DNA from: Bacteroidales bacterium
Lineage (GTDB): Bacteria; Bacteroidota; Bacteroidia; Bacteroidales; UBA932
Length of the DNA: 50,535 nt
Direction of reading: 5' to 3'
Assembly: GCA_028686425.1 (NCBI GenBank)
Contig: JAQUBZ010000001.1
Span: forward strand, 1-50,535
Numbering within the stretch: position 1 is the stretch's first letter; every line of letters starts with the position of its first letter. Shown in pieces: positions 1 through 50,535 of this stretch. The notes beneath the pieces are model-generated. The model was not told the DNA's origin and did no database searches. It saw nothing but the letters and a program-made list of their open reading frames with translations. The position numbers were made by a program, and so were the translations under genes.

Positions 1-143
1 TTCATATCTTTCAATTGGGCTATCGTAAGCACTCTCAAAGCATCGGGATTAATCTCTTCCGGCTTTATATCCTGCTTGCAACTGCACACAAGAATACTTG
101 ATACACAGATGCAAATGATAGTTTTTAAAAAATCTCTTTTCAT
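1..143 (-). CDS. Lipoprotein of unknown function, 5' part only
   Basis: The reading frame starts at the ATG at 141-143 and runs off the left edge of the window, so only the first 47 residues are visible. They begin with a lipoprotein signal peptide (MKRDFLKT, hydrophobic core, then VCSC with the lipidated Cys at position 22). The mature part starts KQDIKPEEINPDALRVLTIAQLKDM. The gene is the fourth of a minus-strand set after susC, susD and the carrier gene, 19 bp after the carrier's stop, so it is probably co-transcribed. It may be a surface or periplasmic protein serving the same substrate. I cannot name its domain. Confidence 0.7.
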   Translation of the reverse strand, partial: MKRDFLKTIICICVSSILVCSCKQDIKPEEINPDALRVLTIAQLKDM

Positions 144-162
144 TATCAGTTTATTTAATTAT

Positions 163-1536
163 TCAATTTATGATAAAATGTAATATTAGAAGAAATCCAC
201 TTCCTATTATCATCGGAAACATATTTCTTTTTGCTATTTCAATAGGTGAAACACCTACTATTCTTGCTATGGCCACATTTACTGCAGCTATAGGCGAAGT
301 GGCCCGACCCATTCCGGCACACAGCTGCATTGGAAGAAGCATACTTATAGTTGATACTCCGAACATTCTTGATATTTCGGGAACTAAAGGTCCGAAAGAG
401 AAGAATGCCGCATTTCCACTGCCAATCATTGTGGCAGAGAAAAATACGGTAATTGTCATCAGTACAGTTATCACAACTGCCCCAAGACCCACTGAAGATG
501 TTCCCATTACGAGCAAATCAATAAATTTGAGGCTATTGATTCCCACGGCAAATATTTCTGCGGTGACAATCAGGGTTACTACTGATGAAAACACACTCCC
601 CATGCCATCCCAGAAACTTCGGAGCATTTCCAGAGTCTGTTTCAAATTCTTTTTGTAAATCAGGAGTATCACTGCTGTTATCACTACACATACAATCATA
701 CCTAATGCTGTCGAAATATTAATATCAAACAATCCGACATACTTTGATAACACTATAAGCAGCACAAGCGGCATTACAGGCAAAAAAGCAAACAACAGAG
801 GTACTTCCGGTTTGTCAACGTTACCTATTTGTTCAGCATATATCTGCTTTCCCTTTTTTATATCTTGTCTGTCGAAATATCTGTTTGTAAAATAATAGAC
901 AATCATCACCACAATCGTAACAGGTATTACAAGTGGCAACTGATACCCTATAAAATACACAACGTGGTCACTCTGAAACAATTCGGCTGCCCTCATGGTA
1001 TTTGCCGAGCCAGGCCCCATATCGAAAATGGTTGCTGCCGAAATAACAGAAAGAGCTGTCAACTTGCTTACTCCCAAATTTACTAAAATAGGATATATGG
1101 TTGATACAAGCAGCAGCCCCAAACCTGATGCAGAAGGGGTTGTCAAATATAGAATCATCCCTATCGGAATGACCATGACCGAGGTAAGATATGTCTTTCC
1201 TTTCAGAAAAGATAGGGGCTTTGTGGCAATATAGACCATTGCATCTGTTGCTTTAATTCTATTCATTAAAGCAACATATCCCCCGATGGTCATTATCATG
1301 AAACCAAGTTTAACTATCGAAGTCAGAAACTTATCTTCTATTATCTTAAAAACGTCAAATATTGTTGAGCCTGTCGATTGAGACGGGCTTACCGGAGTAA
1401 TACCCAATATCGCAGCTATGGCAATCATGAGGATACCGGCAAACAGCAACACCCATTGCGGATTGTAGTTTTTAAACAACAACCACGAGGTAACTGCAAT
1501 AAACAAGCAGCAAAGTATAATTTCTGTTACAACCAT
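163..1536 (-). CDS. DcuC-family inner-membrane anion carrier
   Basis: A 457-residue, strongly hydrophobic protein with about 12 predicted membrane segments and no cleavable signal. It resembles the anaerobic C4-dicarboxylate carrier family DcuC in length, in its N-terminal pattern of close membrane segments, and in the small-residue and proline-rich stretches GSGNAAFFSFGPLVPEI and GMGRATSPIAAVNVAIA near the C-terminus. Known members exchange or take up dicarboxylates such as succinate and fumarate, and related proteins may carry other organic or amino acids. The start codon lies 2 bp after the susD stop, so translation is likely coupled. Such a carrier behind SusC/SusD suggests an acidic, non-glycan or sugar-acid substrate. 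The substrate is inference. Confidence 0.8.
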   Translation of the reverse strand: MVVTEIILCCLFIAVTSWLLFKNYNPQWVLLFAGILMIAIAAILGITPVSPSQSTGSTIFDVFKIIEDKFLTSIVKLGFMIMTIGGYVALMNRIKATDAMVYIATKPLSFLKGKTYLTSVMVIPIGMILYLTTPSASGLGLLLVSTIYPILVNLGVSKLTALSVISAATIFDMGPGSANTMRAAELFQSDHVVYFIGYQLPLVIPVTIVVMIVYYFTNRYFDRQDIKKGKQIYAEQIGNVDKPEVPLLFAFLPVMPLVLLIVLSKYVGLFDINISTALGMIVCVVITAVILLIYKKNLKQTLEMLRSFWDGMGSVFSSVVTLIVTAEIFAVGINSLKFIDLLVMGTSSVGLGAVVITVLMTITVFFSATMIGSGNAAFFSFGPLVPEISRMFGVSTISMLLPMQLCAGMGRATSPIAAVNVAIARIVGVSPIEIAKRNMFPMIIGSGFLLILHFIIN

Positions 1537-1538
1537 TT

Positions 1539-3359
1539 TTAGTATGTAGGATAACCCGGATTTTGTTCAATCTTCACTTTAGTGTTGGAGTCGATAAATA
1601 CTTTTGGTATTGCAAACAATACCGGAACATCATACTGATCTGTACCGTGGCTTACTGTAGCTGTTCCCAACATTGAGGTACCTCCGTCTATCTGACCGCA
1701 TACTTCATTGTATGTACGTATTCTTCTCTTAAAATAGTTGTTTATATCCCTCTCATCTCCGTTATTTTCCTGACTGAGCCTCATCAAGGTGTGTCTTCTT
1801 TGTCCTTCGCACAGCAATTCGCGGGCGCGTTCATCAAGAATGAAATCTATTGTGACTTCTGAACTATTGATTTGAGAGACATTGGCGCGACTTCTTATTT
1901 TGTTGATCCAAAGTGCCGATTCATCGGGACGCCCTAATTTAAGCAAAGCTTCGGCATATAGAAAATATGCTTCAGAGAGCCTCATATAAGATACATTGTT
2001 GAAACTATAATCTGTATCGGCTCTTTCAAAATTCGAGTGAACATTATCCCACTTTTTAGTGGATGGCAAAGTATAATTTTTAATGGTGCCTTCAGATGTG
2101 GCAAACATAGCCTTTGTCGGATTCAAATTGATTAGAGGTTCTGAATTTTTGTTCAGCACCTCGTATGTATTGTTGTTATTATCAAGAAAATAAAGATGCT
2201 TAACCACTGAATGTTCATCATATCTGATATCATTATTCTGCTGATTGTCCCATTCGTACAACTTCCATGCACCGATAGAGACTGCAAGTCTTGTCGCCCC
2301 TTTTCCTCCATTCAGAGACCAGAACAACTTTACACTCTTTCCCTCATAATCGGGATGTGAAAGGCTTGATATTTCAGGAAGATATGAATAGTAGTTTTTA
2401 TACATATTTCTTACCTCACATACTCCTGTGGTACCATAAGGAATAGACTCTTCTTCGGCATTCATGAAGGTATATAGAACCTCAAAATTGCCATCAGAAT
2501 ACAATGGGGTGCGGAATACGTCAATAAAGCAGTTGCCCGGATTTGAAGCATTTGCCCCAAAGCGGGAGGTCATAAGGTAATAGTCGGCCCCTTCACATAA
2601 TGGCTGCAACACATCGGCGGCCTTCTGTGGATTGTTCATAGCAAGGTATGTCTCTGCCAAATAGGTTCTTGCTATAGCCTGATTAGGTTTTGTATTATTT
2701 CCATCTGTGCGCCATCCGAGATGTTCAACACAATATGTCAAGTCTTCGATCATAGCTTCTCTTACTTTCTCAACAGAGTCTCTATTCCAGTCTGTTCTGT
2801 AATTTGAACCTGTAATCTTTTCAAGAGACAAAGGGACATCTCCAAAACAATATGTCAGATGGCGATAAGCCCATGCCCTGTAAAACTTAGCCTGTGCAAT
2901 AATCGAGGTCTTATTGATTTCATCCTGAGCAGCAGTGTTTCCCTCCCAATCTATGTCAGGGTTATTTTCAGCTCTATTGATAATCATATTGCTGCAATTG
3001 ATCATCTCATACATATCGCCGAAAATATTTTCAAATACAGAACCATCCGTAAATTGTACTATCAGATTCGGCCAGTTCCACCATGTTGCGGTTGAAATTC
3101 TCTGATTGCCGAAATAAAGGTCGGATCCTCCGTTAAATGCAGAATTGGGACTGATTGCTGTACCGCTGCTGAATTTGCCGTGTTCATTTCTCATCAATCC
3201 TCTTTCGGCAGAAATCATGCTGTAAAAACCTGTGTAATTGACAAGCAGGTTGTTGGAATATATTTCATCAACCGGTTTCTCTATCAGAAAATCTTTGGAA
3301 CAAGATGTTGAGAATATTCCGGCTGCCAATAACAATGTTATAAATAATATTTTCTTCAT
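1539..3359 (-). CDS. SusD/RagB-family surface nutrient-binding lipoprotein
   Basis: A 606-residue lipoprotein: signal peptide MKKILFITLLLAAGIFSTSC with the lipidated Cys at 20, followed by SKDFLIEKPVDEIY, the usual SusD N-terminus. The middle holds helical TPR-like pairs (AQAKFYRAWAYRHLTYCFGD; AIARTYLAETYLAMNNPQKAADVL), and near the C-terminus YMRLSEAYFLYAEALLKLG and the RARELLCEGQRR region are typical of RagB/SusD. Such proteins form the lid of a SusC channel at the cell surface and bind the nutrient. It lies 31 bp downstream of susC and 2 bp before the carrier gene. The ligand cannot be told from sequence, but no glycoside hydrolase is visible in the operon, which argues against a classical polysaccharide locus. 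Confidence 0.93.
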   Translation of the reverse strand: MKKILFITLLLAAGIFSTSCSKDFLIEKPVDEIYSNNLLVNYTGFYSMISAERGLMRNEHGKFSSGTAISPNSAFNGGSDLYFGNQRISTATWWNWPNLIVQFTDGSVFENIFGDMYEMINCSNMIINRAENNPDIDWEGNTAAQDEINKTSIIAQAKFYRAWAYRHLTYCFGDVPLSLEKITGSNYRTDWNRDSVEKVREAMIEDLTYCVEHLGWRTDGNNTKPNQAIARTYLAETYLAMNNPQKAADVLQPLCEGADYYLMTSRFGANASNPGNCFIDVFRTPLYSDGNFEVLYTFMNAEEESIPYGTTGVCEVRNMYKNYYSYLPEISSLSHPDYEGKSVKLFWSLNGGKGATRLAVSIGAWKLYEWDNQQNNDIRYDEHSVVKHLYFLDNNNNTYEVLNKNSEPLINLNPTKAMFATSEGTIKNYTLPSTKKWDNVHSNFERADTDYSFNNVSYMRLSEAYFLYAEALLKLGRPDESALWINKIRSRANVSQINSSEVTIDFILDERARELLCEGQRRHTLMRLSQENNGDERDINNYFKRRIRTYNEVCGQIDGGTSMLGTATVSHGTDQYDVPVLFAIPKVFIDSNTKVKIEQNPGYPTY

Positions 3360-3390
3360 ACTTTTATATTTTTAGGGTGTATGATTAATC

Positions 3391-6333
3391 TTAAAGACTC
3401 AGTTTCAAGCCAATGGTGTATTGTCTTGTCTGAGGAATATTTCTCTGTCTGCCCGATGAGCCGACAAATTCCGGATCCAAACCTACCCAATTGGTGAAGG
3501 TATATAGATTCTTCACATTGGCATAAACTTCTAATTTGCTTAAATTCAACATTTTTACCGTCTTTTCCGGCAATCTGTATGAAAGAGTTATGTCTTTGAT
3601 TTTGATAAAATCCGCATTTCTGTAAAATTGAACACGTTTAGGATTGCTTGAAGCATCTTTCGTATTTGAAGGATATACATTATTAGGATATGTCTCTGTC
3701 CAGAATGCTCTATGAAATAGATTTATTCTATATCCTTCCGTATGTGAATTCAACAAGTAGTTGGGAGTTATTGAACCATAACGACCTGTAGCATATATCG
3801 ACAAAGATACGTTCTTGTATCTGAATGTATTGGTAATGCTTGCATCAAACTTCGGCTCTCTTGAACCTACTACCATCTGATCATGTTCAGGGGTAATATC
3901 ACCATCACCATTCAGGTCTTTATATCTGACATAGCCCGGTTTGGAATTGAGAGGAGTCATCGCATCTGTTTCTCCAATCTGGTAAATACCATCAAACACG
4001 TAATCATAGTAACAGTTTGTAGGCCAACCGATAAAGTAGCCGGAAGCAACATCATCAATAGGATTGCCTGCTTCATCATACAATCCCACATCCACCAATC
4101 TGGTTCTGTTGGCTGCAATCATGAAGTTAGTATTCCATGTGAAATCTTTTGTACTGATATTAACCGAATTGATTGCGAACTCAATACCGTAAGAATGAGT
4201 AGAACCTATATTTTCCCAGATTGAACTTGCTCCATTGATAGAAGGAATCGTCTTAGTCAGAAGCAAATCTGTAGTTCTCGAATCATATATATCCAATGTA
4301 CCTGTGATTCTGTCTTTCAATAACGCATAATCGATACCGAAATTCACGGATTGGGTCTTTTCCCAACCAAGAAGAGGAGATTCGAGTTTGGTGGGATAAT
4401 ACCCGAATTCAGGTGTATAATTATCACTCAGGTAATTTCTTGTACTCAATTTTGGCAAAGTTGAGTATGCATCAATAGCCTCATTGCCGTTTATACCCCA
4501 CGAAAGTCTTACTTTAAATTGATTGAAAAGGTCTGCAAAAGCTGTGTTCTTGATGAAAGACTCTTTTACCATATTCCATCCCAAAGCTACTGAAGGAAAT
4601 TGTCCGTATTTTCTATCTTCACCAAATCCGGAATAACCGTCATTTCTTATCGTAAATGTAAATAAGTACCTTGAATCGTAGGAATAATTGGCCCTGAACA
4701 TCTGTGACACGTGATTTTCGGTCACCTCGCTCGCATCTGCCGTAAGAGATGTGGCCTTATCCGGCTGCCAATAAGTAAGTACATCATTTCCAAAGCCTGT
4801 CCCTTCCATCGAATTGGTCTCTTTGGTCTCATGCTGTGCCGAATACATGGCTGTCAAGAAGATACTATGCTTTCCAAATTCTTTTGTATAGCTTAAAATA
4901 TTTTCTATCAACCATTTAGACGAATACGAATTATAAATGTCGAGCAATCCGTTATTCTTGGCTCCCGTCCATGTATTTTTTCCGTAATAAGTCTTTTGAC
5001 TGCGGGAGTCAAAACTCAGGTTGGTATTCAATTTATAGGTAAGTCCTTTTATAGGAAATTTTACTTCGAGGTAATTGTTTGTCAGCAACGACCTGCGTAA
5101 ATCACTATCTATGTCATTCAGAGAGCAAAGAGGATTTGTAACATCTGTAGTCGCCTCCCATGTCTGAAGCCTCAAATTACCCTGAGAATCATACGCCTGT
5201 GCAAGAGGATTCATATAATATGCAGACTGAAAATCAACACTGTGACCGCTTCTGTCGATATAGTTTATCTGAGTGGTTGTACCGAATTTCACCCATTTGC
5301 CTATCTGCTGTTCAAAATTGATTCTGCCTGAATACTTGCCAAATTCATCACCAATAGCTATACCGCTATTATCTGTAGCATTGAGAGATACAAAATAATT
5401 ATTTGTTTCGGTCTTTCCACTGATAGAAAGGGTATGATTATGATTAAATCCTGTTCTTAAGGCCAACCCTACCCAATCCGTATAATTTTTGCTTAAGAAA
5501 GAATTTCTTTCGGTAATAGTAAAGTCCCCGACAGCTTCATTCTTATAATAATAGAAAGTATCTCCATCCATCATTTCAGGAAGACTATAGGCATCAAGAA
5601 CCGTCATATAACCATGATAGTTGATTTTAACCTTATCGGAATTACCTTTTTTTGTTGTAATGATAATTACACCATTGGCACCCCTTGAACCATAGATTGC
5701 AGCTGAGGAAGCATCCTTCAACACTTCAATTGACTCAATATCATCAGGGTTCAATTCGGACCAGCTGAAATAATAAGGTGAACCGTCAAGGATAATCAGA
5801 GGAGAATTACTTGCATTAATCGAATTGCTGCCCCTTATGACCGTAGAGTTGTTACTTCCTTCGGCATTTGAGCCATATAATTCGACTTTTAAGCCCGGAA
5901 CAGATCCCTGAAGTACACTAATAAGGTTTGGAGCAGGTCTCTCTTCGAGTGCATCTTTGTTAAAGGAGGCAACCGCCCCCGTCACATCACTTTTCTTCTG
6001 AACGCCATAGCCCACAACCACAACTTCTTCAAGAAAGGTTGTATCTTCACTTAAGGTAACAGACAATGGTGCAAAATCATTAATAACCGATTCGTATGTC
6101 TTGTAACCTATAAAGGTAAAAACAAGCACATCTCCTTTCTTTGCAGGAAGTGTAAACTGACCATTAATATCAGTTTCGACTCCCACGTTTGTCCCTTTGA
6201 CTACTACTGCCACACCAATCATCGGTTCCTTGTTATTGGCACCATCCAATACAGTGCCCGTAACAGTTTGAGCGAAAGCCGACATAGTGCACAATATCAA
6301 AAGAGACATTAATGTTACTATCCGTTTTTTCAT
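3391..6333 (-). CDS. SusC/RagA-family TonB-linked outer-membrane transporter
   Basis: A 980-residue outer-membrane transporter. Residues 1-22 are a signal peptide ending in AFAQ. Residues 23-95 form a carboxypeptidase-regulatory-like beta-sandwich (VTGTVLDGANNKEPMIGVAV, ending VTLSEDT). EEVVVVGYG at 102-110 is the TonB-box region, followed by the plug (VTGAVASFNKDALEERPAPN to IESIEVLKDASSAAIYGSRGANGVIIITTK), and the rest is the barrel, ending in the beta-strand YTIGLKLSL. With SusD it imports a nutrient using TonB energy. It is the first gene of a susC-susD-carrier-lipoprotein operon, and a palindromic site lies just upstream. No sigma/anti-sigma pair is adjacent, so control is probably through that upstream region. 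Confidence 0.95.
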   Translation of the reverse strand: MKKRIVTLMSLLILCTMSAFAQTVTGTVLDGANNKEPMIGVAVVVKGTNVGVETDINGQFTLPAKKGDVLVFTFIGYKTYESVINDFAPLSVTLSEDTTFLEEVVVVGYGVQKKSDVTGAVASFNKDALEERPAPNLISVLQGSVPGLKVELYGSNAEGSNNSTVIRGSNSINASNSPLIILDGSPYYFSWSELNPDDIESIEVLKDASSAAIYGSRGANGVIIITTKKGNSDKVKINYHGYMTVLDAYSLPEMMDGDTFYYYKNEAVGDFTITERNSFLSKNYTDWVGLALRTGFNHNHTLSISGKTETNNYFVSLNATDNSGIAIGDEFGKYSGRINFEQQIGKWVKFGTTTQINYIDRSGHSVDFQSAYYMNPLAQAYDSQGNLRLQTWEATTDVTNPLCSLNDIDSDLRRSLLTNNYLEVKFPIKGLTYKLNTNLSFDSRSQKTYYGKNTWTGAKNNGLLDIYNSYSSKWLIENILSYTKEFGKHSIFLTAMYSAQHETKETNSMEGTGFGNDVLTYWQPDKATSLTADASEVTENHVSQMFRANYSYDSRYLFTFTIRNDGYSGFGEDRKYGQFPSVALGWNMVKESFIKNTAFADLFNQFKVRLSWGINGNEAIDAYSTLPKLSTRNYLSDNYTPEFGYYPTKLESPLLGWEKTQSVNFGIDYALLKDRITGTLDIYDSRTTDLLLTKTIPSINGASSIWENIGSTHSYGIEFAINSVNISTKDFTWNTNFMIAANRTRLVDVGLYDEAGNPIDDVASGYFIGWPTNCYYDYVFDGIYQIGETDAMTPLNSKPGYVRYKDLNGDGDITPEHDQMVVGSREPKFDASITNTFRYKNVSLSIYATGRYGSITPNYLLNSHTEGYRINLFHRAFWTETYPNNVYPSNTKDASSNPKRVQFYRNADFIKIKDITLSYRLPEKTVKMLNLSKLEVYANVKNLYTFTNWVGLDPEFVGSSGRQRNIPQTRQYTIGLKLSL

Positions 6334-6362
6334 TTAATTGATTTATTAAGTTATGATTAATA

Positions 6363-6398
6363 TTTTCAATAAAGATAATCGGCATCGATTATTGAAAA
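6363..6398. promoter_or_regulatory. Nested inverted repeats upstream of susC (possible operator)
   Basis: Two perfect inverted repeats overlap here. The inner one has 7-bp arms, ATAATCG and CGATTAT, around GCAT (6375-6392). The outer one has 10-bp arms, TTTTCAATAA (6363-6372) and TTATTGAAAA (6389-6398). The site lies 30-65 bp upstream of the susC start, where a dimeric regulator or a leader hairpin could act. No run of T follows, so it does not look like a terminator for the upstream gene. Confidence 0.45.
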
Positions 6399-6452
6399 CA
6401 TTAATAAAACTGTTAACGGATTATTAACAACATTAATTTTTGGAAAAATTAA

Positions 6453-7442
6453 TTACAGCATTGCAGATATTGAGAGATTGAACCAGTTGTTGTGGGCACT
6501 GTTGAACAGGTCGTTTTTAAGGAGATTGACAAGGCCGCGATTGTAGCCGGCAGATATGCGGAAGTGCCCTAATTGATATGATGCATTGAAACGAAGAGTT
6601 ATATCATATTGCTTATAATCAAGTGTATGGTCACTCCAGTCTGTCAACAGATAATTTCCTGCAAGTCCGGCTCCGAGTTGCAATCCTTTATAAATTTTGA
6701 TGCCCGCATCTATCGGAATCCCGATATAATTCAATGTCAACGCCGCTCCATCCGATACTCCTCCGATGGAGTTGTACAACAATCCTGTAGTAAAAGATGA
6801 TGTATAGGAAACAAGCCGTGCAAATATCATTGCACTATATCCGACTTTATATTTATTGTATGATGAAGATGAAATATTGGACATATTGGCTCCAATTTCT
6901 CCCCCGAAATGCCATTTAGCCTTTACTTTGTCGTTTACAGTCGAATAGGCAGCCTTGTAGTCTTCCGATGTCATCGTATCGAAATCTGTCTGTGTGACTG
7001 CATCTCTCAAAACTGCAATATCTTGCGGAAGTCCTCTTTTCAAAAACTCCGCAAACGGCCCCGGCGTTTCATTGGCTCCTTTCTGGGCAACTAACACATT
7101 CTGATCTTTATCCAGCAATATATAGTACGGTACAGCATTTTCGTCACAATAATACCTCTGAAGTGAAGATCCGAACGGAGTATCAATATCAAGCATTATC
7201 AAATTGTATTTTTTAAGGAGGGATGACACTTCTTCATTTTTAAAAATAATATTGCGCATATAATGGCATGGAGCACACCACGAAGCGGTAAACATCAGCA
7301 ATATGGGATTGTCTCCATTTTCGATAAGCTCTTTTGGAATACGCTTGTCATCTGGGTCCCTCAAAGACTCTTGTGCATTATTTTGAGCATAAATGTTGAG
7401 CGATGAAATCAAAGTGAGCAGAGAGATCAGTACTATTTTCAT
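6453..7442 (-). CDS. Thioredoxin-fold domain fused to a small outer-membrane beta-barrel domain
   Basis: 329 residues. Residues 1-19 are a signal peptide (ending NIYAQ). Residues about 35-140 are thioredoxin-like, with MFTASWCAPCHYM (active-site Cys 56 and 59) and the cis-proline segment AVPYYILLD (about 103-111). A linker follows. Residues about 175-329 look like a porin-type small barrel: alternating polar and aromatic strands (WHFGGEIGANMSNI, YSAMIFARLV, FTTGLLYNSIG, LQLGAGLAGNYLL, FRISAGYNRGL) and a C-terminal strand ending SISAML, as in PorT/OMP_b-brl families. The predicted role is a thiol redox or reductase domain held at the outer membrane. It lies 119 bp upstream of susC on the same strand but is separated by the palindromic region, so shared transcription is uncertain. 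Confidence 0.75.
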   Translation of the reverse strand: MKIVLISLLTLISSLNIYAQNNAQESLRDPDDKRIPKELIENGDNPILLMFTASWCAPCHYMRNIIFKNEEVSSLLKKYNLIMLDIDTPFGSSLQRYYCDENAVPYYILLDKDQNVLVAQKGANETPGPFAEFLKRGLPQDIAVLRDAVTQTDFDTMTSEDYKAAYSTVNDKVKAKWHFGGEIGANMSNISSSSYNKYKVGYSAMIFARLVSYTSSFTTGLLYNSIGGVSDGAALTLNYIGIPIDAGIKIYKGLQLGAGLAGNYLLTDWSDHTLDYKQYDITLRFNASYQLGHFRISAGYNRGLVNLLKNDLFNSAHNNWFNLSISAML

Positions 7443-7453
7443 TGAATTAGTGT

Positions 7454-7484
7454 TTTGATATATTGATTTTTTTGTATTACTTTG
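7454..7484 (+). promoter_or_regulatory. Bacteroidetes-type promoter for the YegP-like gene
   Basis: TTTG at 7454-7457 is followed 19 bp later by TTACTTTG (7477-7484), one mismatch from the Bacteroidetes consensus TTTG-N19-21-TAnnTTTG. It sits 39 bp upstream of the start codon. Confidence 0.6.
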
Positions 7485-7523
7485 TAAAATTCATGGTGTT
7501 ACACACATTAAAACATATAGATT

Positions 7524-7850
7524 ATGGCAAAATTTGAAATTTCTACACGAAAAAACGGAGAATTCCAGTTCAATCTTAAGGCATCAAATGGTGAAATCAT
7601 CCTATCAAGCGAAGGGTACAAAACCAAAGACGCTTGTATCAAAGGAATTGAATCTGTAAAGAAAAACAGTGCCGTTGAAGCACGTTTTGAAAAAGCTGTC
7701 GCTAAAAACGGCAAACCTTATTTCAATTTGAAAGCGACCAATGGTCAGGTTATCGGAGCAAGTCAAATGTATGCTTCAGAGACCACAAGAGACAACGGTA
7801 TTGCATCTGTCATTAAAAATGCACCTGGCGCAGACGTTGTAGAACTTTAA
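7524..7850 (+). CDS. YegP-like DUF1508 protein, two tandem domains
   Basis: A 108-residue soluble protein with two copies of the short DUF1508/YegP unit: KFEISTRKNGEFQFNLKASNG (residues 3-23) with YKTKDACIKGIESVKKN, then RFEKAVAKNGKPYFNLKATNG with YASETTRDNGIASVIKN. The family is small, alpha/beta, widespread and of unknown biochemical function. Length matches the usual two-repeat form (about 110 residues). It is transcribed alone, with its own promoter upstream and a strong hairpin terminator immediately downstream. Confidence 0.9.
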   Translation: MAKFEISTRKNGEFQFNLKASNGEIILSSEGYKTKDACIKGIESVKKNSAVEARFEKAVAKNGKPYFNLKATNGQVIGASQMYASETTRDNGIASVIKNAPGADVVEL

Positions 7851-7860
7851 TTGATTCAGA

Positions 7861-7899
7861 AAAAAGGCCGGATGAAATCATTTTTCATCCGGCTTTTTT
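7861..7899. terminator. Bidirectional hairpin terminator
   Basis: Perfect 11-bp arms GCCGGATGAAA (7867-7877) and TTTCATCCGGC (7883-7893) enclose a 5-nt loop. Six T follow on the plus strand and five A precede the stem, giving a U-tract in both directions. It ends both the YegP-like gene (plus) and the rubredoxin gene (minus), which converge here. Confidence 0.92.
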
Positions 7900-7900
7900 A

Positions 7901-8059
7901 TTATTTCACCGGCTCAAAATCCTCTTTACCTACCCCGCAGAGAGGGCAGACCCAATCTGCAGGTATATCTTCAAAACGTGTCCCCGGAGCAACTCCTCCA
8001 TCAGGATCACCGACTGCGGGATCATATATATACCCGCAAACTTTACATTCGTACTTCAT
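7901..8059 (-). CDS. Rubredoxin
   Basis: A 52-residue reading frame from the ATG at 8057-8059 to the stop at 7901-7903. It starts [20 protein letters not shown] and ends [17 protein letters not shown]. The four iron ligands are Cys 5, 8, 38 and 41, in the standard CxxCG...CPxCG layout, and the length is that of typical single-iron rubredoxins. It carries single electrons in the cytoplasm, often to rubrerythrin, superoxide reductase or oxygen-detoxifying flavoproteins, none of which is adjacent. Its transcript ends at the shared hairpin at 7861-7899. A perfect inverted repeat lies 4 nt upstream of the start codon. Confidence 0.97.
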
Positions 8060-8063
8060 CTTA

Positions 8064-8083
8064 GTATAAATAAGTGTTTATAC
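8064..8083. repeat. Inverted repeat directly upstream of rubredoxin
   Basis: Perfect 7-bp arms GTATAAA (8064-8070) and TTTATAC (8077-8083) around a 6-nt spacer, 4 nt from the rubredoxin start codon. It could be an operator or a weak hairpin covering the ribosome site. Confidence 0.35.
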
Positions 8084-8117
8084 CCAATCGTTGCTACAAG
8101 ATGTATGCCATCCGAGG

Positions 8118-9731
8118 TTACTTCGCGATGAGCCTTTTACCCCGGTAAGATGATCCATTCAGCTGTTTGGCAATTTGTTGTGACACATTGGAGCTGACTT
8201 CGAGGCGTGTATATTCTTTGTAAAGTTCGATTCGGCCGATTCCTTTTTTTCCAACTCCGCAAGCTGTCATCAAGCGTATTATCTGACGTGGTGTAATGCC
8301 CTTTCTCGTTCCGATATTGAGTTCCATCCATGTAAATCCCTTTTCCGCAGGAGCTGCCTCTCCCCCTTTAGAAGACTTTCCCGAGCGTGAAGAAGTACCG
8401 GGTTCAGGCACATTCAAATCGGGAGCATGTTTGTAGTACTCCAAAAATCGGTTAAACTCGATGGAAAGTACCCTTTGAATTATCTCCTCCTTGCTCAAAT
8501 ATGCCCATTTGCTCTCAACAACACTCATGTATTCATTTATTTCATCTTTTACTTCGGTATTTTCTATCTGGTCTATCAGATTGAACAACTGCTTTGAACA
8601 AACTTCTTTACCGGTAGGAACTTTGGCTTGTGCAAAAGTTTTTCCGATAATTTTCTCTATCTGTCTGATTTTGGAGTGCTCCTTGGTATTGATAATTGCT
8701 ATTGAGACTCCGGTCTTGTCCGCACGCCCTGTACGACCGCTTCTGTGGGTGTATTGTTCGGGTTCGTCAGGCAGATTATAGTTGATGACATGTGTCAGAT
8801 CATTGACATCTATTCCTCTGGCAGCCACATCAGTGGCAACGAGCAGCGAGAGTGTTTTGTTCCTGAAGCGGGACATGACCCAATCTCTCTGGGTCTGAGA
8901 CAACTCGCCGTGAAGCGCCTCTGCATTATATCCATCTCTTATCAGTGAGTCTGCAATCTCCTGTGTCTCTTGTCTTGTCCTGCAAAATACTATTCCGTAA
9001 ATATGGGGATTATAGTCAACTATGCGTTTGAGGGCAAGGTATCTGTCTCTGGCCTGAACCATATAATAGTAATGTTTTACATTGTCCGCCCCCTGATTTC
9101 TTTTTCCGACAGTCACGACTTCGGGTTTGTACATATATTTTTTGGCTATGCCCTCAACTTCTGTAGGCAATGTGGCTGAAAACAACAGAGTTCTGCGATT
9201 TGCAGGGCAAAAGCTCAAAATCGTGTCAAGCTCCTCCTTAAATCCCATATTGAGCATCTCATCGGCTTCATCAAGCACCAGACGGCGGACATGGGAAAGA
9301 TCGGCCACTTTCCTGTCAAGCAGGTCAACCATTCTTCCAGGAGTTGCCACAATTACATTTGCCCCCTTACGCAAGCTCCTTATTTGCAATTCGATACTGC
9401 TGCCTCCATATACCGACACCAACTGAAATCCCTTGGAAAATCGAGCATATTTGTTCAAATCATCGGATATCTGACGGCACAATTCCCTTGTAGGACAAAG
9501 TATAAGTGCCTGTGTATGAGCAGTATCAAGGTCCATGTCCTGTATCAGCGGAAGCCCGAATGCGGCAGTCTTACCTGTACCTGTCTGGGCCAGGCACACT
9601 ATATCCGTTTCTGTTTCCAATTGTCTGGGAATTACTATTTCCTGTACTTGGGTGGGTTTTGTAAATCCCAGTTCGGTAACGGCCTGAATCAATTCTCTGT
9701 TCAGTCCGAGTTCTTGAAAATTATCAATCAT
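8118..9731 (-). CDS. DEAD-box ATP-dependent RNA helicase with DbpA/CsdA-type RNA-binding tail
   Basis: 537 residues. The helicase core shows the Q motif (GFTKPTQVQ), Walker A AQTGTGKT (49-56), PTRELCRQ, VATPGRMVDLL, the DEAD box (LDEADEMLNMGF), SAT (LLFSATLP), ATDVAARGIDV and HRSGRTGR. A charged linker (about 440-465, rich in S/G/K) leads to a C-terminal domain (FTWMELNIGTRKGITPRQIIRLM ... YRGKRLIA) resembling the DbpA RNA-binding domain shared with CsdA/DeaD. These helicases remodel structured RNA during ribosome assembly, in the cold and in mRNA decay. The start codon is 3 bp after the stop of the upstream transporter gene, so the two form an operon. Whether it is DeaD or DbpA cannot be decided here. 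Confidence 0.93.
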   Translation of the reverse strand: MIDNFQELGLNRELIQAVTELGFTKPTQVQEIVIPRQLETETDIVCLAQTGTGKTAAFGLPLIQDMDLDTAHTQALILCPTRELCRQISDDLNKYARFSKGFQLVSVYGGSSIELQIRSLRKGANVIVATPGRMVDLLDRKVADLSHVRRLVLDEADEMLNMGFKEELDTILSFCPANRRTLLFSATLPTEVEGIAKKYMYKPEVVTVGKRNQGADNVKHYYYMVQARDRYLALKRIVDYNPHIYGIVFCRTRQETQEIADSLIRDGYNAEALHGELSQTQRDWVMSRFRNKTLSLLVATDVAARGIDVNDLTHVINYNLPDEPEQYTHRSGRTGRADKTGVSIAIINTKEHSKIRQIEKIIGKTFAQAKVPTGKEVCSKQLFNLIDQIENTEVKDEINEYMSVVESKWAYLSKEEIIQRVLSIEFNRFLEYYKHAPDLNVPEPGTSSRSGKSSKGGEAAPAEKGFTWMELNIGTRKGITPRQIIRLMTACGVGKKGIGRIELYKEYTRLEVSSNVSQQIAKQLNGSSYRGKRLIAK

Positions 9732-9734
9732 AGT

Positions 9735-10637
9735 TTAATTTTTCTTGTTAAAAATAACAATACACACTGCAACAAATATAGCAAAAGCTCCGAATATCTG
9801 CAATGTTCTAAATTGTTCCCCGAATACGACTATTCCAATCGTCACGGCGGTCAGAGGTTCCATACATCCAAGAATGGCTGCAGTTGTAGATCCTATTATC
9901 TTAATGGCGTAAATGACCGTCATATCGGATATAAGTGTCGGGAAAAGAGCGAGCAACAACATTCTTATCCAACTCACCGTATCGGGAATCCTGTCAATAT
10001 GGCCCCCGTCCTGAATGAGAATGTTTATAAAAAACAGTATGGCGGTACAGAAAAGGACATAAAAAGTCATTTTCATACCATCCATCTTGCTTACAAACGA
10101 TTTGTTTACCCCCACTAAAAAAGTGGAATATGTAAAGATGGTTATAAATACGGCAATCAATCCTCTCAATTTGATTTCACCTGACGCCCCGCTTCCACAC
10201 AACAAATATACTCCGCACACCGCCAACAAAGCCGCGATTATTATTTTCCATGAGATTTTCTCTTTGAAAAATACTATCATCATGACAGCTACGGCTATCG
10301 GGTACAAAAAGTGAATGGTGGTTGCCACAGAACTCGGCATATAGTCATACGAATAAGTCAGTGCCATTGACGTCATTCCATAGACTATTGCGAGAAGAAA
10401 CATCATCCCCAACTCTTTCAAACTTATTTTCAGACTTCTTCCGGTACATATCATGAATAAACCGAGAAAAACTGAAGAAAATAGAAATCTGTAAAAACAA
10501 AGAGAATTAAGACATACTCCCGAAGCCATCACGGGAATTGAGAAAAATGGAATAAGTCCGAAAGTGGCGGAAGAAATTGTTGCCAATGTCACGCCCCATC
10601 CCCTTCCTGTTTTATTAATTTGTTGTACTTTATTCAT
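9735..10637 (-). CDS. EamA/DMT-family transporter
   Basis: A 300-residue membrane protein with about ten hydrophobic segments arranged as two five-helix repeats, as in the EamA (RhaT/YdcZ-like) drug/metabolite transporters. Typical stretches are SSATFGLIPFFSIPVM at the N-terminus, YSYDYMPSSVATTIHFLYPIAVAVMM at the end of the first repeat, and IIGSTTAAILGCMEPLTAVTIGIVVFGE in the second. The family exports or imports small metabolites, and the substrate is unknown. It is the first gene before the helicase and has a good -7 element (TACCTTTG) 20 bp upstream. Confidence 0.88.
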   Translation of the reverse strand: MNKVQQINKTGRGWGVTLATISSATFGLIPFFSIPVMASGVCLNSLCFYRFLFSSVFLGLFMICTGRSLKISLKELGMMFLLAIVYGMTSMALTYSYDYMPSSVATTIHFLYPIAVAVMMIVFFKEKISWKIIIAALLAVCGVYLLCGSGASGEIKLRGLIAVFITIFTYSTFLVGVNKSFVSKMDGMKMTFYVLFCTAILFFINILIQDGGHIDRIPDTVSWIRMLLLALFPTLISDMTVIYAIKIIGSTTAAILGCMEPLTAVTIGIVVFGEQFRTLQIFGAFAIFVAVCIVIFNKKN

Positions 10638-10656
10638 TTATGAAATTTTCGGCGTG

Positions 10657-10664
10657 CAAAGGTA
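10657..10664 (-). promoter_or_regulatory. -7 element of the EamA-helicase operon
   Basis: The minus strand reads TACCTTTG, a perfect TAnnTTTG, 20 bp upstream of the transporter start codon. No convincing -33 TTTG is found at the expected distance. Confidence 0.55.
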
Positions 10665-10698
10665 AACTTTTTTTATAGTTGACTTTATATTTTTTGTA

Positions 10699-10706
10699 TA
10701 TCTTTG
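10699..10706 (+). promoter_or_regulatory. -7 element of the heptose operon
   Basis: TATCTTTG, a perfect TAnnTTTG, 22 bp upstream of hddA. A TTG lies at 10679-10681, giving a rather short 17-bp spacing. It stands back to back with the divergent transporter promoter. Confidence 0.55.
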
Positions 10707-10728
10707 TGATTTATGGAGTAATAAATAT

Positions 10729-11763
10729 ATGTTGTATAGAAGTAAAGCACCTTTCAGACTTGGAATTGCGGGAGGAGGTACTGATGTTTCTCCCTATTCC
10801 GATATATATGGCGGAGCTATCCTGAATGTCACTATCGACCGTTTTGCACACGCTACTATCAGACCGACCGATGACGGTACTATCAGATTTATCCATATCA
10901 ACGACAACATCGTAAAGGAATTCAAAAGCGAACCTGTCATTGAATTATACGAGCCGCTTATGCTTCAATGCGGCATATATAACTCTATTGTAAGGGAATA
11001 CAACAACGGGCAGCCACTCTCTTTTGAACTGACCACCCAGCTGGATGTCCCTTCGGGTTCGGGACTCGGCACATCTTCCACATTGGTTGTGGCCATTTTG
11101 GGGGCTTACGTGGAGTGGTTGAATCTCCCCTTGGGAAAATATGATATTGCACAATATGCCTATCAGATTGAAAGAGTTGAACTTAACATGGCCGGGGGGA
11201 AACAGGATCAGTATGCCGCAACTTTCGGAGGAGTCAATTTTATGGAGTTTAAGGATGGGAACAGGGTTATCGTCAATCCTCTGACACTTACGGAGGCCGT
11301 GCTTCAGGAGTGGGCCATGAACACTATTTTGCTCTATACCAATAAGAAACACAACTCTTCCAAGATTATTGAGGAGCAGATGTCCAACGTAAAGAACAAC
11401 AATACCGATTCGCTCGAAGCGATGCACAAGGTAAAGGCAGAGGCGTTCCGCATCAAAAAATGTCTTCTTCAGGACAATTTGTACGAGCTCGGCACTGCTC
11501 TCAATACAAGTTGGATCAACAAGAAGAAGATGGCGAACAACATTTCCAACGAATATATCGACAAAATCTATAATACCGCTATTGCCAACGGAGCTCTCGG
11601 AGGAAAAATATCCGGCGCCGGAGGCGGTGGTTTTATGTTTTTCTATTGTCCGGGAAATACATGCTACAGTGTAGAGACGGCATTAAAAGAGCTGAATATC
11701 GGAGAAATTTTTGATTTTGAATTTTGCAAGGAGGGATTAATTACATGGACTGTCAATCAATAA
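10729..11763 (+). CDS. hddA: D-glycero-alpha-D-manno-heptose-7-phosphate kinase (GHMP kinase)
   Basis: 344 residues of the GHMP kinase superfamily. The N-terminus (SKAPFRLGIAGGGTDVSPYSDIYGG) and the ATP-binding loop PSGSGLGTSS (108-117) are those of HddA-type heptose kinases, as is the C-terminal GALGGKISGAGGGGFMFFYC. The enzyme phosphorylates sedoheptulose-derived D,D-heptose 7-phosphate at C1 in the alpha configuration, which commits it to the GDP-heptose branch. The assignment is supported by neighbours: gmhA overlaps its 3' end, and a fused HddC/GmhB gene follows. Related GHMP kinases (e.g. fucose or galactose kinases) are a less likely alternative. Confidence 0.9.
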   Translation: MLYRSKAPFRLGIAGGGTDVSPYSDIYGGAILNVTIDRFAHATIRPTDDGTIRFIHINDNIVKEFKSEPVIELYEPLMLQCGIYNSIVREYNNGQPLSFELTTQLDVPSGSGLGTSSTLVVAILGAYVEWLNLPLGKYDIAQYAYQIERVELNMAGGKQDQYAATFGGVNFMEFKDGNRVIVNPLTLTEAVLQEWAMNTILLYTNKKHNSSKIIEEQMSNVKNNNTDSLEAMHKVKAEAFRIKKCLLQDNLYELGTALNTSWINKKKMANNISNEYIDKIYNTAIANGALGGKISGAGGGGFMFFYCPGNTCYSVETALKELNIGEIFDFEFCKEGLITWTVNQ

Positions 11764-12335
11764 TCATCAGCCGTCTGGAGCAACATTCAGACATTATAGC
11801 GCTGATTCGCTCGGATGTAAATCTGCTTGAAACCATAAATAAGACCGTAAATGAGATAGTTGCCTGCTTTAAAGGCGGGCACAAAGTATATTTTTGCGGC
11901 AATGGAGGGAGTGCGGCTGATGCCCAGCATCTTGCAGCAGAATTTTCGGGACGATTTTATATCGACCGCGGAGTACTTCCGTCGGAAGCGCTCCACTGCA
12001 ATACTTCCTATATGACAGCTGTTGCCAACGATTACTCATACGACATGGTCTATGCAAGGCTCATTTCAGGCATCGGAAGCAAAGGAGATATACTCGTAGG
12101 TATCTCTACATCAGGCAATTCAGCCAATATTGTAAAGGCCTATGAGGTTTGCAGAGAAAACGGAATAAAGACAATCTCCATGACCGGAGCCACCGGGGGG
12201 AAAATGAAAAATCTTTCAGATATTCTCATAAATGTCCCCTCTACCGACACTCCACGCATTCAGGAGGGACACATCACGATAGGCCACATCATCTGCGAAC
12301 TCGTAGAAAAAGCAATTTTTACAGATAAGCAATGA
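11745..12335 (+). CDS. gmhA: Phosphoheptose isomerase
   Basis: 196 residues from the ATG at 11745, which follows a strong ribosome site (AAGGAGGG at 11728-11735). An in-frame upstream start at 11724 would lie within that ribosome site and is less likely. The SIS fold is shown by VYFCGNGGSAADAQHLAAEF, SGRFYIDRGVLPSEALHCNTSYMTAVANDY and VGISTSGNSANIVKAY, and the family's active-site region TPRIQEGHITIGHIICE is present. GmhA converts sedoheptulose 7-phosphate to D-glycero-D-manno-heptose 7-phosphate, the first step of the pathway. It overlaps hddA by 19 bp and the next gene by 4 bp (ATGA), so the genes are translated together. Confidence 0.94.
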   Translation: MDCQSIIISRLEQHSDIIALIRSDVNLLETINKTVNEIVACFKGGHKVYFCGNGGSAADAQHLAAEFSGRFYIDRGVLPSEALHCNTSYMTAVANDYSYDMVYARLISGIGSKGDILVGISTSGNSANIVKAYEVCRENGIKTISMTGATGGKMKNLSDILINVPSTDTPRIQEGHITIGHIICELVEKAIFTDKQ

Positions 12336-13531
12336 TGGAATGTGTCATACTTGCCGGAGGAATGGGAACGCGCCTTAGAAGTGTAGTTGCCGATGTTCCG
12401 AAGTGTATGGCGACGGTCGCAGGGAAGCCGTTTTTAGAGTATATCATATCTTCTCTCGAAAATGCAGGATTTGACCATATAGTCCTCTCTTTGGGCTACA
12501 AACACGAATATATCGAGCAATGGCTTGAAAATCTGAATACTACGGCAAAAATCTCTTTTGTGGTTGAAGATACTCCGCTCGGTACGGGTGGGGCGGTCAG
12601 ATATGCCCTTACCAAAGCCGAGGGAGAAAATGTCTTCGTCCTCAACGGTGACACGTTTTTTCAGGTGAACTACAAGGAGATGTTGTCTTGTCATCTCTCT
12701 TCTGGAGCAGAAGCCACTCTCGCCCTCAAGAAAATGTATAATTTCAGTCGATATGGGGCGGTGGAAACAGACGGAAAGAGCCCTTCGACAGCAATCAATT
12801 CATTCAGAGAGAAGCAATATTGCGACAAAGGGTATATCAACGGAGGCGTTTATATCATCGGCAAAAGCCACTTAGACAAATTTCCGGAGGTGTTCTCCCT
12901 TGAAAAAGAATATTTTGAAGCTATTGTGACGAGACAGGACAGCCCTGTTCGCGGTTATATTTCGGATGGGTATTTCATAGATATAGGTATTCCTGAAGAT
13001 TTTGCAAAAGCACAGGATGATTTCAAATACGGCAGATACAAGCCGTTCGATACTCTGTTTTTGGACAGGGACGGAGTTATCAATGTGCTTCGCGAGGGAG
13101 ATTATGTCAAGAATGTAGGTGAATTTCAATTTATTGACGGAGCCGTTGAAGCCCTGAAAATGTTGTCGGGGCTATTTTCTAAAATAATAATCATCACCAA
13201 TCAGCGCGGAGTGGGTAAAGGTCTGATGACACTTCGGGACCTTGAAGATGTTCATAATTATATGATTGGAGAGATTACAAAAGCCGGAGGCAGAATCGAC
13301 AGAGTCTATGTCTGCACCGACCTCGACGAAGAGAGTCCGAACAGAAAGCCTAATATAGGAATGGCGCTGCAGGCCCGAAAGGATTACCCCGACATCGATT
13401 TGGACAAAAGCATTTTTGCCGGAGACAGCGACAGCGATATGCAGTTTGCACAAAATGCCGGAATCCCTGCTGTCAGAATAGACCGGAAAGTTAATTTGCT
13501 TACCTTTGCAAGGCAGTTGCAGAATTTATAA
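12332..13531 (+). CDS. Bifunctional heptose-1-phosphate guanylyltransferase / heptose-1,7-bisphosphate phosphatase (HddC-GmhB fusion)
   Basis: 399 residues with two domains. Residues 1-230 are a nucleotidyltransferase: ILAGGMGTRLRSVVADVPKCM (signature loop and Lys), PLGTGGAVRYA, VLNGDTFF and YINGGVYII, as in HddC. Residues 236-399 are a HAD phosphatase: FLDRDGVIN with nucleophile Asp 245 and Asp 247, IITNQRGVGKG, and FAGDSDSDMQFAQNAG, as in GmhB. The usual GmhB zinc-binding Cys/His loop is shortened to CTDLDEESPNRKPNIGM and has lost most ligands. With gmhA and hddA this gives every step from sedoheptulose 7-phosphate to GDP-D-glycero-alpha-D-manno-heptose. The start overlaps the gmhA stop (ATGA). 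A second ATG immediately follows and may also serve. Confidence 0.9.
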   Translation: MMECVILAGGMGTRLRSVVADVPKCMATVAGKPFLEYIISSLENAGFDHIVLSLGYKHEYIEQWLENLNTTAKISFVVEDTPLGTGGAVRYALTKAEGENVFVLNGDTFFQVNYKEMLSCHLSSGAEATLALKKMYNFSRYGAVETDGKSPSTAINSFREKQYCDKGYINGGVYIIGKSHLDKFPEVFSLEKEYFEAIVTRQDSPVRGYISDGYFIDIGIPEDFAKAQDDFKYGRYKPFDTLFLDRDGVINVLREGDYVKNVGEFQFIDGAVEALKMLSGLFSKIIIITNQRGVGKGLMTLRDLEDVHNYMIGEITKAGGRIDRVYVCTDLDEESPNRKPNIGMALQARKDYPDIDLDKSIFAGDSDSDMQFAQNAGIPAVRIDRKVNLLTFARQLQNL

Positions 13532-13541
13532 TTATACCCTT

Positions 13542-14660
13542 ATGAAAATCGCATATTTATCTACCTTCTTCCCTTTCAGGGGAGGTATCGCCCAGTTCAA
13601 TGCCAATCTCTACCTTGAGCTGAAAAAAGAGCATGAAGTGACAGCATACACTTTTACAAGGCAATATCCCGATTTTCTGTTTCCGGGTCAGACTCAATAC
13701 GTTACCGATAAAGATAAGGCCATTCCCATAGATAGTGTCCCCGTTTTAGACACCATCAATCCGTTCTCGTATTTCAGCGCCGCACATAAAATCGCTTCGC
13801 AACATCCCGATCTGGTAATTATGAAATATTGGATGTCTTATCTTGCCCCCGCTCTCGGAATGGTGGCCAAACTGCTTAAAAAAAGGGGAATAAAGGTGAT
13901 TACAATCCTTGATAATGTCATTCCTCATGAGGCCAAATTTTTTGACAGGCCTTTCTCAAAATGGTTTTTGAAACAAAACAGCGGTTGCATCGCCATGAGT
14001 GAAGCCGTTCTTGACGACATGCTCTCCCTCACCCCGTCCAAACCACATATTCTGCAGGCACACCCTCTATATGATCACTTTGGTCTGAAAATGGAAAAAG
14101 AAAAGGCTGTTGCGCAATCAGGCATAGAGCCCGGCAAGCGTAATCTGCTGTTTTTCGGCCTGATACGCGATTATAAGGGACTTGACCTGCTGATAGAGGC
14201 CATGAACCTACTTGGAGATGAGTATCAGTTGGTTATCGCGGGAGAAAGTTACGGTTCTTTTGAAAAATACGACCGACAGATTGCTGCTGTTACACACCCT
14301 CAACGCATCAAGAAGTTCATTCACTATATAGATGACGATATGGTTCCCGTATTCTTCTCTGCTTGTGATGTTTGCGTGCTCCCTTACAAAACGGCAACAC
14401 AGAGTGGCATCACTGCTATTTCGATGCACTTTGACCTGCCGCTCATAGCCACTCGTACCGGAGGACTTGCAGAATCGATTGAGAAACCGGGCATCGGGAT
14501 AATGTGTGACGATATAACATCCGATTCCATAGCAAAAGCCATCGGACAATATTTTGCCGACGGCTCCGATAACTTTACAGCCAATATTCAAAAGGCCAAA
14601 CAGACCATGACGTGGAAAGTATTTGCCGACTCCCTTATCAAATTCTATAATTTGATATAG
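13542..14660 (+). CDS. GT-B glycosyltransferase (GT4-like)
   Basis: 372 residues from the ATG at 13542, 10 bp after the preceding stop. An in-frame upstream start would lie inside the previous gene. The N-terminal half starts MKIAYLSTFFPFRGGIAQFN, typical of GT-B enzymes. The C-terminal half has LLFFGLIRDYKGLDLLIEAM, LVIAGESYG and FFSACDVCVLPYKTATQSGITAISMHFDLPLIATRTGGLAESI, the donor-binding region of GT4-type retaining transferases. The position behind the GDP-heptose genes suggests that it transfers heptose or builds the glycan that contains it. Donor and acceptor are inference. The last 16 bp overlap the end of the convergent regulator gene. Confidence 0.85.
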   Translation: MKIAYLSTFFPFRGGIAQFNANLYLELKKEHEVTAYTFTRQYPDFLFPGQTQYVTDKDKAIPIDSVPVLDTINPFSYFSAAHKIASQHPDLVIMKYWMSYLAPALGMVAKLLKKRGIKVITILDNVIPHEAKFFDRPFSKWFLKQNSGCIAMSEAVLDDMLSLTPSKPHILQAHPLYDHFGLKMEKEKAVAQSGIEPGKRNLLFFGLIRDYKGLDLLIEAMNLLGDEYQLVIAGESYGSFEKYDRQIAAVTHPQRIKKFIHYIDDDMVPVFFSACDVCVLPYKTATQSGITAISMHFDLPLIATRTGGLAESIEKPGIGIMCDDITSDSIAKAIGQYFADGSDNFTANIQKAKQTMTWKVFADSLIKFYNLI

Positions 14661-14929
14661 CTCTTGAGAGTTTCCACATATTCCGCAAAAGCCTCTTTCC
14701 CCTCTTCGGTGATTTTGCAGACAGTTCTCGGCATTTTACCCCTGAAACTCTTGTTCACAGCTATATAGCCGGCAGCTGAGAGTTTCTCTATTTGAACACT
14801 GAGATTGCCGGAAGTGGCCTGAGTCTGTTCTTTAAGATACGAAAAATCAGCCTCTTCCAATCCAATCAAAATACTCATTAAGGCAAGTCTCAACTCCGAA
14901 TGTAACAATGGGTTAAGCTCTTTTAGCAT
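14645..14929 (-). CDS. Small winged-helix transcriptional regulator
   Basis: 94 residues resembling the winged-helix family HTH_34: LLHSELRLALMSILIGLEEADFSYLKEQTQATSGNLSVQIEKLSAAGYIAVNKSFRGKMPRTVCKITEEGKEAF, i.e. two recognition helices and a wing, then a short dimer helix. Such proteins are MarR/ArsR-like repressors without a separate sensor domain. It overlaps the upstream membrane-protein gene by 17 bp, so the pair is translationally coupled and the regulator probably controls its own operon. The target beyond that is unknown. Confidence 0.85.
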   Translation of the reverse strand: MLKELNPLLHSELRLALMSILIGLEEADFSYLKEQTQATSGNLSVQIEKLSAAGYIAVNKSFRGKMPRTVCKITEEGKEAFAEYVETLKSYIKL

Positions 14930-15515
14930 CGCACTTTCCTTTACAATTCAGAATATGGCCGGGGATTACCATCATAACTACAAATACTGCGGCAAAAATC
15001 AGACATACATTCCAATTATGGACTATAAGGCATAGAAAAGAGAGAAGTATTGCAAGTGCTCCACCGATGGTACAAGGGAGAAACTTCATCACCATACCGG
15101 TGAGAGTCGTACCCATACCCATCAGAAGTATTACGATAAACAATATCGGCAACTGCATATTAATGTAGCCTCCGAACATTGCCACAAGCGATACAAGAAA
15201 TCCTACACTTCCGAATACAATCCAGATTTTGTTGATTACGCTGTCAACGTATGTCTTGGCGCCGCTCTCCTGTTTACGATTGTATATCATCATCACAGGA
15301 AATGAAATAATCGGAATCAGAAACCACAACATATTCCACCAATAATTACCGGTACGGACCATCGCAAACCATACGGCAATTGAAGAGAGTACTGTGGTGT
15401 AGCCCCACACAAGGAACGGAGCACCCGCATTTTGAGTGAACCTGTTCTGAGTAGCCTTAATCATGTTGGAGATTACCTCCAGGCTTTCTTTTTCGTTTAA
15501 TTGTTTTTCTTCCAT
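14913..15515 (-). CDS. Integral membrane protein of unknown function, partner of the HTH regulator
   Basis: 200 residues: a polar N-terminus (MEEKQLNEKESLEVISNMIKATQNRF), then about five or six membrane helices (FLVWGYTTVLSSIAVWF; WWNMLWFLIPIISFPVMMI; IWIVFGSVGFLVSLVAMFG; LPILFIVILLMGMGTTLTGMV; GGALAILLSFLCLIV; VCLIFAAVFVVMMVIPG), and a basic Cys-containing tail. I do not recognise a function. The tight coupling to a winged-helix regulator suggests a stress- or signal-responsive membrane protein. It has its own consensus promoter at 15568-15599. Confidence 0.82.
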   Translation of the reverse strand: MEEKQLNEKESLEVISNMIKATQNRFTQNAGAPFLVWGYTTVLSSIAVWFAMVRTGNYWWNMLWFLIPIISFPVMMIYNRKQESGAKTYVDSVINKIWIVFGSVGFLVSLVAMFGGYINMQLPILFIVILLMGMGTTLTGMVMKFLPCTIGGALAILLSFLCLIVHNWNVCLIFAAVFVVMMVIPGHILNCKGKCDAKRA

Positions 15516-15567
15516 TTTTTTAAAGATTTTTTGTCAGTAAGTAATTGTTTATTTTTTAATTTCACTG

Positions 15568-15599
15568 CAAAGATAAAGTACTTTATTTTATAAACCAAA
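15568..15599 (-). promoter_or_regulatory. Consensus Bacteroidetes promoter for the membrane protein-HTH operon
   Basis: On the minus strand, TTTG (15596-15599) and TATCTTTG (15568-15575) are separated by 20 bp, matching the consensus exactly. It lies about 53 bp upstream of the membrane-protein start codon. Confidence 0.75.
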
Positions 15600-15654
15600 T
15601 TTATTTTAAAAATATTTAAATATTCACCGCCGATGTTGATAACTTAATTTCACT

Positions 15655-15688
15655 TTTGATAATAATATCGAAAGCTTGTATATCTTTG
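15655..15688 (+). promoter_or_regulatory. Promoter of the nrdDG-cob operon
   Basis: TATCTTTG (15681-15688) is a perfect -7 element, with TTTG 22 bp upstream (15655-15658). Transcription would begin a few bases before the cobalamin aptamer. Confidence 0.65.
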
Positions 15689-15692
15689 TCAT

Positions 15693-15873
15693 GCGAAGTC
15701 CGGTAAGGGAATCTCGTCATAATCGAGAGCTATCCCCGTAGCTGTAAGTTTCTCAAGGTATTTGCATCACTGTCACTGATTAATACAATCGGGAAGGCGC
15801 ATTTTACTGAAACAAGCCAGAAGACCTGCCGGCACACATTACGGAATTATTAACCGCTTTCGGGTGAAGAGCA
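15693..15873 (+). ncRNA. Cobalamin riboswitch upstream of nrdD
   Basis: The leader shows the conserved blocks of the AdoCbl (B12-box) riboswitch in order: GGTAAGGGAATC near 15702, GAGAGCTATCCCCGTAGCTGTAAG (15725-15748), CACTG with GGGAAGGCGC (15791-15800), and GCCAGAAGACCTGCC (15816-15830). After the aptamer, a small hairpin at 15856-15873 carries CGGG in its loop. That loop can pair with CCCG in the loop near 15735, the L5-L13 kissing interaction known for this class. The 3' side of this hairpin contains the nrdD ribosome site (GAAGAG), so control is probably at translation: bound cobalamin would hide the site and switch the operon off. The rest of the intergenic stretch 15516-15881 holds only the two promoters. 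Confidence 0.93.
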
Positions 15874-15881
15874 CAAACATT

Positions 15882-17975
15882 ATGGACAATTCAGATCTTT
15901 ACATCATTAAACGTGATGGGAAACAGGTACGTTTCTCCATCGACAAAATCAAGAATGCAATCAAAAAGGCATTTTTGGCTTCTGACAGTTTTGCTACAGA
16001 CGAAATTCTTACAACCATTCTGAGCAGAATCGACATCTCCGGCGGCATGCACGTTGAAGAGATTCAAAATCAGGTAGAAGTGGCCCTGATGGCCGAAAAA
16101 TATTTTGCAGTAGCCAAAAACTACATGCTTTACAGACAAAGTCATCTTGAAGACAGGGATATTCGAGACCGACTCTCTTTTCTTATTGACTATTGTGCCG
16201 CACAGAACCCAGCTTCGGGAAGTAAGTACGACGCCAATGCAAATGTCGAGCAGAAAAACATTGCAACACTTATGGGGGAACTCCCCAAATCGAGCTTTAT
16301 AAGACTCAATCGCAGGCTTCTTACAGACAGAATCAAAGAAATGTTCGGGAAAGAGGTAGCCGACAAATACCTGCAATTACTTGATAATCATTTCATTTAC
16401 AAAAATGACGAAACAAGTTTGGCCAATTACTGCGCAAGTATCACCATGTATCCGTGGCTGCTGGGCGGAACTCTCTCTGTAGGAGGCAATTCTACCAAAC
16501 CGACCAACCTCAAGTCATTTTGCGGAGGCTTTGTCAATCTGGTATTTATCGTATCAAGTATGTTGAGCGGAGCATGTGCCACCCCCGAATTTCTGATGTA
16601 CATGAACTATTTCATCCAACTCGAATACGGCAATGACTACTATCTGCACAGTGACAAAATTGTCGATTTATCTTCAAAACATCGAACTGTCGATAAGATT
16701 ATCACCGATTGTTTTGAACAGATTGTGTATTCTATCAATCAGCCTACAGGAGCACGTAATTTTCAGGCTGTATTCTGGAATATATCATACTATGACAGGT
16801 ATTACTTTGAGAGCTTGTTCGGCAATTTCATGTTTCCAGATGGGAGCAGACCGCATTGGGATTCGCTCTCTTGGCTTCAGAAACGCTTCATGAAATGGTT
16901 TAACCGTGAGAGGACAAAAACTCTGCTTACTTTTCCGGTAGAGACTATGGCTCTTCTGACCAAAGACGGAGATACAAAAGATTCCGAATACGGAGATTTT
17001 ACAGCCGAAATGTATGCTGAAGGGCACTCCTTCTTCACATATCTGAGTGACAACGCAGACTCTCTGAGCAGTTGTTGCAGACTTCGCAATGAAATTCAAG
17101 ACAACGGTTTCAGCTACACTCTCGGAGCAGGCGGAGTATCCACAGGATCGAAAAGTGTCCTGACCATCAATCTCAACAGATGTATTCAATATGCTGTTTC
17201 TCAACATATTCCATACATCAAATATCTTGAGGAGATAGTGGATCTGGTGCACAAAGTACAACTTGCCTATAATGCAAATCTTAAAGACCTGTGTGACAAG
17301 AAGATGCTGCCTCTTTTCGATGCCGGCTACATCAATCTCGGAAGACAATATCTGACCATAGGTGTCAACGGCCTTGTTGAAGCTGCCGAATTTTTGAATA
17401 TATCAATCAATGATAATCCCGAATATTGCAATTTTGTCCGGGAAGTACTCGGTCTTATCGAAAGATACAACAAAAAATACCGCAAGAAGGACATCATGTT
17501 TAACTGTGAAATGATTCCTGCTGAAAATGTGGGAGTTAAACATGCAAAATGGGATCGCGAGGATGGCTATTCCGTCAAACGCGACTGCTACAACAGTTAT
17601 TTCTATGTAGTTGAAGACCAATCTCTCAATATTATCGACAAATTCCGCCTTCACGGTAAAAAATATATTGAACACCTGACAGGCGGATCTGCCCTTCACA
17701 TGAATCTCGAAGAACATTTGAGCAGACAACAGTACCGGCAATTATTGAGAGTTGCCGCCGTAGAGGGATGCAACTACTTTACATTCAATATACCGAACAC
17801 CATTTGCAATGATTGCGGACATATAGACAAACGATATTTGCACAAATGTCCTAAGTGTGAGAGTGAAAATATAGACTATATTACCAGAGTGATAGGATAT
17901 ATCAAACGAGTAAGCAGTTTTTCTGCAGCACGTCAGAAAGAGGCAGACAGGCGATATTATCAAAAAGTGGAATAA
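15882..17975 (+). CDS. nrdD: Anaerobic (class III) ribonucleoside-triphosphate reductase
   Basis: 697 residues from the ATG at 15882, preceded by GAAGAG 10 bp upstream. A GTG 18 bp earlier lies in the riboswitch hairpin and is less likely. Residues 1-95 are an ATP-cone allosteric domain (YIIKRDGKQVRFSIDKIKNAI). The catalytic core has the Cys pair SSCCRLRNE (Cys 398/399). Cys 642, 645, 656 and 659 form the C-terminal zinc site. The glycyl radical site is Gly 672 in RVIGYI. The enzyme reduces NTPs to dNTPs without oxygen and without B12. nrdG follows immediately. Placing a B12-independent reductase behind a cobalamin riboswitch suggests that it is replaced by a B12-dependent class II enzyme when cobalamin is present; that enzyme is not in this window. 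Confidence 0.95.
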   Translation: MDNSDLYIIKRDGKQVRFSIDKIKNAIKKAFLASDSFATDEILTTILSRIDISGGMHVEEIQNQVEVALMAEKYFAVAKNYMLYRQSHLEDRDIRDRLSFLIDYCAAQNPASGSKYDANANVEQKNIATLMGELPKSSFIRLNRRLLTDRIKEMFGKEVADKYLQLLDNHFIYKNDETSLANYCASITMYPWLLGGTLSVGGNSTKPTNLKSFCGGFVNLVFIVSSMLSGACATPEFLMYMNYFIQLEYGNDYYLHSDKIVDLSSKHRTVDKIITDCFEQIVYSINQPTGARNFQAVFWNISYYDRYYFESLFGNFMFPDGSRPHWDSLSWLQKRFMKWFNRERTKTLLTFPVETMALLTKDGDTKDSEYGDFTAEMYAEGHSFFTYLSDNADSLSSCCRLRNEIQDNGFSYTLGAGGVSTGSKSVLTINLNRCIQYAVSQHIPYIKYLEEIVDLVHKVQLAYNANLKDLCDKKMLPLFDAGYINLGRQYLTIGVNGLVEAAEFLNISINDNPEYCNFVREVLGLIERYNKKYRKKDIMFNCEMIPAENVGVKHAKWDREDGYSVKRDCYNSYFYVVEDQSLNIIDKFRLHGKKYIEHLTGGSALHMNLEEHLSRQQYRQLLRVAAVEGCNYFTFNIPNTICNDCGHIDKRYLHKCPKCESENIDYITRVIGYIKRVSSFSAARQKEADRRYYQKVE

Positions 17976-18454
17976 TGCTCAAGTTTTATAATTATGATAT
18001 TGTTTTTCAAGAGATTCCCGATGAAGTTACCCTTGCCGTCAATATTACGGGATGTCCGTTCAGATGTTCCGGCTGCCACAGCCCTCATTTGAGGGAAGAT
18101 ATCGGAACTCCCCTTACCGGGCAGACTCTGGATTCACTCGTACAACTATACGGTACAGGGATAACCTGTGTGTGTTTTATGGGGGGAGACAGCAACCCCG
18201 AAGAGGTGGATAGACTTGCTTCTTATGTCAAAACGCATTATTCCCTTTTAACCGGCTGGTATTCCGGAAGAGAGCATATTCCAAAAGAAATATGCACTGC
18301 TAATTTCGATTATATCAAGCTCGGACCATATATGGCGCAATTCGGCGGGCTTAAACATCCAAACTCCAACCAGCATCTGTATATGGTTGAAAAAAATGGC
18401 GTACTTACGGATATTACCACTAAATTTGCCGCAAAATCAGTCGGGACAAGATGA
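17975..18454 (+). CDS. nrdG: Anaerobic ribonucleotide reductase activase (radical SAM)
   Basis: 159 residues with the radical-SAM cluster motif in TGCPFRCSGCHSP (C-x3-C-x2-C), followed by FMGGDSNPEEV and YIKLGPYM, as in NrdG. It uses S-adenosylmethionine and a [4Fe-4S] cluster to put the glycyl radical on NrdD. It overlaps the nrdD stop by one base (TAATG) and overlaps cobU by 4 bp (ATGA), so it is translated with both. The length is typical of short NrdG proteins. Confidence 0.95.
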   Translation: MLKFYNYDIVFQEIPDEVTLAVNITGCPFRCSGCHSPHLREDIGTPLTGQTLDSLVQLYGTGITCVCFMGGDSNPEEVDRLASYVKTHYSLLTGWYSGREHIPKEICTANFDYIKLGPYMAQFGGLKHPNSNQHLYMVEKNGVLTDITTKFAAKSVGTR

Positions 18455-18960
18455 AACAAATCATATTGATTACAGGAGGACAACGATCTGGAAAAAGCAA
18501 TTATGCAGAACGTCTTGCATTGAGCCTGACTTCCAATCCGGTATATCTGGCAACAGCAAGGGTCTGGGACGAGGAATTTGCAAAGCGGGTGGCCATGCAC
18601 AAACAGTCACGCGGACCTCAGTGGACCAATATTGAAGAAGAAAAGTACCTTTCGGCACAAGATATTTCGGGAAAAGTCGCAGTCATAGATTGTGTCACCC
18701 TGTGGTGCACCAATTTTTTCTATGATCTGAATTCCGAAACACAAACGGCACTGAAAGAAATAAAACAGGAATTTGACAAATTCACCACACAAGATGCCAC
18801 GTTTATATTTGTGACAAACGAACTCGGCATGGGAGAAACCTCTCAAAATGAATTGCAACGCAAATTTACCGACCTTCAGGGGTGGACCAATCAATATATC
18901 GCATCAAAGGCCGACAGGGTAATCCTCATGGTATCGGGTATTCCCGTCAACATCAAATAA
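18451..18960 (+). CDS. cobU: Adenosylcobinamide kinase / adenosylcobinamide-phosphate guanylyltransferase
   Basis: 169 residues. The P-loop is GGQRSGKSNYAE (9-20). His 50 in AMHKQSRGPQW is the expected guanylylated residue, and IDCVTLWCTNFF and VTNELGMG are family signatures. CobU phosphorylates adenosylcobinamide and then transfers GMP to it, making AdoCbi-GDP for CobS. This allows salvage of imported cobinamide. It overlaps nrdG by 4 bp and is followed 12 bp later by cobT. Confidence 0.95.
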   Translation: MKQIILITGGQRSGKSNYAERLALSLTSNPVYLATARVWDEEFAKRVAMHKQSRGPQWTNIEEEKYLSAQDISGKVAVIDCVTLWCTNFFYDLNSETQTALKEIKQEFDKFTTQDATFIFVTNELGMGETSQNELQRKFTDLQGWTNQYIASKADRVILMVSGIPVNIK

Positions 18961-18972
18961 CAACATCACAAA

Positions 18973-20016
18973 ATGCTTAAACAATTCAACATACAATCTC
19001 CGGACAAGGCCATTGAGCCTGACATAGTAGAAAAAATCAATAATCTGACCAAACCGAAAGGCTCTCTCGGACGTCTCGAAGAGATTGCCCTGCAGATCGG
19101 ACTTATTCAGCAGACAACATCTCCCTGTCTGAACAATCCCCATAATATTGTGTTTGCGGCGGACCACGGGATTGTTGAAGAAGGGGTCAGCTTGTCTCCG
19201 AAAGAGGTAACCATGCAGCAGATTTTCAATTTTAAAAGAGGCGGAGGCGGTGTCAACTTCTTATGCAGACAACATGGCTTTACGTTGAAAATTGTCGATT
19301 CCGGAGTTGATTTCGATTTCCCTAAGGAGATGAATCTGATAGACAAAAAAATCCGCAAAGGGACAACGAACTACCTCAACGCTCCCGCCATGAGTGAAGA
19401 AGAGATGGAAATGTGTATCGAGAGGGGAGCCGAAGTTGTGACGGATTGTTACAAATATGGCTGTAATGTGATTAGTTTCGGAGAGCTTGGCATGGGAAAT
19501 ACATCTTCATCTTCTATCTGGATGCATTATTTTACGGGAATCCCTTTGAAAGAGTGTGTAGGAGCAGGTAGCGGACTTGATAATGCTGGCATCAGACATA
19601 AATACGAGGTACTTCAGCGCTCCATAGACAATTACCATGGAGACTGCTCTGCAAAAAGCATAATTGGACACTTCGGAGGATTTGAGATGGTAATGGCGGT
19701 CGGAGCAATGCTTCAGGCAGCCGAACTTCATATTGTAATACTGATTGACGGCTTTATCATGACCAATTGTCTATTGGCAGCCAAGCAGTTATATCCACAA
19801 GTTCAAGATTATTGCATCTTCGGGCATTGCGGAGATGAATCGGGGCATAAACTCGTGCTGGATGCTCTTGGAGCCGTACCGCTTCTAAATCTCGGTCTTA
19901 GGCTCGGAGAAGGAACAGGAGCTATCTGTTCATTCCCTATAGTAGATTCGGCCATACGTATGATAAACGAAATGGAAACATTTAAAAGCGCTTCCGTTAC
20001 TAAATATTTTAAATAA
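18973..20016 (+). CDS. cobT: Nicotinate-nucleotide-dimethylbenzimidazole phosphoribosyltransferase
   Basis: 347 residues, the usual CobT length. Signatures include [71 protein letters not shown] and RLGEGTGA with the catalytic Glu 313. CobT activates the lower-ligand base by making alpha-ribazole phosphate from nicotinate mononucleotide. The base actually used cannot be told from sequence. It lies in the riboswitch-controlled operon between cobU and the phosphatase gene. Confidence 0.96.
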
Positions 20017-20029
20017 AACACCTGCCTAT

Positions 20030-20557
20030 ATGCAAGTTTACATCATCAGGCACACATCCGTAGATGTAGCACCGGGGACGTGCTACGGACAAACCGACGT
20101 CCCTTTAAAAGAAACTTTTCCGCAAGAAGCGGCTGTAGTGGCCGATAAACTGAAAGGAATTACATTTGATGAAGTATTTGTCAGTCCTCTGACCAGATGT
20201 GTCAGGCTTGCCACCTATTGCGGTTACCCTGATGCTATCCGCGAAAAAAGAATCATTGAAACCGACTTCGGGGAGTGGGAGATGAAGCGATTTGACCAGA
20301 TGACAGATCCGAGAGTGCAACTATGGTATAACGATTATATCAACACAAGAGCTACCGGTGGCGAGTCATACGCGGATCAATACATACGGGTGAGCAAATT
20401 CCTCGATGAATTGAGGACAAAAGATTACAAACGTGTTGCCCTCTTCTGCCACGGAGGTGTCCTTATGTGCACCAAAGTCTATTTCAAGGCATGCACCATC
20501 GAAGAGGCATTCGGAAATCTTCCTTCTTATGGAGAAATATTTGTCGGAGAGTTTTAG
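20030..20557 (+). CDS. cobC: Histidine phosphatase, probable alpha-ribazole phosphatase
   Basis: 175 residues of the phosphoglycerate-mutase-like phosphatase family: catalytic RHT at 7-9, FVSPLTRC near 50-57, DFGEWEM (proton donor Glu 82) and LFCHGGV (His 141). The position 13 bp behind cobT, at the end of the cob operon, indicates CobC, which removes the phosphate from alpha-ribazole or cobalamin 5'-phosphate. Family alone would not separate it from other histidine phosphatases. The gene converges on the GH3 gene with only 14 bp between them and no clear terminator. Confidence 0.85.
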   Translation: MQVYIIRHTSVDVAPGTCYGQTDVPLKETFPQEAAVVADKLKGITFDEVFVSPLTRCVRLATYCGYPDAIREKRIIETDFGEWEMKRFDQMTDPRVQLWYNDYINTRATGGESYADQYIRVSKFLDELRTKDYKRVALFCHGGVLMCTKVYFKACTIEEAFGNLPSYGEIFVGEF

Positions 20558-20571
20558 TACTATCTGACAAT

Positions 20572-21711
20572 CTATTTTGAAGCCCCCTTTCGTGCCACTT
20601 TGGCTATTCTTTCGCACGATTCGTTAATACGGGACTCAGGAATTTTGCCTGACTTTACTTTTGCGGCGATTGAGGCTATCAATTTCCTGAATGAAGTATA
20701 ATTTCCGCGAGACATTGTAAACATATCTACTCCGGCATTAATCGCAATTTCGATTGCCTCGTCTGTAGTCCATTTTTCGGTAATCGCCCCCATGCTCATA
20801 TCATCAGTCATTACAAGTCCGTCGTATTTCATATCGACTCGCAACATCTTGGTGATTATATTATATGAGAGAGTAGCAGGATATTGGGCATCGAGATTAC
20901 TGTTAAATACGTGAGCAGTCATAATGGCATCGCATTTTCCGGCAGCAATAAGTGTCTTGTAAGGAGTTAGTTCATACTCTTTCCAAGTAGAGGTTACATC
21001 TGTAAATCCGTTATGGGTATCGCTCAATGCACTTCCGTGTCCGGGAAAGTGTTTATAGACAGATATCACGTTCCGCGCACTCTGCTTGTCGTAGAAAACA
21101 CCCGCAATCTTTGCAACCTGATCCGGATCGGCAGAAAAGCTCCTTCCGAGCTTGCCGATTGCCGGCGAGGCAGGATTGACATTGACGTCAACACATGGAG
21201 CGCAGTTCATTGTAATATTGGATCCCCCAACCATATCGGCGATACGGGAGGCATAGAGCGCAGTAGTATCATCATTATTCGCAGCCCCGATATACTGAGC
21301 TGTAACTGTCGGCAGATAACCATATTGAGTCTTCAGCCTGCAAACATTCCCCCCTTCCTGATCAATGGCAATTATAAGGTTGTAGCCTGCCGCAGCCTTG
21401 CGCAAATTTGCCGCCAATTGAGTAACCTGCTCTCTCGATTCGACATTTCGCACCTCTGTACCCCATTTTTCAAAGAGAATAATTCCCCCCACCTGCAATT
21501 TTTCCACAAGTTGTACCATATCTCCGGTCAGCGCGGGACCTACCCCCGGAACGCCCACCAGAAACATTTTGGCGATTTTCAGTTCAAGCGCCGATAATGT
21601 ATCGACCGCAGGCTGAGGTTTGGGAACCGGTGGTTCGGGATCGATTTTAGTACATGATACAATGGCAATAACTGCTGTCAGAGATAATAAAAGTCTTTTG
21701 TATTTATTCAT
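20572..21711 (-). CDS. GH3 beta-N-acetylhexosaminidase (NagZ-like) lipoprotein
   Basis: 379 residues from the ATG at 21709-21711, which overlaps the btuD stop (ATGA). An in-frame extension further upstream would run inside btuD and lacks a signal sequence. The mature lipoprotein begins at Cys 20 (AVIAIVSC), followed by a Pro-rich linker. The GH3 domain has AIDQEGGNVCRL, KHFPGHGSALSDTH (the NagZ acid/base Asp-His pair) and YDGLVMTDDMSMGAI (nucleophile Asp). NagZ enzymes release N-acetylglucosamine from muropeptides or related glycans. As a lipoprotein it would act outside the cytoplasm, unlike the cytosolic NagZ of enterobacteria. It is the last gene of the btu operon, so it should be repressed by cobalamin. 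The link to B12 is unexplained. Confidence 0.88.
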   Translation of the reverse strand: MNKYKRLLLSLTAVIAIVSCTKIDPEPPVPKPQPAVDTLSALELKIAKMFLVGVPGVGPALTGDMVQLVEKLQVGGIILFEKWGTEVRNVESREQVTQLAANLRKAAAGYNLIIAIDQEGGNVCRLKTQYGYLPTVTAQYIGAANNDDTTALYASRIADMVGGSNITMNCAPCVDVNVNPASPAIGKLGRSFSADPDQVAKIAGVFYDKQSARNVISVYKHFPGHGSALSDTHNGFTDVTSTWKEYELTPYKTLIAAGKCDAIMTAHVFNSNLDAQYPATLSYNIITKMLRVDMKYDGLVMTDDMSMGAITEKWTTDEAIEIAINAGVDMFTMSRGNYTSFRKLIASIAAKVKSGKIPESRINESCERIAKVARKGASK

Positions 21712-22718
21712 AATATTCTGTTTGTCAAGCATTTTAACATTTCTTCTATGCTGCAGGCATGTCCGACTGTACCGTTTGCATATTTTATTTCTATTTCCGT
21801 TGGCGAGACACATTTGATGCTTGTGTAATCAGCACTTGGTGTCGATGGAAGATAACCCTCTCTGGTCAAAGCATTTCCTGCCCAATAAGAAGTGTTGAAA
21901 TCCCCCTCCACCCCGACCGGAATCTTTGAAAGAGGAGAACTCAATTTACCTGTGGTACGGTCAAATACTATTCCATCTTTTCTGAAAAAGGATTCAAGAG
22001 AGTTGTCAAGTATCAAATCTTCCGGAACTCCCCTCTTCATGGGGTTATCTCTACTCTGAAGCCACAGGCAATCCCCCATCTGAATAGCAAGGTCCAGATC
22101 GTGGGTGGAGAGAAGTATCGATTTGTTCTGCTCCTTTGCCAATTTGCGAAGCAATATCATAATCTCTATTCTGCTGGTGACATCGAGAAATGCCGTAGGC
22201 TCGTCAAGCACTATGATTGGACACTCCTGAGCCAATACTTTGGCAATCATCACTTTCTGACGTTCGCCATCACTGAGTTCTGAAATATAGGTATCGGATT
22301 TGTGAGTAATTCCCACAGCATCGAGCGATGCAGAGATTATCTTGTAATCTTCCTCTTTGAGTTGTCCGAAAAATCCCGTGTGGGGATGACGTCCAAGAGA
22401 AACAAGTTCAAAGACAGTGATTCCGCCGGCATTTGTCTTTTCAGTCAGAACCACCCCTACGGTAAGAGACAATTCACTCTGTGTAAACAAGTTGATAGGC
22501 TTGCCCATTATCTCGATTTCTCCCGACAAAGAGGGCTGAAATCGGCACAAAGTCCTCAACAATGTGGATTTACCGGCACCATTCATTCCAAGCAGACATG
22601 TAACCTGTCCCGAATATAGTTGAAGATTGAGATTGGGATGAATTACCTTCTCTTTTCCTCCCCGGAGTCGATATCCAATACCCAGATTGAAAGCAGATAG
22701 TGTGATTTGCTGTTTCAT
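21708..22718 (-). CDS. btuD: Cobalamin ABC transporter ATPase with C-terminal extension
   Basis: 336 residues. Walker [12 protein letters not shown], the signature ELSDGERQKVMIAKVLAQ, Walker B PIIVLDEPTAFLD and STHDLDLAIQMGD are intact and match the BtuD/FepC class. The ABC domain takes about 250 residues. About 80 more follow (LSSPLSKIPVGVEGDFNTSYWAGNALTREG ... SIEEMLKCLTNRIL), forming a small extra domain of unknown function that I believe is common in Bacteroidales homologues. It is 2 bp downstream of btuC and overlaps the GH3 gene. It powers corrinoid passage across the inner membrane. Confidence 0.92.
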   Translation of the reverse strand: MKQQITLSAFNLGIGYRLRGGKEKVIHPNLNLQLYSGQVTCLLGMNGAGKSTLLRTLCRFQPSLSGEIEIMGKPINLFTQSELSLTVGVVLTEKTNAGGITVFELVSLGRHPHTGFFGQLKEEDYKIISASLDAVGITHKSDTYISELSDGERQKVMIAKVLAQECPIIVLDEPTAFLDVTSRIEIMILLRKLAKEQNKSILLSTHDLDLAIQMGDCLWLQSRDNPMKRGVPEDLILDNSLESFFRKDGIVFDRTTGKLSSPLSKIPVGVEGDFNTSYWAGNALTREGYLPSTPSADYTSIKCVSPTEIEIKYANGTVGHACSIEEMLKCLTNRIL

Positions 22719-22720
22719 GG

Positions 22721-23710
22721 TTAATTGAAGTATTGAATATTTTTACGGTTTACAATGACATATATGATTATCGGTGCACCAATAATAGGAGTAATTGCAT
22801 TTAGAGGCAGCACACTGTTACTTCCCGGTACTACTGTAAGCAGATTGCAGAGTAAAGCGACACATCCTCCCGCAAGAATTGTCACAGGTACGAGCTGCTT
22901 GTGGTTGGAAGATCCGAGTGTCAGGCGTGCAATATGGGGCACTGCAAGACCTATAAAAGAAATAGGACCGCAAAATGCTGTTGCAGTGGCTGTAAGCAGC
23001 CCCGTACAGAGCAAAATCAAAATGCGTGTACTCTTGATTTTCACCCCGAGATTGGCTGCGTATGTTTCCCCGAGCAGTAAAGCATTCAGAGGTTTGATCA
23101 ACAACAGAGACAATATCAATCCTGCAATGGCAAAAGATGCAAAATACGGGAGCTTTTCAAGAGATACTCCGGAAAAATCCCCCATTCCCCACATCACATA
23201 TTGGTGCACTTTGTCTGCAGAGGCGTGATAATTGAGTATAGAGATGACCGATGAAGCGAGATACCCCATCATTATCCCTATTATCAGAAACATGACATTG
23301 TTTTGTACCTTTTTTGAAAAATATATGATAATAATCAGTACTACAGCAGCTCCGGCAAAAGCGGATAAAATTGTTGTAACATAACTGCCTACCGAGAAAT
23401 ATATCATAGCAATTGCAACTCCGAGATTGGCTCCGTCACTTATTCCGAGAATGGAAGGACCTGCCAGCGGATTTTTGAACAGAGTCTGGAGCAGCAGCCC
23501 GCTAATCGCAAGGGAAGATCCGGCAAGTAAAGCTGTAACAGCCTGAGGAAGACGAGATTGAAGCACTATCTGGGCCCATGTCTGTTTCCCTTCAAAACTG
23601 CCGAAAAGTATCTCAATCACAGATTTAAGAGGTATTGAGAGGGATCCGTACGCCAAGTTGCATGCAAACAACAGCAACAAGATGATTCCCAAAAATATCT
23701 GCTTCTTCAT
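22721..23710 (-). CDS. btuC: Cobalamin ABC transporter permease
   Basis: 329 residues from the ATG at 23708-23710 (MKKQIFLGIILLLL). A GTG 18 bp upstream is possible but less likely. The protein is of the FecCD/BtuC type with about ten helices: SRLPQAVTALLAGSSLAISGLLLQTLFKNPLAGPSILGISDGANLG, GLLTATATAFCGPISFIGLAVPHIARLTLG and the conserved C-terminal GAPIIIYVIV. It forms the inner-membrane channel with BtuD and docks with BtuF. It lies 40 bp downstream of btuF in the riboswitch-controlled operon. Confidence 0.93.
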   Translation of the reverse strand: MKKQIFLGIILLLLFACNLAYGSLSIPLKSVIEILFGSFEGKQTWAQIVLQSRLPQAVTALLAGSSLAISGLLLQTLFKNPLAGPSILGISDGANLGVAIAMIYFSVGSYVTTILSAFAGAAVVLIIIIYFSKKVQNNVMFLIIGIMMGYLASSVISILNYHASADKVHQYVMWGMGDFSGVSLEKLPYFASFAIAGLILSLLLIKPLNALLLGETYAANLGVKIKSTRILILLCTGLLTATATAFCGPISFIGLAVPHIARLTLGSSNHKQLVPVTILAGGCVALLCNLLTVVPGSNSVLPLNAITPIIGAPIIIYVIVNRKNIQYFN

Positions 23711-23750
23711 AATTTGCAAAGATAACACTTATCCGCCAATATGGCGACCG

Positions 23751-24875
23751 CTACTTCATCTTCTGATAGTATTTCATTTGATGACCCGGAAGCAGATTGG
23801 GATGATAGATGTATATCAAATCCTCCAATATCCAATCCGGATGGAGAGTTATATCATCATAATACGGGGTAAGAATTGTATTGCAAATATAGATTTTCTT
23901 GTTTTTGAAAGGGTCGAAATTGCGATAAGGCGGATACTCGTCTGCCAGATCACTATAAGTCATATCCCGTTTTGTATCGTATTTGAAGAGCCAGTAATCG
24001 GCGTGGACCCCTTTGTCGAGCACTGTTTCAAAAGAAAGCGGAGTATTGCCCGAGTCCCTGTAATTGCTGAAAATATAGTCGGCTCCCGCATCTGCATGAA
24101 TTGTCCCTATATAACTGTCTCCCGAAGGGACAAACCACGAGGCGCCATATTTTCTTTCCAACATCACAGTCGGCCTCTTCCCGACTTCGGCAGTAAGCTG
24201 TTTAAGCCTGTTGTAATTTTGCACTACTGCAAAAAACATTGAATCGGCCTTTCCCCTCTCCCCAAACAGCAAACCGTAAAATCGTATCCATTCTGCACGC
24301 CCAAGAGGATGGCTTTCCATGTAGTCAGCTGCTTCGACAATAGGAATCCCCAATTTTTCCGCCACACCGTACCCGCTGTTTTCAAAGGGTGAGGCAATTA
24401 TAATTTCACTCTTGATGTCCATTATTCTCTCAATGTTTGGGGAGGTGGAAGATCCGAGATCCTCTATCTTTCCCTCCTCTATTTTATCCAGCACACTTTT
24501 GGAAATAATATATTCCGGCTCACATACCCCAACCACCTTATCCAGCACTCCCATCTGCTCGGCCAAAGCAGTATGGACAGAAGTATATATCACAGCTCTC
24601 TCCACAGGTATCCTGATAATCACTCCTTCAGGCAAATTAGCAGGCAGTATTGAATCTTTATCTACCAAAATATATTTCTGCCTCATTTTTAAGGTATCCC
24701 ACGGATCACGTATATCCACTGAGATATAATTATCGAAATAACTTATATTGAAGCCTCTTGCATGATAGACACTGTCAATACCGGTCGGCATATCAACAGT
24801 AATTTCCCGATTCCTGTTGATACAGGAACCGAGAAATACCGACACTATAATAAAAATTATAAAACTTTTTTTCAC
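23751..24875 (-). CDS. btuF: Corrinoid-binding lipoprotein of the BtuFCD transporter
   Basis: 374 residues, a lipoprotein (MKKSFIIFIIVSVFLGSC, Cys 18). The body is a class III periplasmic binding fold: VVGVCEPEYIISKSVLDKI, IEDLGSSTSPNIERIMDIKSEIIIASPFENSG, LGIPIVEAADYMESHPLGRAEWIRFYGLLFG and the second lobe around RPTVMLERKYGASWFVPSGDSYIGTIHADAGADYIF. Related proteins bind cobalamin, haem or siderophores. The btuB-btuG-btuF-btuC-btuD order behind a cobalamin riboswitch makes corrinoid the likely ligand. The gene is 3 bp after btuG. Confidence 0.88.
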   Translation of the reverse strand: MKKSFIIFIIVSVFLGSCINRNREITVDMPTGIDSVYHARGFNISYFDNYISVDIRDPWDTLKMRQKYILVDKDSILPANLPEGVIIRIPVERAVIYTSVHTALAEQMGVLDKVVGVCEPEYIISKSVLDKIEEGKIEDLGSSTSPNIERIMDIKSEIIIASPFENSGYGVAEKLGIPIVEAADYMESHPLGRAEWIRFYGLLFGERGKADSMFFAVVQNYNRLKQLTAEVGKRPTVMLERKYGASWFVPSGDSYIGTIHADAGADYIFSNYRDSGNTPLSFETVLDKGVHADYWLFKYDTKRDMTYSDLADEYPPYRNFDPFKNKKIYICNTILTPYYDDITLHPDWILEDLIYIYHPNLLPGHQMKYYQKMK

Positions 24876-24878
24876 TCT

Positions 24879-25943
24879 TTATTTATTGGTCACAAAATAT
24901 ACACCTATAGGATTCAATCCTCCCGTATCAAATTTGTCGATTTTAACTCCTGCTGCCGAAAATACATACATATCACCATTTGACTTATAATCCGATGTCC
25001 CTATATATACATTTCCGCTGACAGGGTCGGCAGATATTGAATAAGCTTTTTCGACAGCCGTTCCATCGGTAATAAACTTACCTATAACACTCTCAGAAAT
25101 AGCATCATACACATAATATTCCGATACTGTATTCCAATTTGCATCATATTGGGAACTTATTATATAAAGTTTATCATTGGCCCCCATTGACATCCAATTT
25201 GCCTGCACATTACTGATTGTTGCAACAACATCTGATTGAGTATCAATCTTTTGTAAAGCACTCGGAACATCATTGTAGTTGCCGATGGAAATGAGATAAA
25301 CGTCCCCCTTGCTGTCTGCTGCCAGATATGTAGGATTGTCAACAACGTCCAAAGTCTTGATTACGCTCATTGTTGAAGGATTAACCACAGAAACCGTCTT
25401 TCCGTAATTTGGATAATTCATCCCCCCCGAATTGGCAACATATAGTTTGCCATTGGCAACTTCTACATTTTCAGGGTTGTCTCCTACTTTTACCGTACTC
25501 ATCAGAGAAAGGGAAGTTGTATCTATTTTACCAAGATACCCCTCATAATAAGTAACATACAGATTGCCATTATACGCTGTAAAATAACGGGGAGATCTCT
25601 TTTCCGCTTTAATCTCACCTATCAGCTTTCCTGAGCGATCCGTCACAAAGATAACTCCCGAATTGAAAACGGCAATATATATTTTTGAACCGTAAATAAA
25701 CATATCCTGAGCGGTATCGCCAAGTTTTTTCCCGTTCAGACTTTGAAATACTCCGTATGTCGGGGTCTTGGTATCGGGATTATAAAAGGTAAGCGAAGCA
25801 TCGTTTGAGCCGAAATTGCCGTTATTCAAAACGAAAGCACCAACTGTAACTTCCGGAATATCAGGTTCCGGTACCGGTTTCTTATCACAAGAAACCACGA
25901 TAAAACAAGCAAAAACTACAAATAATAAAATTCTTTTTTTCAT
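24879..25943 (-). CDS. btuG: BtuG-like surface cobalamin-binding beta-propeller lipoprotein
   Basis: 354 residues, a lipoprotein (MKKRILLFVVFACFIVVSC, Cys 19). The mature part begins VGAFVLNNGNFGSNDASLTFYNP and contains repeated blade-like units (YGSKIYIAVFNSG, YNGNLYVTYYEGYLGKID, ANGKLYVANSGG, DSKGDVYLISIGNY, ANDKLYIISSQYD, VSGNVYIGTSDYK), consistent with a seven-bladed propeller. This matches the length and N-terminal pattern of Bacteroides BtuG, a surface protein known to bind cobalamin extremely tightly and to sit on BtuB. The position directly after btuB supports the call. A generic YncE-like propeller is the alternative if context is ignored. Confidence 0.85.
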   Translation of the reverse strand: MKKRILLFVVFACFIVVSCDKKPVPEPDIPEVTVGAFVLNNGNFGSNDASLTFYNPDTKTPTYGVFQSLNGKKLGDTAQDMFIYGSKIYIAVFNSGVIFVTDRSGKLIGEIKAEKRSPRYFTAYNGNLYVTYYEGYLGKIDTTSLSLMSTVKVGDNPENVEVANGKLYVANSGGMNYPNYGKTVSVVNPSTMSVIKTLDVVDNPTYLAADSKGDVYLISIGNYNDVPSALQKIDTQSDVVATISNVQANWMSMGANDKLYIISSQYDANWNTVSEYYVYDAISESVIGKFITDGTAVEKAYSISADPVSGNVYIGTSDYKSNGDMYVFSAAGVKIDKFDTGGLNPIGVYFVTNK

Positions 25944-25954
25944 TACAATATATT

Positions 25955-28000
25955 TTAATAATTGATTTTTAAGGTCAGTCTGTAGGATCTTCCGGGCATC
26001 GGATAGTATTGAATTACATCATACATGCGATTAGTGAGATTAATAACCTCTCCCTGAATTTTCAACCTCAATCCAAATAATTCAAATCCTCGATTTACCG
26101 AAACGGTATGTTCAAAATAGCCGTCAATCCTATTGGAAGGCACATTTTGAGGCAAAGCATATCTGTCTCCGACTGCAGAAAGCATATAACTGAAATTCAC
26201 CCATTTGCTTAGCATGGAAACGTTCATGTTACCCGAATGAAGCGGAGTATATGGAATCTGATGTTTATATGTCTTTGATTGATAATCGGATACATCTACG
26301 GCATATTGGTATGAATAATTGCCTGATATTCCCAATTGCAGACCGGATGAGATTCCGAAAGTGGCAGAGATGTTTGCATCCACTCCGGCAATATCCACCT
26401 GTCCCATATTCATCATTTTCCAGATAAATAATGTTGGAATCGCCACAATTTTATCTTTAACTTTATTATAATAACTATCTACACTGATACTTGCATAATC
26501 CACTCCTTTATCGGGGCATTGTCCGCTCCAGGTAATTCCAACATTATATTGTGTAGCCCTTTCAGGCTTAAGATTGATGTTTCCGACCCTCGAATAGTAT
26601 AAATCATTAAAGGTCGGTACTCTGTAAACATCTTTATAAGAAGCTCTTACTCTGATATTATAGTCATTCGACAACTTATATGATATTCCCACGGCAGGTG
26701 ACAGGTTTTTTCTTGATGGAGCGGCAGTGCCGATTTTGACTTTTTCGGATACCATTGTCCCCAGCACACTTGCCGTCACCGTCAAACGCTCGTTTTTAAA
26801 CTGTCCAGCTATAGATGTCAGGGAATTAAACCTTTCGGGAAACGGGCATTCCGGTATTGTGGCATCAAGTGTATTGACAAACACATCTTCAGCCGCCGTA
26901 AAACACAGGTACTTATATGGAGCATACTGTAATGCCACCGATCCGTAATATTCCTGCTGTGCATATCGGTCATCCACCTTCCCCGATGGGTATTTTTCAT
27001 TTATGTCGGTATATCTGTTCCACGCATAGCTATACTTCAGGCTGCTCTTCAGCGCCCATTTTTCACTCAAATCTACTTCATATTTGGTATGAGCAAAGGC
27101 ATTTCTATCCCACAACCGTTCATTGGCATTTATATTATAAAGTACAACAGACCCCGGCAAACCTCTCTCGGAATCGAGATAATTGCCCTTAAATGAGAGT
27201 TTTCCCCCTTTATTGAAATTTCCATATACGTTTATCTCCCCACGCAAGGTCTTTACATCGCTGTTCAATCTGGTCTGAGTTGTCTCCTCCGTTCCGTTTT
27301 TCAGCTTGAAAGGGTATTCCCCTTTGGAGGTCAGATAGTCTCCCACCACGCTCACAGACCATTTTTCGCCCAATCTCTGTTCATACGTCAGGGAGGGATT
27401 ATATGTCCCGAATGAGGCAAATTTCATCTGAGCCGCCACATTTATCCCGGATTCCACAAAAATCGGTTTTATTGTGCTTATTTCAAGAGCACCTGCAGAG
27501 GCAAAAAGACGAGCGGTCCTGAAAATATTGTCCGACTGCCCTATGACCAAAGAGACCTGATCTACATTGTCGAGGGAAAAACGACTTATATCCACCTGTC
27601 CGCTCTGAACATTTGAAATTGCTATTCCATCGTATGAAACAGCGGTATGTTGTGCTCCCAGACTCCTGACGGAGACCGTTTTCAGACCTCCTATCCCTCC
27701 GTAATCCTTTATGTTCACCCCTGAAAAGCTTTTCAGAGCCTCATGAAGTTCGGAAATCCCCATTCTCTCAATTGCAGAGCGGTCAACCACCTGGACGGGA
27801 GCGGTTTGAAGAGTAGGTGCGGGTTTGGATGTGGCTATTACTTTTGACTCGGAAATAGTTCTGATTTTGGTTGAATCTTCTTTTGATTCAATGGTTTTCA
27901 CCACGACAGTATCTCCTTTTGATTGGGCAAAAGAAGACAGGCAGAGCATAAAACACGCTCCCACCATAGTTATAACCCTTTTCTTGAAAATCAGATGCAT
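25955..28000 (-). CDS. btuB: TonB-dependent cobalamin outer-membrane transporter
   Basis: 681 residues from the ATG at 27998-28000, which is preceded by AGGA 6 bp upstream; a TTG start 12 bp earlier is less likely. Signal peptide ends SSFAQ. The TonB-box/plug region runs through VIATSKPAPTLQTAPVQVVDRSAIERMGISELHEALKSFSGVNIKDYGGIGGLKTVSVRSLGAQHTAVSYDGI, and the barrel ends in the strand YRLTLKINY. Unlike SusC it has no N-terminal carboxypeptidase-like domain, as expected for BtuB. It is the first gene behind the minus-strand cobalamin riboswitch and leads btuG and btuFCD. It passes corrinoid from BtuG into the periplasm. Confidence 0.94.
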   Translation of the reverse strand: MHLIFKKRVITMVGACFMLCLSSFAQSKGDTVVVKTIESKEDSTKIRTISESKVIATSKPAPTLQTAPVQVVDRSAIERMGISELHEALKSFSGVNIKDYGGIGGLKTVSVRSLGAQHTAVSYDGIAISNVQSGQVDISRFSLDNVDQVSLVIGQSDNIFRTARLFASAGALEISTIKPIFVESGINVAAQMKFASFGTYNPSLTYEQRLGEKWSVSVVGDYLTSKGEYPFKLKNGTEETTQTRLNSDVKTLRGEINVYGNFNKGGKLSFKGNYLDSERGLPGSVVLYNINANERLWDRNAFAHTKYEVDLSEKWALKSSLKYSYAWNRYTDINEKYPSGKVDDRYAQQEYYGSVALQYAPYKYLCFTAAEDVFVNTLDATIPECPFPERFNSLTSIAGQFKNERLTVTASVLGTMVSEKVKIGTAAPSRKNLSPAVGISYKLSNDYNIRVRASYKDVYRVPTFNDLYYSRVGNINLKPERATQYNVGITWSGQCPDKGVDYASISVDSYYNKVKDKIVAIPTLFIWKMMNMGQVDIAGVDANISATFGISSGLQLGISGNYSYQYAVDVSDYQSKTYKHQIPYTPLHSGNMNVSMLSKWVNFSYMLSAVGDRYALPQNVPSNRIDGYFEHTVSVNRGFELFGLRLKIQGEVINLTNRMYDVIQYYPMPGRSYRLTLKINY

Positions 28001-28019
28001 TATATCCTGCAATTATGAA

Positions 28020-28190
28020 CTCTTTACCCGAGAGGTCTAATTAGTAAATAACTTTGGCAGGTTTTCTGACTTGTTCTCTTCGGACGCCTTCCCATCAAAA
28101 AGACAGTGGCAAAGAATGTCCGAAATGGAATAGAATTTACAGCTACGGGTACAGTTCCGGATTTACACCGGATTCCCTACACCAAAATCA
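28020..28190 (-). ncRNA. Cobalamin riboswitch upstream of btuB
   Basis: Read on the minus strand, the conserved blocks appear in order: GGGAATCCGGTG (ending near 28167), ACTGTACCCGTAGCTGTAA (28139-28155 region), GCCACTG, GATGGGAAGGCG, and AAGTCAGAAAACCTGCC (near 28058-28074). After the aptamer, a hairpin at 28020-28034 (CTCT/AGAG stem) shows CGGGTA in its loop, exactly complementary to TACCCG in the aptamer's L5 loop, the kissing contact that marks this class. The btuB start codon is 20 nt further on, so the platform is likely translational. There is no U-run typical of termination. Confidence 0.95.
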
Positions 28191-28196
28191 CAGCGG

Positions 28197-28228
28197 CAAA
28201 TGTATTACAGAATTTTCAATAATACAAC
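28197..28228 (-). promoter_or_regulatory. Promoter of the btu operon, inside the 3' end of cobS
   Basis: On the minus strand, TACATTTG (28197-28204) is a perfect -7 element abutting the cobS stop codon, with GTTG (28225-28228) 20 bp upstream. Transcription would start near 28192, just before the aptamer. Confidence 0.6.
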
Positions 28229-28981
28229 AAAATAAAGAAGAATTGTTATTTCCGAGATTTGTTCAATCGCCCCAAGACAGTCCCCCGTATATCCTCCGAT
28301 GCGCCTTTCAAAATATTTTTTAGCACCTAACAAAATAATTGCCAGAGGAATAAGTACGAGACAATACTGCCAATGATATACTACACACACCATAAGGGGG
28401 GCAAGTCCGAACAGATACAGCCCGACAACTTCCCTCCATGTCCACGATTTCTCGACAGGCTTAATCTTGCTTGTACCGTCATCACGGGCATATTTCGATA
28501 CAAAAACCATATTGCCGGACACAAACCTGGCCAAAGAATGGTATGTAATGAAGACTAACGGAACAGCTGTCGTCCCTTCTATTTCACCTCGGGAAAAGAT
28601 TGAAACCAAAGCAAAAAACTTCAACCCGAACAGCAGAATCAGTGCTATTGTACCAAAAGAGCCGATTCTGCTATCCTTCATTATATCAAGGATTTTGGAT
28701 TTTGACGTGCCTCCTCCGAATCCATCAGCCATATCTGCAAATCCGTCTTCATGAAAACACCCTGTCGTCAGCACACCTGCCACCAAAGAGAGTATGACGG
28801 CTATATTGACACCAAAAGCCAACTCGGCGGCAACGAACACTCCATAAGAAATCGCACCGACAATCCATCCCACAAAAGAGAAATAACGAATAGCCGTATT
28901 TACAATATTGTCCGAATAATCCCTGATGCGCGGAACAGGAATCCGCGTATAAAACATCAATGCTGCTAAAAATGACTTCAT
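28205..28981 (-). CDS. cobS: Adenosylcobinamide-GDP ribazoletransferase (cobalamin synthase)
   Basis: 258 residues with several membrane helices and the CobS signature GCFHEDGFADMADGFGGGTSKSKILDIMKDSRIGSFGTIAL (Asp-rich, about residues 77-117). It also has the N-terminal LAALMFYTRIPVP. CobS joins AdoCbi-GDP (from CobU) to alpha-ribazole (from CobT/CobC) in the inner membrane, completing the nucleotide loop. It lies on the opposite strand from cobUTC, and upstream of the btuB riboswitch, so neither riboswitch leader covers it. A -7 element TAAATTTG (minus, 28986-28993) ends 4 nt before its start codon, which would give an almost leaderless mRNA. Confidence 0.95.
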   Translation of the reverse strand: MKSFLAALMFYTRIPVPRIRDYSDNIVNTAIRYFSFVGWIVGAISYGVFVAAELAFGVNIAVILSLVAGVLTTGCFHEDGFADMADGFGGGTSKSKILDIMKDSRIGSFGTIALILLFGLKFFALVSIFSRGEIEGTTAVPLVFITYHSLARFVSGNMVFVSKYARDDGTSKIKPVEKSWTWREVVGLYLFGLAPLMVCVVYHWQYCLVLIPLAIILLGAKKYFERRIGGYTGDCLGAIEQISEITILLYFVVLLKIL

Positions 28982-29014
28982 GATGCAAATTTAGCCAAAA
29001 AAGCATGAAATGGG

Positions 29015-29926
29015 CTAAAAATACGAATCCGTATAGCTGATGGCGACAATAGTGGCTCCGTTGCGGAATGCATCGGCTATCTCTTCTTCACCACGTGCGA
29101 CCGTACAGCGGCAGCTGTTAGCCCCGGTAATCTCACGAACTCTGACTTTACCAATCTTTTTGCCCGACTCGATACCGCTCATATTGGTTACGGCAAATAG
29201 AAAAAACACATCTCCGTCGCGCACTCCTATATTTTCACCGCAACTAAGGTATAACTCTTCAAGTTTCCCCCTTTTGTTGAATTTGCTCAATTGGATAAGA
29301 GAGGCTTTGTATCTGAAATTGGCTTCAATATAGTTCTGCACATACATATTCATATTGTAGAGAACCGAACTTTCGGCATTTTCGGCAGTAGATCCCGTAT
29401 TTGTGAAAATTATGATTCTGCTTGGAATATCCTGCTGCTTTTCAGAATCATAAGCATATAAAGTCAGTTCGATTCGTGAACGAAATGTCTCTTTCTGATC
29501 CTTAACTTCACTTGTCAGCGAATAGGCTGACACATACACTGTCAGATAATACCTTGCCTGATCGAATTGGGACAATATATTTTCTCTGCGACTTATGTCG
29601 TAAGGATGTGAGGGGACAATGTTCTTGTGGTAACTCACCGGAGGAAATACCGATTGCGGACGTCCCACGCCATATTCTTCAACATCAATGACATCAAGTC
29701 GCCCCTTACGATTAATCGCATTCATAAACTGATCTCTGATATATTGGAACATTCCCAAAGTAATATTCGGTACACTCGTAAAATTATCGACCACAATTGT
29801 TTCTCTTTGAGGAATAATAAGATTCGGCTCATCCGGAAGAGGAGTGGTTACGGTCTGCGCATTAATATTTACAGTTGCAACAGCGACTGCAAGCATCATC
29901 AACAACGATACGATTATCTTCTTCAT
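29015..29926 (-). CDS. Secreted protein of unknown function, CsgG/FlgT-like in pattern
   Basis: 303 residues with a Sec signal peptide (cut after NINAQ, about residue 24). The N-terminal part (TIVVDNFTSVPNITLGMFQYIRDQFMNAINRKGRLDVIDVEEYG) resembles the opening strand and helix of CsgG/LpoB-like domains that assemble or sense envelope structures. The C-terminal part (CGENIGVRDGDVFFLFAVTNMSGIESGKKIGKVRVREITGANSCRCTVARGEEEIADAFRNGATIV) resembles the FlgT C-terminal beta domain. It has a consensus promoter upstream. Its stop is 33 bp before cobS, so read-through into cobS is possible. Function is unknown and the domain likeness is by eye. Confidence 0.7.
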   Translation of the reverse strand: MKKIIVSLLMMLAVAVATVNINAQTVTTPLPDEPNLIIPQRETIVVDNFTSVPNITLGMFQYIRDQFMNAINRKGRLDVIDVEEYGVGRPQSVFPPVSYHKNIVPSHPYDISRRENILSQFDQARYYLTVYVSAYSLTSEVKDQKETFRSRIELTLYAYDSEKQQDIPSRIIIFTNTGSTAENAESSVLYNMNMYVQNYIEANFRYKASLIQLSKFNKRGKLEELYLSCGENIGVRDGDVFFLFAVTNMSGIESGKKIGKVRVREITGANSCRCTVARGEEEIADAFRNGATIVAISYTDSYF

Positions 29927-29958
29927 GACTATAAATATTTAATTACAAATTAACCTGA

Positions 29959-29988
29959 CAAAGGTACATAAATTGAAGCACTATCAAA
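29959..29988 (-). promoter_or_regulatory. Consensus promoter of the CsgG/FlgT-like gene
   Basis: Minus strand: TTTG (29985-29988), 18 bp, TACCTTTG (29959-29966). The -7 box is perfect and lies 33 bp upstream of the start codon. Confidence 0.65.
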
Positions 29989-30090
29989 AATACATCGATG
30001 CAATTACGTGATATTACTTATAAGGTCACAAGGTCACATTATTCTCCGCATTTTTGCGAAGTAAATAACATCTATGCTCCGCATCTCCAC

Positions 30091-30128
30091 AAAAAAGAGG
30101 TGCAATCGCTTGGATTACACCTCTTTTG
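30091..30128 (-). terminator. Hairpin terminator after the OmpA/TPR lipoprotein gene
   Basis: Arms at 30093-30107 and 30113-30127 pair over 15 bp with one mismatch (AAAAGAGGTG...CACCTCTTTT). On the minus strand the stem is followed by a U-run. It lies 27 bp downstream of the gene's stop codon. Confidence 0.85.
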
Positions 30129-30154
30129 AATATTTATTGTCTTTCGACTTTTAA

Positions 30155-31798
30155 TTATCTGACCTTTGCAAATTCTACGTCAGTGGCAATTCTCTTGGCA
30201 TAGTCGGCTCTCTTGACAGCTGTCTCAAGTTCTTTCTTGGCAGTTGCAGTATCGCCTTTACGTGCAGCGATAATTGCTTTCTGATATGCAGCGTGTGGGC
30301 ATTTGCAAGTAACGGCAGCGGAAGCTTTGTCAAGCTGATTGGTCAAAATGTAGGCAAGACCTTCATTTTCGTCACCTGTGCCTGCAAGTTTGGCAACAGC
30401 GTCGTTGTATTTTCCGTTAAGGATGTCAAGAACAGCAGCATTGGCTTTGGCTTGAGGACGATGTGATTCTGCAAACCATTTAGCAGCTTCAGTGTTATTT
30501 CCTTCGCGCATAGCGATAACACCCATTGCATTTTTGTAATAGCAATTCTTTTTGTCCATCTTGTTCAACAGAGATTTGGCAGCCGAATTGTTGCCCTCCA
30601 TCAAATTGATGGCAGCTGCATTGTATTTAGCGCGGTCACTATTGAATTTGCTGATAGCTTTCTGATAAATGTTCAATTTGTCTTTGTTCTCCTTTACAAG
30701 AGTTGCTGCGCGAAGAAGGGCTTCTTCGTCAAGAACGTCTATATTGCTTTCAACAAGTTGTTGAAGTTCTTCTGCAGTGTAATTGGTGTATTCGATATTG
30801 GCAATAAATCTTGCACGGCGGAGTTCAGGAAGAATATTTTTGGCAAGTGTCTGATACACAGCTGACATATTCTTGATCTCTCTTTCGCGGACGTTAGGAT
30901 CGCTGTACATTGAAAGAACGCGGATAATAAGATCTTTATCTTCAATGGTAGAGTTGTTTACCAATTCCTGGAAACCTTCCCAATCTTCACCTATGCTCTT
31001 TGCATTGACTTCACCTGTTTCAAGTTTCTTGGTGATTTTATTGAAAGCCTTGGTTGCAGATTTTTCACGATTTGCAGAGAGCTTGTCATTCAATGTAATC
31101 GCTCCTTCAGGAGATGCATACGCAACGATGTCTGTGCTCTTAACCTCTCTGCGTTCATCTTTTGCAAGATCTTTAAGAGTGGTTTCAAAAGCTTTGATGT
31201 CATCGGATTTGATTTGTGAAGGACGTACTGTAGCACTATTTACAAGATAAAGAATCTGTGCTTCAGCTGTTTCAGGGATAACTTCCTGATAATTGTCTTT
31301 CATAAGATCAAAAGCACCCGACTTTTCAACAAGCATGTAAGTGGTGTTGGCACCGTCCGCTATCTTGATGTCCTGAGGAAATTCAAAATCTTTACCCTTG
31401 AAAATTACTTTTGCACGAGCAACAAGCTGTGATTTTTCCATTCCCGGAACATAATCGAAGTGAATACGTTCTGAAATTGTAGCCCCCTCTTCGGTAACTG
31501 TCTTATAGTTGTCGGTGATTTTTTCGCCCTGATAAACAAATGATTTGCCTTGAACTTCACCACCATTGTAAACCAATACAGGAACGATTTCCAATACTGC
31601 TTTAGGATTAAAATATTCTGCAGGGAATGTTACATCGACAGTAGCATCAATGTTACCTGCTATTACTTCAAGAACTTCAGGATTGCAGACGATTTTAACC
31701 TGGTCTGCAGCTTCAATCATTTTTGAAGGATTGTTACATGAAACCATGGCAAATGCTGCAAATGCCACGAACAATACTTTTAGTAGATTTTTTTTCAT
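30155..31798 (-). CDS. OmpA-like lipoprotein with TPR-type repeats
   Basis: 547 residues, a lipoprotein (MKKNLLKVLFVAFAAFAMVSC, Cys 21). Residues about 30-180 are beta-rich (VKIVCNPEVLEVIAGNIDATVDVTFPAEYF). Residues about 185-270 resemble a peptidoglycan-binding OmpA domain (YLVNSATVRPSQIKSDDIKAFETTLKDL ... IVAYASPEGAITLNDKLSANREKSATKAF). The C-terminal third is made of TPR-like helix pairs (YNAAAINLMEGNNSAAKSLL; KNAMGVIAMREGNNTEAAKWFAE; NAAVLDILNGKYNDAVAKLAG; AYQKAIIAARKGDTATAKKELETAV). The likely role is anchoring the outer membrane to the wall and holding partners. It is transcribed alone, with a -7 box at 31856-31863 and its own terminator. Confidence 0.82.
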   Translation of the reverse strand: MKKNLLKVLFVAFAAFAMVSCNNPSKMIEAADQVKIVCNPEVLEVIAGNIDATVDVTFPAEYFNPKAVLEIVPVLVYNGGEVQGKSFVYQGEKITDNYKTVTEEGATISERIHFDYVPGMEKSQLVARAKVIFKGKDFEFPQDIKIADGANTTYMLVEKSGAFDLMKDNYQEVIPETAEAQILYLVNSATVRPSQIKSDDIKAFETTLKDLAKDERREVKSTDIVAYASPEGAITLNDKLSANREKSATKAFNKITKKLETGEVNAKSIGEDWEGFQELVNNSTIEDKDLIIRVLSMYSDPNVREREIKNMSAVYQTLAKNILPELRRARFIANIEYTNYTAEELQQLVESNIDVLDEEALLRAATLVKENKDKLNIYQKAISKFNSDRAKYNAAAINLMEGNNSAAKSLLNKMDKKNCYYKNAMGVIAMREGNNTEAAKWFAESHRPQAKANAAVLDILNGKYNDAVAKLAGTGDENEGLAYILTNQLDKASAAVTCKCPHAAYQKAIIAARKGDTATAKKELETAVKRADYAKRIATDVEFAKVR

Positions 31799-31855
31799 AA
31801 TAAAATATGTTATTTAGTTATTTATTAATTATGTGCGCTTGAGTGCATATAAATG

Positions 31856-31863
31856 CAAATATA
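31856..31863 (-). promoter_or_regulatory. -7 element of the OmpA/TPR lipoprotein gene
   Basis: Minus strand TATATTTG, a perfect TAnnTTTG, 58 bp upstream of the start codon. No clear -33 box is seen. Confidence 0.5.
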
Positions 31864-31891
31864 ACACATTTATTTTTTAGATAAAAATTTA

Positions 31892-31899
31892 TAACTTTG
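31892..31899 (+). promoter_or_regulatory. -7 element of the NtrC-like/LptE/SecG operon
   Basis: TAACTTTG, a perfect TAnnTTTG, with TTTA 19 bp upstream (31869-31872). The ATG of the first gene begins 7 nt after the box, so the message would have almost no leader. Confidence 0.55.
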
Positions 31900-31905
31900 C
31901 ATATT

Positions 31906-33045
31906 ATGGATTTGGTACAAATTAAACAACGTTTTGGAATTATCGGCGATAATCCCGAATTAAACCGCTCCCTTGAAATTGCCAGGCAGGTGGCAAGTAC
32001 CGATTTGTCTGTCTTGATTACAGGTGAAAGCGGTGTGGGTAAGGAAGTTATTCCACAAATCATACATCAGAACAGTCCACGAAAACATGGGATTTATATA
32101 GCAGTCAATTGTGGTGCGATACCCGAAGGAACCATCGATTCCGAACTTTTCGGTCACGAAAAAGGATCTTTTACCGGAGCAATGGAGACAAGAAAAGGTT
32201 ATTTTGAAGAGGCTGACGGAGGGACATTATTTCTCGATGAAGTGGCGGAACTGCCCCTTTCCACCCAGGTAAGATTGTTGAGAGTGCTTCAAACCGGTGA
32301 ATTTTTAAAGGTAGGGTCTTCAAAAGTGCAAAAGACTGATGTACGTGTCATCGCAGCAACAAATATCAATCTGATGAACGCTATCAGCATAGGTCGTTTC
32401 AGGGAAGATTTGTTTTACAGGTTGAATACAGTCCCCATCAAGGTTCCTCCATTGAGAGAAAGAAAAGAGGATATTCATCTGTTATTCAAGAAGTTTGCTC
32501 TTGATTTTGCAGATAGGTACATGATGCCGGCAATAAGATTGAATTCTGACGCAGTAGAGTTGCTTGAGTCATACAGATGGCCCGGAAATGTCAGACAACT
32601 GAAGAGCGTTGCCGAACAAATATCGGTACTGGAGCATGACAGACAAATTACCGCAGAGGTACTTAGAAGATATTTACCCGTTGACGGGCCGGACAAATTA
32701 CCGGTACGTGCAGCAGACGCCAATGCCAATGCTGAATATATGAGCGACAGGGACATTATTTTCAAAATTTTGTTTCAGCTTCGTAAAGATGTTGATGAAT
32801 TGAAGTCGCAAATGGAGGGAAACGAACCTGCATCACATACATCACAACAGAGTTTGGTTCCTTCTTTGCTGATTAATCCCGAAGATGTCAGGGATGTGGC
32901 TACATTTTCGATTCAGGATGTAAATGCCGATTTGATTAAAAAGGCGCTTGAAAAACACTCCGGTAAAAGAAAGGCGGCAGCCGAAGAACTTGGCATTTCC
33001 GAAAGGACATTATACAGAAAAATTAAAGAATTGGGGATTGAATAA
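31906..33045 (+). CDS. Sigma-54-dependent transcriptional activator without a receiver domain
   Basis: 379 residues from the ATG at 31906; a TTG 9 bp earlier would lie within the -7 box. The AAA+ domain starts almost at once: Walker A GESGVGKE (40-47), GSFTGA (87-92, a common variant of the sigma-54 contact loop GAFTGA), Walker B GGTLFLDE (105-112), and the arginine-rich region RFREDLFYRLN. The C-terminus is a Fis-type helix-turn-helix (KKALEKHSGKRKAAAEELGISERTLYRKIKELGIE). No N-terminal sensor or receiver is present. It may be constitutively active or controlled by partners. It overlaps lptE by one base. Confidence 0.92.
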   Translation: MDLVQIKQRFGIIGDNPELNRSLEIARQVASTDLSVLITGESGVGKEVIPQIIHQNSPRKHGIYIAVNCGAIPEGTIDSELFGHEKGSFTGAMETRKGYFEEADGGTLFLDEVAELPLSTQVRLLRVLQTGEFLKVGSSKVQKTDVRVIAATNINLMNAISIGRFREDLFYRLNTVPIKVPPLRERKEDIHLLFKKFALDFADRYMMPAIRLNSDAVELLESYRWPGNVRQLKSVAEQISVLEHDRQITAEVLRRYLPVDGPDKLPVRAADANANAEYMSDRDIIFKILFQLRKDVDELKSQMEGNEPASHTSQQSLVPSLLINPEDVRDVATFSIQDVNADLIKKALEKHSGKRKAAAEELGISERTLYRKIKELGIE

Positions 33046-33560
33046 TGAAACCTATCAGACTAATAACCACGGCCATTGCACTGATTATCACTGTGTTTTC
33101 CATTAGCGGATGCTGGTTTTACTCTTTCAGCGGCACCTCTATCAAGCCTGATGTAAAGACTATCTGCATTGAACCTGTTGAAAACAAAGCATTGAAGATA
33201 AATCCGTCTTTGGCCAACTCTCTGACTGAAGCCTTAAACGACAAGTATCGCAAGCTGACAAACCTTGAGCAGGTAAGCGATGTGGGAGATTTGAATGTTT
33301 CGGCAATAATAGAGTCCTATGATGTCAGACCTTCTGCCGTTACCGCCGATGAAGTTGCAGCCCAGAACAGACTTACCGTCACGGTCAAGGTCAAATTTGT
33401 CAACGAAAAGCACCCTGAAGAGAATTTCGAAAAGCAATTTGCCGGATTTGAGGATTACGATTCCCAACGCTCCCTTGATGAGGTTGAAGCCACTCTTTGT
33501 GATTCGATTATCGAAAAAATAGTTGAAGATATATTTAATGCAACAGTTGCCAATTGGTAG
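33045..33560 (+). CDS. lptE: LptE-like LPS-assembly lipoprotein
   Basis: 171 residues, a lipoprotein (ending VFSISGC, Cys 23; then WFYSFSGTSIKPDVKTICIEPVENKALKINPSLANSLTEALNDKY). The pattern of a first strand, a long helix and a final KFVNEKHPEENFEKQFAGFEDYD ... ATLCDSIIEKIVEDIFNATVANW matches Bacteroidetes LptE. LptE plugs the LptD barrel that places lipopolysaccharide in the outer leaflet. It starts at a TAATG junction with the activator gene. Confidence 0.87.
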   Translation: MKPIRLITTAIALIITVFSISGCWFYSFSGTSIKPDVKTICIEPVENKALKINPSLANSLTEALNDKYRKLTNLEQVSDVGDLNVSAIIESYDVRPSAVTADEVAAQNRLTVTVKVKFVNEKHPEENFEKQFAGFEDYDSQRSLDEVEATLCDSIIEKIVEDIFNATVANW

Positions 33561-33577
33561 CTATAATATTAAAGGAC

Positions 33578-34225
33578 ATGGATATAAGTTCACTTACCAT
33601 AAATAATCTTGAACAATTGATTGAAAGTTATCCCTGGTTCACAATAGCCCGCAGGGAATATATTTCGAGATGTGCCGATTCGGGAGAGGATGCTCTGCAA
33701 CAGGCGGTATCCAAGGCCGGCATCCACGTCCTTTCAAGACGATATTTTGAGAAGTCCATCTCTAAAACCATTGCTGCAAATAAAGAGGCGGCCACAAAAG
33801 TAGCCCAAGAGGCGGAAACAGTGAAAGTAGAGTCCGCTCCGCAAAATACAGTTCAGAGTAGGACGAATCCTGCAGAGCTGAAAGCACAACACTATTATAT
33901 AGTAGGTGGAGACTATTTCGGACAGGAAGATTTTCAGCAGTTGGAAAAAGACGGACTGTCTGTCAGTGTCAATTTATCCTTAAATCCAATAAGTCATACG
34001 TTGGGATCCTTTGGAAGCAATATCGCGGATCAACGCGGAAGCGCCCCTGTCGAAAATGATTGCAGAGAGAGTGACGACCTTGATTTCTGCACTGAAACAC
34101 TTGCTAAAATATATGTTGAGCAGGAGTTCTATGCAAGAGCCAGAGAGGTTTACAAAAAACTAATTTTGTTATATCCGGAAAAAAGTACTTACTTTGCATC
34201 TCTTATGGAAAAAGTAAAAAAATAA
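33578..34225 (+). CDS. Unknown protein between lptE and secG, with a C-terminal TPR-like helix pair
   Basis: 215 residues from the ATG at 33578. An in-frame TTG at 33554 overlaps lptE and is less likely. The N-terminal 60 residues are helical (MDISSLTINNLEQLIESYPWFTIARREYISRC ... AGIHVLSRRYFEKSI), the middle is low-complexity and polar, and the C-terminus is a TPR-like pair (DFCTETLAKIYVEQEFYARAREVYKKLILLYPEKSTYFASLMEKVKK). It has no signal peptide or membrane segment, so it is probably cytoplasmic. Similar proteins sit at this place in other Bacteroidales, to my knowledge without an assigned role. Confidence 0.8.
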   Translation: MDISSLTINNLEQLIESYPWFTIARREYISRCADSGEDALQQAVSKAGIHVLSRRYFEKSISKTIAANKEAATKVAQEAETVKVESAPQNTVQSRTNPAELKAQHYYIVGGDYFGQEDFQQLEKDGLSVSVNLSLNPISHTLGSFGSNIADQRGSAPVENDCRESDDLDFCTETLAKIYVEQEFYARAREVYKKLILLYPEKSTYFASLMEKVKK

Positions 34226-34237
34226 AATAAATTAATT

Positions 34238-34585
34238 ATGCAAGCAGCCTATATTACAATCTCGATTATTATAGTCATTGCAAGTGTTCTTTTAACTCTT
34301 GTTGTTTTGGTACAAAACTCTAAGGGTGGCGGATTGGCAGCAAACTTTGCAGCCGGAAACCAGACTTTCGGAGTTCGTCAGACAGCAGACTTTCTTGAAA
34401 AACTTACTTGGGGTTTGGCTATTACAATTTTGATTCTTTGCGTGGTAGCTACTTTTGTTATTCCGACAAAAGGTGCTCACCATTCACAAGTTAAAGAAAA
34501 AATTGAACAAACAGCTCCTGTTCAGGGTCAGCCGGAATTTCCGACAAATACTGCACCTGCAACCACTCCTACTCCAAGCAATTAA
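34238..34585 (+). CDS. secG: SecG subunit of the SecYEG translocon
   Basis: 115 residues with two membrane helices (residues about 2-25 and 57-76). Between them lies the diagnostic loop VLVQNSKGGGLAANFAAGNQTFGVRQTADFLEKLTW. The C-terminal 35 residues are a polar Pro/Thr-rich tail, a common extension in this phylum. SecG assists protein export. It is the last gene of the activator-lptE-unknown-secG operon and is followed by a terminator. Confidence 0.94.
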   Translation: MQAAYITISIIIVIASVLLTLVVLVQNSKGGGLAANFAAGNQTFGVRQTADFLEKLTWGLAITILILCVVATFVIPTKGAHHSQVKEKIEQTAPVQGQPEFPTNTAPATTPTPSN

Positions 34586-34611
34586 TAATCAGGAGATTAA
34601 GCAAATCTTAC

Positions 34612-34644
34612 AAAAGTGTCGAAAAAAAATTCGGCACTTTTTTT
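34612..34644 (+). terminator. Hairpin terminator after secG
   Basis: AAAAGTGTCGAA (34612-34623) pairs with TTCGGCACTTTT (34630-34641) with one G-T step, followed by a T run. Confidence 0.9.
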
Positions 34645-34687
34645 AAAAATTTACTACTTTGCTATACAATGTATTAAAAAAAGTTTA

Positions 34688-34714
34688 TATATTTGCAGTA
34701 CCAAATTATTGGTA
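34688..34714 (+). promoter_or_regulatory. -7 element with adjoining palindrome (likely operator) before the PspC-PadR operon
   Basis: TATATTTG (34688-34695) is a perfect -7 box. Four bases later stands the perfect inverted repeat TACCAA-ATTA-TTGGTA (34699-34714), which covers the expected transcription start. A dimeric repressor bound here would block initiation. PadR, encoded second in this operon, is the natural candidate, though the palindrome is not the classical ATGT-N8-ACAT of some PadR sites. Confidence 0.5.
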
Positions 34715-34751
34715 ATAAAAAGTATTTAACAAAACATAAAACACATACAAA

Positions 34752-35321
34752 ATGAAAAAAGTAGTTAATGTAGGTATTGGCGGTCGCAGTTTTACAATTG
34801 ATGATGATGCATTTCAAAAGTTGGATGCTTATTTGAATAAATTCCGAACTAAAACCGATATGGGTTATCAGACCAAAGAGGTTATGAACGAATTGGAAAT
34901 GCGAATCGCAGAACTGTTTGAACAGGAACTCGGTTCAAGGACCGAAGTAGTCAATCTTGCTATTGTCAATAAGGTGATTTCTCAACTTGGAATGCCTGAC
35001 GGAAGTGCGGATGACGGTAATTTCTATTATGGTAACAATACAAACAACTATACGGGTAAAGCTCCGAAAAGATTTTACCGTGACCCTGACAATAATATAA
35101 TAGGTGGCGTTTGCAGCGGTCTGGCTGCATACTTTAACATCGACATTGTACTTGTCCGTATAATATTCGTTGTTTGTATCTTCTTCGGAAGTGTTGGATT
35201 CTGGGCATATATCATATTCTGGATTGTTGCACCTAAAGCTTTAACGGCAGCACAGAAATGTGAGATGAGAGGATGGCCGGTAACTGCAGAAAACATGAGT
35301 AAATTTTCACAAAGAAAATAA
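34752..35321 (+). CDS. PspC-domain membrane protein (short)
   Basis: 189 residues. Residues 1-90 are a conserved cytoplasmic segment (VVNVGIGGRSFTIDDDAFQKLDAYLNKFRTKTD ... ELEMRIAELFEQELGSRTEVVNLAIVNKVISQLGMPD) shared with the second PspC gene below. Residues about 106-165 are the PspC domain (RFYRDPDNNIIGGVCSGLAAYFNIDIVLVRIIFVVCIFFGSVGFWAYIIFWIVAPKA) with two membrane helices. PspC proteins sense or buffer membrane stress. It is the first gene of a PspC-PadR-PspC operon. Confidence 0.9.
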   Translation: MKKVVNVGIGGRSFTIDDDAFQKLDAYLNKFRTKTDMGYQTKEVMNELEMRIAELFEQELGSRTEVVNLAIVNKVISQLGMPDGSADDGNFYYGNNTNNYTGKAPKRFYRDPDNNIIGGVCSGLAAYFNIDIVLVRIIFVVCIFFGSVGFWAYIIFWIVAPKALTAAQKCEMRGWPVTAENMSKFSQRK

Positions 35322-35330
35322 GGAGGATTT

Positions 35331-35660
35331 ATGGAAAATACAGTTGATAATGTAAAATCCCAAATGAGAAAGGGTGTACTCGAATATTGTATTCTGAGTA
35401 TTTTAAACAAGAAAGATGCATACGCATCTTCTATAATTGACGAACTCAAGGGAGCAAATATGATTGTGGTGGAAGGAACTCTTTATCCGCTCCTGATCAG
35501 ACAAAAAAATCAGGGACTTCTCACATATCGTTGGGAAGAGTCACCGCAAGGACCTCCAAGAAAGTATTATGCCATTACCGAGAAAGGCAAATCCCAACTC
35601 GCGGAGATGGATGCTGCTTGGAAAGAAATAGTTGACACAATCGAATTTATTAAAAAGTAG
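35331..35660 (+). CDS. PadR-family transcriptional repressor
   Basis: 109 residues: SQMRKGVLEYCILSILNKKDAYASSIIDELKGANMIVVEGTLYPLLIRQKNQGLLTYRWEESPQGPPRKYYAITEKGKSQLAEMDAAWKEIVDTIEFI. This is a PadR winged-helix with its usual GTLYPLL and PPRKYY motifs and a C-terminal dimer helix. It lies between two PspC genes with gaps of only 9 and 11 bp, so it very probably regulates its own operon. The inducing signal is unknown. Confidence 0.94.
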   Translation: MENTVDNVKSQMRKGVLEYCILSILNKKDAYASSIIDELKGANMIVVEGTLYPLLIRQKNQGLLTYRWEESPQGPPRKYYAITEKGKSQLAEMDAAWKEIVDTIEFIKK

Positions 35661-35671
35661 GAGAAAGAACT

Positions 35672-36691
35672 ATGAAAAAAGTGGAAAAAGTAAGTATCGG
35701 CAGATATGCTTTTGTCCTTGAAGAAGATGCCTTCAAGATGACTCAGAATTATATAGATGAACTCGAAAGATACTATTCCGACAAAGAGGGAGGCTCTGAA
35801 ATAATGGAGGGAATTGAGGAGAGGATGGCCGAATTGTTTTTGGAAAAATGCGGAGCCGAAGGTGTTGTCTCTATTTCCGTAGTCGAGCATGTGATTTCTA
35901 TTTTAGGTAAACCGGAAACAATTGAAGGGGAAACAGCGCAGGATGGCTCCGGGAAATTTCAGTATGACACTAAACGAAAATTGTACAGAGATGGTTCTCA
36001 CAAAGTGCTCGGTGGTGTTTGCAGCGGCATGGCTGCCTATTTCAACATGGATCTTTCTTTAATGAGAATTTTGTGGGTAATCCTGTTTTTCTGCTGCTCT
36101 ACTATCGGATTTATCTCTGTTCCGTGGTTTGGGGCATGGTTTGTCCCTGTCGTGTATATTATTCTTTGGATTGTATTGCCTCAGGCGAAAACCATTCAGC
36201 AGAGATGTGAAATGAGGGGCGAGAAGGGAAATCTTGATGATATTGAAAAAACTATTGAACGAGGTGCCAGGGTTGTTGAGGATAGGGCAAAAGAGATTGG
36301 TCGATCTGATTTTTGGAGAGTATTGGGTAGAGTGATTTGTATTGTGATAGGGATGTTGTTCATTATTATCGGGGCTGCCGGATTGATTGCCGGAGCTATT
36401 GCATTTTTCTTCGGAATGGAGTATTGGGATGTGAATGTCATTAATACATGGTTTGAATGGGTATCCGACTATTCAACAACTTTGACGACTGCTATTCCGA
36501 TTATCTGGGCAAAGATTACCATAATGTTAGTCTATTTCCTCCCATTCCTCGGTATTCTCTATGGAGGTATTCAGATGACATTCGGATTTAAGTCGCCTAA
36601 ATGGAGACCGGGCCTGATAATCTTTATTCTATGGCTTATAGCGGTGATTGCCTTGTGTATTTTCTGCTCTGCCGGAATATTTTTAATGTGA
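35672..36691 (+). CDS. PspC-domain membrane protein (long)
   Basis: 339 residues. Residues 1-90 repeat the N-terminal module of the first PspC gene (KVSIGRYAFVLEEDAFKMTQNYIDELERYYSDKEGGSEIMEGIEERMAELFLEKCGAEGVVSISVVEHVISILGKPE). Then follow the PspC domain (RKLYRDGSHKVLGGVCSGMAAYFNMDLSLMRILWVILFF), a cytoplasmic helix (RGEKGNLDDIEKTIERGARVVEDRAKEIG), and about four more membrane helices to the C-terminus. It likely arose by duplication and extension of the short form. Confidence 0.9.
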   Translation: MKKVEKVSIGRYAFVLEEDAFKMTQNYIDELERYYSDKEGGSEIMEGIEERMAELFLEKCGAEGVVSISVVEHVISILGKPETIEGETAQDGSGKFQYDTKRKLYRDGSHKVLGGVCSGMAAYFNMDLSLMRILWVILFFCCSTIGFISVPWFGAWFVPVVYIILWIVLPQAKTIQQRCEMRGEKGNLDDIEKTIERGARVVEDRAKEIGRSDFWRVLGRVICIVIGMLFIIIGAAGLIAGAIAFFFGMEYWDVNVINTWFEWVSDYSTTLTTAIPIIWAKITIMLVYFLPFLGILYGGIQMTFGFKSPKWRPGLIIFILWLIAVIALCIFCSAGIFLM

Positions 36692-36767
36692 TTTTAAACC
36701 TTTTATTATAGTTATAGTCTAAGACCTAAAAGACTACTCGTTAGTTTTTCCTTTAGGTTAAGTGATG

Positions 36768-36793
36768 GAGCCGCATATTTCCCAATGCGGCTC
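36768..36793 (+). terminator. Hairpin terminator after the PspC operon
   Basis: Perfect 9-bp arms GAGCCGCAT (36768-36776) and ATGCGGCTC (36785-36793) with an 8-nt loop, followed by TTCTT. The stem is strong but the U-tract is short. Confidence 0.65.
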
Positions 36794-36852
36794 TTCTTGG
36801 CTCACCCGTAAAAACCTGTGTTTGGAAAAGTTTTTAACTTTGCAAAAAAAAC

Positions 36853-36984
36853 ATGAATCCATATTTAAAGTTAACGAGTTACATATTACCACAAGAGATT
36901 AATGAATCATTTGAATTAAAGGAAGTTATAGAAAACGAGAGTGGACTTCATATATATTTGGAAGAAAAGGGCAGGAGTGCGTGA
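36853..36984 (+). pseudogene. Truncated N-terminus of an ISAon1-like transposase
   Basis: A 43-codon frame, MNPYLKLTSYILPQEINESFELKEVIENESGLHIYLEEKGRSA, ending in TGA. It resembles the start of the ISAon1-family transposase N-terminal region protein (pattern MNxYLxLxxxxLPxxxxxxFELxxxxxxxxxLHxYxxEK), which is normally about 100-130 residues long. Everything after the first 40 residues is missing, and no catalytic transposase follows. A -7-like TAACTTTG lies 11 bp upstream. It is a remnant of a lost or partly deleted insertion sequence. Confidence 0.6.
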
Positions 36985-37089
36985 ACAATTGTCCTCTACT
37001 ACTGTAGAGCAACATGGCAAATTTATGTGTCAGTATCTAAGTAATTGATTAATAGTTATATAGCAAACACGGTGTTGATTTACAAGTAA

Positions 37090-37197
37090 TTGATGCAGAG
37101 CGACATGGTGTGAGAGGCAGATGGAGGGTTGCAAGCGCCGTGAGCAAAGCGAACGAAAGCGCCCTCCAGATGACTCTTACACCTGTCGCTCATCCAA
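37090..37197. repeat. Large imperfect palindrome (about 108 bp)
   Basis: The left arm from GAGCGACA (37098-37105) through to GGAGGG (about 37128) pairs with the right arm from CCCTCC (37162-37167) to TGTCGCTC (37184-37191). Over about 31 bp there are five or six mismatches or single-base bulges, and pairing extends a few bases further out (TTGATG / CATCCAA). The inner part contains GCAAGCGC ... GAAAGCGC, which can pair again. It could fold into a long hairpin RNA or be a dispersed palindromic (REP/MITE-like) repeat. Confidence 0.6.
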
Positions 37198-37438
37198 CGT
37201 TACACATATCCGGCAGGGATTGTTTTCATGGGAGGGTTTCCATCCCGTGGCTTTCGAGGGCTTGATTGCCACAGGGTGAATTGGATGGTTTCGGGGATGC
37301 TCCAGGCAGCGGAGGTGCAGGGATCCATTGTAAAGAAGCTCAGGCAAGTGGTCGAAGGTCAGAATAAGATCAACTTACAGTTTGGGGTCGCGTTTAAGCG
37401 GCTTTTTAAAGTGTCCCTGACTCAGGATAAGATCAAAT

Positions 37439-39223
37439 TTAGAGTTTCAGCACTGCCATAAATGCCGATTGCGGGACTTCAACATTGCCGACCTGGCGCA
37501 TACGCTTCTTTCCTTTCTTCTGTTTCTCAAGCAGCTTGCGCTTACGAGTGATATCTCCACCGTAACATTTGGCCGTCACATCCTTACGAACAGCCTTAAC
37601 TGTCTCGCGAGCAATGATTTTAGCCCCGATAGCCGCCTGAATTGCTATGTCGAATTGCTGACGTGGTATCAAATCTTTGAGTTTTTCACACATCCTGCGA
37701 CCGAAGTCGTAAGCGTGATCTCTATGTATCAACGAAGAAAGGGCATCCACCTGCTCCCCATTCAGAAGGATATCAAGTTTGACAAGATCTGCTTTCTGAT
37801 ACCCTATGATGTGATAATCAAAAGAAGCATAGCCTCTTGACACCGATTTCAACTTATCATAGAAATCAAACACAATTTCAGCCAGAGGCATTTCATAATT
37901 AAGCTCTACCCTTTCGGCAGTAAGAAAATGCTGACTGACCAACACCCCTCTCTTATCGAGACACAATTTCATGATAACTCCGAAATATTCACTCTTGGAT
38001 ATAATCTGCGCCTTGATATACGGCTCTTCTATATAATCTATAAGTGTAGGTGCGGGAAGGCCGGAAGGATTGTGTACATCTATCACCTCTTGCTGTGTGG
38101 TATATACCTTATACGATACGTTTGGAACTGTCGTAATGACATCCATGTCAAATTCGCGATATAGTCTTTCCTGCATGATTTCAAGGTGGAGCAATCCGAG
38201 AAATCCGCACCTGAATCCGAATCCGAGGGCAAGTGATGATTCCGGCTCAAAAACAAGCGAGGCGTCATTGAGCTGTAATTTTTCAAGAGAAGATCTCAAA
38301 TCTTCATATTCGTCCGCTTCAACCGGATAGACTCCGGCAAACAACATCGGCTTGACCTCTTCAAATCCGGCAATATGCTCTGCACAAGGCCTTTCCACAT
38401 GAGTAATGGTGTCCCCCACTTTAACTTCGGAAGCCGTTTTGATTCCTGAAATGATATATCCTACACTTCCTGTCGGAATTTCGGCGCGAGGACACATTTT
38501 CATCTTCAATACACCCACTTCATCCGCATCGTATTCTTTACCAGTATTGAAAAATTTGACTTTGTCTCCCGTCTTTATGGAGCCGTTTGCCACCTTAAAA
38601 TATGCTATAATTCCTCTGAAAGGATTGAATACCGAATCAAAAATCAATGCTTGAAGCGGTGCTGAAGGGTCTCCTGAAGGTGCAGGAACCTTTTCCACAA
38701 TTCTGTCGAGAATAGCCGGCACTCCTTCGCCTGTCTTTGCACTTGCCAGCAGAATATCTTCATCTTTGCACCCTATAAGTTCTATCACCTGATCTTTAAC
38801 GACATCCACCATTGCCGAGTCCATGTCAATCTTATTGAGAACCGGTATTATCTCAAGATTGTGTTCTATGGCCAGATAAAGATTTGAAATGGTCTGTGCC
38901 TGAATACCTTGTGTTGCATCGACCACTAACAGCGCCCCTTCGCATGAAGCAATGGCGCGTGATACTTCATAAGAGAAGTCAACGTGACCGGGAGTATCGA
39001 TAAGGTTAAGTATATAGGTTTGACCTTTATAATTGTATTCCATCTGTATTGCATGGCTCTTTATGGTAATCCCTTTTTCTCTCTCCAAATCCATAGAGTC
39101 AAGGACTTGCGCCTCCATTTCTCGCTGATCGAGAGTATTTGTCTTCTCAAGCATTCTATCTGCCAAAGTGCTTTTACCATGGTCTATGTGGGCTATGATG
39201 CAAAAGTTTCTGATATATTTCAT
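37439..39223 (-). CDS. lepA: Elongation factor 4 (LepA)
   Basis: 594 residues, the usual LepA length. G-domain: [16 protein letters not shown] (P-loop, 10-25), [12 protein letters not shown] (switch I with Thr), [13 protein letters not shown] (switch II with catalytic His) and NKID. The C-terminal domain ends [44 protein letters not shown], the LepA-specific tail. LepA is a ribosome-binding GTPase that helps translation and ribosome biogenesis under stress. All GTPase residues are intact, in contrast to the EF-G paralogue at 44304-46457. Confidence 0.97.
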
Positions 39224-39347
39224 CGGGGTAATATGTGTTATTGCTATTATCTTTTTGTCAAATCGGACCTGTCAACACTATTTGTATGATTGTCAACTCT
39301 GTCTTCAAGGCATAAATCACAAAAGTTTGTAATATGTTTCTCAGGCG

Positions 39348-39368
39348 CAAATATAATGATTATCTTTG
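39348..39368. promoter_or_regulatory. Back-to-back -7 elements for lepA and transketolase
   Basis: Minus strand TATATTTG (39348-39355) points to lepA, and plus strand TATCTTTG (39361-39368) points to the transketolase genes. Both match TAnnTTTG exactly and lie 5 bp apart, so the two transcripts may compete for polymerase. Confidence 0.5.
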
Positions 39369-39392
39369 TTTTTTAATCTCAAAATAAATTCT

Positions 39393-40238
39393 ATGGCCAT
39401 ATCTTATACTTTTGAACAAATTGCCTCTCAGGTCAGAAGGGATATTCTCCGCATGGTTACAAATGCGGCATCCGGGCACCCGGGAGGATCGATGAGCAGC
39501 ACAGACATTCTTACTGTTCTTTTTTTTAAGGAGATGAATATTGTCCCTGAAAAATGGGAACGTAACGGTAAAGGAAGTGATATGTTTTTTCTTTCTGCCG
39601 GTCATATTTCTCCCGTGCTATATAGTATTCTTGCAAGAAGGGGATATTTTCCGGTATCGGAATTGTCAACTTTCAGAGCTTTCGGTTCGCGTCTGCAGGG
39701 ACACCCTTCTATCGAAAGGGGTCTTCCCGGTGTAAATCAGGCTGCAGGTTCTCTCGGACAGGGTCTTTCTGTTGCCATCGGAGCTGCCCTCGGCAAGAAA
39801 CTCAATAACGATCAGAATACAGTCTATGTACTGATAGGTGACGGTGAGAGTGAGGAGGGACAAATATGGGAAGCCGCCGCTTCTGCCGTTCATCATAAGG
39901 CAGATAATATTATAGCCATGACGGACTGGAACAAACAGCAAATTGACGGCACTACCGAGCAGGTTCAGAGTCTGGGCGATCTTCACGCCAAATGGAGTGC
40001 CTTCGGCTGGGAAACCATCGTTGCAGACGGTCACGATTTCAGTTCGATTGCAGAGGCTTTCGGCAAGGCAAAGGAGCTGAAGGGTAACGGAAAGCCTATT
40101 ATGATCTTGTTCCGTACCGAAATGGGCCACGGTGTCGATTTTATGGCCGGTACTTGCAAATGGCATGGCAAAAATCCTTCACAGGAGCAATGCGAACAGG
40201 GATTATCACAACTTAAAGAAACATTGGGAGATTATTAA
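39393..40238 (+). CDS. Transketolase, N-terminal (thiamine diphosphate-binding) subunit
   Basis: 281 residues from the ATG at 39393; an upstream in-frame start overlaps the -7 box. It corresponds to the first half of transketolase: ASGHPGGSMSSTDILTVLFF, SAGHISPVLYSIL, GHPS-type GSRLQGHPSIERGLPGVNQAAGSLGQGLS, and the ThDP motif GDGESEEGQIWEAAASAVHHKADNIIAMTDWNKQQIDG. It needs the C-terminal subunit encoded 1 bp downstream. Together they exchange two-carbon units in the pentose phosphate pathway and so supply sedoheptulose 7-phosphate, the precursor of the heptose pathway at 10.7-13.5 kb. Confidence 0.94.
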   Translation: MAISYTFEQIASQVRRDILRMVTNAASGHPGGSMSSTDILTVLFFKEMNIVPEKWERNGKGSDMFFLSAGHISPVLYSILARRGYFPVSELSTFRAFGSRLQGHPSIERGLPGVNQAAGSLGQGLSVAIGAALGKKLNNDQNTVYVLIGDGESEEGQIWEAAASAVHHKADNIIAMTDWNKQQIDGTTEQVQSLGDLHAKWSAFGWETIVADGHDFSSIAEAFGKAKELKGNGKPIMILFRTEMGHGVDFMAGTCKWHGKNPSQEQCEQGLSQLKETLGDY

Positions 40239-40239
40239 G

Positions 40240-41193
40240 ATGAAACAATATATCAATAGCGGAAATAAAGATACACGCTCCGGTTTTGGAGCAGGTCTTG
40301 CAGAGCTTGGGCGCACAAACCCTAAGGTGGTTGCTTTGTGTGCCGATCTTATAGGGTCTCTGAAAATGGACGAGTTTGCAAAGGAGCATCCGGAAAGATT
40401 TTTCCAGAGCGGTATTGCGGAAGCAAATATGATTGGAGTTGCAGCAGGTCTTGCCATAAGCGGATATATTCCGTTTGCAGGCACTTTTGCAAATTTTGCA
40501 ACGGCCAGAGTATATGATCAAATCAGGCAATCTGTCTGTTATTCAAAGACCAATGTCAAAATCGCTGCTTCACACGCAGGTATCACCCTCGGTGAGGATG
40601 GGGCAACCCACCAGACCATGGAAGATATAGGTCTTATGAGGATGTTGCCGGAAATGGTGGTTATCAATCCTTGCGATTATAATCAGACCAAGGCTGCCAC
40701 AATTGCAGCAGCATATCATGACGGTCCTGTGTATCTGAGATTCGGCCGTCCGGGCGTGCCCAATTTTACTCCTGATAATCAACCATTTGAAATAGGCAAA
40801 GCCATCAAGTTGAATGACGGTCATCACGTAACAGTGATTGCAACCGGACATCTCGTATGGGAAGCCATCAAGGCTGCCGAAATACTCGAAGACAAGGGTA
40901 TCACTGTCGATCTTTTAAATATCCACACCATTAAACCTTTGGATGAAAAAGCAGTCTTACAATCGGTTGCCAAGACACATTGCGTAGTTTGCGCAGAAGA
41001 ACACCTCATTGCCGGAGGACTTGGAGAGGCCGTTGCCGGACTTTTAGTCAGAAACAACCCTGTTCCGATGAGGTTTGTGGCAGTTGACGACAAATTCGGA
41101 CAAAGCGGCAAACCGGCGCAACTGATGGAGGCATACGGATTGGATGCAGCTCATATAGTGACTGCTGCACAACAACTTACATCGGCCAAATAG
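40240..41193 (+). CDS. Transketolase, C-terminal (pyrimidine-binding) subunit
   Basis: 317 residues from the ATG at 40240, 1 bp after the N-terminal subunit's stop. A longer frame reaching back into that gene is not needed. It shows DTRSGFGAGLAELGRTNPKVVALCADLIGS, RFFQSGIAEANMIGVAAGLAISGYIPFAGTFANFATARVYDQIRQS (catalytic Glu in GIAEAN) and ASHAGITLGEDGATHQTMEDIGLMRMLP. The C-terminal domain (VLQSVAKTHCVVCAEEHLIAGGLGEAVAG) follows. This split organisation is usual in many anaerobes. The ECF sigma factor gene follows after only 6 bp. Confidence 0.95.
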   Translation: MKQYINSGNKDTRSGFGAGLAELGRTNPKVVALCADLIGSLKMDEFAKEHPERFFQSGIAEANMIGVAAGLAISGYIPFAGTFANFATARVYDQIRQSVCYSKTNVKIAASHAGITLGEDGATHQTMEDIGLMRMLPEMVVINPCDYNQTKAATIAAAYHDGPVYLRFGRPGVPNFTPDNQPFEIGKAIKLNDGHHVTVIATGHLVWEAIKAAEILEDKGITVDLLNIHTIKPLDEKAVLQSVAKTHCVVCAEEHLIAGGLGEAVAGLLVRNNPVPMRFVAVDDKFGQSGKPAQLMEAYGLDAAHIVTAAQQLTSAK

Positions 41194-41199
41194 CTGTAA

Positions 41200-41745
41200 A
41201 TGGAAGATAGCGAAATATTGGAACTCTATCGTTCGGGTGAAGAGCAGCAGGCTTTCAACCTCATTATGCGAAAGTATAATGAGCGCCTGTATTGGCATAT
41301 CCGCAAACTTGTTTGCGATCATGACGATACCAACGACCTGCTGCAGAACACCTTTATCAAGGTATGGAGGTCCCTCGGCTCGTTTCGCGAAGATTCAAGA
41401 CTATACACATGGCTTTATAGGATTGCCACCAATGAAGCTTTGACTTTTCTAAAGAAGAAAAGTCTTAAAGCCAACCTCTCGCTATCGGACTATTCAAAGG
41501 TGCTTGAAAATAAGATTGAGACCGATTCTTCCTTTAACGGAGACTATCTTCAACTTGCACTCCAAAAGTCCATAGCAAAGCTGCCGCCGAAGCAGAAATT
41601 GGTGTTCAACATGAGATATTTTGATGAGATGAAATATGAAGATATTTCCGAGATTCTCAATATTTCGGTAGGAGCGCTCAAAGCATCATACCATCATGCT
41701 TACAATAAAGTTCAGGAAAGTTTGAAACAACTTGTTGAAGTTTAA
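41200..41745 (+). CDS. ECF RNA polymerase sigma factor
   Basis: 181 residues: region 2 (AFNLIMRKYNERLYWHIRKLVCDHDDTNDLLQNTFIKVWRSLGSFREDSRLYTWLYRIATNEALTFLKKK) and region 4 (ALQKSIAKLPPKQKLVFNMRYFDEMKYEDISEILNISVGALKASYHHAYNKVQESL). It lacks sigma regions 1 and 3, as ECF factors do. It lies 6 bp behind the transketolase genes, so it is co-transcribed with central metabolism. The next two genes look like its anti-sigma factor and a periplasmic sensor. Confidence 0.95.
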   Translation: MEDSEILELYRSGEEQQAFNLIMRKYNERLYWHIRKLVCDHDDTNDLLQNTFIKVWRSLGSFREDSRLYTWLYRIATNEALTFLKKKSLKANLSLSDYSKVLENKIETDSSFNGDYLQLALQKSIAKLPPKQKLVFNMRYFDEMKYEDISEILNISVGALKASYHHAYNKVQESLKQLVEV

Positions 41746-41794
41746 ATAAATATAATATTAAACCTTTTTGATGATTTAGTGTCTAAAAAGTATT

Positions 41795-42244
41795 ATGGAA
41801 GATAAATTTAACAACATACTTGATAATCCCGAGTTGAAAAAGAATCCTTTTTCAATTCCGGACGGTGACGGTTATTTTGTAAAGATGGAAGATGACGTGA
41901 GGTCAAAGATTATTGTTCCTGAACGTCACCACACCCTGTTAACTTATCTCAAACCTGCACTCGGACTTATTTGTTCTTTCGGTTTGATATATGGTGTCGC
42001 TTATGGGGTACTATCCATGACCGGTTCTTTGTCTGATGAGACTCCTGAGTCTATTGAAATCATTGAGAACGGCTATTTGAGTTCTTCTTTCATCGACCAT
42101 TTTAACGAAGATATGGAGATGTCGAGAATGGAAGGGTTTAACCACGATACCGACTCTATCGCCGAAGAGGATATAGTCTCTTTCCTAACTTCCGAACTTA
42201 CTCCGGCAGAGTTATCTTTAATTTATGCAGACGTTTTAAAATAG
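41795..42244 (+). CDS. Small single-span membrane protein, probable anti-sigma factor
   Basis: 149 residues: a cytoplasmic N-terminus of about 46 residues (MEDKFNNILDNPELKKNPFSIPDGDGYFVKMEDDVRSKI), one membrane helix (about 50-73, YLKPALGLICSFGLIYGVAYGVL), and an acidic extracytoplasmic part of about 75 residues. No zinc-binding HxxxCxxC motif of ZAS anti-sigma factors is present. The topology and position directly after an ECF sigma gene suggest an anti-sigma role. That is inference. Confidence 0.72.
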   Translation: MEDKFNNILDNPELKKNPFSIPDGDGYFVKMEDDVRSKIIVPERHHTLLTYLKPALGLICSFGLIYGVAYGVLSMTGSLSDETPESIEIIENGYLSSSFIDHFNEDMEMSRMEGFNHDTDSIAEEDIVSFLTSELTPAELSLIYADVLK

Positions 42245-42250
42245 TATTAT

Positions 42251-42823
42251 ATGAAACGATTGATTGTTATCGCACTAATTGCCATGTTCGGCATTAATTG
42301 CTTTTCTCAAAACAGCAATGACACCAAGAACGAGGCCAAACAGAAGAAGGAAAACACCTATTATAATAGGATTATGAACGAAAAAATAGCCTTCTTCACT
42401 TCAGAAATTGACCTGACTCCGGAAGAGGCCCAGTTGTTCTGGCCTGTTTACAACAAATTCTGGAAAGATTCCCAAACTGCTCACAGAGCAACAATGAAAG
42501 TCTTTCATAAGATGAAGAACATCGACAAAGACAATCTCAGTGACAAAGAAGTTGAGCAGCTCTTAAAAGCTTATATCAAGGCTCAAGATGCCGAAAGAGC
42601 TGTTAACACAGATTATTATTCCGCATTTACCAAGGTTCTTCCTATTGCAAAAGTAGCCAAAATGTATGTTGCGGAGGAATTTTTCAGAATGAAGATGATT
42701 AACGACCTTCGTAAGCAGCAAAAGCCTGCCAAACAAGATATTAGCAAGGCAAAAGCTACTGATGACAACAAGCAGGAATCACCTTGTGTCTCTGATTCCG
42801 ATTGTGCAGCAAAGGTTCAATAA
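42251..42823 (+). CDS. Spy/CpxP-like periplasmic protein
   Basis: 190 residues: signal peptide (MKRLIVIALIAMFGINCFSQ), then a mostly helical domain with LTPEEAQLFWPVYNKFW (a LTxxQ-like motif of the Spy/CpxP/CnrX group), and a polar Lys/Asp-rich C-terminus with two cysteines (PCVSDSDCAAK). Spy/CpxP proteins are periplasmic chaperones or sensors; CnrX-type relatives regulate ECF sigma factors through an anti-sigma partner. It is the third gene of the sigma operon, 6 bp after the likely anti-sigma gene. Confidence 0.8.
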   Translation: MKRLIVIALIAMFGINCFSQNSNDTKNEAKQKKENTYYNRIMNEKIAFFTSEIDLTPEEAQLFWPVYNKFWKDSQTAHRATMKVFHKMKNIDKDNLSDKEVEQLLKAYIKAQDAERAVNTDYYSAFTKVLPIAKVAKMYVAEEFFRMKMINDLRKQQKPAKQDISKAKATDDNKQESPCVSDSDCAAKVQ

Positions 42824-42831
42824 ACGTTAAT

Positions 42832-43638
42832 TTAGAATTTTAGATAAAAATCTTTTGAAAGCGACTTATACTCTTCGGTATAGTCGCTTTCATTTTGAAT
42901 AGTGAGAGACTCTTCCACACATGGCAGATCGGTCATGGACAATTCTGCCATAATACGTTTCGGCGAACATCCATCAAATGTTGAAACACGGCATAATCTG
43001 ATAAGATACATCCCTTTTTTACGAGCCTTACAAATAAAGGCCATTCCTTCTTCTATCGGGTAAATCACTGCAAGTCTTCCTTTTGGACTAAGCAGCTTCA
43101 AAGCTCCATCGATAATCTCTTCTTGTGGAAGAGTATCAGTATGACGGGATTCGGATCTTCTCTTTTGAGGCGCTTTAAGTGAATCTATAAAGTATGGCGG
43201 ATTGGAAAAAATCAAATCAAACTTATTTCGGCATAATGAGCTTGCTTCTACCTGCAATGGCACCGATTCAAATCTTTCAATTAATTGTTTCAGAGAAATA
43301 TGTTCTGCTCTCAATGCGGAGTTCCACACAGATGCCTTAAAATTAGCGGCTGCTTCCGTAACCGAATCGGCATCAATATCTATTGCCGATATTGCATAAT
43401 CACTGCTGAAAACAGGTTCGGATCTGCCAGACTTTAGTGTTCCGACATTTACGGCCATATCCGCCATCCGTTGTGCAGCCATAAGTGCGATTACTCCTGT
43501 CCCCGTACCTATATCGAGAAGTGTCCGGTCATCCGGCAATATCTGCATCCAGGCCCCAAGCAATACACCGTCTGTATTGACTTTCATGGCTGAAATATCA
43601 TTTTTAACTGAAAATCTTTTGAATCTGAAGAAGCTCAT
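42832..43638 (-). CDS. trmN6: tRNA1(Val) (adenine-37 N6)-methyltransferase
   Basis: 268 residues. FRFKRFSVKNDISAMKVNTDGVLLGAWM and LLDIGTGTGVIALMAAQR (SAM-binding loop) match the TrmN6/YfiC family, as does the catalytic FDLIFSNPPYFIDSLKAPQKRRSESRHT (NPPY). It methylates A37 of tRNA-Val in the cytoplasm. It ends the EF-G2-LolD-trmN6 operon, 12 bp after lolD. It converges on the Spy-like gene with 8 bp between stops. Confidence 0.93.
   Translation of the reverse strand: MSFFRFKRFSVKNDISAMKVNTDGVLLGAWMQILPDDRTLLDIGTGTGVIALMAAQRMADMAVNVGTLKSGRSEPVFSSDYAISAIDIDADSVTEAAANFKASVWNSALRAEHISLKQLIERFESVPLQVEASSLCRNKFDLIFSNPPYFIDSLKAPQKRRSESRHTDTLPQEEIIDGALKLLSPKGRLAVIYPIEEGMAFICKARKKGMYLIRLCRVSTFDGCSPKRIMAELSMTDLPCVEESLTIQNESDYTEEYKSLSKDFYLKF
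42857..42891. terminator. Strong hairpin inside the 3' end of trmN6
   Basis: GAAAGCGACTTATAC (42857-42871) pairs with GTATAGTCGCTTTC (42878-42891), with one bulged base, around a 6-nt TCTTCG loop. It lies 34-68 bp past the Spy-like stop and may end the sigma operon while being translated as part of trmN6. There is no perfect U-run. Confidence 0.45.
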
Positions 43639-43650
43639 AGCAGTGTCTGC

Positions 43651-44304
43651 TTATTTGCAAAACTCCCCGTCTTTCATCTCCAATGTCCTGTCGGATAGCG
43701 CTGCAAGGTCTTTATCGTGGGTAACAATGATGATTGTCAGGCCGAATTTGTCCCTCAAATCGAAAAATAACCGATGCAGTTCCCCTTTGGTCTTACTATC
43801 AAGGTTTCCGGAGGGCTCATCTGCAAACAAAACAGTGGGGTTATTAATCAAAGCTCTTGCTATGGCCACCCTCTGCTGCTCACCTCCGCTGAGTTCAGAG
43901 GGTTTGTGATTAAGTCTTTCTCCAAGTCCAAGTTCCTTCAAAAGTGAAGCAGCTTTATCAGAGGCTGTTTTGCGAGAATAATTGGCTATAAGAGCAGGAA
44001 TCATCACATTTTCCAGAGCGGTAAATTCGGGAAGCAGATGGTGTGCCTGAAATACAAATCCTATCTTTTTGTTCCTAAATTCGGCCATCTGCCTCTCGGA
44101 AAGGGAAAAAATATCTACTCCGTCAATCTCCACGCTACCTTTATCGGGTCTGGAGAGAGATCCGAGTATTTGCAAAAGGGTTGATTTGCCGGCACCGCTG
44201 GCCCCGACAATGCTGACAACTTCAGCCTCTTCCGCCTTAAAACAAATATCCTTCAGGACCTTTAGGGTCCCGAAGGATTTGTCTATATGATTAGCGATAA
44301 TCAC
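43651..44304 (-). CDS. lolD: LolD-type lipoprotein-releasing ABC ATPase
   Basis: 217 residues: Walker [11 protein letters not shown]-loop [23 protein letters not shown] (a signature of LolD/MacB-type ATPases), [32 protein letters not shown] and VTHDKDL. It supplies ATP hydrolysis for release of outer-membrane lipoproteins or a similar MacB-type process. No LolC/E permease is adjacent. The start is GTG at 44302-44304, overlapping the EF-G2 stop by one base, so translation is coupled. Confidence 0.88.
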
Positions 44305-46457
44305 TACTCGTCTTCCTGTTCTTCTTCGTATGCTTTCAACAACTTGTCCTGAACATCGGCAGGTACCTGCTGATAGTCGGCAAAAGCCATTGTAAACGTA
44401 GCACGACCGGAAGTCAGCGAACTCAATGTAGTTGAATATTTATAAAGTTCGGCCAATGGAACACGTGCTTTAAGCACCTGGAATCCTTTTTCGGAACTCA
44501 TACCTTCGATGATTGAACGACGGTTCTGCAAGTCTGACATAACATCACCCATGCAATCTCCCGGAACAAGTACCTCAACATTATAAATAGGCTCCATAAT
44601 CTTAGGACCTGCATTCTTAAATGCCTCTTTAAATGCATTACGTGCTGCAAGTTTGAAAGAAAGCTCATTTGAGTCAACGGGGTGCATCTTTCCATCAAAC
44701 ACAAATACCCTGATGTCACGAGCGTATGATCCTGTAAGAGGTCCTTCAACCATCTTTTCCATAACACCTTTAAGAATAGGAGGCATGAAACGTGCATCAA
44801 TTGCACCGCCGACTATACAGTTGTAATATTCAAGCTTGCCGCCCCAATCCATTGTATATTCTTCTTTTCCTTTGATGTTCAATACCATTTCACGTCCGTC
44901 AATCTTGAAGCGGTTGTTAGCTTCAACACCTTCAACGATAGGTTCAATCAACAGATGAACTTCACCGAACTGACCTGCACCGCCTGACTGTTTCTTGTGA
45001 CGATATGAGGCAACGGCCACCTTGGTAATGGTCTCACGATATGGAATACGTGGAGCAAACAAGTCTATTTCAATCTTTTGAACATTATTGATATACCATT
45101 TAAGAATATTGATATGCTGTTCGCCCTGACCGTTTAAGATAGTCTGTTTCAACTCCTTAGAGTATTCAATAACAAGTGTCGGGTCTTCAGCATTGGCTCT
45201 GTTGAGGATTTCGCCCAATTTCTCATCGTCTTTCTCGACTTTCGCCTTAATGGCTGTACGATATTTTGAAGGAGGGAATACTATAGGTGCGACAACATTA
45301 TCATTACCTGCCTGATTCAAAGTCTGATTGGTCTTGACTGATTTCAATTTGACTGTACATCCAAGGTCTCCGGCCAACATTTCGGATACTTTTTCCTTCT
45401 TCTTTCCGGCAACTGCATAAATGGCCGATACACGCTCTTTTGAACCGGTTTCCGGATTAACAACATCCTGACCTTCAGTAATTTTACCAGAGATAACCTT
45501 AAAATAGGTCACTTCACCAAGATGCTGTTCGACAGCTGTCTTATAAACGAATATTGAAGTAGGTCCGGCAACATTACATTTGATGTCGGCACCTTCTTTG
45601 CTCTTTTCAACATCCTGCGCAGGAGACGGAGCCACATCAATGATGAAATCCATCAAACGTTTGACACCGATATCTTTCTTTGCAGAGAGGCAGAATACAG
45701 GATAAATATCCCCATTGTCAAATCCTATCTTAAGACCTTTGTTTACTTCTTCTTCCGTCAATTCTCCCGCTTCAAAGAATTTCTCCATCAAAGCTTCGTC
45801 GTTTTCGGCAGCCATCTCCATAAGGGCAGCTTTCATCTCCTGAGCTTCATCTTTATGATCTGCCGGAATTTCGCACTCTTCTCTTGTACCGTTTTCGTCT
45901 TTGAAGCGATACATCTTCATCTTCAGAATATCGATAAAACAATCAAAGCTCAAACCCGGATTAACAGGGTACTGCACAATTACAGGTTTGCTTCCGAAAG
46001 CCTGATGAAGAGACTCTATTGTATTCTCCCAATTTGCTTTTTCTGCATCAAGTTGATTAACCCCTATAATGACAGGCATCTTGTATTGCTCCGCATAACG
46101 ACCCAGAATCTCTGTACCTACCTCAACGCCCTGCTGAGCATTGACAACCATTACTCCGGTATCACAAACTTTAAACGCAGAGATAACGCCACCCACAAAA
46201 TCGTCTGCCCCCGGTGTGTCTATTATATTCAACTTATTGTCCATGTACTCAGCATATAGTGGTGTTGAGTAGATAGAGCGTTGATAAAGTTGTTCGACTT
46301 CTGTGTTGTCAGACACTGTATTCTTTGCTTCTACGGTACCTCTGCGGTCGATGACTTTGCCTTCAAACATCATGGTTTCAGCCAAAGTGGTCTTCCCGGA
46401 CCTCGTACCCCCAAGCAAAACGACGTTTCTAATGTTTTCTGTGGAGTAAGTTTTCAT
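44304..46457 (-). CDS. EF-G2, elongation factor G paralogue with degenerate GTPase site
   Basis: 717 residues with the full EF-G domain order: G domain, domain II ([25 protein letters not shown]-type), III, IV ([57 protein letters not shown]) and V ([36 protein letters not shown]). The P-loop is GGTRSGKT (16-23). Switch II is DTPGADDF (80-87), so the catalytic His of DTPGHVDF is Ala 84. Switch I has RSIYST (60-65) in place of RGITI. The G4 motif is NQLD (134-137) rather than NKxD. This fits the Bacteroides EF-G2 type, described as supporting translation without GTP hydrolysis during carbon starvation. It leads an operon with lolD and trmN6. Confidence 0.93.
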
Positions 46458-46514
46458 TTAATCAAATATTTAAAATTTATTATTTTCTCGATTTTTCTTA
46501 AAAAGTATAGCTTG

Positions 46515-46546
46515 CAAATTTAGATTATTTATTTTAAAAAAACAAT
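46515..46546 (-). promoter_or_regulatory. Promoter of the EF-G2 operon
   Basis: Minus strand TAAATTTG (46515-46522) is a perfect -7 box, with ATTG 20 bp upstream (46543-46546). The upstream half lies inside the 3' end of the glycerate kinase-RNase HII gene. Confidence 0.55.
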
Positions 46547-48177
46547 CTATCTTTATCCGGTAATAATTTATAACTAAGTCTGTGATATTTGGTAACTCCA
46601 TATTTTTCTATGGCCTCTCTATGTTCTGCTGTGGGATAGGCAACATTTTTATCCCATCCGTATTGTGGAAATTCTTTTGAAATATTTTTCATATACTCGT
46701 CCCGATGTGTCTTGGCGAGTATGGAAGCTGCTGCAATACAAGACATTTTTCCATCTCCTTTGACTACACAATGAGAGACTATATTGAGATAAGGTTTGAA
46801 CTTGTTGCCATCCACAAATATCATAGAGAGCTCTCCATGCTTGAGATCAAGTCCGTCAAGAGCTTTGTGCATCCCCTTTATTGATGCATTCAAAATGTTG
46901 ATTTTGTCTATCTCTTGAGGAGATATGGCTGCCACACTCCATGCAACAGCCTCTTTTTCAATTATTTGTCTAAGCTCCTCACGCTGATGTTCACTCAATA
47001 TCTTGGAATCGTCAAGCAACGGGTGATAAAATCCCTCCGGTAGTACTACTGCGGCTGCAAATACAGGCCCTGCAAGGGCTCCGCGGCCCGCTTCATCGCA
47101 TCCTGCCTGAAAATAATATCCCTTCATAACCTCTCCTGCATTATTTATAGACCTGTGTATATCTGGTTCAATGTCGGACAGTGTATATACGTCCCTTATT
47201 CCCACCTTTTTCCATACATTCTGAGGTAAAAGAGATTGTCCGCACACCACATAAAGCTCCTTTTTGTATTTCGAGCACAAAGAGGCTATTCCATCTATCA
47301 ATTTACCGCTAAGGCTCTGATAATCAAATCGTCCCTCTCCGGTAATGACCGCATCCGCTTTTTTGATCTTTTCTTCGAGGAAGACCATCTCCCCAAACAA
47401 TTTCCAGCCTGGAACAAGTTCGGCATTGAGAAAACCGTAAAATGCAGCTCCTATGCCTCCCGCGGCCCCTCCTCCCGGGATTGTCCTATATCTCGCTATT
47501 CTCTCTTTGTCTATACCCTTCTCTTCCATAATCTTTTCTGCTTTCCCGGCAAAAATTTCCATTCGTCTCTCAAGTATTTCAAGCATATCCCGGTCAGCTC
47601 CTTTTTGCGGACCATATACCATAGTCGCCCCATTCGGGCCCAGCAGCGGATTATCCACGTCGGATGCCACCAGAAATTCGACTCCGTCAGAAGAAATATC
47701 GTTTTCGAGCATTCCCGCTCCTCCGTCATTTGTGGCGCTTCCACCTATCCCGACAATAATCCTGACCGCCCCAAGCTCAATCGCTTTCTTGATCATTACA
47801 CCCAGCCCGTATGTTGTGGTCTTCTCCGGATTCTGCTCCTGCGGCTGCAACAAGGTAAGCCCGCAGCACTTTGCCATCTCGATAAATGCACACTTGCGAT
47901 AATCTTGTTCAAATAGAAGCATCGGCGCTTTTATTTTTCGCATCAGCGGATCAAATGTATCAACCTCTGCTATATGCCCTTCTGTGCCGATTGCATTGGA
48001 AAGCACCTCTAAAGAGCCGTCACCGCCATCCGCCAATGGTAACTTCTCTATCCTCGTATTTTCAATATTTACAATCCTTTTCATTAATGCCGATTCCAGA
48101 CAATCAGCAACTTGAGCAGCAGTCAGCGACCCTTTGAACTTGTCGGGGACAATCAGTATTTCTCTTTTTGAATTCAT
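46534..48177 (-). CDS. Glycerate kinase-ribonuclease HII fusion protein
   Basis: 547 residues with two unrelated enzymes in one frame. Residues 1-350 are a GckA/GarK-type glycerate kinase: ILIVPDKFKGSLTA, LADGGDGSLEVL, VGIGGSATNDGGAG, SDVDNPLLGPNGA, PGGGAAGGIGAAF and TGEGRFDYQSLSGK. Compared with usual kinases (about 375 residues) it seems to lack some 25 residues after NDGGAGML and the last helix. Residues 351-547 are complete RNase HII: GCDEAGRGALAGP (Asp 361, Glu 362), DDSKILSE, FVDGNKF (Asp 456) and HRDEYM (Asp 493). RNase HII removes ribonucleotides from DNA. Met 351 (47125-47127) follows a good ribosome site, so RNase HII may also be made alone. Confidence 0.9.
   Translation of the reverse strand: MNSKREILIVPDKFKGSLTAAQVADCLESALMKRIVNIENTRIEKLPLADGGDGSLEVLSNAIGTEGHIAEVDTFDPLMRKIKAPMLLFEQDYRKCAFIEMAKCCGLTLLQPQEQNPEKTTTYGLGVMIKKAIELGAVRIIVGIGGSATNDGGAGMLENDISSDGVEFLVASDVDNPLLGPNGATMVYGPQKGADRDMLEILERRMEIFAGKAEKIMEEKGIDKERIARYRTIPGGGAAGGIGAAFYGFLNAELVPGWKLFGEMVFLEEKIKKADAVITGEGRFDYQSLSGKLIDGIASLCSKYKKELYVVCGQSLLPQNVWKKVGIRDVYTLSDIEPDIHRSINNAGEVMKGYYFQAGCDEAGRGALAGPVFAAAVVLPEGFYHPLLDDSKILSEHQREELRQIIEKEAVAWSVAAISPQEIDKINILNASIKGMHKALDGLDLKHGELSMIFVDGNKFKPYLNIVSHCVVKGDGKMSCIAAASILAKTHRDEYMKNISKEFPQYGWDKNVAYPTAEHREAIEKYGVTKYHRLSYKLLPDKDRLFF
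47125..47137 (-). promoter_or_regulatory. rnhB: Internal ribosome binding site and start codon for RNase HII
   Basis: On the minus strand AGGAGAGG (47130-47137) precedes ATG (47125-47127), with its AGGAG core ending 5 nt before the codon. Translation from here gives a 197-residue RNase HII starting MKGYYFQAGCDEAGRG, the usual full length. Strong Shine-Dalgarno sites are uncommon in this window, which makes a chance match less likely. Confidence 0.6.
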
Positions 48178-48182
48178 TTGTT

Positions 48183-48190
48183 TACATTTG
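48183..48190 (+). promoter_or_regulatory. -7 element of the DPP7 gene
   Basis: TACATTTG, a perfect TAnnTTTG, 33 bp upstream of the peptidase start codon. A -33 box at the usual distance is not evident. Confidence 0.5.
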
Positions 48191-48223
48191 TGTCAGATAA
48201 AAATAAGTCAAATATATTTAAAT

Positions 48224-50407
48224 ATGAAGAAAATCACTCTTTTATTTTCATTGGCCTTTCTGCTTATCCTCACCCCGGCAAGGGCAGATGAGGGTATGTG
48301 GCTGTTGCCATTGCTCGAAAAAATGAATATCAAGACGATGCAGAAGATGGGTCTCCAGCTCACTGCCGAAGATATTTACAGTATTAATCACTCATCTCTC
48401 AAAGATGCGGTAGTCCATTTCGGCGGGGGCTGCACAGGTGAGATTATCTCTGCCGAAGGGCTTCTCGTCACAAATCACCACTGCGGTTACGGCTCCATCA
48501 GAAAGCTCAGCACAGTCGAACACGACTATCTGACCAATGGATATTGGGCCATGAATCGCAATGAGGAGCTTCCTGCAGAGGGACTTACGGTCACTTTTCT
48601 TGAAAGTTTCACGGATGTGACCAAAACCATCGAAAAAGCTCTCAGGAAAGCAGATGATCAACATGTCAAAGACAGTCTTTTCCGCTCAATATCAAGCGAA
48701 CTTGTGTTGAAAGCTGTTGGAAACAACCAATTCCTCAACGCCAATGTCTATTCGATGTATGGAGGCAATGCCTACTATCTGGTAGTGTCCAAAACATACA
48801 AAGATGTCCGTTTTGTCGGTGCTCCACCTTCATCAATCGGCAAATTTGGTGCAGATACGGACAACTGGATGTGGCCGCGTCATACTTGCGACTTTTCAAT
48901 GTTCAGAGTATATGCGGACAAAGACAACAATCCTGCAGATTATTCGGCAGACAATGTCCCTTACAAGCCTAAACAGCACCTGACCATCTCTCTCAAAGGG
49001 GTGAAACCTAACGACTTTACATTTATAATGGGATATCCCGGACGTACCAACCGCTTCATGACTCAATCGGAACTTGTCGAGACACGCGATATTACCAATG
49101 CCATCAGTATTTATACAAGAGGCATTCGCCAGGAATTGATGATGGAAGACATGCTTGCCTCTCCAAAAGTCAAGATTCAGTATGCAAGCAAATACAGCGG
49201 CTCTTCAAACGGATGGAAGAAATGGATCGGGATGAATGAAACCTTTGCAAAACTCAATGTGGAGCAGCGCCGTGCACAGGAAGAAGCCGAATTTACCAAA
49301 TGGGTATCCGAAAAGAAATCGCGACAGAAACAATATGGCGAAGCTTTGAACAAAATCAACTCAGCCATTGCCGACAGAAAAGATGCCACTTATGTCAACC
49401 GCTATCTGAGTGAAACTCTCAATAACGCAGAGATTGCTTCTATCGCATTCTATATCAACAGATACTACCAGGCTCTTCAAAGAGCCGCCTCTCCGGCGGA
49501 TAAGAAGCAGCTTGAACAGGACATCAGGGATTTGATCGATGCATTCTATACCGACTATTCGGCACCTACCGACAGGAAGATTATCAAATCAATGATCAAA
49601 ATCTATCGCGATAAGGTATCTGCAGACTATCATCCTTCTTTCTATCAGGAAATTAACGAGAAATTTGGTGGAAATATCGACAGATATGTCGATAATATGT
49701 TTGATAACTCAATATTCGCTTCCAAAGAGAAATTACTGAACGTTATCAACGCACCGAAACAGGAATCGGCCGATGAGACTGCATTTGCCGCTAATCCTAT
49801 ACAGGATGACCCTGCTCTCAAATACTCACTCTCTTACAGGAAGATAGTCCCTGCTCTTCGCAACAAGATTGCTGCAAGCCAGAACGATTTTTACGAAGGC
49901 AAGAAACAATATATTGCAGGTCAGCTTGAAATGCGTAAAGGAACAGCTATTTATCCCGATGCAAACTCCTCAATGAGACTCACTTACGGTACTGTCCTCC
50001 CTTATTCTCCGAAAGATGCCGTGGTTTACAACTACTACACTACTCTTGACGGTGTAATGGAGAAAGAGGATCCGGATAATTGGGAATTTATCGTTCCGGA
50101 AAAACTGAAAGAGCTGCATGCCGCCAAAGATTACGGACGTTATGCAATGAGCAACGGACAAATGCCGGCCTGCTTCATCACAAACGGTGATATTACAGGA
50201 GGTAACTCGGGAAGTCCCGTTCTCAACGCCAAAGGAGAGCTTATCGGTCTTGCATTTGACGGCAACTGGGAAGCAATGTCGGGCGACATTATTTTTGAAC
50301 CCGAACTTCAACGCTGTATCAACGTTGACATAAGATATGTATTGTTTATCGTTGACAAATTCGGAGGAGCCGGATATCTGCTTGACGAAATGACTATATC
50401 GGAATAA
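48224..50407 (+). CDS. S46 dipeptidyl-peptidase, DPP7 type
   Basis: 727 residues from the ATG at 48224 with a signal peptide (MKKITLLFSLAFLLILTPARA). An in-frame upstream start lies before the promoter box. The chymotrypsin-fold catalytic triad is visible: His in VTNHHCGYG (82-90), Asp in DNWMWPRHTCDFSMFR, and Ser 662 in GGNSGSPV. The large helical insertion of the family lies between. The S1 residue is Gly 680 (AFDGNWEAMSGD). DPP7 enzymes have Gly here and prefer hydrophobic residues at P1; DPP11 has Arg and prefers acidic ones. It releases dipeptides from oligopeptides in the periplasm, for amino-acid fermentation. Confidence 0.94.
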   Translation: MKKITLLFSLAFLLILTPARADEGMWLLPLLEKMNIKTMQKMGLQLTAEDIYSINHSSLKDAVVHFGGGCTGEIISAEGLLVTNHHCGYGSIRKLSTVEHDYLTNGYWAMNRNEELPAEGLTVTFLESFTDVTKTIEKALRKADDQHVKDSLFRSISSELVLKAVGNNQFLNANVYSMYGGNAYYLVVSKTYKDVRFVGAPPSSIGKFGADTDNWMWPRHTCDFSMFRVYADKDNNPADYSADNVPYKPKQHLTISLKGVKPNDFTFIMGYPGRTNRFMTQSELVETRDITNAISIYTRGIRQELMMEDMLASPKVKIQYASKYSGSSNGWKKWIGMNETFAKLNVEQRRAQEEAEFTKWVSEKKSRQKQYGEALNKINSAIADRKDATYVNRYLSETLNNAEIASIAFYINRYYQALQRAASPADKKQLEQDIRDLIDAFYTDYSAPTDRKIIKSMIKIYRDKVSADYHPSFYQEINEKFGGNIDRYVDNMFDNSIFASKEKLLNVINAPKQESADETAFAANPIQDDPALKYSLSYRKIVPALRNKIAASQNDFYEGKKQYIAGQLEMRKGTAIYPDANSSMRLTYGTVLPYSPKDAVVYNYYTTLDGVMEKEDPDNWEFIVPEKLKELHAAKDYGRYAMSNGQMPACFITNGDITGGNSGSPVLNAKGELIGLAFDGNWEAMSGDIIFEPELQRCINVDIRYVLFIVDKFGGAGYLLDEMTISE

Positions 50408-50429
50408 CACAACATTAAAGTATAACATT

Positions 50430-50535
50430 ATGGCACTCGAATCACAAATTCAACAAGATTTGAAAGCTGCAATGATAGCAAAGGACAGCGTAGCCTTGGC
50501 CTCCATCAGGGGTATCAAGGCTGCCATCCTTCTTG
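50430..50535 (+). CDS. YqeY-like (GatB/YqeY domain) protein, 5' part
   Basis: The frame starts at the ATG at 50430 and runs off the right edge. The visible 35 residues, MALESQIQQDLKAAMIAKDSVALASIRGIKAAILL, match the start of YqeY proteins (pattern xxxxIxxDLKxAMKAKDxxxLxxLRxxKxAI). These are small helical proteins related to the tail of GatB, with a suspected but unproven link to tRNA amidation. It lies 22 bp behind the peptidase gene. Confidence 0.88.
   Translation, partial: MALESQIQQDLKAAMIAKDSVALASIRGIKAAILL

Follow-up and report, generated by a model that had tools for sequence, protein, structure and literature searches.

Glycerate kinases of the PF02595/TIGR00045 family, with solved structures from Salmonella (3cwc) and Neisseria (1to6), combine a flavodoxin-like and a restriction-enzyme-like domain, and bacterial RNase HII, the product of rnhB (PF01351, NF000595; solved structures 7uwe, 2etj and 3o3g), is a DNA-repair nuclease that cleaves DNA 5′ of an embedded ribonucleotide. 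Two-enzyme gene fusions form a general class in bacteria, and fusions are often taken as a sign that the joined proteins work together. The stretch of 50,535 nucleotides from the genome of an uncultured Bacteroidales bacterium analysed here (the window) encodes a glycerate kinase fused to RNase HII, a combination of which no description was found in the open-licence literature of PubMed Central. Both enzymes are well known; what appears to be new is their fusion, whose assembly and later decay are documented with unusual completeness.

Results

The fused gene (46534..48177, minus strand) is a single frame of 547 codons that runs from ATG to TAA without an internal stop. Residues 1-352 (47122..48177, minus strand) match the glycerate kinase profiles Gly_kinase PF02595 of Pfam (340.5 bits, cut-off 23.3) and TIGR00045 of NCBIfam (287.2 bits, cut-off 168.45), and residues 358-537 (46567..47106, minus strand) form a complete RNase HII domain recognized by Pfam RNase_HII PF01351 (120.2 bits, cut-off 25.8) and by the equivalog model NF000595 (224 bits, cut-off 167). 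In an alignment of 38 proteins D361, E362, D456 and D493, the G364-R365-G366 motif and Y514, all of which we take to have catalytic roles, are either invariant or conserved to 90% or more. The sequence-only reading, which had seen in this one frame a glycerate kinase and a complete RNase HII with all its catalytic acids, is confirmed by these matches and by one-frame homologues; the fused gene is real, and its nuclease half is predicted most likely to do the usual job of RNase HII. At the very C-terminus (46534-46580 in the window), 36 of 83 RNase HII rows from the window and its relatives end in LF or LFF past a variable stretch, which might, as a guess, be a clamp-binding tail.

The kinase half contains the motifs PDKFKGS, ADGG, GGSATNDGG, DVDNPLLG, PQKGA, GGGAAGG and TGEGRFD, presumably catalytic, which an alignment with 25 other kinases shows to be common to fused and unfused proteins, apart from small changes in a few relatives (TAEGR in G025, G002 and G031). 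The match along the kinase profile is interrupted, as positions 146-181 of 372 are skipped after GGSATNDGGAGML, and the C-terminal tail of the kinase is absent from the fused protein. The skipped stretch corresponds to a loop deletion (site at residues 157-167; 47677..47709, minus strand) which leaves all motifs in place, and the length of this loop varies among relatives, with a short form in the majority of the fused proteins aligned and a long one in G003 and G034; the short loop is therefore not damage special to the window genome. The earlier impression of a kinase shortened in the middle and at its end thus holds as a description, but not as genome-specific damage, and the kinase half is predicted most likely to phosphorylate glycerate, its usual job.

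A predicted model of the fused protein (mean pLDDT 79, pTM 0.57), built on an alignment of 38 sequences of which five cover the kinase and which is hence shallow for that half, displays two folds, a confident one for RNase HII and one of moderate confidence for the kinase, whose best solved matches are 7uwe_C, an RNase HII chain, and the Salmonella glycerate kinase 3cwc. Between the last kinase helix and the first RNase HII strand lies a low-confidence linker (residues 338-353; 47119..47166, minus strand; pLDDT < 50). The draft assembly from which the window derives (G000; 2.2 Mb, 51 contigs, 92% complete) contained no PF02595 gene other than this one and matched the fused protein nowhere else; a separate gene of the RNase HI type is present.

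An internal ribosome site, AGGAGAGG-TT-ATG at Met351 (47125..47137, minus strand), had been read just before the RNase HII half, with AGGAG five bases ahead of the in-frame ATG. The letters are as described, but they do not behave as a working, conserved element. Among 42 fused loci (L025, L026 and L134 cut by contig ends, L137 of G124 frameshifted, L004 identical in sequence to L111), an ATG at this codon, eight codons ahead of the GCDEAGRG motif, is found in the window alone, and an ATG anywhere within 10 codons of the motif in three. Any of ATG, GTG or TTG occurs within this distance in 18 of the 42, at differing places; over the 30 codons before the motif 20 loci are without ATG and five without any of the three start codons. 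Within the window, AGGAG or GGAGG stands ahead of one of 31 ORF starts (taken as the first ATG in each ORF of 200 aa or more) versus 17 of 359 internal in-frame ATGs, and four-base Shine-Dalgarno motifs ahead of 3/31 versus 42/359, which agrees with the statement, in an excerpt of PMC6847099, that members of the Bacteroidetes are naturally without Shine-Dalgarno sequences. These counts rule out a conserved internal Shine-Dalgarno start.

In the window's genus (g1, 40 genomes listed), the complete one-frame fusion is present in 26 genomes, and one further genome (G124) carries it with a frameshifted kinase, two (G027, G024) run off contig ends but are fused as far as they go, two (G029, G019) hold a remnant fusion and one (G032) a stub, in two (G021, G006) RNase HII stands alone with nothing matching the kinase, and six gave no match. 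The genus g39 (25 genomes listed) is fused in 12, with G204 cut by a contig end, and has a remnant in one (G123), rnhB without an in-frame kinase in eight and four uninformative genomes (G157, G248, G252, G269); matches in the two genera were listed down to about 3e-67, with three matchless genomes unnamed. One genome of a third genus, g28, is also fused (G245, locus L032, the yak MAG JAGBTG010000052.1); the listed relatives that belong neither to g1 nor to g39, G245 aside, have an unfused RNase HII. No further fusions appeared in samples of the order (295 genomes, among the matches listed, and 393 genomes) or of the phylum (395 genomes), own genome included; these samples overlap each other and sample larger groups, and at the threshold of E <= 1e-83 used for the 393 and 395 genomes G245 (1.2e-115) is visible and remnants like that of G029 (1.2e-78) are not.

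Some individual loci deserve mention. The frameshift of L137 (G124) lies near kinase residues 64-85 with the RNase HII match whole, and the RNase HII frame has its first ATG at about kinase residue 100. In addition to the fused gene, G010 has a further, incomplete RNase HII match that contains a stop (G010:C91:2735-3214), a paralogue, a pseudogene or contamination. Of the eight g39 genomes with separate rnhB, leaders were read in the five other than G211, G233 and G238; in the separate g39 proteins L154, L156, L158, L162 and L176 the leader ..LF....Y..IAGCDEAGRG resembles by eye the fused g39 linker, as if the separate genes had split off from a fusion. Ahead of rnhB in G211 stands a long open frame (331), possibly a kinase remnant.

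Both halves are under purifying selection: dN/dS of the kinase was 0.07-0.23 in 14 informative pairs of fused genomes and that of RNase HII 0.03-0.18 in the 12 of these with computable dS, synonymous sites being saturated in the pairs G000/L031 and G243/G223; the sequences of a fifteenth pair did not differ. That the one-frame arrangement recurs in many genomes of two genera, with its motifs kept and with selection on either half, argues for a true bifunctional protein, the first of two interpretations offered before.

The other interpretation, a lost stop codon that had joined two overlapping genes with RNase HII still made separately, is not supported for the window, given the gene order in unfused relatives, the window-only ATG and the Shine-Dalgarno motifs unused at the window's ORF starts. 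Kinase and rnhB lie within 6 kb of each other in 13 of 54 genomes, which had been chosen partly for having shown both genes, and in all 13 (G070, G121, G155, G106, G134, G255, G220, G142, G250, G118, G071, G107, G072) they are convergent, with an S46 peptidase beside the kinase and an EF-G gene beside rnhB. This order rules out overlapping same-strand genes as the ancestor. The two matches end only 45 bases apart in G070; on one contig but far apart they occur in G063 (about 11 kb, divergent) and G104 (about 29 kb, same strand).

The same neighbours flank the fused gene in the window, namely an S46 dipeptidyl-peptidase (48224..50407, plus strand; PF10459 above its cut-off, the Dpp7 model below) and elongation factor G2 (44304..46457, minus strand; NF058620 above its cut-off), followed at the block end by a LolD-like ABC ATPase (43651..44304, minus strand; TIGR02211 below its cut-off, PF00005 above). 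The EF-G2 gene belongs to a Bacteroidetes family, and an EF-G match keeps this place in the 13 convergent loci. In the window and in L031, L111, L112 and L032 the S46 and EF-G genes are unchanged in place and orientation, and rnhB is reversed and joined to the kinase. As the two genes converge in unfused relatives, the fusion would have needed an inversion of rnhB and an in-frame join; we infer that rnhB first turned round and then became attached in frame near the last kinase helix, its own leader being lost.

The kinase tree places the fused g1 and g39 kinases in one clade (99/98), and the RNase HII tree places g1 and g39, the separate g39 genes included, together with one g46 gene on one side of a branch (91/97). 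G245 groups with unfused g28 genomes in the kinase, RNase HII and RpoB trees, its sister in the RpoB tree being G220 with convergent genes (100/99). Forcing all fused kinases together is rejected by the kinase data (AU p 1.3e-9), and a single origin including G245 is not rejected by the RNase HII data alone (AU p 0.11). At least two origins of the fusion are thus supported by the kinase tree and a single origin of all fusions is rejected by it, with the RNase HII tree indecisive when taken alone. The RNase HII data also disfavour uniting g1 and g39 to the exclusion of the g46 row (p 0.02), as well as a clade of g1 by itself (p 0.04), so that the history of the RNase HII halves is less simple than that of the kinase halves; either gene transfer or a fit problem may be behind this. 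The RpoB tree, which comprises 36 rows (14 of 50 genomes gave no match), moderately supports g1+g39+G063 (85/89). Fragments of G027, G024 and G204 and the locus L033 (same genome as G121) were left out of the kinase tree, and the G124 kinase entered the kinase trees as its translation in the RNase HII frame, with the N-terminus out of frame. Across the rpoB region of L206 and L209 (G011, G028) runs a long open frame that is not rpoB.

The fusion in G245 looks young, as it has kept an in-frame ATG in what by eye seems to be the old rnhB leader, which resembles that of G220. A separate RNase HII start is therefore more thinkable there than in the window. The RNase HII genes of G021 and G006 (L138, L139) group with the g46 gene L171 of G140 (100/100) and their RpoB falls in g1, possibly a case of gene transfer.

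In G029 and G019 about 145 kinase residues are left of about 350; they lack the ADGG, GGSATNDGG and TGEGR motifs and continue in frame into an intact RNase HII domain. The remnants nonetheless match the g1 kinase profile (G029, 1.9e-8; G019, 3.1e-7), and that of G123 the g39 kinase profile (2.2e-22), the best E values among 1000 shuffled controls being 0.67 to 2.9 depending on the profile; in all of them the C-terminal part is significant and the N-terminal piece is not on its own. Since each remnant scores best with the profile of its own genus, the shrinkage to about 145 residues probably happened twice, once in G029/G019 and once in G123. The G032 stub retains about 30 kinase residues, and its leader aligns start to start with kinase N-termini (score 47, best shuffle 45; 0/3000 shuffles as good), with an E value of only 2-3 in the profile search. 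No other match to the fused protein was found at E <= 1e-3 in G029, G019, G032, G021 and G006, and G123 has another kinase elsewhere in its genome. G029/G019 and G021/G006 are nested among fused g1 genomes in the RpoB tree, which supports that fusion preceded decay. With a dN/dS of 0.28 (95% CI 0.17-0.43) the G029/G019 remnant is looser than the intact kinases, but clearly constrained.

Discussion

The fusion, its conservation, the order of the genes in unfused relatives and the decayed forms are evident from the comparison of genomes, and they are probably best explained by an accidental bifunctional fusion that became entrenched, by inversion, in-frame join, a neutral ratchet and later decay. 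The ancestral block would have been S46 peptidase, kinase, rnhB and EF-G2, with kinase and rnhB facing each other, until an inversion brought rnhB onto the strand of the kinase and an in-frame join cost it its own start. One transcript would then give one polypeptide of about 60 kDa, in which two independently folded, and presumably still catalytic, enzymes are held by a short flexible linker. As no RNase HII start is conserved, the cell would have to translate through the kinase in order to make the nuclease, and this reliance on the kinase start would entrench the fusion without any functional link between the two enzymes. Such entrenchment would also explain why in several genomes the kinase, where it later became dispensable, lost sequence in frame and left RNase HII intact. 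Against neutrality as the reason speak the genus-scale persistence of the fusion and the constrained remnant of G029/G019, neither of which pure neutrality requires; two in-frame joins of the same pair exceed the chance expectation of an accident, and G021 and G006 demonstrate a kinase-free RNase HII.

An alternative is that RNase HII has recruited the kinase fold as an accessory domain, for folding, dimerisation, targeting or sensing, and that its need for this domain now maintains the fusion. In two separate decays the kinase part next to RNase HII was kept with significant profile scores, the N-terminal piece, not significant by itself, was kept as well, the G029/G019 remnant is under purifying selection, and the kinase tree counts at least two origins of the fusion. 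The nuclease is found, however, with no more than a stub in G032, without kinase in G021 and G006 and unfused in the listed relatives other than g1, g39 and G245, and the low predicted confidence of the linker gives no sign of a fixed interface, with the kinase alignment being shallow. Co-option as a general account is therefore unlikely. For the decayed forms taken by themselves, it is only slightly less unlikely that G029/G019 and G123 carry an RNase HII with a needed, non-catalytic accessory domain recycled from a kinase, caught at successive stages in living species.

That RNase HII is made separately from the ATG at 47125-47127, with the fused product a mere by-product, is very improbable. 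The AGGAG ahead of this ATG and the start codons close to the motif in 18 of the 42 loci would suit it, but these codons sit at differing places, the window's ATG is its own, some loci have no candidate start, and AGGAG and its four-base variants mark few of the window's ORF starts in a phylum said, in the same excerpt of PMC6847099, to be without Shine-Dalgarno sequences. Equally hard to credit, and slightly more so, is selection of the fusion for co-expression or stoichiometry through some functional link of glycerate kinase and RNase HII: it would fit the long persistence and the repeated origin, but several g1 and g39 genomes have a reduced kinase or none and still keep RNase HII, and in all 13 close unfused pairs the two genes occupy opposite strands. 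A sequencing or assembly error that took out a stop or shifted the frame, conceivable for a draft in 51 contigs, is refuted by the same one-frame fusion, with constraint on its halves, in 26/40 g1 and 12/25 g39 genomes.

An accidental and entrenched fusion would bring together enzymes of unrelated pathways, encoded by genes which face each other in relatives and were joined apparently twice, and of which one partner then decayed in several lineages and the other stayed. The series of forms, from convergent genes through the fusion, the shrunken kinase and the stub to the absent kinase, makes the neutral route directly testable. It cautions against naive prediction of function from gene fusions and suggests how chance in the arrangement of genes may tie unrelated enzymes to each other.

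Compared with described glycerate kinases, the window protein has the family score and the motifs, but carries RNase HII in place of the C-terminal tail and a shortened loop after GGSATNDGGAGML. With bacterial RNase HII it shares the complete domain, the DEDD acids, the GRG motif and the tyrosine, but the enzyme's own start and leader are replaced by a kinase, and the gene is the only match to the fused protein in its genome. Like two-enzyme bacterial fusions in general, it joins two neighbouring genes in one frame; it differs from them in that the pathways are unrelated, the neighbours are convergent, which calls for an inversion, and one of the partners has decayed repeatedly.
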